From Calothrix sp. MO_167.B42 (GTDB taxonomy: Bacteria; Cyanobacteriota; Cyanobacteriia; Cyanobacteriales; Nostocaceae), in the NCBI GenBank assembly GCA_030065255.1, contig JASJCX010000018.1, forward strand, positions 1-49,161: 49,161 nt of DNA, in the 5' to 3' direction. Each line of letters starts with the position of its first letter. Position 1 is the stretch's first letter. The notes under the pieces are model-generated. The model saw only the letters and a program-made list of their open reading frames with translations, was not told where the DNA came from and searched no databases. Positions 1-49,161 of this stretch are shown in pieces. The position numbers and the translations under genes are program-made.

Positions 1-181
1 TTTGAACTTGTATAAAACAGTGGTTGGATTCTTGATGGGGCTTACATACCTAATTATACCAAGAAAATATAAGTTAGTGCTTTTTGTGTTAACACCCACT
101 AACTTATACATATCGATGTTTGTTAATATTTGTCTACATTTTCAGAAACTTATAGCGATACTAGAGAAACACCACTTATTT

Positions 182-676
182 ATGAATCTGCCCAAGGATT
201 TGACATTGCGGTTTGCCCAACCAGGGGATGGTACTGCTTTATTTACTTTAATTAAAGGTTTGGCAGAATATGAAAAATTATCCCATACTGTCACCGGTAA
301 TGCTGAAGACTTAGAAAAACATCTATTTGGCTCCCACAAATATATAGAAGCTATCCTCGCGCAAAAGGATAACAAACCTGTAGGCTTTGCCTTGTTTTTC
401 CATAACTATTCAACATTCTTAACCAAACCAGGAATTTACTTAGAAGACATATTTGTATTGCCAGAATATCGGCAACAAGGCATTGGGAAAGTACTGCTGA
501 AAAAAGTAGCTCAAGTCTGTGTTGACAGGAATTGTGGGCGTTTAGAGTGGAGTGTATTGGACTGGAATGAGCCCGCACAGAAATTCTATCGTAGCATGGG
601 TGCATCTATCTTAGATGAATGGCGAATTTGTCGGGTGACTGGGGAGGAGTTGAGACAGCTAGGAACAGAGGAGTGA
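182..676 (+). CDS. GNAT family N-acetyltransferase
   Basis: Cytoplasmic acetyltransferase of the GNAT superfamily, expected to move an acetyl group from acetyl-CoA to an amine; the substrate is not evident. The 164-residue protein opens with LRFAQPGD and carries the acetyl-CoA loop RQQGIGKVLL at about residues 98-107, followed by the C-terminal WNEPAQKFYRSMGA segment usual in the family. The frame is open upstream to the window edge, but those residues do not look like GNAT sequence, so the ATG at 182 is preferred; no strong ribosome site precedes it. A short imperfect-palindrome element follows directly. Diamine/polyamine acetyltransferase-like proteins have this length, but the substrate is only a guess. 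Confidence 0.85.
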   Translation: MNLPKDLTLRFAQPGDGTALFTLIKGLAEYEKLSHTVTGNAEDLEKHLFGSHKYIEAILAQKDNKPVGFALFFHNYSTFLTKPGIYLEDIFVLPEYRQQGIGKVLLKKVAQVCVDRNCGRLEWSVLDWNEPAQKFYRSMGASILDEWRICRVTGEELRQLGTEE

Positions 677-681
677 AGGAA

Positions 682-862
682 ATTGGCGTTGCTGATTTGA
701 AGTATGAAATTAAATAATGAGAATTAATTACACAAATTGTCTATTACCTGTTCCCTCTCCCCATGAGTGAATTTAATTTTGTCCAACTACATGTGCCTGG
801 AGCGTGTTAGCGAAGCGAGGCGTAGCCCGATAAATTCATCCTCAGATTCACACAACGCCAAT
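682..862. repeat. MITE-like element with 10-bp terminal inverted repeats
   Basis: The ends are perfect inverted repeats: ATTGGCGTTG at 682-691 and CAACGCCAAT at 853-862. The 181-bp interior has no gene and includes a GC-rich segment (about 800-830) of the 'gcgaagcgaggcgtagcc' kind that recurs in cyanobacterial spacers. The GGCGTTGCTGA end also occurs near 2595 and 38253, so this is a dispersed family. The remaining 863-1018 stretch holds only the cytochrome upstream region. Confidence 0.6.
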
Positions 863-1018
863 AAATCAAGTATTTCTCTGAAAAATAGTAGTCTACCAGC
901 CAAAATTTAAAGTTATCTCAATGTTTGACGGCTTGTCTTTTGACGATCGCAACCCTACCCCCAGAAAATTATGTATGACAACTTGTCGAATCATTCTTTG
1001 AGATTGAGAGAACCCCAA

Positions 1019-1360
1019 ATGAAGAAGATTATTTCATTGCTACTGTTAAGTATTACTGTCCTCACCTTTGCTTTCAGTAGTCCCGCTTTTGCCGCAGATG
1101 CAGCAGCAGGTAAGAAGATATTTAAGGCTAATTGTGCTTCTTGTCATGCTCGTGGTAAAAACCTGGTTAAGGCTAGTAAAAACCTGAAAAAAGAGACCTT
1201 GGAAAAGTATGATATGTACTCCGCAGAGGCAATTATTAACCAAGTTACCAAGGGTAAGGGTGCTATGCCTGCTTTTGGGAAAAAGTTAAAGCCAGAGCAA
1301 ATTGAGAATGTGGCTGCATACGTTCTCGAACAAGCAGACAATGGCTGGAAGAAGAAGTAG
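1019..1360 (+). CDS. petJ: Cytochrome c6 (soluble c-type cytochrome of the thylakoid lumen)
   Basis: Soluble electron carrier between the cytochrome b6f complex and photosystem I or cytochrome oxidase, an alternative to plastocyanin. The 113-residue precursor has a Sec signal peptide ([12 protein letters not shown]... ending AFA about residue 24-25), then a mature protein beginning [10 protein letters not shown]. The heme c site CASCHA is at about 38-43, and the axial methionine lies in [10 protein letters not shown]. The ATG at 1019 is chosen over an in-frame ATG at 971 because a GAGAG ribosome site lies just upstream and the signal peptide starts there. Length and C-terminal [10 protein letters not shown] fit the family. 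Copper-dependent repression is common for petJ, but no operator is recognised here. Confidence 0.93.
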
Positions 1361-1453
1361 ATTTTTATCACCATAGTCTAAGTAGTAGGTAGGGCATATG
1401 TCTTGCCTACTAGTAGTCCACCACATTAATTTTGACAAGTCGTGGGTGTGAGC

Positions 1454-1484
1454 GATCCCCGACTTCTTTAAGAAGTCGGGGATC
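1454..1484. repeat. Perfect 15-bp palindrome (REP-like)
   Basis: The left arm GATCCCCGACTTCTT (1454-1468) and right arm AAGAAGTCGGGGATC (1470-1484) are exact inverted repeats around one base. It sits between petJ and the TPR gene. The motif resembles repetitive palindromes scattered in Nostoc-type genomes. It lacks a T-run, so it is a weak candidate for a terminator. Confidence 0.75.
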
Positions 1485-1539
1485 TGTGAGTACTAATTTT
1501 GTGTAGCGGCAAGTGTTAATTCAATAGAGAGAAAATTTT

Positions 1540-2472
1540 ATGAATCGCTGTCATCGGTTCATCGGCGCTTGGATAATTGCTGTTATCTTGAGCTGCTGTG
1601 TGCTGGCTCCAGTTGCCAATGCTGGCTTTATTTCCACCAAACAAATAACGGCAAGTGATGGGTTCAAGTTGGGTGTAGAGAAGATGTGGCAAGGAGATTA
1701 CCAGGGAGCGATCGCGGGATTTACCCAAGCGATTCAAATTCAAAGTAACTTTGCTAACGCTTACAGTAACCGTTGTCTTGCTTACCTACAATTACAAGAT
1801 TACCAGAATGCGGTGTCAGATTGTACCCAAGCAATCAAAATTTCTCCCAAAAACACACAAGCCTATTTAAATCGGGGATTAGCTTATTTTAGACAAGGTA
1901 ATTATCAGGCTGCGATCGCAGATAATGATCGCATAATTGCCATGGAACCCCAAGACTTCCGAGCTTACTACAATCGAGGAGTAGCCAATGCTTATTTGGG
2001 CAATCACCAGCAAGCCACAAAGGACTACAATCTAGCTCTGAGTCACAATCAAAAAATACCCAACAACCTGCTTGCGGATATTTATAACGATAGGGGGCTG
2101 GCTTATTTAGAGTTGGCAGACTTAGAGACAGCCATACTTGACTTTAACCGAGCAATTAATCTTGATGAGAACAACTACAGAGTTTACTTTAATCGGGGTT
2201 GTGCCCATGCTCAAACCGGTAATTACTCGGATGCAGTCAGGGATTTTTCTCAAGTAGTACAATTAAATCCCCAAAATGGCGACGCTTACTTGAATCGGGG
2301 TATAGCCTATCACAATCTTGGTTACGAACAAGCAGCTATCTCAGATTTACACCAAGCAGTAGCATACTTTGAACTTCAAGGGGAAAAAGTATCCTCCGCA
2401 AAAACCCTGAATATTATCAAAAGTGTGCAACAACAGATACCTTATAGGACAGCGATCGCTATGGCATCGTAG
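1540..2472 (+). CDS. Secreted tetratricopeptide-repeat protein
   Basis: A 310-residue protein with an N-terminal signal peptide (hydrophobic AWIIAVILSCCVLAPVANA, about residues 10-28, cleavage after ANA), followed by about seven TPR units between residues 45 and 290. Typical positions are visible: YSNRCLAYLQLQDYQNAVSD, YLNRGLAYFRQGNYQAAIAD and YFNRGCAHAQTGNYSDAVRD. TPR arrays mediate protein-protein binding; here it would act in the periplasm or thylakoid lumen. A GAGAG ribosome site precedes the ATG. It is monocistronic and followed by palindromic repeats. No partner can be named from the sequence. Confidence 0.85.
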   Translation: MNRCHRFIGAWIIAVILSCCVLAPVANAGFISTKQITASDGFKLGVEKMWQGDYQGAIAGFTQAIQIQSNFANAYSNRCLAYLQLQDYQNAVSDCTQAIKISPKNTQAYLNRGLAYFRQGNYQAAIADNDRIIAMEPQDFRAYYNRGVANAYLGNHQQATKDYNLALSHNQKIPNNLLADIYNDRGLAYLELADLETAILDFNRAINLDENNYRVYFNRGCAHAQTGNYSDAVRDFSQVVQLNPQNGDAYLNRGIAYHNLGYEQAAISDLHQAVAYFELQGEKVSSAKTLNIIKSVQQQIPYRTAIAMAS

Positions 2473-2490
2473 GAAGTGACAAATTCCTTG

Positions 2491-2553
2491 TAGGGGCACG
2501 GCATCGAGCATATCTCCCCATACACGATAATATTACACAAGCCGTGCCCTGGA
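2491..2553. repeat. Palindromic element, GGGGCACGGC family, copy 1
   Basis: GGGCACGGC (2494-2502) pairs with GCCGTGCCC (2541-2549) across an AT-rich loop just after the TPR gene. A related copy lies at 5126-5186 with GGGCATGGC/GCCGTGCCC arms. It could form a transcript-end hairpin, but it is better described as a dispersed repeat. Confidence 0.65.
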
Positions 2554-2556
2554 CTT

Positions 2557-2738
2557 AAGTAATAAGTAATAAGTAATAATATTATTAAATAATATGGCGT
2601 TGCTGAATAAAAATATGATTTTGCCCCCAACCCCCAATTCACCGGGGAGAAATATAATTTAAAATTCACCAATTTTGGTGGATTTAGGGAGCGAAATCGA
2701 ATTGTTATACAGAGCTTATTACTTATTACTTATTACTT
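2557..2738. repeat. Heptad tracts forming a perfect 23-bp inverted repeat
   Basis: Three heptads of the AAGTAAT type at 2557-2579 are the exact reverse complement of the TTATTACT tract at 2716-2738, 136 bp apart. This is the short tandem repeat class of filamentous cyanobacteria. The enclosed segment includes another GGCGTTGCTGA end (about 2595). Confidence 0.7.
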
Positions 2739-2752
2739 GTAAACAATCTCCG

Positions 2753-3046
2753 ATGAGAGCCAGAATTGTAAATGACGTAATTTTTCTGAACCATGAGGAC
2801 TTACCAACCTTTAAAAAAGGTGGTTCTGTGGTGAGGAATAGCTATTTTTGGGCTTTGCGTTCCATTGCTGGTAAAGCTGGACGTTATGGTGATTGGGAAT
2901 ATGAAAGTGAAGTATGGTTAGCATTGGGGCGAATGCTGTTATCTTTTGCTGAATCAGGTTATTTAGGGGTGAGAGAAACCCAGTTAGAGTTTCCCCACTC
3001 CCAAGATATTCCTCATGTGTTACGAGATGCGTCTACTTGGGAGTGA
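2753..3046 (+). CDS. Conserved hypothetical protein, 97 aa
   Basis: A small soluble protein with no membrane segment; I do not assign a function. It runs MRARIVNDVIFLN... through a basic centre (FWALRSIAGKAGRYGDWEYE) to an acidic end. The frame is open back to 2675, but that part encodes the heptad repeat tract (LLYRAYYLLLIT), so the ATG at 2753 is taken as the start. The composition looks like real coding sequence, and proteins of this appearance are widespread in cyanobacteria. It is followed by a GTTGACA repeat tract and a HugZ-like gene on the same strand 61 bases on. Confidence 0.6.
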   Translation: MRARIVNDVIFLNHEDLPTFKKGGSVVRNSYFWALRSIAGKAGRYGDWEYESEVWLALGRMLLSFAESGYLGVRETQLEFPHSQDIPHVLRDASTWE

Positions 3047-3050
3047 ATGG

Positions 3051-3080
3051 GTTGACAGTTGACAGTTGACAGTTGACAGT
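3051..3080. repeat. GTTGACA heptamer repeat (4 copies)
   Basis: Four tandem GTTGACA units fill most of the 61-bp gap between two genes on the plus strand. The units have no spacers, so this is not CRISPR. Confidence 0.85.
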
Positions 3081-3107
3081 GATTATTTAGTCTCGAACAA
3101 AATATAA

Positions 3108-3608
3108 ATGACACAATTAGAAAAGGCTCAAGCTGAGTATAAAATCTTTGCCCAACAATTTGCTAGTGTGGCGATCGCAACTGTAAATTCTGAGGGTCTA
3201 CCCCATGCTAGTTATGCACCTTTTGTGATGGATGGGGAAAAAAATATTTACATTTTTGTCAGTGGTCTTTCTGCCCATACCCGTAATTTATATAGCACTC
3301 CCAAAGCCAGTATTTTATTTGCTGAGGATGAGTCGCAAACCAAACAAATCTTCGCTCGTCGTCGTTTAACTTTTGAGTGCGATGCAATTTTACTACCCAG
3401 GGAAACAGCAGAGTGGGAGAAAATTGCAGGGGAGTTTGAGCAACGGTTTGGTGAAATTATCAACATGATGCGGAGTTTACCCGACTTTCGTATTTTTAAA
3501 CTTACCCCCTATGCAGGACAATTCACCATCGGGTTTGGTGCTGCTTATAAAATTAGCGGTGATGACTTGGATAATTTAATTCATATCGGTTCTGAAACAA
3601 ATAAATAA
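3108..3608 (+). CDS. HugZ/HutZ-like heme-utilisation protein (FMN-binding split-barrel family)
   Basis: A 166-residue protein of the pyridoxamine-5'-phosphate-oxidase-like split-barrel family. HugZ and HutZ members bind heme and degrade or store it. The N-terminal half shows ATVNSEGLPHASYAPFVMD and FVSGLSAHTRNL, typical of the family, and the C-terminal FRIFKLTPYAGQFTIGFGAA matches the HugZ heme-region signature. Sub-function (heme oxygenase versus general flavin binding) cannot be settled from sequence. A classical heme oxygenase gene is also present at 34240. The ATG at 3108 gives a complete family-length product. Confidence 0.8.
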   Translation: MTQLEKAQAEYKIFAQQFASVAIATVNSEGLPHASYAPFVMDGEKNIYIFVSGLSAHTRNLYSTPKASILFAEDESQTKQIFARRRLTFECDAILLPRETAEWEKIAGEFEQRFGEIINMMRSLPDFRIFKLTPYAGQFTIGFGAAYKISGDDLDNLIHIGSETNK

Positions 3609-3927
3609 CGTCAGTTCGGGTTAAGAAGCTATAAAAGCATTTTCAATTCTCCAATGTTTTCGATATAAATCATGGGGTTGGTGAATGTTATGTGATCGTG
3701 TGGCGAAATCTCAAGTAGCGATCGCATTTGGAGACTATATTCAGCAGACATTGAATCAGCAGTCCGCGCGGTTTTGAAAAGCTTGGGGAGTTGAGGCGAT
3801 TTGTTGAGTGTTAATTTTTACTAAAAACTGTAATTTTTCGCAATTTTCACCGCAATTTTGCCATGTTTTTATTCTAACGTTAATAATATAACACTAAGTT
3901 AAGATTAAGTTAAAGTGACGACATTAA
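3609..3927. other. Spacer without an intact gene
   Basis: AT-rich sequence with one HIP1 octamer (about 3718). A short open stretch around 3688-3777 (reading VAIAFGDYIQQTLNQQ) may be a leftover of the decayed gene that continues at 3928, but this is weak. No hairpin or RNA gene seen. Confidence 0.4.
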
Positions 3928-4257
3928 ATTTATAGACGCAGTTTAGGATTAGCTGTACTGAATTCTTGTAAAGGTGCAGCAGTTTCTTCTAACCTTGTAT
4001 TCGCAGGTATCGCGCCTCATTTGGTGCAACGAGGAATTCCAGCAGTGGTCGCCATGCGATACCACATTTTTGATAATACAGCTAAACTCTTTGCTGACGA
4101 GTTCTACCGCACCCTTGCTCTTGGCTGGCCAGTAGATGCTGCGATTCAGACTACCCGTAATGCTATTTATAGGGAGGTTGGCTTAGATCAGCCAGACTTT
4201 GCTACTCCAGTTCTCTATATGCGAGCTAAAGATGGAATGATCTTGGGGTCGAGCTAA
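3928..4257 (+). pseudogene. C-terminal remnant of a CHAT-domain (caspase-like) protein
   Basis: An open frame from 3928 reads GLAVLNSCKGAAVSSNL, then HLVQRGIPAVVAMRYHI, DEFYRTLALGWPVDAAI and FATPVLYMRAKDGMI. This is the end of a CHAT peptidase domain: VLNSC holds the expected catalytic cysteine, and RGIPAVVAM and TPVLYMR are conserved. The upstream catalytic histidine half is missing and a TAA stops the frame at 3925. There is no start codon with a ribosome site before the conserved part, although a TTG lies at 4021. CHAT proteins act as proteases in signalling and defence; this copy is probably dead. Confidence 0.75.
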
Positions 4258-4449
4258 CATCTGTAATGCCCTGTTTACATTGAGCTTCTGTAGGCATAGT
4301 TACAGGTGCGATCGCTTCCAGTTTTTCTTGCTAAATTCTACATGGTCGCAAATGCCACTTTTCATTTTGTTGCAGAAATACTCCAGCCTCAGTAAATCTC
4401 AGTATTGTGAAGGTAGCAGCCTCTCGTCAATTGGTAGGGGGAGGGAATT

Positions 4450-5052
4450 ATGAAAGATGCATCAAACTTCGGGCAATTTAAAAAAGAGATAGAAGAACGC
4501 GAGAAAGAACTGGCAGAAATCAACAAAGAAAACAAACCAATTAGTTTTTCATTTCTAAATAATGACCTTCCGAGTAATAACGACTCGCTCGCAAATCGTG
4601 ACTTATTACGCAAAATAAGGAAGTCACAACTTGAACGTGAAATAAAGGAATTCAGAGAACAACAAGCAAAGCAGTCTGAAAGTGAGATAAAAAAACAATT
4701 AGATAAGTATATTGAGCCGATAAAAAGACATCGGGAAGATCCTGTAATTTATGAATCAATCGACCCTGTTGTACCCCGCAGGAACTTTTTTAGAGAAGAG
4801 GCTTCAGTTACTGGAGAATTGAATGACAAAGAAAGGCTACCCTTAACAGTACCTGCAATTACTCATAAACCTCCACCTAGAGTTAGTAATAGCAACTTTC
4901 TTATGATTTTATTTTGGTTAGCAGCAATTTTGCTAGTCATATCTCTCTTATCCAAACAAGGCACAAATGAAGAACAACAAAAAAACAAACAAGGTTATTT
5001 GCAAAGAAATGTGCCTATAGTGTTAGACACACAAACAGCATCGATTTTCTAA
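4450..5052 (+). CDS. Coiled-coil protein with a C-proximal membrane anchor
   Basis: Not recognised by name. The 200-residue product begins after a strong GGGGAGGG ribosome site. Residues 8-28 and 50-95 are rich in Glu/Lys/Gln and look like charged coiled coil (KKEIEEREKELAEI; QLEREIKEFREQQ). A proline-rich linker follows, then one transmembrane helix at about 149-168 (FLMILFWLAAILLVISLL) and a short polar tail. This predicts a tail-anchored cytoplasmic coiled-coil protein. It lies alone between a CHAT remnant and a palindromic element, which suggests accessory DNA. Function unknown. Confidence 0.6.
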   Translation: MKDASNFGQFKKEIEEREKELAEINKENKPISFSFLNNDLPSNNDSLANRDLLRKIRKSQLEREIKEFREQQAKQSESEIKKQLDKYIEPIKRHREDPVIYESIDPVVPRRNFFREEASVTGELNDKERLPLTVPAITHKPPPRVSNSNFLMILFWLAAILLVISLLSKQGTNEEQQKNKQGYLQRNVPIVLDTQTASIF

Positions 5053-5125
5053 GGCATCGCAGTACAGAGTCATAGAGAAGCTTTCATCACTTATACCATT
5101 TTGAAAAAAGAATGCGACAGATGGG

Positions 5126-5186
5126 TAGGGGCATGGCACCAGTAAGATAATTTTATATATTGAAAGATTGACCGATGCCGTGCCCT
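5126..5186. repeat. Palindromic element, GGGGCACGGC family, copy 2
   Basis: GGGCATGGC (5129-5137) and GCCGTGCCC (5177-5185) can pair with one G-T pair. The AT-rich interior (5150-5165) is itself partly palindromic. It is the same family as 2491-2553 and lies between convergent genes. Confidence 0.65.
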
Positions 5187-5312
5187 GACGAAGAATTTAT
5201 GTGTCGCAAACATTATTTAAATTGGTATTACTTCTCTTCTGTCTGCGGTAATTCCAAGGTTTGATACTTTTGCTATTCTTCCACACGCCCAGTTTTTCTT
5301 GTGCGATCGCTT

Positions 5313-6578
5313 CTATTTTCTTGAAAATACATTCCTAGCAGTAATAATTGTCACAGGATTGAGGGGGGATAAGCGCGTTAAATTACCCACTGCAACAGAA
5401 CGAGATAACTGTACTTGCAATATTTGATAACGCCAATCATGACCTTGAAACCATGATAAAGCTGTGTTGATATGTTCCATAGTCGCTAAAGCTAGAACTA
5501 CTATCCCCTGGGGATTCAACCTTTGACTACAGGTATGGAGAATATCAGTCAAATTACCACCACTACCGCCAATAAAAACGCGATCGCATCTTTGCGGTAA
5601 ACTATGTAAAATATCTGGGGCACTACCCAGTACAGGAATAATATTTTTGACTTGAAATCTTTCACAGTTCCGAGAAATCAACGAATGCCCAGCAGCCGTT
5701 TTTTCGATGGCATAAACCTGAGAACTAGGAACAAGTCTAGCAATTTCAATGGCAACAGAACCAGTTCCCGCACCAATATCCCAAATAACTTGTCCTGGAC
5801 GCAACGATAATTCTGCTAATACTAAAGTCCGCACTTCCCGTTTAGTCATCAAGCCTGGGCGATCGCTAAAACTCAGAAACAGATTATCTGCTATACCAAA
5901 CTGGGGTAGACTATCTAAATTTAACCCCTCCTCCTGTTCCTGACGGATCAACACCACCACATTCAAAGGTGCAAAAACGGAGTTTTCGATCCTTTCTATC
6001 TCCCCAGGTGCAAAACACCGCACCCGCTCATCTTCACCCCCCAAATTTTCACACACCCAAAATTGATACTGACTGGGTACATTCAAATCTTGTAATAAAC
6101 GAGCGATCGCTTGGGGATTATGAGTACCATCTGTTAATACAGCAATTTTATCTTGCCCTTGTTGTAAAGCTTTAATTAATAATTCTAGGGAACGTCCGTG
6201 AATGCTAATAATCCGGGCATCCTGCCAAGGTATTTTAATACGATTAAATGCTAATTGTACCGAACTGTGATGGGGATAAAATTCTAGTTGTGCTGGGGGA
6301 AATTCAGATAACAGCAATCTTCCCAACCCAAAAAATAATGGATCGCCAGATACAAGAACTACAATAGTCCCTTCACTAGTTACTAAGTGGTGACGAATTT
6401 TCTCAATTACCTGAGTGAAATTTCCTAGAACCAAACGTGGGGCTTGGTGGTGGGGGAAATAATTCAAATGGCGATCGCTACCCACAATTAACGTAGCTTT
6501 ATCTACCACTTGCTTGATAGTTTCACCCAGTCCACCTATCCCATCCAAGCCAATACCAACAACGTAAACTTTATTCAT
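5313..6578 (-). CDS. cobL: Precorrin-6Y C5,15-methyltransferase (decarboxylating), CbiE-CbiT fusion
   Basis: Cobalamin-pathway enzyme that methylates precorrin-6Y (or its cobalt form) at C5 and C15 using S-adenosylmethionine and removes the acetate carboxyl. The 421-residue protein is a full fusion. The CbiE part (about 1-210) starts KVYVVGIGLDGI and has the SGDP loop at 77-80. The CbiT part (about 230-400) starts FSDRPGLMTKREVR, with the SAM motif DIGAGTGS at 267-274. Length fits CobL. The product is cytoplasmic. It stands alone on the minus strand; cobI (30958) and cobW (35102) are the other pathway genes in the window. No cobalamin riboswitch was recognised upstream. Confidence 0.92.
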   Translation of the reverse strand: MNKVYVVGIGLDGIGGLGETIKQVVDKATLIVGSDRHLNYFPHHQAPRLVLGNFTQVIEKIRHHLVTSEGTIVVLVSGDPLFFGLGRLLLSEFPPAQLEFYPHHSSVQLAFNRIKIPWQDARIISIHGRSLELLIKALQQGQDKIAVLTDGTHNPQAIARLLQDLNVPSQYQFWVCENLGGEDERVRCFAPGEIERIENSVFAPLNVVVLIRQEQEEGLNLDSLPQFGIADNLFLSFSDRPGLMTKREVRTLVLAELSLRPGQVIWDIGAGTGSVAIEIARLVPSSQVYAIEKTAAGHSLISRNCERFQVKNIIPVLGSAPDILHSLPQRCDRVFIGGSGGNLTDILHTCSQRLNPQGIVVLALATMEHINTALSWFQGHDWRYQILQVQLSRSVAVGNLTRLSPLNPVTIITARNVFSRK

Positions 6579-6726
6579 GGTTAGGAGTTATGAATATTTA
6601 TGCTAAACAATTTTCGGACATTCATAACTCCTAACTTGTGAACACTGATTAAATAGATGACACTGATGACACGGATATTTGATAACCCAACAATTAACTA
6701 TTAACTCTTAACTCCTACCGTTCGGA

Positions 6727-6815
6727 CTTCGGCGTGAGCGCTCAGTCGAACGCTGAGCTCACGGCCGAAGCCTGTCAACTGTCAACTGTCAACTGTCAAC
6801 TATCAACTATCAACT
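6727..6815. repeat. Imperfect hairpin plus heptamer repeat tract
   Basis: CTTCGGC...GTGAGC (from 6727) can pair with GCTCAC...GCCGAAG (to 6770), giving an imperfect GC-rich hairpin. It is followed by a CTGTCAA/CTATCAA heptamer tract (6773-6815). Together they fill the space between two minus-strand genes and might reduce read-through from the downstream-oriented gene. Confidence 0.65.
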
Positions 6816-6827
6816 CCTAACTCCTAA

Positions 6828-7943
6828 TCAGCCAAAACCGGGAATTAATCGCTTCATAGCACGGCCTGCCACATCGCCGTATTTTAACTCACCACAGAGG
6901 ATTTTACCCATAATTTGGGGAGCAGAGGGGCGTTTCACAGCTTTATAACCAATCCCAGGGAAACGATAAAATGCTCCAGCTATTTTTTGTGCCCAAGCCA
7001 TATCAGTACCCCATTCTTGATTAATAGTATCGGAGTATTGCTCCAAAGCATTAACATCACCAGCAACGGCTTTACCAATCGCCTCTGCTGCTTTTAAACC
7101 GCTAAAAATGGAAGGACGAATCCCTTCTGCGGTAAATGGATCGACCACACAAGCGGCTTCCCCTGCTAAAATTGCCTGTTGTGTATGCAGCTTTTGGTTT
7201 CCATTCCACAAACATAAGGCATGACCATACTGCTTACAGCCAGTTATATTCAAGCCAAATTTGTTACCATATTCATTCAAAATCTTTTTGAAATCTTGGG
7301 GTTCTCCACCGATAAAAGTACCAATACCAATGGAATAACCATCTGCCTTGGGAAAGTTCCACAAATAGCCATTTTTGACCATGCCAAACTCAAAATGGGC
7401 AATATTACCATCTTTAACCTCAGTTACGGCTTCAGCTTCCAAGGCACCAGCTAGGCGGCGCTTGCGTTCCTTAAAGCCCAACCACTTTGCCATTGGTCCT
7501 TTGGCACCATCAGCAGCAATTAGATAACGGGCTGTCAGGGAACCATTTGCTGTATTTACTTGCCAGTGGTCACTTTTAAATTCAATACCTGTAACTTCCG
7601 TATTATCCTTGAGTTCAGCCCCTTGTTTTTGAGCTTGCTCAACCAAAAAATGATCGAATACATCCCGTCGCACCATCCAAACTGGTTCGGGAGTATTCAG
7701 TTTTGTTTCCACCGGATCGCCCATTTTCCAAGTACAGCGAATAGTATCAGCTTTAATGGAAATTGCCGGACTAAAATCGAAATCAAACCATTGGGCAATA
7801 CTTGGGGATACACCACCACCACAGGGTTTGTATCTAGGTAATGATTCTTTTTCTAAAACTAATACAGAATGTCCCTGTTTAGCTAAATGATATGCAGCTG
7901 TGCCACCAGCTGGTCCTGCGCCGACGATGATGCAATCGTACAT
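6828..7943 (-). CDS. Geranylgeranyl-reductase-family FAD-dependent oxidoreductase
   Basis: A 371-residue flavoprotein of the family that saturates prenyl chains (ChlP and archaeal lipid reductases). The FAD dinucleotide fold is at the N-terminus (IIVGAGPAGGTAAYHL), CGGGVSP follows at about 42-48 and the second FAD motif GEAACVVDPFTAEGIRPSI is near 265-285. It is shorter than typical cyanobacterial ChlP (about 400 residues), so it is probably a paralogue rather than the chlorophyll/phytyl enzyme itself; the substrate is unknown. The ATG start directly precedes the FAD motif, as expected. It is separated by palindromic and heptad repeats from cobL on the same strand. Confidence 0.8.
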   Translation of the reverse strand: MYDCIIVGAGPAGGTAAYHLAKQGHSVLVLEKESLPRYKPCGGGVSPSIAQWFDFDFSPAISIKADTIRCTWKMGDPVETKLNTPEPVWMVRRDVFDHFLVEQAQKQGAELKDNTEVTGIEFKSDHWQVNTANGSLTARYLIAADGAKGPMAKWLGFKERKRRLAGALEAEAVTEVKDGNIAHFEFGMVKNGYLWNFPKADGYSIGIGTFIGGEPQDFKKILNEYGNKFGLNITGCKQYGHALCLWNGNQKLHTQQAILAGEAACVVDPFTAEGIRPSIFSGLKAAEAIGKAVAGDVNALEQYSDTINQEWGTDMAWAQKIAGAFYRFPGIGYKAVKRPSAPQIMGKILCGELKYGDVAGRAMKRLIPGFG

Positions 7944-8130
7944 ATGCTTAAAATTTTACTCCTCAATCAGTTAAAGTATTTATAGACAAATAAACTAATT
8001 CTACCGATACCAATATTCGGGTTTTGTGACTTCCTTGAAATTACACAGCACTTTTTCCTTTTCTTAATATTTCTTCTAGATAAATTCTTGACATCCGTAA
8101 TTATTTAGACGCAAATTATTCCTGAAGTTT

Positions 8131-8715
8131 TTATACTTCCGACGTTTTCTCCTGTTCTTGCTTTTTACTTTCTTGCGTCACTTTGGTAACATACATTTCT
8201 ACATCGCGCTGAATGATCTCTTCCACAGCTCCTGCAAAATCACTAAAAGCTTCTTCATGGCTTTTGTAATTGGCATAGGAACCAGTTAGTTCAAACAATT
8301 CCCACCCTTGTACTTTCAAAATTTCCGTTGTACGCCGATAATGCCGCCAACGTTCCCCATAATGGAAAAATTCCTCAACGGCGGAACTGATAGCTACCAT
8401 TCCCGATAGGATAATGGTAAATCCCTTAACATATGAATCTAAGGGTTTAGTATTAACATTTAAACTTACTAAAGTGGGGACAACCACACCCCCAATAATT
8501 GTTGTTAATCGTAATAAGTAATAGCGCTGACGGGCATGATTAGCTCGTTTTTCCATCCATAAAATCTGCTCTAACCAACGATGTTCTAGATAGTGCTTTT
8601 GTCTGCCATTAAATTCCAGAGTCTCAAATAAATTAATAAAATTTCGTTTTAATAATTGTGAATAAGAGTCTTTTTTTGCCACAACTCTCTCCTTAGGAGT
8701 AAAAATAGTCCCCAT
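8131..8715 (-). CDS. DUF4231 (SLATT-like) two-helix membrane protein
   Basis: A 194-residue protein with two membrane segments (about 70-88, LTTIIGGVVVPTLVSL, and 96-112, FTIILSGMVAISSAV) set between charged helices, and the EEFFHYGERWRHYRRT block typical of DUF4231. Related SLATT proteins are proposed pore-forming effectors tied to nucleotide-sensing conflict systems, but many DUF4231 genes stand alone with no known role. Here no sensor gene lies nearby, so I infer only a small inner-membrane protein. The ATG at 8715 is taken; a later ATG is not needed. Confidence 0.75.
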   Translation of the reverse strand: MGTIFTPKERVVAKKDSYSQLLKRNFINLFETLEFNGRQKHYLEHRWLEQILWMEKRANHARQRYYLLRLTTIIGGVVVPTLVSLNVNTKPLDSYVKGFTIILSGMVAISSAVEEFFHYGERWRHYRRTTEILKVQGWELFELTGSYANYKSHEEAFSDFAGAVEEIIQRDVEMYVTKVTQESKKQEQEKTSEV

Positions 8716-9163
8716 TATGCCAGCTAAACCTCGTTTATCTTGAAAGTTGCAGTTTTTTCGTGTATCTTAATATACTAATTTCTAAGTGTCAATCTTTCAC
8801 AATCCAAAATCCAAAATTGATTGGCTTGGTGGTAACATCCTGATTAACAGGGATAAAACTGTACCATTTGAACGCCTCTAATTTTTGTAGACTGAAACTC
8901 TTATAGATAAGGGAGTTGCACGTTAATTTTTACCGTTAACTAAAAAGCTGCTGGGAAGTTTTAATCCACAACAGCTAAGATTTTTGCGGAAGATTTTGAT
9001 ACTTTTGACAAAAATTCAAAGTATACAAATTCAACCTATAATTGTGCTTTATCAATACCTTCGTCTTTGTTTGTAGGTTGAATTTATGTATAAAACTCAA
9101 CCTAGGAATCAAAACATTTTTCAATTTGACAGAGGTATTATTGATGGAAAGTTGGAAACAGAT
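8716..9163. other. Spacer downstream of frr
   Basis: AT-rich, no coding sequence seen. It contains a perfect 12-bp inverted repeat (listed separately at 9027-9085) and a short AATCCAAA repeat near 8803-8817. It lies between the DUF4231 gene start and the frr stop. Confidence 0.6.
9027..9085. repeat. 12-bp perfect inverted repeat downstream of frr
   Basis: AAATTCAACCTA (9027-9038) and TAGGTTGAATTT (9074-9085) are exact inverted repeats with a 35-base loop. A third partial copy (CTCAACCTAGG) follows near 9096. The position, about 80 bases past the frr stop, would allow a role at the transcript end, but there is no T-run. Confidence 0.6.
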
Positions 9164-9712
9164 TTAGACAGTGGTAATGTCTTTTTCTTTGTCTGCCAAT
9201 AATTCGTCTATTTTCTTAGTGTACTTATCAGTTAATTTTTGTATGTCGTCTTGCAGATCTCTGGATTCATCTTCAGATATTTCCGAACTTTTTTCTTGTT
9301 TGCGAATAGAGTCCACGGCATCGCGGCGAATGTTACGAATTGCAACTTTCCCCTCTTCCGCATACTTAGCAGCAATTTTTACCAACTCTTTGCGGCGATC
9401 GCTAGTTAGAGGTGGAATATTTAATCGAATCACAGAACCGTCATTACTAGGGGTTAAACCCACATCTGACAGAGAAATTGCTTTTTCAATCAAGTTCATA
9501 CTGCCCCTGTCATAAGGCTGAATCATGATTGTACTAGCATCTGGCGTACTAATATTTGCCAGTGATTTTAAAGAGGTAGGTGCGCCATAGTAGTCTACTG
9601 TCACTTTGTCTAGGAGACTAGTATTAGCACGACCTGTACGAATGGTATTAAAAGACCGTTGAGTAGCCTCAATGGTCTTTTGCATCGTACTTTCAGCTTC
9701 AGATAATTTCAC
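9164..9712 (-). CDS. frr: Ribosome recycling factor
   Basis: Splits post-termination ribosomes together with EF-G. The product is about 182 residues, normal length, with [20 protein letters not shown] near the N-terminus and the conserved [27 protein letters not shown] and C-terminal KEKDI segments. I place the start at a GTG (9712): it has a strong GGAGGTT site 4 bases upstream and gives the family N-terminus (M/V-KLSEAES). An in-frame upstream start at 9727 would lie before that ribosome site. The gene overlaps the end of pyrH by 14 bases, so translation is probably coupled. Confidence 0.95.
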
Positions 9713-10427
9713 AGGAACCTCCAACAAGGGTGCCGATAGTTTCTCCCATCACTGCACGATGAATATTACCACGGGCGGTTAGATCAAACACAAGAATGGG
9801 AATATTATTTTCTTTACATAGAGCGATCGCAGTACTATCCATCACTCGTAAATCCTTAGCCAAAACGTGGGCATAAGTAAGACTTTGGTAACGTTTTGCC
9901 TCAGGATGTATCTGGGGGTCAGCATCATAAATTCCATCTACTTTGGTTGCTTTAAAAATCACTTCCGCATCAATTTCTGCTGCCCGTAATGCTGCGGTAG
10001 TATCGGTCGTAAAGAACGGATTTCCCGAACCCGCACCAAAAATCACCACCCGGTTTTTTTCCAGATGGCGAATGGCACGACGGCGAATATAAGGTTCTGC
10101 CACTTCTTGCATGGCGATCGCAGTTTGAACTCTAGTTTGAACTCCTATTCTTTCTAAGGACTCTTGTAAAGTCATGGCATTCATTACCGTGGCAATCATG
10201 CCAATATAATCCGCGGTTGCCCTATCCATGCCCGCCGATGCTGCTTTCATGCCACGAAAAATGTTACCCCCACCAACCACAATGGCGATTTGTACGCCAG
10301 TAGCAACTACTTCTGCTACTTCTTCGGCTATTTCTTTGACCACTTCGGGATCAATTCCATAACCCATATTTCCCATTAGGGCTTCACCACTTATTTTCAG
10401 CAAAACCCGGCGGTAATGTGTTCCCAT
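9699..10427 (-). CDS. pyrH: UMP kinase
   Basis: Phosphorylates UMP to UDP with ATP, the committed step of pyrimidine nucleotide supply; hexameric and cytoplasmic. The protein begins [19 protein letters not shown], carries the glycine-rich [10 protein letters not shown] loop and [21 protein letters not shown], both characteristic. The ATG at 10427 is chosen over an in-frame start at 10466 because it gives the cyanobacterial N-terminus. pyrH-frr is a conserved order. A thioredoxin-like gene lies 71 bases upstream on the same strand and may be cotranscribed. Confidence 0.95.
9717..9723 (-). promoter_or_regulatory. Ribosome binding site deciding the frr start
   Basis: GGAGGTT on the minus strand lies inside the last codons of pyrH and 4 bases before the GTG at 9712. 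It argues for a GTG start and for coupled pyrH-frr translation. Confidence 0.75.
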
Positions 10428-10498
10428 GAAGTTCAACTCGATCAGAAAATTTGCAATTACCTCCAATTTAAGATAGCAGCGAGGGTGACAATCTGTCT

Positions 10499-11056
10499 CT
10501 AGTTCCTCCAGATTAAAGGGGTACCAATGGATTTAGTTTCTTGGATGGCTATTTCTTCTCCTGCTAATGAAGAAGTAACTGCATCCTGGAGATAACTAAT
10601 TTTCACCAATTTGTCATCCTTAGGACTATCATCAATCAAACCCTTGTAGCGAAGAAAACCATTTTTGTCTATCAGGAAAGCCGTCGGCGTTGTTCTAGCA
10701 CCAAAACTCTGTGTCACATCTTGAGTTGAGTCCCATAGGTAGGGAAAATTTAACTGATGATTCAGGGCAAATGATTTCATTTTATCAAAGTTTTGCATGG
10801 GAGTAGCTTCAACATTCTTGTCACCATTCACTCCTATCAAAGTAAACCCCAAGGTCGCAAATTCCCTTTGCAGATGTTTGAGTCTATCTAGATAACATTT
10901 CACATAGGGACAGTTATCGCTCATGAAAATGACAGCAACTGCCTGGCATTTGTGCAAATATCGACTCAAGTGGTGTACTTGTTGGTCAACTCCTGGCAAT
11001 TCAAAATCTGGCGCATAGCTCCCTATCGGTGTATCAATTGTATTTAATATATTCAT
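10499..11056 (-). CDS. Thioredoxin-fold AhpC/TSA-like protein
   Basis: A 185-residue thioredoxin-fold protein of the thiol-peroxidase/ResA-like group. [12 protein letters not shown] opens the fold, SDNCPYVKC (about 47-55) holds the active-site cysteine, and [13 protein letters not shown] contains the cis-proline loop. The usual CXXC is replaced by CPYVKC, so its redox chemistry is probably not that of a classical thioredoxin. No signal peptide is seen, so it is cytoplasmic. The C-terminal end (TPLIWRN) is shorter than in relatives that end in a cysteine-containing tail, as far as I recall. It precedes pyrH on the same strand. Confidence 0.8.
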
Positions 11057-11647
11057 GTTTTTGACTCAAAGGAACTAAGAAATATCAAATATATTTGTCA
11101 TATTTAACAGTTATCAGGTATCAGGTATCAGTAAAGAATGATGCACTTAGGAATCTGGATTTATATCTCCTACCAATTGGTGATCGACCTTGGTGGTGAA
11201 TCCGTAGGGTGAACTTAAATCCCCGACCAACGCCTTGATAACTATTCACTGTTCACGGATTTAATGTCAATTCCCAATCACAACTCAATCCTTTCTAAAT
11301 GCCTTATGTATAGAAATTTTTGCTTAATTCCAATACAAAAAAATTTGCAATACTTAGAACGTAGCATAATACTATACCCAAAAAATATATTAAATTGAAG
11401 TGAAAACCGCTATCGCTATATGTTTTTCAATTTTATACACCTATTTAGGTCTAGTAAATTGGGAAATTACTTAATTTACTAAATCATGTCAATTAGATTT
11501 CAGGCTCTTAATCAAGATTGCTGATTTATCTTGGGATCTAATGTAAGAATTATGTATATATGTTGAGATTTTTAACTCTCTAAGTTGAGTAAAATATAAA
11601 TCCTATCAATCGCAGTCTTTAATTAATCAATAATTGTGAATTTTTTT
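11057..11647. other. AT-rich divergent spacer (about 590 bp)
   Basis: It lies between two divergent genes, so it should hold both promoters, but no clear -10/-35 pair or operator could be pinned down. It includes a short TATCAGG repeat near 11112-11130. No RNA gene or open frame with coding character was seen. Confidence 0.55.
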
Positions 11648-12580
11648 ATGAATTCCTCAACTTCAACTAATTTACTAAATTCCACAAAAACCTGGACTTG
11701 GAAAAATCTGCGTATTTGTTATCAAACCCAAGGAATAAATGGACCGCCTGTACTTATGGTGCATGGTTTTGGTGCTTCTTGGGGACATTGGCGCAAAAAT
11801 ATCCCTATCCTGGCTCAAAACTGCCGGGTTTATGCCATTGATTTACTTGGTTTTGGTGGCTCTGATAAACCCCAACCGAATGAAGATATTAATTACACAT
11901 TTGAAACCTGGGGACAACAAATCGGTGATTTTTGCCGGGAAGTGATTCAGGAACCTGCTTTTTTAGTCGGAAATTCCATTGGTTGTATTGCAGCAATGGA
12001 AGCGGCGGTAAAAAATAGTGACATTGCTTTGGGTGTAGCATTAATTAATTGTTCGTTACGGCTATTACACGAACGCAAACGGCAAGATATATCTTTTTTC
12101 CGTCGTCTTGGCACACCAATATTTCAAAAAATTTTGGCAATTAAACCCCTAGGCAAATTCTTTTTCCATCAAATTGCCAATCCCCAAACGGTAGAAAAAA
12201 TTTTACTCCAAGCTTATGTCAATCGTGAAGCGGTGACAGAGGAGCTAATAGAAATGCTTGTCAAACCTGCAAAGGATTCTGGGGCAGCAGATGTGTTTAT
12301 TGCCTTTACAGCTTATTCTAGTGGTCCCCTAGCAGAAGATTTGTTACCTCAGTTGGAGTGTCCAGCTATTATTTTGTGGGGATGTGCCGATCCTTGGGAG
12401 CCAATCGGGTTGGGTAGAGAATTAGCCAATTTCCCCCAAGTGCAAAAATTTATTCCTTTGGATGGCGTTGGACATTGTCCTCAAGATGAAGTTCCTGAAG
12501 TGGTTAATCCAATTTTACAGGACTGGATTTGGGAGCGATCGCGTTCCACCAAACAACTAAATTCTAATCAAATTTGCTAA
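11648..12580 (+). CDS. Alpha/beta-fold hydrolase (pheophytinase-like group)
   Basis: A 310-residue serine hydrolase. The oxyanion region VHGFGASWGHWRKNI is near residues 38-52, the strand-turn VYAIDLLGFGGSDKP follows, the nucleophile elbow is GNSIGC, an acid lies in WGCADPWEPIG and the histidine in GVGHCPQDE near the C-terminus. Plant and cyanobacterial relatives act on chlorophyll derivatives or esters; the substrate here is unknown. Two starts are possible, GTG at 11636 and ATG at 11648; I prefer the ATG. It is monocistronic, cytoplasmic, with no signal peptide. Confidence 0.82.
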   Translation: MNSSTSTNLLNSTKTWTWKNLRICYQTQGINGPPVLMVHGFGASWGHWRKNIPILAQNCRVYAIDLLGFGGSDKPQPNEDINYTFETWGQQIGDFCREVIQEPAFLVGNSIGCIAAMEAAVKNSDIALGVALINCSLRLLHERKRQDISFFRRLGTPIFQKILAIKPLGKFFFHQIANPQTVEKILLQAYVNREAVTEELIEMLVKPAKDSGAADVFIAFTAYSSGPLAEDLLPQLECPAIILWGCADPWEPIGLGRELANFPQVQKFIPLDGVGHCPQDEVPEVVNPILQDWIWERSRSTKQLNSNQIC

Positions 12581-13043
12581 TTATAGCACTACGAAATTAG
12601 GGCGCGGACATTCCTAAATTCAAAAAACCCTTTGATAGTCTGCTGTTCGGTGTTCGGTGTTCGGTGTTCGGTGTTCGGTGTTCCCTATTCCCTATTACCT
12701 AGCGCGTAGCGCCATACTATAGACGGGATAGTTAATTTTGTTGATGTTGTTCATTGCTTAAACCCAACATCTAGGAAAGATTAAAGGGGAAATGTACAAA
12801 CTATTTTGGTTTTTGCGTTAGTTTTATGGAAATAGAAGATTGATTGTAACAAAACCCCTACGAGAAAAGGGTTATAGATAATTATGGTACTTTTGAAATC
12901 TGAAACACTTATAGAATAAGGCTTTCAACGATTTTTAACCCAGTTTTTCATAAAAACAACCGAAGAGCCACTATTTTCAAGACGTATTAGCACAAACCAA
13001 GTATTTAATCTGTATCCAGCCCCTCAATTGGAGAATATTGCAA
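12581..13043. other. Spacer between convergent genes
   Basis: Holds the TTCGGTG tract (12644-12685), a TTCCCTA doublet and a 'gcgcgtagcgcc' palindrome near 12701. The rest is AT-rich without a recognisable gene. Confidence 0.5.
12644..12685. repeat. TTCGGTG heptamer repeat
   Basis: About six tandem TGTTCGG/TTCGGTG heptads without spacers, in the gap after the hydrolase gene. Confidence 0.85.
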
Positions 13044-14489
13044 CTAAGGTAGTTGATATTGAACTGGATTATTTAGCATTTCCCTTTGTTCTAAATAATC
13101 CTGACCCACTTGTACGCTAATATCGGAATTAATATTTCCAGTACTTTCTACCCTGACTTCCCCTAATCCCAGAATACTACGAACAGATTCTGCACTATTA
13201 CCATCTCCTTGTTGGGCAACAATACGAGTTACCTTTAAGGGTAATCCCAAGCTTTTAGCAATGTAGACCTTCCTATAACCTGCTTTGCGAAGCATTCTGA
13301 TTAAGGGTCGGAAGCTAATGTCATCACTACCTGTATAATCTTGGATGGCAACTCGTAATCTTCCCGGTTCTGGTATTTGGGCTAATTCTTCAGATTCTAT
13401 GTCAAAATACTGACTCATCATGACCGGAATCTTTCTATGCTTGGGCAACCAGTAACTAGCTTTGTACTCTTTGGGATTACTAAAACTACCAGGAACCATT
13501 AACATTTGCATATTAGAACGATTGGTACGCACTCCAAATCCGGTTAGTGCTAATAACTCCTCTAGGGTTAAGTTAGTATCAATATTTTCCTTAACTACAT
13601 TGAGAATTTGGGGTAATTGGGCTAAAGTACCAGGGTTTAGACTTTGCTCCATCAACGCCCGCATTACCATCTGCTGCCGTTGAATCCGACCAATATCTCC
13701 TAAATTATCCCGACGAAAGCGTAATAATTGTAACGCTTGGTCTCCATTGAGATGTTGCTTGCCTGCTTTTAAATTAATGTACAGATGTTGGGAATCATCT
13801 TGATACTTCATATCCTTGGGTACATTAACTGTTACCCCTCCCAAGGCATCGATTAATTTACCAACCCCCAGAACGTTGATACGGATATAGCGATCGATTC
13901 CTACACCACTCAAGAGATTACTGACAGTTTTGGCTGTCAAAGCTGGGCCACCTTCCCGGTTGGCAGCATTAATTTTCTTCATCCCATATCCTTCAAGCAA
14001 GACGCGGGTGTCTCTGGGGATAGAAAGCATGACTAGCTTTTTCTTTTGGGGGTCAAAACGAATTAACAGCATGACATCCGCCAGACCATCAAAGGAATTA
14101 AGCTGGGGTAAGTACCCTAATTTTTTGATTTCTTCGCGAGACTGGTTCACATCTGGGGGTAGAACGCTCATCCCCATGACTAAAATATTCACGGGACGGG
14201 TTAATTCAGAAAAGCGCAGTCCGTCACCAGAAATCCGATTTTTGTCAAATACTGCGGCTTCATCGGCGCTGAGATTTGCTCGCATTAATGGCTTACTGGT
14301 TAAAGAGACTGCTAGTAATGCCCCCGCAGTGGCTGATACTAGGGCAATACCAGTCATGCCCATCCAGAACCATATCCAGCGATTTGGTTGGGATTTGTGG
14401 CTATGTCTATCTTTTGGCAGAGACACTTTTACTGTATCGGAATTGTTTACTGAGGTTCTATTAGTCGTCACTTTTTTCCTCACACTCAC
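13044..14489 (-). CDS. LytR-CpsA-Psr (LCP) family cell-envelope protein
   Basis: A 481-residue membrane-anchored protein. Residues 1-35 are cytoplasmic and basic, a transmembrane helix lies at about 39-60 (WIWFWMGMTGIALVSATAGALLA), and the LCP domain follows: VNILVMGM, ADVMLLIRFDPQKKKLVMLSIPRDTRV and RFRRDNLGDIGRIQRQQMV. The Arg/Asp residues that bind polyprenyl phosphate in this family are present. A LytR C-terminal domain (about 375-455) follows. LCP enzymes attach glycopolymers to peptidoglycan. The start is GTG; a stop codon lies directly upstream, so no earlier start exists. Confidence 0.88.
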   Translation of the reverse strand: MSVRKKVTTNRTSVNNSDTVKVSLPKDRHSHKSQPNRWIWFWMGMTGIALVSATAGALLAVSLTSKPLMRANLSADEAAVFDKNRISGDGLRFSELTRPVNILVMGMSVLPPDVNQSREEIKKLGYLPQLNSFDGLADVMLLIRFDPQKKKLVMLSIPRDTRVLLEGYGMKKINAANREGGPALTAKTVSNLLSGVGIDRYIRINVLGVGKLIDALGGVTVNVPKDMKYQDDSQHLYINLKAGKQHLNGDQALQLLRFRRDNLGDIGRIQRQQMVMRALMEQSLNPGTLAQLPQILNVVKENIDTNLTLEELLALTGFGVRTNRSNMQMLMVPGSFSNPKEYKASYWLPKHRKIPVMMSQYFDIESEELAQIPEPGRLRVAIQDYTGSDDISFRPLIRMLRKAGYRKVYIAKSLGLPLKVTRIVAQQGDGNSAESVRSILGLGEVRVESTGNINSDISVQVGQDYLEQREMLNNPVQYQLP

Positions 14490-14788
14490 TCATAAATATT
14501 TTTTAGATAGATCCTTTATAAGGCAGCAGATAAATCAAGTCATCATAGCTAGATTTTATTTAAACAGTCCTGATAGCTCTACTGTAGTGTCAATAAAAAC
14601 ACTTGTAGTAGTATTTTTGAAATTTGTGCTTCACCAGCTATGAAAAATGGTTGATTATCCTTAGCAGACCCCACACAATCCAAAGTATGGCAACATTAAA
14701 GCAGATTTGACTAGATTTGTGGCTAGATAATCTGTGTTATGGCAAAAATTTAAGTAGAAATACCGTAAATTGTGACTAAGATGAGATA

Positions 14789-15205
14789 CTAGGACAAATA
14801 CTTATTCCAGAATACTTCTGCAAGATGACTAAATCCGGGTAAAGATTTTGGTTTACCTTTAAACGCGCGAATCATCAACCAAACACTGACAAGGAAATAA
14901 CCAGAAGTGAGAAAGCTGTTGAGGAGTAGTAAACGTAGGGTAAATAATTCCGAAGTAGTTGTCGCCCCAGTTGATAACAGCAAATTCCCCAAAAGCCAGG
15001 TAAATGCCAAGGTAATAGACAAGCGACTAGTTGTTAATTGTTCCCGAGTCCCTTGGCGACGATAGAGTGTCCACAAGGATGGGAAAAAGCCAATTACTGG
15101 AATTAAGTATACCAATAAATGGGTTGGAGGGGTTTGCGATTGTTCGGTCGTGGAAAATTTGTGCATAAAATCAAGATTTTTCGTATGTTTAGTTGGACTG
15201 TTCAT
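14789..15205 (-). CDS. Small conserved membrane protein, 138 aa
   Basis: Function not recognised. Residues 29-45 (LLVYLIPVIGFFPSLWT), about 66-82 and about 90-110 are hydrophobic, giving three membrane segments, with a basic loop (YRRQGTREQ). The N-terminal 25 residues are polar, and a second methionine at residue 14 is an alternative start. It lies divergent from an exporter-like gene 92 bases away. The visible pattern is that of cyanobacterial membrane hypotheticals. Confidence 0.6.
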   Translation of the reverse strand: MNSPTKHTKNLDFMHKFSTTEQSQTPPTHLLVYLIPVIGFFPSLWTLYRRQGTREQLTTSRLSITLAFTWLLGNLLLSTGATTTSELFTLRLLLLNSFLTSGYFLVSVWLMIRAFKGKPKSLPGFSHLAEVFWNKYLS

Positions 15206-15297
15206 CCTAAACTAGGAGTAATGAAGACTTTAATTTTGTTAGAGATAATAAATTGTAGGCAAAACCTAATTTATTTCTATCCCGTATTTGGATAAAA

Positions 15298-16473
15298 ATG
15301 CAGACAGATAAGCTCCTTAATTGGTGGCAAACTCTCACTCCAATAGCTAAAATCGGCGCAGTCGCATTGTTGGCTCCGTTGTTAGTGCTTAATGGTTGGG
15401 CGGTTTCGGTAATTTTTGATTATTTTCATTCACTTATTGTTATTTTAGTCGGAGCATCAGTGTTGGCGTTTTTACTCAACTACCCTGTCAGGTTAATAGA
15501 AAGTCGAGGTGCAAAACGCGAGCCGGTTGCTATTGTTGTATTTTTACTGGCATTATCAATTTTGCTAGCTTTAGGGGTCACCCTATTTCCCCTAGCTTTG
15601 ACTCAGGCTCAACAATTGGTGGCTCGTTTACCGGAGTTAATTGACTCTGGGCGATCGCAACTGCTAATGTTGAATGAAAAGGGGGAAATTTTTGGTTTAC
15701 CAATTAATCTTGATGCTCTAGTTGGACAAATCAACGATCGCGTCAAAAATCAGTTACAAGCCATCGCTGGACAAGTGTTAAATTTGGCTGTGGTCACTTT
15801 TACCAGCCTATTAGACTTCCTCCTGACCATGGTACTAACTTTCTACCTGTTGCAACATGGGGATGAGTTGTGGCAAAGCTTAATCCAGTGGCTACCCAGA
15901 AAATTCCGCGAACCTTTTTCGGAGACGGTTCGCTTAAGTTTTCAGAATTTCTTTATCAGTCAACTGATTTTAGCTGTGTGCATGGCATCAGCTTTGATTT
16001 CCATATTTTTGTGGCTGAAAGTCCCATTTGGACTGTTGTTTGGCCTAACTATCGGAATTATGGCACTAGTTCCGTTTGGCGGTTCTGTGGGTATTGCTCT
16101 GATAACATCACTAGTGGCTCTGCAAGATTTCTGGATGGGTATGCGGGTATTGATGGCGGCAGTGATTATTCAGCAAATTTTGGAAAACTTAATTGCACCC
16201 AGGATTCTAGGTAGTTTCACTGGTTTAAATCCTGTTTGGGTGTTAATTTCTGTGCTGACAGGAGCTAGAATTGGGGGTCTTTTAGGGGTAATTGTGGCTG
16301 TCCCCACTGCTGTTGTGATTAAGACTGCTTTAATTGCTGTGCGTCTTCCTTATCCCAACCATAATGAAACTGATGGGATGAATTCTGGAGAAAAGACAGC
16401 TGCACTTCCTGAGCAACAAGAATCAACTGCCACCGAAGCACGGGGTTCGGTAAATATTTCAGAAGCTACTTGA
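15298..16473 (+). CDS. AI-2E/PerM family membrane transporter
   Basis: A 391-residue polytopic protein. Hydrophobic segments occur at about 20-60, 75-100, 150-180, 215-260, 270-300 and 305-345, and the family motif PFGGSVGIALIT and QQILENLIAPRILG occur in the C-terminal half. Members export autoinducer-2-like molecules or couple ion gradients (for example Na+/H+ antiport); the substrate here is not known. A Ser/Thr/Glu-rich tail (about 365-391) is likely cytoplasmic. It is followed by a long GAGTTAA repeat array. Confidence 0.85.
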   Translation: MQTDKLLNWWQTLTPIAKIGAVALLAPLLVLNGWAVSVIFDYFHSLIVILVGASVLAFLLNYPVRLIESRGAKREPVAIVVFLLALSILLALGVTLFPLALTQAQQLVARLPELIDSGRSQLLMLNEKGEIFGLPINLDALVGQINDRVKNQLQAIAGQVLNLAVVTFTSLLDFLLTMVLTFYLLQHGDELWQSLIQWLPRKFREPFSETVRLSFQNFFISQLILAVCMASALISIFLWLKVPFGLLFGLTIGIMALVPFGGSVGIALITSLVALQDFWMGMRVLMAAVIIQQILENLIAPRILGSFTGLNPVWVLISVLTGARIGGLLGVIVAVPTAVVIKTALIAVRLPYPNHNETDGMNSGEKTAALPEQQESTATEARGSVNISEAT

Positions 16474-16474
16474 A

Positions 16475-16614
16475 AGTTAAGAGTTAAGAGTTAAGAGTTA
16501 AGAGTTAAGAGTTAAGAGTTAAGAGTTAAGAGTTAAGAGTTGATAGTTGACAGTTGATAGTTGATAGTTGATAGTTGACAGTTGACAGTTAAGAGTTATG
16601 AGTTATGAGTTAAG
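16475..16614. repeat. Long heptamer array (GAGTTAA, then GTTGATA/GTTGACA)
   Basis: About 140 bp of nearly pure heptads: first GAGTTAA units, then GTTGATA and GTTGACA, ending in GAGTTAT. The change of unit within one array suggests growth and replacement by slippage or copying. It begins 2 bases after the transporter stop. Confidence 0.85.
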
Positions 16615-16680
16615 GATAGAAAGAGTGAATATCAATCCAAAAGAGGCAACGGATAACAAATTAACGCATTATCTGTTTTT

Positions 16681-16727
16681 CAAAATCCAAAATCCAAAAT
16701 CCAAAATCTAAAATCTAAAATCTAAAA
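16681..16727. repeat. AAAATCC/AAAATCT heptamer tract
   Basis: Tandem AAAATCC units grade into AAAATCT units just after the serpin stop. The reverse-complement type (GGATTTT) is found at 18150-18192 and 41967-42008. Confidence 0.8.
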
Positions 16728-16730
16728 TTG

Positions 16731-18061
16731 CTAGGGGTTGACAATGGAACCCATAAATAGGATAGTTCCCGTTTGACGATCACTAATTGCACAGAAGAAA
16801 GGGCGATCGACAATCATTTTAAATGGCTCAGGCTTTTGTCTTACTGATGTTACCGCAACCCCTACAGAGGTGGCTGCTGCTGCTTCCGTACCTTCTTCAT
16901 TCACTTCTGCAAAGGTTTTATGGGTAACATCACTAATAGCCAGCTGTTTACCAATGCCAGAAAAATCTGCTTTGTTGCTAAATGCCTCTCCCATACCCAA
17001 GGCTGTTAAGGCTTTTTCTAGCTTTACTTTATAATCAATTTTAAACTTAGGTAGGCGGATAGAACCCTCTGTGTTACGGAATTTAGACATCCATACTTTC
17101 CAGTTTTCTGCATTTAGCTCTTGATAAAAAGCCTGTAAACTAGAATTTTGTTTAGGTAGAAAAATATAAAAGCCAATATTCTTATCTTTCCCATAAGGTA
17201 AATTCACCGCTTGCAAATTTTCTGTTTCGTAGTAATAATAATTACCACTTTGGGACATCATTGGGACTTGTTTTTGTTCACCAGATAATAATTTAAATTG
17301 ATATGGGGTAGTTTGTTTTGGGTCAAACTTTTGTGACCACTGACCTTTAAAATATATGGCATTAATCAGAAATAAAATCTGATTTGGTGGTATCTGCGTA
17401 ACTATTTCTTTTATCTTTTCACCCGTATTATTACTGACCCAATTATTAATAATTCCTACTGCCCCAGGGTTACTAAAGTCTAAATTAGTCACCTGGGCTT
17501 GGTAAAATTTTTGATTTGTTTCCAGGAATTCTGGATTCAGGCTAACATCCTTATTTGCCCATAGGGAATTAGCAATGGTCAACTTGACTTCTGGATCGGG
17601 ATTTTCTAGAAGTGCTTTTAGTGCCAAATTTGAGGAATTGATTTCTGGTAGTGCTAACCCTTCTAACTCTAATGCTTTAGCCATTGCTTGCTTGGTAGTA
17701 CCACTAGCACCGTTGTAAGTCATAGCTAGAGCAATCCCTACACTCGAAGGGGAGATAAAAATGTTTTTTTGCAAATCATCTTGCAATAAAGTGGAAAAAA
17801 GTTTTAATCCAAACTTTGTGTTTGCGGCAATGATCTTGTTATCATAATTGATTTTTTTTTTGCTATGGGGTATTCAGAAGTATTTGCACGCGATCGCTCA
17901 AGATTTTTTGTATTATCCTTAGTATTGCCATTAACTTGGGAGCATCCCAATACACTCATGAGAACAACCCCAGCAGCAGCTAACACATACCGCCTCCCCA
18001 GACGCACACCATAACGCCTTTGCAGAAAAATTTCCCCAGCATCACTTAATTTTTGCTTCAT
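16731..18061 (-). pseudogene. Serpin lipoprotein, reading frame broken in an A10 tract
   Basis: Serine-protease-inhibitor fold (serpin). The first frame (18061 to 17804) encodes a basic start, a hydrophobic segment and a lipobox-like VLGC (about residues 37-40), predicting a lipoprotein. The second frame, open from the A10 tract (17852-17861) to 16731, carries the rest: FISPSSVGIALAMTYNGA, the breach and shutter strands and the hinge EEGTEAAAATSVGVAV of inhibitory serpins, then DRPFFCAI. One extra A in the tract (or two fewer) would join both frames into about 420 residues. So the gene is broken, phase-variable, or decoded by polymerase slippage; a sequencing error is also possible. Confidence 0.8.
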
Positions 18062-18149
18062 GTTGCAACCTGAATTGTCACAGTCTTTATACTGACTATG
18101 ACATCTCCAGAGTCTTCAAAGGTTATGGTTACACTTTTCGCAACAACCT

Positions 18150-18192
18150 CTCAATTTTAGATTTTAGATTTTGGATTTTAGATTTTGGATTT
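18150..18192. repeat. ATTTTGG/ATTTTAG heptamer tract
   Basis: Tandem heptads of the ATTTTAG/ATTTTGG type between the serpin start and the tnpB element; the inverse type of 16681-16727. Confidence 0.75.
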
Positions 18193-18440
18193 ACCAGAAG
18201 TGTAACGAGAGGGTGAAAGCCCCTGAGAATAGCAACACAGTTGCGCGTTTCGTTCTTTAGACAGGGGATGAAACCCGATACGGTGGGATTTATCCCACAG
18301 TCTCCACAGGGTGAGCGAAAAAAAGTGTGGGGAGTGTGGGGAGTGATTTTTTGGATACTTAGCTAGAAATACCACCCAAAATTTCGTTCACCCGTCCCCA
18401 CATCATGGGATAATAAATGATATTGCTGGAGGTGATTTGT

Positions 18441-19739
18441 TTGTACGGTTGTCAGCAGGTTTTAATTCACCCAAATCCAGATTTAAAAGCAATTTTATCA
18501 TTTATTTGCTCTCAATCTAATAAATTGTCAAATTGCGCTCTCTACTATGCACGGCAAATTTGGTTTAAAACTAAACGCTACATTACTAAATTTGAGTTGG
18601 ACAAGGAAATGAAATCAAATCGTCATTTCCAAACCCTCTATTCTCAAACTGCACAACAGTTGTGTCGTTCTGTGTATGAGTCATTTGCTAGCTTTAAACA
18701 ACTTAATACTTTGTATCAACGTGGTGAGTTATTAGAAAAACCTAGACCACCAAAGTATAGAAAGAACGGTTTAAACAGTGTTAGCTATCCCAAACAAGGG
18801 TTAAGATTAATAGAAAATGGGCAAATCAGAATCCCTCTTGGTCAAACTGTAAAAGTCTGGTTTAAGTTGGATTGTTTCACCATACCTATGCCATCAAATT
18901 TGAAGTTTGAGTTCATTAGAGAAGTCAGGATTTTGCCGAGAAATCGCTGTTTTTATGCAGAGTTTGTCTATCAAGCTGAGGCTGTAATATCTGATGTAGA
19001 CAAAAGTAGAGTGTTAGGTATTGACCATGGTTTAAATAATTGGTTAACCTGTGTTGATAATGTTGGTACAAGTTTTATCGTTGATGGTAGACATATTAAA
19101 AGTCTCAATCGTTGGTATAACAAACAAGTAGCAACAATTAAAGAGAATAAACCCCAAGGATTTTGGTCAAACAAACTTGCTGCCATCACTGAAAAACGTA
19201 ATCGTCAAATTAGAGATGGGATTAATAAAACTGCTCGCATAGTTATTAACCATTGTTTAGAAAACCGGATTGGACGAGTTGTATTTGGTTGGGGGCAAGG
19301 AATTAAACAAGAGATTAATTTGGGTAAGAAATGCAATCAACAATTTGTGCAAATCCCCACAGCTAGACTCAAACAACGAATTGAGCAATTGTGCCAACAA
19401 TACGGCATTGAGTTTTTGCAGACAGAAGAAGCAAACACCTCAACAGCATCATTTGTTGATGGTGATACACTACCAAAACATGGTGAGAAACCCAATGATT
19501 GGAAATCTTCTGGTTGTAGAATTAAACGGGGATTGTTCCGTACTGCAATGAATTGGTACATCAATGCAGATTGTAATGGTGCAGCTAATATCATCCGTAA
19601 GGTAAGCACAACACTTGGACTTGATACCAGTGGAGTGTGTAGGGGTGCTTTGACTCACCCCACCCGGATTTATATCTGGGTGACAGCTAATCAGAAGCTA
19701 CAGGACGCGGTTTTAACCCGTCGTGCAGCATCCTTTTAG
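18441..19739 (+). CDS. tnpB: TnpB RNA-guided endonuclease (IS200/IS605 OrfB) without zinc finger
   Basis: TnpB proteins are RuvC-like nucleases guided by an RNA from the element's right end and are ancestors of Cas12. The RuvC triad is visible: Asp in GIDHGLNN (about residue 195), Glu in QTEEANTS (about 330) and Asp in NADCNGAANI (about 377), counted from the TTG start. The usual Cys4 zinc finger between the last two motifs is replaced by DGDTLPKHGEKPNDW and RIKRGLFRT, as in a known sub-clade. The best start is TTG at 18441: GGAGGTGA lies 5 bases before it, and it gives the YGCQQVLIHP N-terminus. An ATG lies at 18417. The frame is intact, so it may be active. Confidence 0.85.
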   Translation: MYGCQQVLIHPNPDLKAILSFICSQSNKLSNCALYYARQIWFKTKRYITKFELDKEMKSNRHFQTLYSQTAQQLCRSVYESFASFKQLNTLYQRGELLEKPRPPKYRKNGLNSVSYPKQGLRLIENGQIRIPLGQTVKVWFKLDCFTIPMPSNLKFEFIREVRILPRNRCFYAEFVYQAEAVISDVDKSRVLGIDHGLNNWLTCVDNVGTSFIVDGRHIKSLNRWYNKQVATIKENKPQGFWSNKLAAITEKRNRQIRDGINKTARIVINHCLENRIGRVVFGWGQGIKQEINLGKKCNQQFVQIPTARLKQRIEQLCQQYGIEFLQTEEANTSTASFVDGDTLPKHGEKPNDWKSSGCRIKRGLFRTAMNWYINADCNGAANIIRKVSTTLGLDTSGVCRGALTHPTRIYIWVTANQKLQDAVLTRRAASF

Positions 19740-19742
19740 AAT

Positions 19743-19763
19743 CCCCTCGCCTTCAGGCAGGGG
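19743..19763 (+). ncRNA. Putative right-end hairpin of the tnpB guide RNA
   Basis: The stem-loop CCCCTcGCC-TTCA-GGCaGGGG follows the tnpB stop by 3 bases. In this superfamily the RNA scaffold overlaps the 3' end of tnpB and the right end, and the guide is the sequence directly after it. Here that guide would be the start of the wzc 3' region, read on the plus strand. Expression is inferred, not seen. Confidence 0.4.
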
Positions 19764-19768
19764 AGCAG

Positions 19769-21946
19769 TCAAGCTTGACTTAGGGTTTTATCCTCAAGCT
19801 CATATGCTCCTTGGAAATAGTAGTTGAGATTTTCGTTATCTGAAGCAACTGCATTTACCACTTGTCCAAGTACATTTTGACCTGATTTTGCCAACAATTC
19901 ACAGGCCGCGATCGCATTTTTATAATCAACTACCCCCGGACGTACCACCAACAAAACCCCATCAGCCATTTGTCCCAGGGTAGCAGCATCAACTACTAAG
20001 TTCAAAGCAGGAGCATCAATAATTACATAGTCATAATAGGCAGCAAAACTATCTAATAATGATGCCATACGCTGGGAATCGGAAACAGAAGCTGGACTAA
20101 AAGGTATAGCCCCAGAAGTTAATACATAAAGATTGTTACTCACTTTTTTAATCGCTTTCATCACCTCTACCTCTTTGAGGATCACATTACTCAAACCCTG
20201 GTGATTAGGCAAATTCCATATTAGATGCTGGGATGGACGGTATAAATCTCCATCCACCAACAATACCGAATGCTCTGCCTGAGTCATGGCCATAGCTAAA
20301 TTAGCTGCCACAGTTGATTTACCTTCTTTAGGTACTGAGCTAGTAACTAATACTACCTTTGTCTCCTTGTCTGCACTGGCAAACTTCAAATTCGCCCGTA
20401 GCATCCGGTAAGCTTCACCCATAGGAGAGCGAGGTACATCCCTCATGGCCACCATCGGCAAAGATAACGCTGCATTCCCTTCTGTGCCAGGAAGTTTTTG
20501 CCATTGCTTCCATAGGGGAATTACACCCAATACGGGTATTTCTAGTAATTGCTTTGCCTCCTCTACAGTCTTAATGGTTTTATCTCTCACCTCTAAGATG
20601 CACATAGTTACCAAAGCAATCAAGCCAGACAACAAAACTCCACTCTGATAATAGATTTTCCGATCTGATATCGGCTCTGGAACAACAGTGGGCACTGAAA
20701 TCTGACTGACATTATTCACAGGCTGATTTTCTGCAATGCGAGCCTTTTGTAGTTTTTGTAACAAATGCAAGTAAGTAGACTGAGCCGCGTTGACTTGACG
20801 TTCCAACTGTCTTTGTTCTTTTTCTAGTCTGGGTATGTTGTTCACCCGTAATCTATAACGAGCATCTAAAGTAGATAGGGTTGCCAATTCACTAGCCCAC
20901 CCTAGGCGTATAGACTCCAATTCCACCAGTTTTGCAGCCCATTGTTGTTGCTGTAGCTCTCCAATTTGCAAATTACCATTGGGATTTACCTCTCCAGCAC
21001 CCGAAACTTTCTCAATTCGCTCTTTTAAAATCTTCTTTAAGGTATTTAACTTGCTTTCTAGATTTTTAATTTCAGGATGGTTGCTCTGAAAAACCGTGCG
21101 CTTGTTTGCCAGTTGGGACTCTAGCTGCTGAATTTCTGCGAACAAGCTTTGAATTCCTTCAGCTTGACTTAAGGAGTTGAAAGCTGCTGCTTGCTGGCTA
21201 CTCATCCCCAGTTGTGCCCTGATTTCCTTGGCTTGGGCACTGACATTGGCCATTTGCGCTTTAATAGTACCAATTTTTTGTTGTAAGTCTGCAATCATTT
21301 CCACCGACTTAGTTGCTTCTTCTTGCAGAGAAATAATGTTGTTTTTTTCTTTAAAATCTGCCAATTTAGCTTCTGCTTGACGAATTACCAATTCTTCTTT
21401 TGGCAGTTGTTTTTCTATAAATTGACGGGCTGATACCGCTTGAGCTTTTTGAGTAGATTCTTTGTAATCTAAGTATTTATCCATAAGAGTAGTTACTACC
21501 TGTGCAGCCAGTTCCGGATTACTATCCACATAAGCCACTTGCACGACATTAGTACCTGGAATATTTTTGACAGTTAATCTATCCAGAAAAGCTTGATAGC
21601 TGAGGAATTTGCCTTCACTATCTTTCAACTTCAAATGATCTATAGTTTTTTGCACAATCACAGTCGAAGAGATTACCTCTACTTCTGTATCTAAAGGATT
21701 ACTACGATCATTCGCTGGGTCGGATTTTACGCCCCCAGACTCCTGTTCAACCCCTGTGGGGGAAGCAATGGTATTTGTCTTGTGAAATAACAACTTACCA
21801 ACAGCTTCGTAAGCAGGTTTTTTCCAAGATGCTGCTAAAACAGAAACCACACAGACTGGAAAGAATACTCCTAAACCAGGTATCCAACGACGTTTAACAA
21901 CTTGCCAGTATTTATCCCATATCAGTGAAGAATCTGATGGCTCCAT
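19769..21946 (-). CDS. Wzc-like polysaccharide co-polymerase with tyrosine autokinase domain
   Basis: Inner-membrane protein controlling chain length in exopolysaccharide or capsule export. The 725-residue protein has a first membrane helix near 25-45, a Wzz-type periplasmic domain with long coiled coil (about 60-420), a second helix near 440-460 and a C-terminal bacterial tyrosine kinase. The kinase has Walker A SSVPKEGKST (about 536-545), Walker A' LLVDGDLYRP and Walker B VIIDAPALN. The tail has few tyrosines (NYYFQGAYE), shorter than the tyrosine cluster of E. coli Wzc. The epimerase gene upstream on the same strand fits a polysaccharide locus. The stop codon abuts the tnpB element end. 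Confidence 0.88.
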   Translation of the reverse strand: MEPSDSSLIWDKYWQVVKRRWIPGLGVFFPVCVVSVLAASWKKPAYEAVGKLLFHKTNTIASPTGVEQESGGVKSDPANDRSNPLDTEVEVISSTVIVQKTIDHLKLKDSEGKFLSYQAFLDRLTVKNIPGTNVVQVAYVDSNPELAAQVVTTLMDKYLDYKESTQKAQAVSARQFIEKQLPKEELVIRQAEAKLADFKEKNNIISLQEEATKSVEMIADLQQKIGTIKAQMANVSAQAKEIRAQLGMSSQQAAAFNSLSQAEGIQSLFAEIQQLESQLANKRTVFQSNHPEIKNLESKLNTLKKILKERIEKVSGAGEVNPNGNLQIGELQQQQWAAKLVELESIRLGWASELATLSTLDARYRLRVNNIPRLEKEQRQLERQVNAAQSTYLHLLQKLQKARIAENQPVNNVSQISVPTVVPEPISDRKIYYQSGVLLSGLIALVTMCILEVRDKTIKTVEEAKQLLEIPVLGVIPLWKQWQKLPGTEGNAALSLPMVAMRDVPRSPMGEAYRMLRANLKFASADKETKVVLVTSSVPKEGKSTVAANLAMAMTQAEHSVLLVDGDLYRPSQHLIWNLPNHQGLSNVILKEVEVMKAIKKVSNNLYVLTSGAIPFSPASVSDSQRMASLLDSFAAYYDYVIIDAPALNLVVDAATLGQMADGVLLVVRPGVVDYKNAIAACELLAKSGQNVLGQVVNAVASDNENLNYYFQGAYELEDKTLSQA

Positions 21947-22092
21947 AATAAATTAATATATAATGTGCAATATTTGTTGATATTTATAGGTATATTTAAT
22001 TAACATTGAATCATCAAATCATAGGATCAATACATAAGTAATGTAAATTCTTCGTAAAGATAATAAATATTTGCTAGGATAAACACTAAGTT

Positions 22093-22119
22093 AAAAAATC
22101 CCACGGTCAAAGTCGTGGG
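22093..22119 (-). terminator. Candidate rho-independent terminator (minus strand)
   Basis: On the minus strand CCCACG (22119-22114) pairs with CGTGGG (22105-22100) and is followed by ATTTTTT (22099-22093). It lies downstream of the epimerase gene and upstream of the wzc-like gene, so it could end the transcript coming from the epimerase. The stem is only six base pairs. Confidence 0.45.
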
Positions 22120-22340
22120 GTTGTAGAATAATCATGTCTTGTTAGGGTCTATTTAACTGTAGGAATCTGGTTCTATTTCCAGTAAAAGTACGTAGAAAAT
22201 TCAGGTATATAGACGCAGCATAATACAGTAAACCCTTGATAATGGTGCGTTATGAACTCCGTTTTCACACACCCTACAATACCTAATTTTGCACAAAAGC
22301 AAATAGTAATCCTATAGATGTAGTGCGCTTTTACAAAACT

Positions 22341-22505
22341 TTATCGGGTAATTGAGTCACTGTCATCCTGAATAGAAATAAACTCAATTCGTTGGGAGTT
22401 GGTGCAATACTGTACCCAGGGAAGCAAATTACAAATTGATTGTTTGTGTGGACGTAATGGCAATTGGGATGCTGCCCAATCAATTCGTCTATAAAATGTC
22501 GCCAA
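22341..22505 (-). CDS. Possible small protein or gene remnant after the epimerase
   Basis: The minus strand is open from 22532 to a TAA at 22341. A TTG at 22505 could start a 54-residue product. It reads ATFYRRIDWAASQLPLRPHK, then SICNLLPWVQYCTN and RIEFISIQDDSDSITR, which looks more protein-like than random AT-rich sequence. No ribosome site or family was recognised. It may be a degenerate downstream gene of the polysaccharide locus or a true small protein. The rest of 21947-22515 appears gene-free. Confidence 0.3.
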   Translation of the reverse strand: MATFYRRIDWAASQLPLRPHKQSICNLLPWVQYCTNSQRIEFISIQDDSDSITR

Positions 22506-22515
22506 TCCAGAAATT

Positions 22516-23541
22516 TTACTTACATCGCCGCTCTACTTGATAATAAAAAGTGTACCAAGCAACAAATTTTTCAATTCCCACCTCAATGGATGTACTGGGT
22601 GCAAAGCCAACATCCCTAACTAAATCATCAACATCGGCATAAGTCATGGGAACATCACCAGGTTGCATTGGCAGGAAATTTTGTTCCGCCTTTACCCCTA
22701 AACAATCCTGTAACACTTGGATAAAACGCATTAACTCTACAGGCCGGTTATTACCGATATTATAAATTTTGTAAGGAGCCTTCCTAGTAGCTGGATGGGA
22801 ATTATCTATGGAATCGGCTTGATTTGACTGAGGAATTTTGTCTATGACACGGATGATGCCTTCTACCACGTCATCAATATAGGTAAAATCCCGGCGCATT
22901 TTACCGTGATTAAATACATCTATGGGTTTACCCGCCAAAATGGCCTTGGTGAACTTAAAATATGCCATATCTGGACGACCCCAAGGACCATAAACTGTAA
23001 AAAAGCGGATTCCAGTTGTGGGTAAATCGTACAAATGGCTATAGGTATGAGCCATCAACTCATTGGCTTTTTTACTGGCAGCATACAAGCTAATGGGATG
23101 GTCTACATTATCCCCCACAGAAAAGGGAATTTTAGTATTGGCACCATAAACTGAACTCGAAGAAGCAAATACTAGGTGTTTAACTTGTGAATGGCGACAT
23201 CCTTCTAAAATATTGACAAAGCCCACCAAATTACTATCTACATAAGCATGGGGATTTTGTAAAGAATAACGGACACCAGCTTGAGCAGCAAGGTTGACTA
23301 CCACGTCGAATTTTTGCTCGTTAAACAGCTGGACTATTCCTTGGCGATCTGCTAAATCTAATTTATAGAAACTAAAATTCGGTTGATTTTTTAATTGGGC
23401 TAAACGACCTTCTTTCAGGGAAACATCATAATAATCATTGAGGTTATCTAGGCCAACCACACTATCCCCCCTATGTAGCAGGCCTTGGCTCAGATGAAAG
23501 CCAATAAATCCAGCAGCGCCGGTAACTAAAATTTTTTTCAT
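22516..23541 (-). CDS. NAD-dependent nucleotide-sugar epimerase (UDP-glucuronate 4-epimerase type)
   Basis: Extended short-chain dehydrogenase of 341 residues. The NAD-binding GAAGFIG motif is at about 8-14, [12 protein letters not shown] follows at about 37-48, and the catalytic Ser region (ASSSSVYG) and YAASKKANE (Tyr-X3-Lys, about 153-157) are in place. [16 protein letters not shown] is the sugar-binding block. The [11 protein letters not shown] insertion and overall length match UDP-glucuronate 4-epimerases, which make UDP-galacturonate for surface polysaccharides. It sits upstream of the wzc-like gene on the same strand, supporting that role. Cytoplasmic. Substrate specificity is inferred from family. 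Confidence 0.86.
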
Positions 23542-23889
23542 GTAGCTTTTGTTGGTGATTTTGGCTGATGAATGTTGGATATTTGTGTGTTTATACTAAC
23601 AACTGTACTTGTACCCGTTTAGTGCCCCAGGCAATTGAAAATTTCGTATTCTTCACAAAGCGATAAAAAATCACAAATTTAATTTAGCCAATCGCAAATC
23701 CTAAAAAATGACTAAAAAGTCTGATTTCATGGTGATAGGGGGCAAATACACCCTAATGCTTACGGCTCTCCCTACTGCCACTCATCTTAAAATAAAGATA
23801 CATTGTCTTTAAGCAAAGTATTATGGAAGTCCTAGTAAGGATGAAATTTATTATCATCCCGACCGTGCAGTAAGGGAGCAAGACCTGCT
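23542..23889. other. Divergent spacer upstream of clpC and the epimerase
   Basis: About 350 bp carrying the promoter regions of two divergent genes. A short open frame near 23708 (35 codons) has no ribosome site and is not called. A GGGAG motif at 23873-23877 serves as the clpC ribosome site. Confidence 0.5.
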
Positions 23890-26346
23890 ATGTTTGAACA
23901 CTTTACTTCTGAAGCTATTAAGGTGGTTATGCTTGCCCAGGAAGAAGCACGTCGCCTGGGACATAATTTTGTAGGAACAGAACAAATTCTCCTAGGATTA
24001 CTGGGAGAAAAAACTGGGGTTGCTGCTGAAGTGCTAGCTGAGTTAAACGTGACTCAAAAAGACGCACGTCAAGAAGTTGAAAGAATTATTGGTAGGGGTT
24101 CTGGCTATTTACCCCCAGAAATTCCTTTTACCCCTAAAGTAAAAAGCCTATTTGAGCAAGCTTTTAAGGAAGCTCGCCGCTTGGGTAATAATTTTATTGG
24201 TACAGAACATTTACTCTTAGGATTAACTGAGGCTGGTGAAGGTGTCGCCATTAAGGTACTACAAAACTTAGGGGTTGACATTTCCCAGATCCGTAATTTA
24301 GTTATTCGTCGCCTGGGTGAAGTCGCATCTGTGGCACCAGGCGGTTTTGGTAGCGATGGCAGGCGCTCTGGTGCGGTAGCCCTAGAGGAATTTGGGAGGA
24401 ATCTTTCCAAATTAGCCCAAGAAGGGAACATTGACCCCGTAATTGGTCGAGAACAGGAAATTGAACGTGCTATTCAAATCCTTGGCCGTCGTACCAAAAA
24501 TAATCCGGTTCTAATTGGGGAACCAGGGGTTGGTAAAACTGCCATCGCTGAGGGTTTAGCCCAACGGATTAATAACCAAGACGTTCCCGAAATTTTGATG
24601 GGTAAGCAAGTCTTTAGCCTTGATATGGGGTTATTAATCGCTGGAACTCGCTTCCGGGGAGATTTTGAAGAACGTCTGAAGAAAGTTGTCGAAGAAATCC
24701 GTACTGCTGGTAACATCATTGTGGTAATTGATGAAATTCATACCTTAGTTGGTGCTGGTGGTACGGAGGGAGGTATGGATGCTGCGAATATCCTCAAGCC
24801 AGCTTTAGCTAGGGGTGAAATCCAGTGTTTAGGAGCCACTACCCTCAATGAGTATCGCCAGCATATTGAAAAGGATGCTGCTTTGGAGCGCCGTTTTCAA
24901 CCAATTTTGGTGGGTGAGCCTTCTGTAGAAGAAACCATCCAAATTTTACAGGGTTTACGGGGAGTTTACGAGCAGCACCACCGGGTGAGTATTTCTGATG
25001 CGGCCTTGGCTGCGGCAGCCCAATTATCAGACCGCTATATTAGCGATCGCTTTTTGCCAGATAAGGCCATTGATTTAATTGATGAAGCTGGTTCCCGGGT
25101 ACGTTTACGCAATTCCCTCAAGTTTGGGGATAAAGAATTGAAGCGGGAATTTAATGGTGTCATCAAAGATAAAGGTGAGGCCGTCAGGGTACAGGATTTT
25201 GTCAAGGCTGGGGAATTACGCGATCGCGAATTACAATTGACCACCAGACTCCACAACTTAGAAGATGGGGAGCGGGTGAATATCCCCATTGTGGATGAGG
25301 AAGATATTGCCCAGATTGTGGCATCTTGGACTGGGGTACCAGTGAATAAGTTAACTGAATCTGAATCCGAGTTGTTACTGCAATTGGAAGACACCCTACA
25401 TGAACGCTTAATTGGTCAAGAGCAGGCTGTAACCGCCGTATCCCGCGCCATCCGTCGCGCCCGTGTGGGCTTGAAGAACGCCAATAGGCCCATTGCCAGT
25501 TTTGTGTTTTCTGGTCCTACGGGGGTAGGAAAAACAGAATTAACTAAAGCTTTGGCAGCTTACCTCTTTGGTTCGGAAGATTCCATGATTCGCTTGGATA
25601 TGTCCGAGTATATGGAACGTCAAAATGTTTCCAAATTAATTGGGTCGCCTCCTGGTTATATAGGATACGAAGAAGGCGGGCAGTTAACGGAAGCTGTGCG
25701 GCGTAAGCCCTATACAGTAGTACTATTTGACGAAATCGAGAAGGCGCACCCCGATGTATTCAATATGTTGCTGCAAATCCTCGATGACGGTCATCTTACG
25801 GATGCCAAGGGTCGGAAAGTCAACTTCAAGAACACCTTAATCATTTTGACTTCTAACATTGGTTCTAAGGTGATTGAAAAAGGTGGTGGTGGTATAGGCT
25901 TTGAGTTTGCTGATAGTGAAGCAGACGCTACCTATAACCGCATTAAGAATCTAGTAAATGAGGAAATGAAGGCTTACTTCCGCCCCGAATTCCTCAACCG
26001 TCTAGATGAAATTATCGTCTTTACCCAACTCAAACAAGACGAAATTCGGCAGATTGCAGAAATCATGCTCAAGGAAGTTGTTGGACGATTAACGCAAAAG
26101 GATATTAAACTGGAAGTTAGCGATCGCTTTAAGGATTTAGTGGTCAAACAAGGTTACGATCCTAGTTATGGTGCTAGACCTTTACGTCGAGCAATTGTAA
26201 ATTATCTAGAGGATTCCCTGGCTGAAGCAATTCTAGCTGGTGAGATTAAATCTGGTGATACAGCCTTTGTGGATGTGGATGCAGAAGATAAGGTGACAGT
26301 GAGTAACTCCCAAACCCCAGAATTGCTGCTAGCAAATGTGGTTTAG
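23890..26346 (+). CDS. clpC: ATP-dependent Clp protease ATP-binding subunit ClpC
   Basis: Hsp100 unfoldase that feeds substrates to the ClpP/ClpR peptidase; in cyanobacteria it is essential and may also act in membrane protein import. The 818-residue protein shows the double N-domain repeat ([20 protein letters not shown] and [19 protein letters not shown]). The first ATPase has GEPGVGKT (about 209-216) and [14 protein letters not shown] UvrB/C-like middle domain lies near 430-465, and the second ATPase has GPTGVGKTE (about 545). The length is normal. Preceded by a GGGAG site and followed by a strong terminator, so it is probably monocistronic. Confidence 0.97.
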
Positions 26347-26397
26347 ATTCGGTTAAGTTCGTTTGTTTTTGTGTTTAATATTTGTGCAATCAATTTT

Positions 26398-26426
26398 ACT
26401 CCTAGTAGCAATACTAGGAGTTTTTT
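26398..26426 (+). terminator. Rho-independent terminator of clpC
   Basis: The 10-bp perfect stem ACTCCTAGTA / TACTAGGAGT (26398-26407 and 26412-26421) with a GCAA tetraloop is followed by five T. It lies 51 bases past the clpC stop. Confidence 0.9.
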
Positions 26427-26427
26427 A

Positions 26428-26512
26428 GTTGATAGTTGATAGTTGATAGTTGATAGTTTTAATTGCTTTACTCCTCATCACCTCACCACCTCATCACCTC
26501 ACCACCTCATCT
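26428..26512. repeat. GTTGATA heptads followed by CCTCATCA/CCTCACCA tract
   Basis: Four GTTGATA units directly after the clpC terminator, then tandem CCTCATCA and CCTCACCA units (about 26472-26512). No gene between 26347 and 26682. Confidence 0.75.
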
Positions 26513-26682
26513 GACGGTTGATGGTTCTTGAGTCGAACAATACTGTCCTAGCATATATAACCTGAGTTCGGGATAAGCTGAGTCCAAATGAAAAATAATT
26601 TGCATCGCCAATTACCTAAGTAGAATTTTTTCTTCCCCCTGCTCCCTGCCCCCTGCCCCCCTGCTTAGAAGCCAGGAGAGTG

Positions 26683-27651
26683 TCAAAAACGCGTTCTCAG
26701 ATTCCAATCTGCTTGCTTTAAAGCAATCTTAACGGGATCGACAATTTCCAATCCAAACAAGAATTGCTGTACTAAACCCGTGCAATCTGCTTTTAACCAT
26801 GTGAGCAAAAAGGGAATTTCACTACAACCGGCGATAATACAATCGGGTAATAGTTGAGTTTGAATTAGATTCATAAAGAATTCTTCACCTATTTGACAAG
26901 CTAAATCACGATTAAAGGCTTTAACTCCCCGATAAATGCAGTCCATAAGCTTTAACTGTAAAGTTTCGTTTGGTTCAATCAATTCTACATTTTGATTTAC
27001 CAAAGGATTGGTATAGACCCTTCCCCATAATGTAGCAGTGGTACACAAAAGTAAAGGTTTCCTCAAACCTTGATTTTGTAGATATTGCACTACCGATTCA
27101 ATCAGTGAAATATTCTCAAGCTTTGTAAACAATTGAGGTTGATTTATCAAAAGTTTTCGCCAGAGTTGAGGAAGAAAATAATGCACAGTATTACAAAGAA
27201 AAATCATTTGAATCCGCGTACTTTTGCTAGAAATCTCTGAAGTTGCTACCTCAACAGCTTTTTCTAACATTAATATCAACTGGTGTACTGAAGAGCTTTT
27301 CGTTCCTGCTTGTACGATTTCAGAGAGAACTTGGGTTCTGTCCGGTATACTACAGGCTTGGATTAATATGATTTCGCGTTCGTTTTGAAACAATTGACAA
27401 GCTTCCTCAAATCCAGAAATGCCTGCCAAAGGTCCCATACCACCTATTAGAACTAGTGGTGATGCTTTAGCTTTTTTTGGTCTGAGGACTATCAAGTCGA
27501 TGGGATAATCCTTATCCGAAATCGTTTTCTCAAAGCTTGCATGATTGATAGCAATAGCAGCTAATCTTTGCCGATAAGCTGCTATTCCAATAACTGCTTC
27601 TTCAAATGTTTCAAAACAATAGTAATACTGTGGTTCAAGATTAAGATGCAC
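26683..27651 (-). CDS. Aspartate/glutamate racemase superfamily protein with N-terminal extension
   Basis: A 322-residue cofactor-independent racemase-like protein. Residues 66-320 carry the family marks: LIGGMGPLAG (69-77), the first catalytic cysteine in CNTVH (C153) and the second in GCSEIP (C276). Both cysteines of the two-base mechanism are present, so activity on Asp, Glu or a related amino acid is plausible. The first 65 residues (start at a GTG) are not from the family and contain a Tyr/Phe-rich opening; they might hold a separate small domain. A stop 15 bases upstream in frame excludes a longer start. A small open frame overlaps the GTG, and a LysE-type exporter lies divergent. Confidence 0.78.
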   Translation of the reverse strand: MHLNLEPQYYYCFETFEEAVIGIAAYRQRLAAIAINHASFEKTISDKDYPIDLIVLRPKKAKASPLVLIGGMGPLAGISGFEEACQLFQNEREIILIQACSIPDRTQVLSEIVQAGTKSSSVHQLILMLEKAVEVATSEISSKSTRIQMIFLCNTVHYFLPQLWRKLLINQPQLFTKLENISLIESVVQYLQNQGLRKPLLLCTTATLWGRVYTNPLVNQNVELIEPNETLQLKLMDCIYRGVKAFNRDLACQIGEEFFMNLIQTQLLPDCIIAGCSEIPFLLTWLKADCTGLVQQFLFGLEIVDPVKIALKQADWNLRTRF

Positions 27652-27769
27652 TGAGAATAAGTTTATTAGCTTCTATGTCTTGTATTATTTGATTGCTTAA
27701 CTCATTCATAACACCACCTAAACGAGTTAGATATTCAACAAACAAATTCTGTGCGAATTCATAATTCAT
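27641..27769 (-). CDS. Candidate 42-aa peptide overlapping the racemase start
   Basis: The ATG at 27769 opens a frame MNYEFAQNLFVEYLTRLGGV..., with an amphipathic, Asn/Glu-rich character, ending at TAA 27641. It overlaps the racemase GTG by 11 bases, so it could be translationally coupled to it and would explain the racemase's poor ribosome site. No conserved motif or strong ribosome site was recognised. It could be spurious. Confidence 0.35.
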   Translation of the reverse strand: MNYEFAQNLFVEYLTRLGGVMNELSNQIIQDIEANKLILSAS

Positions 27770-27899
27770 TTAGAGGGGCGGTTGTCTGAGAAAATGACTT
27801 ATCCATTAATACTAAAACGACCAAAATTTTTTGATATCATTATAAATTCGCCAGCTTTCGCAATTATACAATACCATTAGGACTTACACAAATAGCACA

Positions 27900-28134
27900 T
27901 TGTGCCACACACCACGCTTTGCCCACCGACTAAAATGGGTATGAACATTGTCGTTAATCCCCAAATCGTTCGGGTAAATCCCGCCACGGAATACCTGCTC
28001 GGTAGCGATACAGTAAGGCTTCCATAAATAATCGGTTATCTTTCGCTGTCACTCCAACTGTCTGTTTTCGCACTGGTAGCGAGTCTTTGATGCGTTCGGT
28101 ACTGGTTATCCCGCAAGGCATAGCGGCGTGTCAT
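27900..28134 (-). pseudogene. Decayed IS5-family (IS1031-like) transposase fragment
   Basis: Frame by frame, the minus strand reads MTRRYALRDNQY, then (shifted) ERIKDSLP...VGVTAKDNRLF, ALLYRYRAGIPWRDLPERFG, and (shifted again after a TAA) NDNVHTHFSRWAKRGVW. This is the N-terminal third of an IS5/IS1031-type transposase with at least two frameshifts. The catalytic core is absent, so it is inactive. The rest of 27770-28325 appears empty. Confidence 0.8.
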
Positions 28135-28325
28135 GATAGTACTCCTGCGTGTTACTAAATTCTCCCAAGGCTACTGATTTTATACTGGATTGAGACCTAT
28201 TTGATGATACGCCCTAGATTTTCAATTTTTAAAAATGGAATTGAAGATTCAAAATTTAAAATTGAAAAAAGGTTTATTTGTTTAGCCTGTGAATCTATAA
28301 TTTTAATGTGTTAAATAGATGATTA

Positions 28326-28982
28326 ATGATTACAAAATTATTGCTATCTGGTATCTTTGTAGGCTTCTTTATTGCTTTGCCTTTTGGTGGTAACACAATC
28401 CTTTGTACAAAAAATACTTTATCCTATGGTGGAAAATATGGCCTTGCTACAGGACTAGGAGCGGCTACTGCTCATACTACCTATAGTTTTATAGGATTTT
28501 CAGGACTCGTTGCGATTAAATTCTTATTATCAACTTACCTTGGAGTATTAGAAATCATCGGTGGATTCTTTCTCTGCTACTTTGGAGTTTCTAGTATCCG
28601 CAAAGATATATCTGATATGAATGCAGATAATATGCAAAAATCAGGATTAATAAAAACCTATCTGGGATCTACACTTTTTGCCCTAACAAATCCTAAAAGC
28701 ATAATCTTAGCGAGTATCTTAATAACTGAGTCAGAAATTTTTAACATGATTGACTATAATGAAATTTTTTTATTGACTATAATCTTATCCAGTATTTTCA
28801 TTGGTTCAGCCTTTTGGTGGTTAATCTTAGTGACTTTCCTCAGTTTAATGAAAAAAGTTTTAAACCAAATATATTTGGTTGTTTTGAACCGTATTGCTGG
28901 AGTCTTAGTAATCTTGTTTGGTCTATTTTTTTCGGTGTTGGGATTCGCAAGGATCTGGTTTTTTCCTCACAGCACCTTATAA
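28326..28982 (+). CDS. LysE/RhtB-type amino-acid exporter
   Basis: A 218-residue membrane protein with about six helices (5-25, 40-60, 68-88, 115-135, 145-170, 185-210). The N-terminal IALPFGGNTILCTKNTLSYG and GLGAATAHTTYS correspond to the LysE-family signature PxGP...N...GR...G..G....D, in a divergent form. LysE-type carriers export amino acids. The divergent racemase-like gene 675 bases away makes export of a D- or acidic amino acid a possible link, but this is only proximity. The Asp/charged residues of the typical motif are partly replaced (PFGGN for PGP), so substrate use may differ. Confidence 0.75.
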   Translation: MITKLLLSGIFVGFFIALPFGGNTILCTKNTLSYGGKYGLATGLGAATAHTTYSFIGFSGLVAIKFLLSTYLGVLEIIGGFFLCYFGVSSIRKDISDMNADNMQKSGLIKTYLGSTLFALTNPKSIILASILITESEIFNMIDYNEIFLLTIILSSIFIGSAFWWLILVTFLSLMKKVLNQIYLVVLNRIAGVLVILFGLFFSVLGFARIWFFPHSTL

Positions 28983-29004
28983 TTTATCTAACTTTTCACG
29001 GGAT

Positions 29005-29112
29005 ATGGAAAAGGGGGAGTTTGTTCGCGATTTGCAGTGGCAAACAAACTTTGTGGTTGAGGGATTTCAGGTAAATTCATCTAAGGATGTGATTTCGGAG
29101 ATAAACGTCTAA
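29005..29112 (+). CDS. Candidate 35-aa ORF followed by a terminator
   Basis: The ATG at 29005 opens MEKGEFVRDLQW... and ends ISEINV at TAA 29112; a strong terminator begins 15 bases later. The sequence is polar and lacks a known motif. A plain 'ACGGGAT' precedes the ATG; there is no good ribosome site. It may be the end of the exporter transcript rather than a gene. Confidence 0.3.
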   Translation: MEKGEFVRDLQWQTNFVVEGFQVNSSKDVISEINV

Positions 29113-29126
29113 CAAGACGCACAGTA

Positions 29127-29158
29127 TTCACGGGGTGCTTGTTACCCCGTGAACTTTT
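29127..29158 (+). terminator. Rho-independent terminator after the LysE-type gene
   Basis: TTCACGGGGT (29127-29136) pairs perfectly with ACCCCGTGAA (29144-29153), with a 7-base loop, followed by CTTTTTC. Confidence 0.88.
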
Positions 29159-29218
29159 TCTTAATAAATAGAAGATGCCAAACATCATACTGAAAAGCAT
29201 GATATATGTTATTTCTTA

Positions 29219-29272
29219 CTTATCACTTATCACTTATCACTTCTTACTTATCACTTATTACTTATTACTTAA
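29219..29272. repeat. TTACTTATCAC heptad tract
   Basis: Tandem CTTATCA/CTTATTA units (short tandem repeat type) just after the TonB-like gene stop on the minus side; a short AAGCCC/GGGCTT hairpin follows (29272-29286). Confidence 0.75.
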
Positions 29273-29306
29273 GCCCAAAGGGCTTTTGTAGCATCCAGCT
29301 TTATTC

Positions 29307-30770
29307 CTATTCTGATTTATTTTGTCTTTCTTCCCTAACTTGACGTAGTTGGTTCAGGAGTTTGTTACCACTGTTTTGTGATGGAGCTGCCTGTACAGGA
29401 GTTTTGATTTTTACTGGTGGTTGGTTAACCGAAGTTGCTTGTTGCTTCTTACTACTGTTTGGTGAAGGAGATACCTGTACAGGAGTTTTGAGCTTCACTG
29501 GTTGGTTAACCGAAGTTGCTTGTGGCTTCTTGCTATCGTTTGGTGAAGGAGATACCTGTACAGGAGTTTTGAGCTTCACTGGTTGGTTAACCGCAGCTGT
29601 TTGCCGATTTTGCTTAATTTCTCTCAACTTCTGTTGTAAGGATTGGTTCTTAGCAGGAGTCGCACCGGGCTGTATTTTGTTGCCAACAGCCACATTAGAG
29701 TTATTCTGGAAGCTCAAACTAAATGGGTAAGAGGCAAGATTCTTGCTAGCTGGCGGTGGATTTTTGAGAAAATACTTCCTGATAGCTACTTTCTGTGCAG
29801 GAGAGATGGAGTTATCCGCTGGGAAAACTACATCTACCACTTTACCCTCAGTATCTACTACCAATCTCCCCATGACTCTCCCTTGCAAAGCCACCTTATC
29901 TGCGGGAACTACTCCACGGATAACAGCTTTTTCTTCAATTCCTGGATATTTTTGGCGAACTGACTGGGTTAAATTTTGGTAAGAATTTAATGCTGTAATT
30001 GCCTGACTTGAAGATGAAGATGAAGCTGGAACTGGGACTGTATTAGCTGGTGATTGCGGCTGATATTTTTGGAAACCGCCTGTGGCAGCAATACTATAAT
30101 TCTCGCCGGGTTGAAAAACTTGTTTGACTTGAGCAACTAACTGTTGATTATTTGTGGCTGTATTTCCAGGTTGGTTGCTCGGGGAATTTTGATTGGTGTC
30201 GATTCCAGGAGGAATTTTTGCCGGATTGACAACTGGTAACTTGCGGGAGTTGCCATAATTTACACCACTATTGCGGGAAGTGTAAGAAGGTTTATAGGCA
30301 GAAGTGTAAGGCTTATAAGTAGAAGTATAACGTTTATAAGCACTTCTACCGGTATTAAATCTATTCCTAGAAGATAAGGTAAAAGATTGCCTTTTAGGTA
30401 AAGCAGCAGTGGGATATACGGATGTAGATCTTGGTAGTGGCTTTAAAATTGAAGAATTTGATGGAATCGGAGGTAATGGAAACTGATTATTTGGCAGAGT
30501 CGAATTAATATTTGGCAGGGGTATTTGGGGTTGGAGTGCTACCTTGGGAGCAACTGAAGTTTTTGGTAGACGCTGCTGCTCTGCCTGACTTAGTTCTACA
30601 AGTCCAACAGCTTTTGATGATGCTACTGTTTTTGGTTTATTGGATTCTACAGGCATCAACGGCAAAATGAAAGCTATGGCTCCATGGATACCAATTGAAG
30701 CTATAGCGGCTATACCTGTTGGTTGGCTTAAGAAATCTGGTATATTTTTGAAAACGGAGACGTAAGACAT
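29307..30770 (-). CDS. TonB-like periplasmic-spanning protein with C-terminal repeat tail
   Basis: A 487-residue TonB-family protein. An N-terminal membrane segment (about 18-40, IAAIASIGIHGAIAFILPL) is followed by a long Pro/Ser/Thr-rich linker with repeated YKPYTSAYK-type units (about 145-165). A TonB-like C-terminal domain lies at about 275-355 (VVPADKVALQGRVMGRLVVDTEGKVVDVVFPAD). TonB proteins pass proton-motive energy from ExbB/ExbD to outer-membrane receptors. The C-terminal 100 residues hold three repeats of about 27 residues (NQPVKLKTPVQVSPSPN...), unusual for TonB, where the TonB domain is normally last. No exbB/exbD gene is in the window. Confidence 0.72.
   Translation of the reverse strand: MSYVSVFKNIPDFLSQPTGIAAIASIGIHGAIAFILPLMPVESNKPKTVASSKAVGLVELSQAEQQRLPKTSVAPKVALQPQIPLPNINSTLPNNQFPLPPIPSNSSILKPLPRSTSVYPTAALPKRQSFTLSSRNRFNTGRSAYKRYTSTYKPYTSAYKPSYTSRNSGVNYGNSRKLPVVNPAKIPPGIDTNQNSPSNQPGNTATNNQQLVAQVKQVFQPGENYSIAATGGFQKYQPQSPANTVPVPASSSSSSQAITALNSYQNLTQSVRQKYPGIEEKAVIRGVVPADKVALQGRVMGRLVVDTEGKVVDVVFPADNSISPAQKVAIRKYFLKNPPPASKNLASYPFSLSFQNNSNVAVGNKIQPGATPAKNQSLQQKLREIKQNRQTAAVNQPVKLKTPVQVSPSPNDSKKPQATSVNQPVKLKTPVQVSPSPNSSKKQQATSVNQPPVKIKTPVQAAPSQNSGNKLLNQLRQVREERQNKSE
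29365..29595. repeat. In-gene tandem repeat, 81-bp period
   Basis: Three copies within the TonB-like gene encode NQPVKLKTPVQ...SPSPN units. The two upstream copies are nearly identical for over 50 bases (for example 29458-29512 and 29539-29593); the third (29365-29430) is diverged. Confidence 0.85.
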
Positions 30771-30957
30771 AGCTATTATCGTTCACTCGGCTCGTTTATT
30801 AAATTGGACTGGCAATTCTATTTATCTATATTAGTTTAGAAACAATAGAGCAAAAGCAGCATCCCATTACCAATAATAACTTCATCTGGGTTAGCCTATA
30901 AACAGGAAGATTGTCAAGTGGCTTGAGTATTTATATATACTGGAGTGCCAACTTAAT

Positions 30958-31677
30958 TTAGTTGTTTCTTGGTGTTATGTGTACAATCAAAATCGAAAAA
31001 TAAGGCAATTCCAGATTCTGGCGTTCGCTTAGGTCTGAGTATATAACCATATCAGGTAAAGTGGCTTTGACTACTATGCGACTGTTTGGCAGTAAACTAC
31101 GCTGCTGTAAAAGTTGCCAGACTTGTTGGTAGACTGAACTTACTTTCATTAAGACTACCACATCCGCCCAATCTAAAACTGTTGCCAATTCAGCAATTGT
31201 ATAAATGGCAGGTAACACTACCAATTTTTCCTGGCGGATGGTTAAGGGATGCCCCAAAACCGCCGCAGCTGCCATGGGGGAGCAAATTCCCGGCACTAAT
31301 TCTACTTTTGCTTCTGGATGTATTTGTTGTAGGGTTTGCGCCAAGTAAGTAAAAGTACTATAAAAGCTAACATCCCCTTCACAAGCAAAGGCGACATTTT
31401 TCCCAGTTTGTAAGTATTGCCAAACTTTCTGGGCTGCGACAATCCAAGCTTGAGTCAGTACGGACATATCTTGGACATAAGGAAAGGTTAAAGCTAACTG
31501 TTCTTGCTTGCCTTGCAACCAGGGTGCAATAATTTGTTGTGCCATGCCCTGTTTCCCATTTACCCCGGCAGGAAAAGCCACTACGGGGGATTGTTGCAGT
31601 AGGCGCAGTCCTTTAACTGTAATTAATTCTGGATCCCCAGTCCCTACGCTAATGCCATAAAGAATGCCTATCTTCAC
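30958..31677 (-). CDS. cobI: Precorrin-2 C20-methyltransferase
   Basis: SAM-dependent methylation at C20 of precorrin-2 or its cobalt form, the entry into the corrin branch. The 239-residue protein has GISVGTGDPELITVKGLR at the N-terminus (the tetrapyrrole methylase P-loop-like motif), FACEGDVSFYSTF near 100, and VPGICSPMAAAAVLG near 135, all typical of CobI/CbiL. The start is a GTG (31677). It is monocistronic; glmM lies upstream on the same strand about 220 bases away, and heptad repeats fill the gap. Confidence 0.93.
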   Translation of the reverse strand: MKIGILYGISVGTGDPELITVKGLRLLQQSPVVAFPAGVNGKQGMAQQIIAPWLQGKQEQLALTFPYVQDMSVLTQAWIVAAQKVWQYLQTGKNVAFACEGDVSFYSTFTYLAQTLQQIHPEAKVELVPGICSPMAAAAVLGHPLTIRQEKLVVLPAIYTIAELATVLDWADVVVLMKVSSVYQQVWQLLQQRSLLPNSRIVVKATLPDMVIYSDLSERQNLELPYFSILIVHITPRNN

Positions 31678-31744
31678 AATTATTTATATAACTTTATATA
31701 TAGAGCTTTTATTAGCTAAACACAATATATAGTACTACGCGCAA

Positions 31745-31898
31745 GTAATAAGTAATACAAGGGAATAGGGAATAGGGAATAGGGAACAGAAAAATGTCCT
31801 AACCCAAAAACATAGTGCTATATAGCAATGGACATATTGGTTAGGACAGTATTGTTCGACTCAAGAGCTGTCAACTGTCAACTGTCAACTGTCAACTA
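31745..31898. repeat. GGGAATA and CTGTCAA heptad tracts
   Basis: GGGAATA units (31759-31787), a short AGTAATA doublet before them, and CTGTCAA units (31867-31897) fill the gap between cobI start and glmM stop. Confidence 0.75.
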
Positions 31899-31899
31899 T

Positions 31900-33351
31900 T
31901 CAGCCTAGATGCTGCTGCACTACTGATACCAATTCATTAGTCCAATAACTAGCCACATCAGCTAGCTCTGCTTCCACCATGACTCGGATGACTGGTTCCG
32001 TACCAGAAGCACGCACTAAAACCCTACCAGTATCACCCATGGCTGCTTGGGCATCAGCGATCGCATCTTGCAATGGTTGACATTTCGCCCAATTCATGCG
32101 TTTGTTTCGATCTTCTACTCGCACATTCTGCAACAATTGGGGATAGGTTTGGAAACTGCCATCAATCAGATCCCCGAGGGAAATGCCAGATTCTTTAACT
32201 AAGGTAGCTATATGTAATGCCGTTAATAAACCATCACCGGTGATGCCGTAATGACGACAGAGGATATGTCCTGATTGTTCACCACCGAGCATACTGCCAG
32301 TTTTGTGCATTTCTGCTTGCACATATTGGTCACCTACCCCAGTACGAATCAGCTTACCACCGATTTGATTCCATGCCCTCTCAAAGCCGAGATTTGCCAT
32401 GACAGTGGAAACAATTAAATTGTCTGGCAACTGTTGCTTTTGCTTTAAGCTATTGCCCCATAGGTAAAGAATATAATCGCCATTGACTTCCCTACCATGA
32501 TTATCCACTGCCAAAACCCGATCGGCATCGCCATCAAAGGCAAAACCTAAGTCAGCATTATATTCCTTTACTGCCCCTTGCAGAACTCCCAAATGAGTGG
32601 AACCACAATCAACATTGATGCGATCGCCGTCAGCCTTATTATGTAAACAAATAACTTCTGCACCCATGGACTTAAATACAGATAGAGCCAAACCTACCGC
32701 CGCGCCCCAGGCTGCATCTAAGACTATTTTCATCCCCTGGAGATGATTACCCCCGAAGGGTTGCTTTAAAGTATCAGCATAATTACTGATTAATTCTGGG
32801 CGAAAGTAATGTTTACCACAATTAGTTATATTGTTTGCCAGGGATGTATTACCTCTAATCCCAGCTTCAATTTCTACCTGGAGTGATGAGGGAAGTTTTC
32901 CACCGTTGGCATCAAAAACCTTAATTCCGTTGTCTTCTGGGGGATTATGACTGGCAGAAATCATTACCCCACCTACGGCATGGGTAGTATTGGTCAAATA
33001 GGCAACACAGGGAGTGGGACACAAACCCAAATACCAAACTTCTAATCCCGCAGCAGTCAATCCAGCACTCAATGCCATTGCTAACATATCACTGGAGTTC
33101 CGGGAATCTTGTCCGAGAATTATCGGTCCAGGATTAGATGCATGGCTATGCAAAATCATGCCAGTCCAAAAGCCAACTTGCAACGCCAAAGGCGCACTCA
33201 GTAAATCCCCCACCCTGCCTCGAATCCCATCCGTACCAAAGAGTGGTGTTTTTGGTAATGTAATACCTTCGTTGGGCAAACTGCCTTGAATATTGTCTAA
33301 GGCTGTGCCCAAACCCACACTCCTTTGATTCCGAGTTATTGATGAAACCAT
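31900..33351 (-). CDS. glmM: Phosphoglucosamine mutase
   Basis: Converts glucosamine-6-phosphate to glucosamine-1-phosphate for UDP-GlcNAc and peptidoglycan synthesis. The protein has [13 protein letters not shown] near the N-terminus, the phosphoserine loop [12 protein letters not shown] (active serine about residue 134), the metal-binding loop [11 protein letters not shown] and a C-terminal [15 protein letters not shown]. Length of about 483 is normal for cyanobacterial GlmM, which carries an N-terminal extension of about 35 residues. The start is taken as the ATG at 33351: GGAGTG lies 11 bases upstream, and the alternative GTG at 33363 overlaps that site. Confidence 0.95.
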
Positions 33352-33538
33352 AAGCTTAAACACTCCACACAGTCCAATTGGAGAACATAACTATACACCC
33401 AATTTACATATTCTTAATGAATTTTTATTTATCAGGATTGGAATTGAACTATACATTTTGAGCAATCCCAGACCATAAAGGTTATTGTCGGAGAAAATGC
33501 CCATGAGTTTTATTAATTGCTTGTAAAGACTTGATGAA

Positions 33539-33590
33539 GTTGACGGTTGACGGTTGATGGTTGACAGTTGGTAGTTGACGGTTGACAGTT
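33539..33590. repeat. GTTGACG/GTTGACA heptad tract
   Basis: Seven or so heptads with single-base variation (GTTGACG, GTTGATG, GTTGACA), in the spacer between glmM and ho1. Confidence 0.8.
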
Positions 33591-33642
33591 AGGAGTTAAG
33601 AGTTTTAATTTCTACTGGAGCGAGAAGCCGCTACCGCGTCTA

Positions 33643-33830
33643 CACTCCTCACCTCCTCATCTCCTCACCTCCTCACCTCCTCACCTCCTCATCTCATCAC
33701 CTCCTCACCTCATCACCTCCTCATCTCCTCATCTCCTCACCTCCTCACTCCCTCACTCCCTCACTCCCTCACTCCCTCACTCCCTCACTCCCTCACTCCC
33801 ACACTCCCCACACTCCCCCTGCCCCTGTTC
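33643..33830. repeat. Long pyrimidine-rich tandem tract
   Basis: About 190 bp almost without G on the plus strand: CTCCTCAC and CTCCTCAT units, then CACTCCCT units, then CACTCCC. Strand-asymmetric; the complement is A/G-rich and G-rich. Confidence 0.85.
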
Positions 33831-34239
33831 CCTGTTGCCTTGTATTACTTATTACTTAAATCCCTGAATGCAGCTTTCTTTCCAAAGCTAGAGCTTTGGT
33901 GAACAATTGGGAAAATTGTTCAATTTATTCATGTTAAATTTAGTTACGCATTTTTATTGAAAATAATTCTCTTTAGCAATGGGTATGCAAAATAGAAATT
34001 TATGACTGTTTACCTGGATAAATTTAGTTATTCAGGTGTACAAAACTAGCACCAATAATTAATCTTTACAAAGAACTATTGACTTTAAGTAAAAGGAAGG
34101 AAGATGTAAACTTCAAAAAAATTAATAAAAATTCTTATCAAAAAGTTCTATGGTAACTTTTTAGTGGCTTTTGTTTAAGTCCATTTACAATTTAATACGA
34201 CCTCTGGCCAGTTCACTTTTTAAAGTTGAGAAATTTAGT

Positions 34240-34953
34240 ATGAGCAGCAATTTAGCAAGCAAATTGCGTGTAGGCACAAAAAAAGCCCACACAATGGCAG
34301 AAAATGTTGGTTTTGTCAAGTGTTTTTTGAAGGGAGTAGTTGAAAAAAACTCCTATCGTAAATTAGTAGGTAACCTCTACTTTGTTTATTCAGCGATGGA
34401 AGAGGAGATGGAAAAGCTGCAAGACCATCCCATTGTGTCTCAAATTAACTTTAAAGAACTATACCGGAAAAAAAGTTTAGAGCAGGACCTGAGCTATTAC
34501 TACGGTGCTAAATGGCGGGAGCAAGTTAAACTATCTCCTATGGGTGAAGCTTATGTTAAGCGCATTCGGGAATTAGCCCAAACAGAGCCAGAATTATTGG
34601 TAGCCCATTCCTATACCCGTTACTTGGGTGATTTATCTGGAGGACAAATTCTTAAGGGTATTGCCCAAACGGCGATGAACCTGGAAGATGGTGGTACTGC
34701 TTTTTATGAGTTTGCGGATATTAGCGATGAGAAAGGATTCAAAACCAAATATCGCCAAACCTTAGACGAGCTACCCATTGATGATGCCACAGGCGATCGA
34801 ATTGTGGATGAAGCTAATGATGCTTTTGGCATGAACATGAAGCTGTTCCAAGAGCTAGAAGGTAATTTAATTAAAGCCATCGGTATCATGGTTTACAATA
34901 CCTTGACCCGTCGTCGTAGCCGGGGTAGTACGGAGTTAGCAACTGCCGAGTAA
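34240..34953 (+). CDS. ho1: Heme oxygenase (biliverdin-producing)
   Basis: Opens heme with ferredoxin to biliverdin IXa, iron and CO; biliverdin feeds phycobilin synthesis. The 237-residue protein has the proximal histidine in VGTKKAHTMAEN (H17), the conserved GDLSGGQILKG (distal helix) and the usual length. The ATG at 34240 is chosen over the in-frame TTG at 34171 because it gives the cyanobacterial N-terminus MSSNLASKLRVGT. The C-terminal RRSRG segment is common. It is separated by about 150 bases from cobW on the same strand. Confidence 0.96.
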   Translation: MSSNLASKLRVGTKKAHTMAENVGFVKCFLKGVVEKNSYRKLVGNLYFVYSAMEEEMEKLQDHPIVSQINFKELYRKKSLEQDLSYYYGAKWREQVKLSPMGEAYVKRIRELAQTEPELLVAHSYTRYLGDLSGGQILKGIAQTAMNLEDGGTAFYEFADISDEKGFKTKYRQTLDELPIDDATGDRIVDEANDAFGMNMKLFQELEGNLIKAIGIMVYNTLTRRRSRGSTELATAE

Positions 34954-35101
34954 TAATTATCCAGCAGCTATATATAAGTCAATATATAAGTCAATCTGGA
35001 ATAATGGATTGATAGGGGCAGTGCCTCTAGGAAAGTAAAAGGTAGATGCTTTTTTCCTTCTTAGAAGAATTGCCCCTAAATTGTCTTTTTAGCGAACTAA
35101 T

Positions 35102-36142
35102 ATGGCTGCAAAAATTCCCGTCACCGTTATCACTGGCTTCTTAGGAAGTGGTAAAACAACCTTGATTCGTCATTTGCTACAAAATAACCAAGGACGACGG
35201 ATTGCGGTTTTAGTCAATGAATTTGGCGAGCTGGGTATAGATGGTGAGTTGTTGAAATCCTGTCAAATTTGCCCGGAAGATAGTGACGGTAGTGATAGTA
35301 TATTTGAGCTTACCAATGGCTGTTTGTGCTGTACGGTGCAGGAGGAATTTTTGCCAACAATGCAAAAGTTACTCCAACGCAAGGATAGTATTGACTGTAT
35401 TTTGATTGAAACTAGTGGTTTAGCCTTACCCAAACCCCTAGTCAAGGCCTTTCGTTGGCATGAAATTCGCTCCGGTGCCACGGTGGATGCGGTAATTACG
35501 GTGGTGGATTGTGCTGCGGTAGCCGCCGGTACATTTGCCAGCGACCCCCAAGCAGTGGCAGCCCAACGGGAGGCTGATGATAGTTTGGAGCATGAAACCC
35601 CCTTGCAAGAGTTATTTGAAGACCAACTAGTTTGTGCGGATTTGGTGATTTTAAATAAAACCGATTTGGTGGATGAAGCCACAAAAGCTACAGTTGAGGA
35701 GTTGGTGAGGCAGGAGTTACCCAGGGTAGTGAAAATGGTGGATAGTTGTGAAGGGAAACTCGATCCATCCTTGCTGTTAGGGTTTAATGCGGCGGTGGAA
35801 GACAACTTAGATAGTCGTCCCAGCCATCATGATACGGAAGAAGAACACGATCATGATGATGAGATTACCTCAACCCACCTGATTTTAGATCGTGCCTATG
35901 ACCCAGAGCAACTGATGATGGGGTTGCAATCATTAGCACAAGAGCAGGATATTTATCGGATTAAGGGGTTTGTTTCAGTGCCAAATAAGCCCATGCGTTT
36001 GGTTATGCAAGGGGTAGGAAGCCGATTCGATCAATTTTACGATCGCCCTTGGCAAACTGATGAAGCTAGGCAAACTAGTTTAGTGTTTATTGGCAAAGAT
36101 TTGAATAGTTCGGCAATTGAGTCCCAATTGGTAGCACTTTAG
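35102..36142 (+). CDS. cobW: CobW GTP-binding protein (metal chaperone, cobalamin pathway)
   Basis: G3E-family GTPase proposed to supply cobalt to cobaltochelatase. The 346-residue protein shows Walker A GFLGSGKTT (12-20), the GCLCCT metal-binding motif (about 73-78), an NKTD guanine-specificity loop, and a histidine/acid-rich stretch (HHDTEEEHDHDDE, about 241-253) that could hold metal. The CobW C-terminal domain (about 260-346) is complete. It is assigned to CobW rather than a zinc chaperone by the inserted CPEDSDGSDSIFELTN block, typical of cobalamin CobW; this is moderate evidence. No other cobalamin gene adjoins it. Confidence 0.88.
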   Translation: MAAKIPVTVITGFLGSGKTTLIRHLLQNNQGRRIAVLVNEFGELGIDGELLKSCQICPEDSDGSDSIFELTNGCLCCTVQEEFLPTMQKLLQRKDSIDCILIETSGLALPKPLVKAFRWHEIRSGATVDAVITVVDCAAVAAGTFASDPQAVAAQREADDSLEHETPLQELFEDQLVCADLVILNKTDLVDEATKATVEELVRQELPRVVKMVDSCEGKLDPSLLLGFNAAVEDNLDSRPSHHDTEEEHDHDDEITSTHLILDRAYDPEQLMMGLQSLAQEQDIYRIKGFVSVPNKPMRLVMQGVGSRFDQFYDRPWQTDEARQTSLVFIGKDLNSSAIESQLVAL

Positions 36143-36245
36143 AAGAGGAGGGAAGGAGTGAAGAAGGGAATTCCCAGATTTGCTGTTCGATATTCCCACA
36201 AGTTTTAGACTCTGTGCGTCTACACTCCCTCATTCCTCCTTAGTC

Positions 36246-36320
36246 GTAGGTTGGGTTGAGGAACGAAACCCAACAAAGTCCTGACAATGTTGGGTTTCGC
36301 TATCGCTCTACCCAACCTAC
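36246..36320. repeat. GTAGGTTGGGTT palindromic element
   Basis: GTAGGTTGGGT (36246-36256) pairs with ACCCAACCTAC (36310-36320). The inner arms CGAAACCCAACA and TGTTGGGTTTCG also pair. The element sits after cobW and may stop its transcript. The same core is nested in the 41183-41278 element. Confidence 0.75.
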
Positions 36321-36394
36321 AATTCTCCTTAGCTTAACCAATTTCAATGTCCGCGCTCAAAGTAGCTACAGCTATAACAACCGTGAGTTTCGGG

Positions 36395-37045
36395 TTATGA
36401 TTCTGATATTTGCTCCAAGCGCGTTAACCATTGATTAAAATGTTGACACTGCTCGCGAATAATATCTAAACCAATATCCAGAGCAATTAGCGAACCATGC
36501 CAAGGTTTCTCGTAATCAGGAAATAAACGTAGAATCCTTTTTGATGGTGCAGTTTGCGGATCATCATTAATATGTTCTGGTGATGTAAATTTATCACAGT
36601 CTGCCTGAAGACAATCAGCAATGTCTTGCCCAAACCAACCAGCAAACGCTTGAGGCGAGCTGTATAAAAGCCCCTCAAATTCATGCACCAGTAAATTGGG
36701 GATAAAATTGTTATTGTCAATATCAGCTCCCATCTGCTGTTCCAAATATGAAGCTTTCACAAATGGATCAGTTGTGTGTGGCTGGGAATTTTTACCAGGG
36801 AAATCACTGAGCAACCCGTATAAATCAAACATGGTGGTCACAAATGCTGTACTGTCCTCTCGGCATTTACGATACACCTGGGGCTTTATTTTTCCATAGC
36901 TAACTACTCCCCCCTTACCTGTTTTGCTCGTTCTTACAAGTATGGGGTAGAGGTATATATTCTGACGCTGAAAATGGTCATACAGCACTTCCCTAACAAA
37001 AGTTTCTTCTGTTTGCCCCTCAACAAAAATATGGACTCGAATCAT
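36395..37045 (-). CDS. DUF4276 family protein, possibly TOPRIM-like, second gene of an ATPase pair
   Basis: A 216-residue protein. It starts MIRVHIFVEGQTEETFV; the acidic EGQTEE (residues 9-14) looks like the first acidic motif of TOPRIM nucleases (as in OLD proteins). Further marks are FDLYG (D74), HEFEGLLYSS (121-130), TAPSKRI and RLEQI. These match my recollection of DUF4276, which is widespread and functionally uncharacterised. The ATG at 37045 overlaps the ATPase stop (ATGA), so translation is coupled; longer starts would lie within the ATPase gene. Nuclease function is inference, not shown. Confidence 0.75.
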   Translation of the reverse strand: MIRVHIFVEGQTEETFVREVLYDHFQRQNIYLYPILVRTSKTGKGGVVSYGKIKPQVYRKCREDSTAFVTTMFDLYGLLSDFPGKNSQPHTTDPFVKASYLEQQMGADIDNNNFIPNLLVHEFEGLLYSSPQAFAGWFGQDIADCLQADCDKFTSPEHINDDPQTAPSKRILRLFPDYEKPWHGSLIALDIGLDIIREQCQHFNQWLTRLEQISES

Positions 37046-38133
37046 CTTGCAGGTCTCCCTCCAAAAATGTTCTTGTTCCATAACTCGCCTAGAGTGTAGT
37101 CTTCCAGCCATTCAGCCAAATCGTCCTCTTCAAGTCGCCTCAGAGATGATTTGCCCCCTTCTCGGTCTACCACAATCACATCTGCTGGCTCAAACTGATT
37201 CAGTAGTTCCACTGATTGGGTAGAAACAATAATCTGCTTCTCTTTTGCTATGGTACGCATTAAGGAGCCAAGAATGGTAATGGCATAGGGATGGAGTCCC
37301 AATTCTGGCTCATCAACCAGAATGGTAGCAGGTTGTAAATCTACGGGTTGTAGAAATACTACTGTCAAACAGATAAAACGCAAGGTGCCATCTGAAAGCA
37401 GATTAGCTTTAAAAGGTACATCTTGCCCCCGTTCTACCCATTCCAATTCAATCACATCAGGGTTTTGTGGTGCTGGACGTAAGTGAAAGTCGCCGAAAAA
37501 TGGAGCAACTAAACGAATAGTTTTAATAATCCGTTGATACGATTGAGAATTAGTTTGGCGCAGTAAATAGAGAAAAGCAGCCAGATTACGGGCATCAGGA
37601 CGCAAGTAAACATTATCATTGATGGCGTGGGGTTGCTTGACATAAGCAGTATCACTGGTGTCATGGAAGTGATAGACACGCCATTGCTGCATAGCAGGCA
37701 CAACGTAATCGTCAATCCCTGTATCAGTACCTTGTAAAGCTAGAGTTTCAAAATGACCCCTGCCAAGCACCATTTCTCTCCCTACATTCCACCAAAAGGA
37801 TTCTTTGGTGAACATGAGGCGATTATCCTGGGTTGGCTCTAGGGTGGCAAAGTAACCATTATTGCCAAAGTAGAGTTCTATTTCTAACTGTTCGGTGGTT
37901 TTGCGACCAAAATGTAATAAGGCATCAGGACTTCCTTGGCGACTCACAAACACTTGCAGATTCTCCTCAAGTATCTGCTGCACCATCCTGAAAAAACCAA
38001 TAAAGTTGGATTTACCCGCCCCGTTACAGCCAATTAAGACATTAAGCTGTGATAATTCTAGGTCACATGAGGCGATGGATTTAAAACCTTTCAATACAAT
38101 TCTTGATAGTTGCTCAGGGCTATCAGGTGGCAT
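37042..38133 (-). CDS. ABC-type/AAA ATPase (RecF/OLD-like), first gene of the pair
   Basis: A 363-residue SMC/RecF-type ATPase. Walker A is GCNGAGKSN (35-43), the ABC signature-like LLSDGTLRF at 245-253, Walker B ILVDEPE (271-277) followed by LGLHP, and the STQS switch at 304-307. KGFKSI near the N-terminus is the usual start of such ATPases. It has no long coiled coil, so it is closest to AAA_21/AAA_15 ATPases that partner with small effectors. Such ATPases sense phage or DNA damage and activate a nuclease partner in several defence systems. The downstream DUF4276 gene overlaps by 4 bases. Confidence 0.85.
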   Translation of the reverse strand: MPPDSPEQLSRIVLKGFKSIASCDLELSQLNVLIGCNGAGKSNFIGFFRMVQQILEENLQVFVSRQGSPDALLHFGRKTTEQLEIELYFGNNGYFATLEPTQDNRLMFTKESFWWNVGREMVLGRGHFETLALQGTDTGIDDYVVPAMQQWRVYHFHDTSDTAYVKQPHAINDNVYLRPDARNLAAFLYLLRQTNSQSYQRIIKTIRLVAPFFGDFHLRPAPQNPDVIELEWVERGQDVPFKANLLSDGTLRFICLTVVFLQPVDLQPATILVDEPELGLHPYAITILGSLMRTIAKEKQIIVSTQSVELLNQFEPADVIVVDREGGKSSLRRLEEDDLAEWLEDYTLGELWNKNIFGGRPAR

Positions 38134-38252
38134 TGGTTTATGTTTTCCTAAAAGATGTTTGGGGTCTAAGTGATGTTAATGGTTTTCTTTTGGCTTTAGC
38201 CTTTGGTTAAAAGTGATATCGTTTCCGTTTGTATCGGAATTATTTAAATTTC

Positions 38253-38365
38253 GGCGTTGCTGATTAGACAGATGATTTTTATCTCACGCAGAGGCGCAAA
38301 GACGCAGAGGAGTAATGTTTGTTCTGGGCTAAAAATCTAAGTTCATCCCGCATTTATGCAACGCC
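38253..38365. repeat. GGCGTTGC MITE-like element
   Basis: Perfect 8-bp inverted ends GGCGTTGC (38253-38260) and GCAACGCC (38358-38365). The interior contains a 'cgcagaggcgcaaagacgcagagg' unit that is complementary to the 'cctctgtgcctctgtgg' segment just outside (38391-38415) and to one near 44280. Spacer between the ATPase and the pentapeptide gene; no gene. Confidence 0.65.
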
Positions 38366-38462
38366 TAAATTTCCTCTCTTTTCCTTTTCCTCTGTGTTCT
38401 CTGTGCCTCTGTGGTTTTTTATCATTCCGATGTAACCGGATTTGATATGATATCTCTTGCAA

Positions 38463-39956
38463 CTATCTACCTAACCTGTTAGGAATACCTTCACAACCCC
38501 CAGGAATAGTAGCTCTAGTTTTTTCTCCCCCCCAAGCACAGCAATAGTGACGGGTAGCTTCAGACATCCTTTTAACATGACTGAGGTCCGCATTTTCTAC
38601 CACCGTACCAGTATGTTCCCCTGTTTGATAGTTTGGTGGCTCGGTACGACTGCGGGGAGATGCTGTTTCTAATGAACCATAATATAAACGAATGCCATTG
38701 AGATCCGCACCTTTAAGATTTGTTTCATATAAAATAGCCCGGGATAGGTTTGCCTTAACTAAATCACAACCACTGAGATTTGCCCGGACAAAATTAGCTT
38801 CGCTTAAGTCAGTCCACCGCAAATCAGTTTCTGCCAAATCTGCACCTGCTAACATTACCCCTAAATCAATCACCCGCACCCCTGCGAGCCTATCCTCTGC
38901 ATAACCACCACTACCGTTAAGAATTGCCCTGCCTAAGTGTCCATCCCTTTGTAAGGGTGTAAGTAATTTAGAACGGGAGAGAAATCTGAGAATTTTGGCC
39001 TTACCACTCCCATCTACACTACTAAGAATGGCGGCGGTGCGTCCTTCTGCTAACAGCCGTTCTTGGGGCCAATCTTCTAATAATCCTTCTTCATCTAAAA
39101 CTAAATCTGATATACCTTGGAAGTAAGAATCAATGGTTTGTTGTTGGGTAATAACATTTTGTTGGACGGTGAGTAGGTTTTGCTGAATGGTTAAATCCTT
39201 AGAAATAATATACTGTCGCCAAGCAACATAAACGGCAATAATGGCAATGAGAATTTGTCCTAAAGCACCAAACCATTCTGCTAAGGTTCCCGAGGCTTCC
39301 CAATTAATCTTCCGTCCCCAGGCCATGATAAGATTGCCCAATCCAGTGAATTTAACTAATCCAATAGTACTAACAACAACTCCCACGAATCCGCATAAAA
39401 GCATTCGTTCGTAGGCAGAAAACCACTCTGCGACTACATCTTCTATCCAAGGCAAGAGCATTGCCACAGATAACAATAATGTTGCTATGGTACCGATTAT
39501 ACCTAGGATAAAATTATTGATAGCCATACCGATGACAGTCATGGCGATCGCTACTATTGTTAACAATAATGCCCTAGGAGTAACGGTAATTGGATTTACT
39601 ACTCGCTCTTGGAGTTGATAATTGGTTTGTTTGAGAGTATCTGTATTGTGTTGCGATTGCAAAGTAATTGCTGCTAGAGCTTCTTGTGCAGCTAGCTTTT
39701 CTGTCATCGAGCGACTCTCACTTGCATTGTCAAAATCGTTGGGTTGCAAATCTTTTTCTGGTATGGGATGAAAATTAGGTTCTGCTATATATTGTGCCCC
39801 ACCGGGTTCCACACCGTAACATGATTTTTGCTGAATTAATTGGTATGTTTTTTTAATTGGTATTAATAACCTAACTCTCCCATCTGTTTCTGACACTGAG
39901 TTCAATATTAATAGTAATAGTGTATAAAATAGGGAAATATCTACGGATAGAAGCAA
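38463..39956 (-). CDS. Pentapeptide-repeat membrane protein
   Basis: A 497-residue protein as read from a TTG at 39956; a later ATG (residue 84) is possible. Membrane segments appear at about 128-148, 155-175, 190-210 and 235-250, followed by a soluble part. Pentapeptide repeats lie at about 370-420 (AGADLAETDLRWTDLSEANF..., DLVKANLSRAILYETNLKGA), giving a right-handed beta-helix. The tail is rich in Cys/Gly/Arg. Function unknown; membrane pentapeptide proteins are common in cyanobacteria. It follows the ATPase pair on the same strand, and a hydrolase gene lies divergent 93 bases away. Confidence 0.72.
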   Translation of the reverse strand: MLLSVDISLFYTLLLLILNSVSETDGRVRLLIPIKKTYQLIQQKSCYGVEPGGAQYIAEPNFHPIPEKDLQPNDFDNASESRSMTEKLAAQEALAAITLQSQHNTDTLKQTNYQLQERVVNPITVTPRALLLTIVAIAMTVIGMAINNFILGIIGTIATLLLSVAMLLPWIEDVVAEWFSAYERMLLCGFVGVVVSTIGLVKFTGLGNLIMAWGRKINWEASGTLAEWFGALGQILIAIIAVYVAWRQYIISKDLTIQQNLLTVQQNVITQQQTIDSYFQGISDLVLDEEGLLEDWPQERLLAEGRTAAILSSVDGSGKAKILRFLSRSKLLTPLQRDGHLGRAILNGSGGYAEDRLAGVRVIDLGVMLAGADLAETDLRWTDLSEANFVRANLSGCDLVKANLSRAILYETNLKGADLNGIRLYYGSLETASPRSRTEPPNYQTGEHTGTVVENADLSHVKRMSEATRHYCCAWGGEKTRATIPGGCEGIPNRLGR

Positions 39957-40049
39957 AGTAAGCGGCTTAAATCAACAATAAATCTGAAAAATAGGTGTCC
40001 ATTTTACTACTCATGGAGTATTTTATATATCTAGTATTGAGGAGAAAAT

Positions 40050-41042
40050 ATGTCTACACCGGTAAATATACTTGTAATTATTCATGGTATGGTTCCCCAT
40101 CCTGAACCCAAATCTCCGTTTAAACTGTATCAGGAGTTTTGGGATGCTTTACTTGAAGAGGAACCAGAGCTATCTCAAGTTTTCCCGGAAAGTTTTATTG
40201 GGGTTGAGTGGGGACAGGAGTTACCAATTAATTTCAGCATACCTTCATCTGAAATACGTAACGACCAAAGACTAACCCGCGCCCAAAATTTTGTGAATCA
40301 ACGGATTCGCTACGATGAAGTGGTGCAAGACTCCCACCCTAATAATATTATTCAGGATATGGACTTTCCCATACTCACACCTTTGGTAAGAAAATTAGTA
40401 GTTGGTTTGCGAGAATCTATTATTACCCGTGGTTGTGGTGATGTAATTTATTACTCTTCTGAAGATGGAGAGAGGGAAGTTCGTCGGGCTGTTTATGGAC
40501 AAGTTCTAGAAAAATTAGAGCCTTATCATGAAGCTAAAGATGTTCGTCTTCACCTGATGGGCCATAGTTTGGGTGTTACCCTAACCCATGATTTTCTGTT
40601 TGGCTTATTTGCTCCCAATCATCAACCAGGATTCTGTGAAAAAGATTTTGGTGAGGATGGTAAACGTTTTGAAAAATGGCGACAGAAAGCACAAAAAAAG
40701 GAATTAAAATTGGGTTCTTTGTCTAGTACTGCTTCTCAAATTCCCATGTTTGTCATGCGTAAACAAAAGTTAGTAGATATGTTAGCTGAAAATAAATTAC
40801 TTGACCCTAGTAATATTGGAATCGAGCATACCAATCAGGTGAAGTGGAAACTATTCTACGATGTGGACGATATACTTGGTTTTTGTACTCGACGATTGTA
40901 CAATGCCCCTGATGAAATTAGGGAATACCAAGTAGATTGTGGAGATAATCCTGGTGATGCCCATAATGGCTATTGGAAAAATAAAACAGTAATTAAACAA
41001 ACAGCTAATTTATTGATGTCAAATGCTGCTGGACATGATTAA
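40050..41042 (+). CDS. Lipase-like alpha/beta hydrolase
   Basis: A 330-residue protein with the oxyanion strand VIIHGM (about 9-14) and nucleophile elbow LMGHSLG (S173), plus a candidate histidine in GDAHNGYW (about 305). These fit a serine hydrolase with lipase or phospholipase character; the catalytic acid is not clear. GAGGAG stands before the ATG. It is divergent from the pentapeptide gene and close to the ATPase/DUF4276 pair, so a shared accessory module is possible. No signal peptide. Confidence 0.7.
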   Translation: MSTPVNILVIIHGMVPHPEPKSPFKLYQEFWDALLEEEPELSQVFPESFIGVEWGQELPINFSIPSSEIRNDQRLTRAQNFVNQRIRYDEVVQDSHPNNIIQDMDFPILTPLVRKLVVGLRESIITRGCGDVIYYSSEDGEREVRRAVYGQVLEKLEPYHEAKDVRLHLMGHSLGVTLTHDFLFGLFAPNHQPGFCEKDFGEDGKRFEKWRQKAQKKELKLGSLSSTASQIPMFVMRKQKLVDMLAENKLLDPSNIGIEHTNQVKWKLFYDVDDILGFCTRRLYNAPDEIREYQVDCGDNPGDAHNGYWKNKTVIKQTANLLMSNAAGHD

Positions 41043-41094
41043 GTTGATAGTTGACAGTTGATAGTTGATGGTTGACAGTTGACGGTTGACAGTT
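41043..41094. repeat. GTTGATA/GTTGACA heptad tract
   Basis: Seven heptads (GTTGATA, GTTGACA, GTTGATG, GTTGACG) begin directly at the hydrolase stop. Confidence 0.8.
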
Positions 41095-41182
41095 CTTCAG
41101 TTGAACAGTACTGTCCTAACCAATATTGCTATAATTGTTATTTTTTTGTACTAGAAATTCTCTGATAATCTATGTTTTAAGT

Positions 41183-41278
41183 CAATACGGTTCAGTTAAG
41201 GAAAATTGTAGGTTGGGTTTTGTTCTTCAATCCAACCTGCGCTATTTTTGGTTTTCACCGCTTAACTGAACGGTATTG
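41183..41278. repeat. MITE-like element with 18-bp terminal inverted repeats
   Basis: CAATACGGTTCAGTTAAG (41183-41200) and CTTAACTGAACGGTATTG (41261-41278) are inverted repeats with one mismatch. A nested GTAGGTTGG / CCAACCTGC inverted repeat lies inside. The 96-bp element has no gene. Confidence 0.8.
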
Positions 41279-41298
41279 GGTTTTAAGGTAAAGTTATT

Positions 41299-41652
41299 TT
41301 ATCCAAACCAGTGAGATGGTTCGCAACCAGGCTGAACTGTTGCACATAGATGGTGGCTAATACATTCAGATTTTGCTTGGATAATTGATTGAATTCCTTG
41401 ATAAATCAAACCTTCAATGTGTATTTGATGCTCTAGTGGATTACGGGGTAATTTGTCACTCCAATCACAAGCATTATCTGTTTCCTGATTATTATAAAAG
41501 CAGGGAATACGACTAAAAACATAAGCGATTAAGTCTTGTCGTAATTCAGGAATAGCAAAGGCTTGTTGATATGGATAATAAGAATAAGTACCCAGGACAC
41601 TTTCAATCTCTGCAATCACTGATTGCTGTGTTAAATTGATGACTGTTTTCAT
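41299..41652 (-). CDS. Conserved small protein (weakly ComFB-like)
   Basis: A 117-residue soluble protein after a good ribosome site (AAGGAG, 10 bases before the ATG). LRQDLIAYVFSRIPCFY (about 37-53) is reminiscent of the ComFB/CdgR family of cyanobacterial nucleotide-binding proteins. The C-terminus, SHHLCATVQPGCEPSHWFG, has paired histidines and cysteines that could bind metal. I do not name a function; the ComFB suggestion is tentative. Confidence 0.55.
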   Translation of the reverse strand: MKTVINLTQQSVIAEIESVLGTYSYYPYQQAFAIPELRQDLIAYVFSRIPCFYNNQETDNACDWSDKLPRNPLEHQIHIEGLIYQGIQSIIQAKSECISHHLCATVQPGCEPSHWFG

Positions 41653-42280
41653 GATTTAAAACTCCTTTTCTATCCAGTCAATGATGGCTTAACTAAGAAC
41701 CTGTGGGAAGGCTATACCGTTGGGAATCAATATGAATTGAAAAAAATAAGGTACAAATTCCCATAAAGACGCTGAACTCCCATGATTTAGAAACTAGTAA
41801 GTATTAATACTTGATTGGTTGAGCTGAAGACTTAGGAATTTTTTATAATCAATCAGGTATTGGATAATACCAATTTTTTCAAATATTTTATTAATCGGCA
41901 ATAAAAGATACAAAACTAATCATATACAGTGCATCTTTCTACGTAAAAATACTGTTGGTCAGTCAATTTTGGATTTTGGATTTTAGATTTTGGATTTTAG
42001 ATTTTGGATTAACTACCGAATCCGAAGGGGGGTTCCACCTGCCCTTGCAAACTTTCTAAAACGGATTTATCGCTGAATTAAGCTCAAAATCCCTGTGTAT
42101 AGTTTGGGTTAAGAGACAAGATAATCCAACTAAAAGATACTCAGTATTAGGTTTGTGTTCCGTCAACCCAACCTGATATGGACATATGAGGAGCCTATTA
42201 TATCACAGAATAATGATAAATGCCCACGACGTGACGATCGCTATATCATATTCTCCAATATGGCGATCGCAAAGTGCTTT
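41653..42280. other. Spacer with heptad tract
   Basis: AT-rich; includes an ATTTTGG/ATTTTAG heptad tract (about 41967-42008) and HIP1 octamers near 42237 and 42263. No coding sequence accepted. Confidence 0.5.
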
Positions 42281-42383
42281 GGTTATTGACCGAAAAAGAA
42301 AAGGATACAAGCCCCCGGATTTATCCGTGGAAACAAACAAAGGATTTTATCATTATTCCAAGCCCCTGGCTTTAGACATGGGG
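42281..42383 (+). mobile_element. Twin-hairpin mini-element, copy 1 (IS605-derived PATE/MITE)
   Basis: Starts with a TTATTGACC motif and A-rich stretch, then GGATACAAGCCCCCGG...ATCCGTGG (first imperfect hairpin) and AAGCCCCTGGC...CATGGGG (second). The copy at 45250-45345 has the same order on the other strand. Paired subterminal hairpins flanked by a TTGAC-like motif fit short non-autonomous IS200/IS605 derivatives. No tnpA or tnpB within. Confidence 0.6.
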
Positions 42384-42435
42384 ACAATCTAAAATCCAAA
42401 ATCCAAAATCCAAAATTGAATGACGATTTAATTGT

Positions 42436-43083
42436 TTAGTGCATATCGTCGTATTCGTGGGTTTGTTGCACCCTTCTAACTTCTTTGCGGGGGGGTAAAA
42501 ATTCAGCTCGCCGTAGGGGAACTAAGGGTTGATTGGGGTTGTGATAAGGATGTAGTACTTGTACTGTGCGGGTACTACGTTCCTTGGGGGAAAATAGGGC
42601 TAAAACACCTGCCACTACCACTCCACCACCAATTGCTAAACTCATTCCTCCTACTGCCCAAATTATCGGTGAAGACAATAGGGTATTTTCCGTGCTATTT
42701 AATTCTGCTGGTGTGGCAGCTTGTTGATTTGTGTTTTGAGCATTTAATTGCAACTGTTGCAGTTGGAACTGCATTTGTTGATTTTGAACTTTGAGTTGAT
42801 TATTTTCTTGTTGTAACCTTTCACTAATTACCTTTAACTTTTCTAGCTCTGCTATTGTCTGACTAGTGTTTGGGTTTACGGGTAAAGGAACATTGGGATT
42901 TTGTTGTAAATAAGGATATGTTCCCACCTGTGGCATCATGGGAGTCACCACAGGTGCTTGCACGGGCGGAGATACAGTAAAATTGGGTTGCACAGGGGTA
43001 TTACCTGCTGCACCCTTAAGTAATAGGAGCGCCGCCAGCCCTGCTATTGCGACTCCGCCGACAAATGCCATACTTTCACTCAT
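42436..43083 (-). CDS. Membrane protein with coiled coil, 215 aa
   Basis: Function not recognised. A membrane helix at about 7-24 (FVGGVAIAGLAALLLLKG), a Pro/Val-rich stretch, a Gln/Asn-rich coiled coil (about 76-113, IAELEKLKVISERLQQEN...QFQLQQLQLN), a second membrane helix at about 139-164 and a basic tail with PPRKEVRRVQ. Alone on the minus strand between repeats. Confidence 0.65.
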   Translation of the reverse strand: MSESMAFVGGVAIAGLAALLLLKGAAGNTPVQPNFTVSPPVQAPVVTPMMPQVGTYPYLQQNPNVPLPVNPNTSQTIAELEKLKVISERLQQENNQLKVQNQQMQFQLQQLQLNAQNTNQQAATPAELNSTENTLLSSPIIWAVGGMSLAIGGGVVVAGVLALFSPKERSTRTVQVLHPYHNPNQPLVPLRRAEFLPPRKEVRRVQQTHEYDDMH

Positions 43084-43347
43084 CGTCTTTTGCCTCTAGA
43101 CTGCCACACCACTAAATTTAATAGTTTATATTTTCTCACACTCATAAATTTATACCTTACCGCCCCTTCAATATAATACTCAAAATATAAATGTTGATAT
43201 TGACTAGTTGTTAAACCACTGGTATGTGCTTTATATATTCAAAACGATCTCCGTTAAATTGTCTACTGAGGAAGGTGAAAAAAATTAGCTGTTTACACTT
43301 TTTAATTTACCTTCCCTAACTTCATGACAGTAAGTAGTTAATTTTAC

Positions 43348-44148
43348 CTAAGATTTTGCTAATGCTAACTTAAGATTCTGACAAAAACTAGCGATCGCAC
43401 TTAGTCCTTGTTCTGGTGTACCTTCTGCCAATCTCTTAACTATAGCACTGCCGACGATGACTGCATCTGCGCCCCAACCCCTTACTTGTTGTGCCTGTTC
43501 TGGTTGGGAAATTCCAAAGCCTACGCCAATGGGTTTGTCTGTAACACTACGAATCTGGGGAATTAAATCCGATACCCGTGATTCAATTTGCGATCGCATA
43601 CCTGTCACCCCGGTGACGCTAACTAGGTAAATAAATCCTTGGGAGGCTTGAGCAATGGCTTCCATACGTTCCTGGGAACTGGTGGGAGCAATAAGTAAAA
43701 TTACTTCAATGCCAATTTTGCTGGCTGGTTGGAGTAAATTCGCAGCTTCTTCTAGGGGTAAATCCGGTACTACTAACCCAGCCACACCAATGTCTGCTAT
43801 TTGCTGGAGAAATTGCTCAATCCCCCGGTTTAAAATTGGATTATAGTAGGTAAACAGAATAATTGGTGCATCCAAGGTAGGAATTACTTGTTTGAGCATT
43901 TCCAATACTTGATCCAAAGTTGTACCCCTTGATAAAGCCCTGGTTGCAGCAGCTTGAATTACTGGGCCATCGGCGAGGGGATCGGAATAGGGTACACCTA
44001 ATTCAATCATATCCGCACCACTGCGATCGAGGGTTTGGAGTGCAGATGCGGTTGTTGATAAATCAGGATCACCTGCGGTGATAAAAGGAATTAAAGCACA
44101 TTGTTGATTTTGTGCCAGTTTTGCAAAACAATCAGAAATCACAGCCAT
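43348..44148 (-). CDS. trpA: Tryptophan synthase alpha subunit
   Basis: Cleaves indole-3-glycerol phosphate to indole and glyceraldehyde-3-phosphate; indole is channelled to TrpB (47222). The 266-residue product has [13 protein letters not shown] near the N-terminus, the catalytic Glu in [17 protein letters not shown] and the phosphate-binding [14 protein letters not shown] loops. The start is the ATG at 44148, which gives the usual N-terminus; a TTG at 44160 is possible. It lies downstream of ndhL and the DUF3007 gene in the conserved cyanobacterial order. Confidence 0.95.
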
Positions 44149-44397
44149 TTTAGTTATCAATCAAACAATTTTGAATTTTAGATTTTGGATTTTAAATTTT
44201 AGATTTATTTGATCTAGTGCTCCACCAACTTAATTTTGCTGGGTGAACCAAATTCTAGACTTGTCCTCTCTTTCTCTTCCTCTGCGCCCTCTGCGCCTCT
44301 GTGGTTTTTTCCTCTACCCCTGATAATTAACGTGGTGAAGTACTAGTAAAATTTCGGATTTTAAAATCTAAAACTTGGTGACTAACCAACTATTAAT

Positions 44398-44715
44398 TTA
44401 TGCCTGTGAGTCTTTTTCTGATTCTGGTTCTATTTTTGCTTGCAGGCGCTGCAATTCTTCTGGTGAAAGTTCATCCAAGCGTTTTTGCAAGAAAGCTTGT
44501 TCATACTCATCCCGTTGTTGATGGTAGGTCATTTTATTGTTCACGGCACGAAATACATAGGTAAATAACCAACCTATCAATCCAAACACAAGCAACGCTT
44601 GGCTCCATATTCCAGCATTTTGGCTATCTAAACCAACTAACTGCAATAAAACATACACCAAGCCGCCCGCAACAAAAACGCCGAAAACAATTCCAATAGC
44701 GTCAATACGTCGCAT
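44398..44715 (-). CDS. DUF3007 family membrane protein
   Basis: A 105-residue protein with two membrane helices (about 5-25, AIGIVFGVFVAGGLVYVLLQL, and 38-58, ALLVFGLIGWLFTYVFRAV) and a Glu-rich tail (LDELSPEELQRLQAK). The conserved N-terminus MRRIDAIGI fixes the start at 44715; the in-frame TTG at 44733 is less likely. Function unknown, but it is consistently placed between ndhL and trpA in cyanobacteria; a photosynthetic membrane role is inferred. Confidence 0.8.
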   Translation of the reverse strand: MRRIDAIGIVFGVFVAGGLVYVLLQLVGLDSQNAGIWSQALLVFGLIGWLFTYVFRAVNNKMTYHQQRDEYEQAFLQKRLDELSPEELQRLQAKIEPESEKDSQA

Positions 44716-44739
44716 GAGAAAATGACCTACCAATATTAA

Positions 44740-44952
44740 TTACACTTCAATTTGTCGTCGCTGGGGTCGAATATTGACAAACGGCGACAGGAGCAATAAG
44801 CCGGGGAAGAAGAAAAATACTAAAAAGTACATAAATCCCCGTTCAATGGAGCTAACTACGTACCACCGCAACTTGAGGTAAAACAATACGGCTACGGGTA
44901 GTACCAGTAGATAAGCTCCAGCCAACATTAAATAGAGTAATGCTACAACCAT
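44740..44952 (-). CDS. ndhL: NAD(P)H dehydrogenase-like complex subunit L
   Basis: Small subunit of the cyanobacterial NDH-1 complex in the thylakoid membrane, used in respiration, cyclic electron flow and CO2 uptake. The 70-residue protein has two membrane helices (about 3-23 and 40-58) and the family features [18 protein letters not shown] and a basic end. The ATG start gives complete family length. Its upstream region contains the G-rich tandem repeat (45032-45130). Confidence 0.92.
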
Positions 44953-45031
44953 ACTTTTGTCTCTTAGTCTACAAGGTCAACGGGCATCTTGTTCCCATGA
45001 TAGGCTGATGCACCGAGTTAGGGAAGGGGGA

Positions 45032-45130
45032 GTGTGGGGAGTGTGGGAGGTGTGGGAGGTGTGGGAGGTGTGGGGAGTGTGGGGAGTGTGGGGAGTGTGG
45101 GGAGTGTGGGGAGTGTGGGAAGTGTGGGGA
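45032..45130. repeat. G-rich 9-bp tandem repeat (11 units) upstream of ndhL
   Basis: Eleven tandem nonamers, GTGTGGGGA or GTGTGGGAG (one GTGTGGGAA). Runs of three to four G spaced by 5-6 bases could fold as G-quadruplexes on the plus strand. It starts 80 bases upstream of the ndhL ATG. Short related pieces occur at 18327-18347. Confidence 0.9.
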
Positions 45131-45249
45131 GGAGTGATGGAGGGATGCTTTGTCTTCACAGGTTTCTCATTTTTTTCATCTAAAATTAGAAGTAGGGGTC
45201 AAGGAGAATTTAGAATGAAGAATTTAGAATGAAGAATTTAGAATTATTA

Positions 45250-45345
45250 CCCCATAGATGAATCGAGGGGCTTGAAATCAGGAAAATATTTTTTCTCTCC
45301 ACGGATGAATACGGGGGCTTGTATCCAATTTTTTTTGGTCAATCA
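45250..45345 (-). mobile_element. Twin-hairpin mini-element, copy 2 (IS605-derived PATE/MITE)
   Basis: Read on the minus strand: TGATTGACC, A-rich, GGATACAAGCCCCCG...ATCCGTGG, then CAAGCCCCT...ATGGGG. It is homologous to 42281-42383 along its whole length, on the opposite strand. Confidence 0.6.
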
Positions 45346-45469
45346 ATTGTGGATTTATTCCATGAACAAATTCGGATGCTTCAGACATTTTTCAATTCCC
45401 AATTTTAAATCTTCAGTCCAAAATTGAAAATTGAAAATCTAAAATTCGGTAAAAATGGAGGCTAGTATT

Positions 45470-46075
45470 ATGGATACTAGTAAAAAAGTAGTTGGGATTG
45501 TTGGTAGCTATCGCAAAAATGGATTTATTGATACTGCGATCGCTCAAATTTTAGCATCAGCTGAACATCAAGGGGCAGAAACTCAAAAAATTTATCTCCA
45601 AGACCAACATATTGAATTTTGTACCAATTGTCGCGCCTGTATGCAAGAACCAGGAACCCAGAGGGGTAAATGTGTTCTAGAGGATGATATGGACGGGGTT
45701 TTACAAACCATTGAAAGTGCTGATTCCCTTGTGATTGGCGCACCTGTGAATTGTGGTAATGTAAATGCACTAACGCGCAGATTCTTAGAACGGTGTGCCT
45801 GCTATGGGTATTGGCCTTGGGATACACCTGCACCTAAGATGAGAAATCCGACAATCAGGAAAAAAGCCGTTCTCGTCTTATCCAGTGCTGCACCAGCTTT
45901 AATGGCTAGGTGGTTGACAGGAGCCCTTGGCGCATTAAAAAATTTAGCAAAGATGCTAGGGGCAAAACCCATTGGTGTATTATGGATTGGCTTGGCTAAT
46001 TCCCAAGAAGCAGAACTTTCTGACAAGGATAAAAAGCAAGCACAGCAATTAGGACAGAAATTAGCAGTTGCATAA
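45470..46075 (+). CDS. Flavodoxin-like NAD(P)H-dependent FMN reductase
   Basis: A 201-residue flavodoxin-fold protein. The FMN phosphate loop is GIVGSYRKNG (9-18), the conserved GAPVNCGNVN region follows at about 90-99, and CTNCRACM (about 47-54) is typical of reductases carrying extra cysteines (possible metal or iron-sulphur site). The ATG at 45470 has GGAGG nine bases upstream; the ATG at 45455 includes that site and is less likely. Probably cytoplasmic; substrate unknown. It is the only plus-strand gene in this part. Confidence 0.82.
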   Translation: MDTSKKVVGIVGSYRKNGFIDTAIAQILASAEHQGAETQKIYLQDQHIEFCTNCRACMQEPGTQRGKCVLEDDMDGVLQTIESADSLVIGAPVNCGNVNALTRRFLERCACYGYWPWDTPAPKMRNPTIRKKAVLVLSSAAPALMARWLTGALGALKNLAKMLGAKPIGVLWIGLANSQEAELSDKDKKQAQQLGQKLAVA

Positions 46076-46183
46076 CCAATTACTTCTTTTTATCTTTGCG
46101 ACTATCCTGGGTCAAGCCCTTCGGGTTGCGCCATTTGCTTTATGCCGGGAAACCCGTCCACTGCGTGAGACATCTTAAACCCA

Positions 46184-47047
46184 TCACTCCCCATATTTCT
46201 CTTCCAATTCTTGATATTGAGGAATACCAATAAATTCCTTAAATTCCTCAAAATTCACCATATTGTCAAAATCCGCCGTAGTTCCCCGCTTCTTCAAACC
46301 CTCGAAACAAGCTGTCATCACCTGGGTAACTGCAAGTAAAGCCGAAACGGCGAAAAAGACAACCTTAAACCCCATCTGTTGCAATTGGGATGCAGAAAGT
46401 TGGGGAGTTTTCCCACCTTCAATCACATTAGCCACCAATGGTACATCAGGAAAAGCTTGAGCGATCGCTTCTAATTCTGCCACAGATTGGGGTGCTTCCA
46501 CAAATAATACATCTGCACCAGCCTGAATATAAGCCCGTCCCCGACGTATCGCCTCATCCAAACCCAGGTTCGCCCTCGCATCAGTGCGAGCAATAATTAC
46601 CAAACCACTATCACCACGGGCATCAACTGCTGCCCGTATTTTCCCCATATGCTCTGTCATTGGTATAACCTGCTTACCCTCAAAATGACCGCATTTTTTT
46701 GGCCATTCCTGATCCTCCAGAATCACCCCTGCAATCCCCAACTGCACAGCATCTTTCACAGTGCGGATTACATTTAAAGCATTCCCATAGCCTGTATCAC
46801 AATCAGCAATCAGGGGGATATTTACAGACTGAGCAATTCGCCCCACACTGTAAAGCATTTCCGTAGCAGTGAGGAAACCATAATCTGGTAAACCCAAGGT
46901 AGAAGCAGCAATGCCAAAACCACTGCTAGCGATGACTTCAAAGCCTGCATTTTTAGCTAATTTTGCTCCCAAACAGTCATAGATACCAGGAATAACTATT
47001 ATCTCAGGGCGTTCGAGTAATTGTCGCAGTTTTTGTCCAGGATGCAT
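46184..47047 (-). CDS. Isocitrate lyase/PEP mutase superfamily protein
   Basis: A 287-residue (beta/alpha)8 enzyme. Metal-binding DCDTGYG (82-88), EDQ (111-113) and the catalytic cysteine in KKCGH (117-121) match the superfamily signature. The length fits 2-methylisocitrate lyase, dimethylmalate lyase or oxaloacetate-decarboxylase-like members rather than classical isocitrate lyase. No methylcitrate pathway genes lie near, so the substrate is unassigned. Same strand as trpB, separated by a repeat-rich 175-bp gap. Confidence 0.85.
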   Translation of the reverse strand: MHPGQKLRQLLERPEIIVIPGIYDCLGAKLAKNAGFEVIASSGFGIAASTLGLPDYGFLTATEMLYSVGRIAQSVNIPLIADCDTGYGNALNVIRTVKDAVQLGIAGVILEDQEWPKKCGHFEGKQVIPMTEHMGKIRAAVDARGDSGLVIIARTDARANLGLDEAIRRGRAYIQAGADVLFVEAPQSVAELEAIAQAFPDVPLVANVIEGGKTPQLSASQLQQMGFKVVFFAVSALLAVTQVMTACFEGLKKRGTTADFDNMVNFEEFKEFIGIPQYQELEEKYGE

Positions 47048-47161
47048 TTATTTAGTTTGTAGTTTGTAATTCTTAATTTGCAAGTAGTTATTGAAGATGG
47101 CAAGAATAGAGGAAGTAGAGGAATGTGGGGAGAAGGAGAAGAAATTTTATTTAATTCCCAA

Positions 47162-47216
47162 CAGTAAACAGTCAACCGTCAACTGTCAACTGTCAACCGT
47201 CAACTGTCAACCGTTA
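47162..47216. repeat. GTCAACC/GTCAACT heptad tract
   Basis: About seven heptads (GTCAACT and GTCAACC) just downstream of the trpB stop. Confidence 0.8.
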
Positions 47217-47221
47217 TTTCT

Positions 47222-48460
47222 TCAGTGGGAATTCAAAATCTTCGCAACTGTCTGCACATCCTTATCACCCCGTCCAGAACAGTTAATGATAATCCGGGGA
47301 CTACCTTCCAACTGAGGACAAAGGGTTTCCAAATAGGCGATGGCATGGGATGTTTCTAAAGCAGGGATAATCCCTTCTAACTGGGACAATCTCTGGAAGG
47401 CTGCTAAAGCTTCAGCATCGGTAACGCTGTAATATTCAGCCCGTCCCAATTCTTTCAAATAGCTGTGTTCCGGACCCACCCCAGGATAGTCTAAGCCAGC
47501 ACTAATGGAATGGGGTTCAATTACTTGTCCCTCTTTATCTTGCAACAAGTAACTCATGGCTCCATGCAATACACCAATCCGTCCTTTTGTCAAGGTTGCA
47601 GCGTGCTTTTCTGTATTTACCCCTTCTCCAGCGGCTTCTACGCCAATCAATCGCACAGAAGGTTCCCTGACAAATTCGTGAAATAGTCCCATGGCATTGG
47701 AGCCACCGCCCACACAAGCCATGAGGATGTCAGGTAAACCACCCCATTTTTCCCTGGCTTGGGCGCGGGTTTCCTCTCCAATTACCGCATGGAAATCCCT
47801 GACTATCATGGGGTAGGGATGGGGCCCAGCTACGGAACCGAGGATGTAGTGGGTTGATTCCACATTGGTTACCCAATCTCTAATGGCTTGGGAAGTAGCA
47901 TCTTTGAGGGTTCCTGTACCAGCAGCAACTGGGCATACTTCCGCACCCATGAGGCGCATTCTAAACACGTTCAAGGCTTGGCGTTCCATGTCATGCACGC
48001 CCATGTAGATGACGCATTCTAGACCAAATCGAGCGCAAACTGTCGCCGTTGCGACTCCGTGCTGTCCGGCTCCAGTTTCGGCGATGATGCGTTGTTTACC
48101 CATGCGTTTTGCCAGTAGTACCTGACCGATGGCATTATTAATTTTGTGGGCTCCAGTATGATTTAAGTCTTCACGTTTTAAGTAAATTTGCGGTCCGCTA
48201 CCATCAGGACGGGCATAGTGAGCAGTGAGACGTTCGGCAAAATATAAAGGTGTAGCCCGCCCGACATAATCCTGAAGTAAATCTTGTAATTCAGCTTGAA
48301 ATTGAGGATCTTGGCGGTATTGCTGGTAAGCTGTTTCTAATTCCGCTAAGGCAGGCATGAGGGTTTCAGGCACATACTTACCGCCAAAGCGTCCAAAACG
48401 TCCTTGGGAATCGGGATTTTGGGTATTTGTAGAATCAGGTGAAAGGGGAGTTGTAGTCAC
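47222..48460 (-). CDS. trpB: Tryptophan synthase beta subunit
   Basis: PLP enzyme joining indole and serine to tryptophan; partner of TrpA. The 412-residue protein has the PLP lysine in [10 protein letters not shown] (K106), the GGGSNAMG phosphate loop (about 253) and a C-terminal NCSGRGDKD. The start is a GTG (48460), giving the common MTTTPLSP N-terminus; the ribosome site is weak. It is not adjacent to trpA. Confidence 0.96.
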
Positions 48461-48922
48461 GGATTAGTTAAAATAACGGCATAAGAATAATTTTAGAACC
48501 GACGGGAAGGTTATGGGACAAATACAAAAATACCATCATTGTTGTTCTTAGCTATGGCTAGTATAAATAAATAAACACATTTTATACAAAAAATATTTAA
48601 TTTTAATAATATCAATCTAGTTAAAAACTGGGTTTTTAATTTTGTCTATATAAATTAGAAATTCTGATTCTGTAATGCCAATCAAGAACAATTTATTTTC
48701 TCAGTCGGTTGTAACTTAGGAACAATTGAGCAATGAACATAAAGGTTATGTCCTGGTAAATTTACTTGGTATTGTCGATTCATATTTGACTAAAAGACCT
48801 AACAAAAAAATAGAAGTTGACTTTGGAGAGTAAAAGGAAAGAAAAATTTTTCTGTTGAGTCTTCTGTCATGGTGTATGAAAGTAGATGACGGTTACCGTT
48901 AATGATTATTCCCATAAGGATA
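48461..48922. other. Divergent spacer between trpB and the last gene
   Basis: About 460 bp, AT-rich, no recognisable repeat, RNA gene or operator. It should contain two divergent promoters. Confidence 0.5.
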
Positions 48923-49161
48923 ATGTCTCATAATTGTCTTGCAAATATTTACAATTATCTGAAAATTTCAGATAAAATTGCTACTTCTGGGCAGCCTGAT
49001 AAGGAAGATTTTGCCATGATTAAGAGAGCAGGATATCAGTTAATTATTAATTTAGCAATGTCTGATTCTCCTGATGCTCTACTTGATGAAAAAGAAATTG
49101 TTGAAGCAGCAGGTATGGAATATATACATATTCCTGTAGTTTGGGATAATCCTTTGATTGA
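48923..49161 (+). CDS. Protein tyrosine phosphatase-like protein (partial, cut by the window edge)
   Basis: The first ~79 residues are visible. IYNYLKISDKIATSGQPDKEDF and GYQLIINLAM followed by IHIPVVWDNP match the start of the DSP/beta-lactamase-hydrolase-like phosphatase group (TIGR01244-type), whose catalytic HCxxxxR would lie beyond the window. The ATG at 48923 is preceded by AAGGA only two bases away; an in-frame ATG at 48902 is an alternative, so the start is uncertain. Confidence 0.65.
   Translation, partial: MSHNCLANIYNYLKISDKIATSGQPDKEDFAMIKRAGYQLIINLAMSDSPDALLDEKEIVEAAGMEYIHIPVVWDNPLI

Follow-up and report, generated by a model that had tools for sequence, protein, structure and literature searches.

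A gene pair in Calothrix sp. MO_167.B42 assigned to HEC-01, a candidate defence system coupling an OLD-like ATPase to a predicted TOPRIM-like nuclease

What are the two overlapping minus-strand genes of Calothrix sp. MO_167.B42 that code for an ABC-type ATPase and a DUF4276 protein, and could they act together in phage defence? They lie in a stretch of 49,161 nucleotides (contig JASJCX010000018.1, hereafter the window), with the following features at and around the pair:

37042..38133, minus strand: HEC-01A-type ABC/OLD-like ATPase, 363 aa (ORF 38133-37042)
36395..37045, minus strand: HEC-01B-type DUF4276 protein, predicted TOPRIM-like nuclease, 216 aa
37042..37045, minus strand: ATGA shared by the ATPase stop and the DUF4276 start (-4 spacing in 66/79 loci)
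36246..36320, no strand assigned: palindromic dispersed repeat of about 75 bp, downstream of the pair and outside the system
38288..38305, plus strand: dispersed GCAGAGGCGCAAAGACGC repeat (17-match pattern), upstream of the pair and outside the system

Both ORFs were found where a sequence-only reading had placed them, as was the ATGA overlap. The mechanically called DUF4276 ORF starts at 37111, 22 codons ahead of the point (MIRVHIFVEG) from which the homologues align. This homology and the overlap make 37045 (MIRVHIFVEGQTEETF...) the likely start, from which the frame runs for 216 codons, its stop ending at 36395. With spacing measured from the start codon nearest the homology, the value of -4 was obtained in 66 of the 79 loci possessing an upstream ORF of more than 200 aa, the rest ranging from -7 to +7. 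Since it recurs to this extent, the overlap is not due to chance, and the two genes are probably translationally coupled through it.

The pairing itself, claimed from this single locus, proved to be nearly constant. A Walker-A ORF stands directly upstream of DUF4276 in 28 of the 30 loci listed, the exceptions being L026 and L022, in whose genome an ATPase ends about 1.1 kb upstream of DUF4276. Pattern scans gave the best 80 of at least 567 loci on genome contigs and one locus on viral contigs. An upstream ORF of more than 200 aa is present in 79/81 loci, in 75 of which it carries the strict Walker A pattern, and the two loci devoid of it start within 286 bp of a contig end. By tblastn, the ATPase was detected in 80/81 loci and in 0/20 control regions.

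The larger protein contains the Pfam domain AAA_21 (E 5.6e-25). The previously reported motifs GCNGAGKSN (Walker A, residues 35-43), LLSDGTLRF and ILVDEPELGLHP were all present; the LSDG signature occupies residues 246-249, the Walker B/D-loop stretch DEPELGLHP residues 274-282, and the C-terminal tail reads W352..N355..GGRP. An alignment was built from 53 of 78 ATPase frames and the window copy, the truncated L040 having been excluded earlier. The W-N-GGRP tail is invariant and the motifs of the window copy are intact. The best PDB sequence match is an OLD protein (E 9.3e-6), supporting the proposed OLD/SMC-type ABC ATPase; AriA and OLD ATPases were not among the 50 matches listed for the ATPase model.

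The small protein matches DUF4276 (PF14103) with an E value of 6.6e-58, and a sequence search found no solved DUF4276 structure. Its predicted structure has a TOPRIM-like fold, and the model's closest fold matches are class 1/2 OLD nucleases together with Gabija GajA. The TOPRIM-like fold suggested from motifs is thus supported by prediction, and the unrelated fold named in advance as contrary evidence was not obtained. The acidic site of TOPRIM enzymes follows the motif E ... DxD. In the DUF4276 protein the acidic residues are E9, E13, D74, E122 and E124, with E157 and K180 also invariant. Compared at the sequence level, E9 and D74 are invariant, DxY replaces DxD, and E122 and E124 are present; DUF4435 displays DxD (D61, D63), from which D74-x-Y76 departs.

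Conservation was judged on several alignments. The first combined 14 of 30 PF14103 loci with the window; without L005 and the divergent L029 it became an independent set of 13 rows (window plus 12 loci found with the Pfam HMM), in which E9, G10, E13, D74, Y76, E122, E124, E157 and K180 are invariant. With L029 added, E13, D74, E122 and E124 are invariant in 15/15. All nine positions are likewise invariant in an 80-row set, made without the short frames of L097 and L107; there the conservation of D74/Y76 and E122/E124 is partly by construction, because the patterns that retrieved its loci span D74-Y76 or E122-E124.

The pair had been thought not well described, but it is already catalogued in PADLOC, which assigns it to defence as HEC-01A plus HEC-01B. 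The ATPase matches the HEC-01A model PDLC04175 (E 1.7e-152; residues 7-361 on profile positions 4-362 of 363) and the DUF4276 protein the HEC-01B model PDLC04188 (E 5.9e-86; residues 1-214). By these profile matches, the pair belongs to HEC-01, a catalogued and poorly understood candidate phage-defence system, of which the window copy is an ordinary member. According to the relevant excerpts of PMC12988326 (2026), HEC stands for Hma-embedded candidate, with a 2024 preprint of Payne et al. (doi 10.1101/2024.01.29.577857) cited for HECs, and several of them including HEC-06 protected against phage in assays; HEC-01 is not named in those excerpts. Our literature search found neither the term DUF4276 nor HEC-01 together with PADLOC, and among the matches listed for 'HEC-01' all looked unrelated by title. 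The linkage of ABC ATPases with TOPRIM nucleases is a described theme in excerpts of PMC12839542, PMC10568477, PMC12409363 and PMC9122126.

Our preferred reading, given a probability of about 0.6, is that of a HEC-01 defence module whose ATPase sensor gates a metal-dependent TOPRIM nuclease that halts the infected cell. HEC-01A, the ABC/OLD-like ATPase, would be the sensor holding or gating HEC-01B, the DUF4276 protein and putative metal-dependent TOPRIM nuclease. A phage-derived trigger would cause ATP binding or hydrolysis and thereby the release or activation of HEC-01B, which would cut nucleic acid and so stop the infected cell from growing; the AriB analogy makes RNA the slightly likelier substrate. 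The direct basis is the gene structure, the near-constant pairing, the predicted TOPRIM-like fold, the conserved acidic residues, the intact ATPase motifs and, in some homologues, restriction-operon neighbours; from it we infer complex formation, the trigger, metal use, the substrate and the abortive outcome. PARIS-like control of a TOPRIM nuclease is our best guess for HEC-01. The strongest rival, still unlikely, is an OLD/Gabija-like mode in which the complex of ATPase and TOPRIM protein would attack the invading DNA itself, with no arrest of the cell via RNA. Against it, the genes are separate as in PARIS and unfused unlike OLD and GajA, and at 1e-10 the 37 other ORFs scanned in the window gave no match to the PADLOC GajB model.

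The expectation that some homologues adjoin defence genes was upheld by restriction operons. In L041, L048, L050, L055, L056 and L058 the pair belongs to an operon that also encodes a SNF2 helicase resembling DrmD/HmaA, a type III-like methyltransferase and a type III restriction enzyme; members in L056, L058 and some others were identified by tblastn alone. In L086 and L091 the helicase is present, and the methyltransferase match is weaker. A plasmid of Aeromonas media carries, besides ATPase and DUF4276, a WYL regulator, SNF2, a short methyltransferase frame, IS elements and a DEAD helicase. Restriction operons occur at 4/20 matched loci (L041, L048, L050, L055) and at 0/20 control regions of the same contigs, a separation that is suggestive in this small sample. 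When the eight operon-labelled loci are mapped on an 80-protein DUF4276 tree, 8 changes are required, of which starred branches force at least 6, and the labels cluster no better than shuffled ones; therefore the arrangement must have been gained or lost repeatedly, although losses may be overcounted because only 45/81 loci exceed 18 kb.

Between pair and methyltransferase, L050 (10859-11911) and L055 (10692-12479) contain additional PADLOC candidates, PDC-S02 and PDC-S65, with weak matches to Sir2-Argonaute models, suggesting that these operons hold a slot for exchangeable modules.

We also put forward, as a speculative idea with the odds well against it, that HEC-01 is a mobile back-up for restriction systems: it would slot repeatedly into type III-like restriction operons, flanked there by the genes for the SNF2 helicase and the methyltransferase, serve as a PARIS-like fail-safe sensing anti-restriction proteins, use a divergent TOPRIM site (D-x-Y, not D-x-D), and be free-standing in cyanobacteria.

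For a wider view, 120 neighbouring proteins from 20 homologue loci were compared with 120 from 20 control regions of the same contigs, proteins above 700 aa being represented by their first 700 residues. At 1e-20, 134 PADLOC families were matched for the homologue loci and 67 for the controls. General nearness to defence genes is nevertheless unsupported, because among the 25 commonest families listed mad3-like ATPases occur in both sets (4 vs 2 members) and the controls include one GajA, one GajB, PifA and PDC matches. The neighbour families of the 20 loci are varied and do not describe one housekeeping locus, the finding that had been announced as adverse.

Around the window pair itself, no defence cluster was visible among the 37 other ORFs scanned, for which PADLOC returned PDC-M37B (twice), DolB and mad2 models with one member matched each. 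Translations of the neighbours read as heme oxygenase, CobW-like GTPase, phosphoglucosamine mutase, Trp synthase and Clp ATPase. The scan and this reading led us to reject a defence island. The repeat-rich spacers noticed earlier do exist, but their repeats are members of dispersed families, and so are no mark of an island; with such repeats and housekeeping-like neighbours, the suggested accessory island was abandoned. The 36246-36320 element has at least 68 matches in its own genome (strands counted apart for this palindrome; 40 of 78 candidate places scored), and its family has 16, 75 and 78 in three same-genus genomes; in three of the four genomes scoring stopped at 40 candidate places, so that those counts are minima. 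The degenerate GCAGAGGCGC pattern has 17 matches, the window's included.

In one same-genus genome (G414, L156:5649-5899), a DUF4276 gene beside an intact ATPase frame apparently breaks off some 40 codons in, where two copies of the window's palindromic repeat interrupt it, and no DUF4276 frame reaching 60 aa lies beyond them.

Compared with the three same-genus genomes, left-flank similarity ends at 36159-36170 and right-flank similarity begins at 38461-38464; in these genomes the flanking genes sit on different contigs and no empty site was seen. Two of the three have no ATPase at E<=1e-60 and the third has a copy elsewhere. The pair in the window is accessory.

Beyond the right flank, 38466-39956 encodes a protein with C-terminal pentapeptide repeats, present in 9/9 related genomes searched (best copies 71-86% identical), and 40050-41039 a 330-aa protein with no Pfam, NCBIfam or PADLOC match at E<=0.1; DNA similar to the latter adjoins the pentapeptide gene in 2/3 same-genus genomes.

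A non-defence role of the pair, in DNA repair, plasmid maintenance or another accessory function, would suit its position among genes reading as metabolic, the 16/20 matched loci without restriction operon, the DUF4276 relatives on 12 plasmid records and the defence matches of the control regions, but it is made improbable by the patchy spread (PF14103 in 81/386 genomes of the phylum, Cyanobacteriota by the nearest tree rows, its own included; ATPase at E<=1e-60 in 11/39 other relatives), by restriction-operon residence at scattered tree positions and by the PADLOC assignment. A search of phage records gave no match.

With the defence-module reading, what was an 'ATPase + domain of unknown function' becomes a concrete hypothesis with named residues, a TOPRIM-like nuclease partnered with an OLD/ABC ATPase. 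If confirmed, it would add a cross-phylum module to the OLD/Gabija/PARIS group, and the siting of HEC-01 in restriction operons would hint at what the module guards.

Among known systems, the kinship proposed with PARIS and OLD holds for the OLD/SMC-type ATPase and the predicted TOPRIM-like fold, not for PARIS proper. Like PARIS, the pair has a separate adjacent ABC ATPase gene of AAA_15/AAA_21 type; in contrast to AriA-AriB it gives no DUF4435/AriB match at E<=0.1, and profile similarity is insignificant (hhalign probability 1.7%). PARIS membership was rejected on these grounds. OLD class 1/2 and Gabija GajA likewise combine ABC ATPase and TOPRIM, but in OLD class 1 and GajA these form one fused polypeptide whereas the pair has two ORFs, and GajB was not seen in the window ORFs scanned. 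The ATPase aligns to the Mad3 model of MADS with 105.2 bits, far under the curated 420-bit cut-off, and was rejected as its equivalog. The closest system is HEC-01, whose HEC-01A and HEC-01B models fit the two proteins over nearly their full length, with the genes adjacent; the window pair differs in being free-standing rather than embedded in a second defence system.
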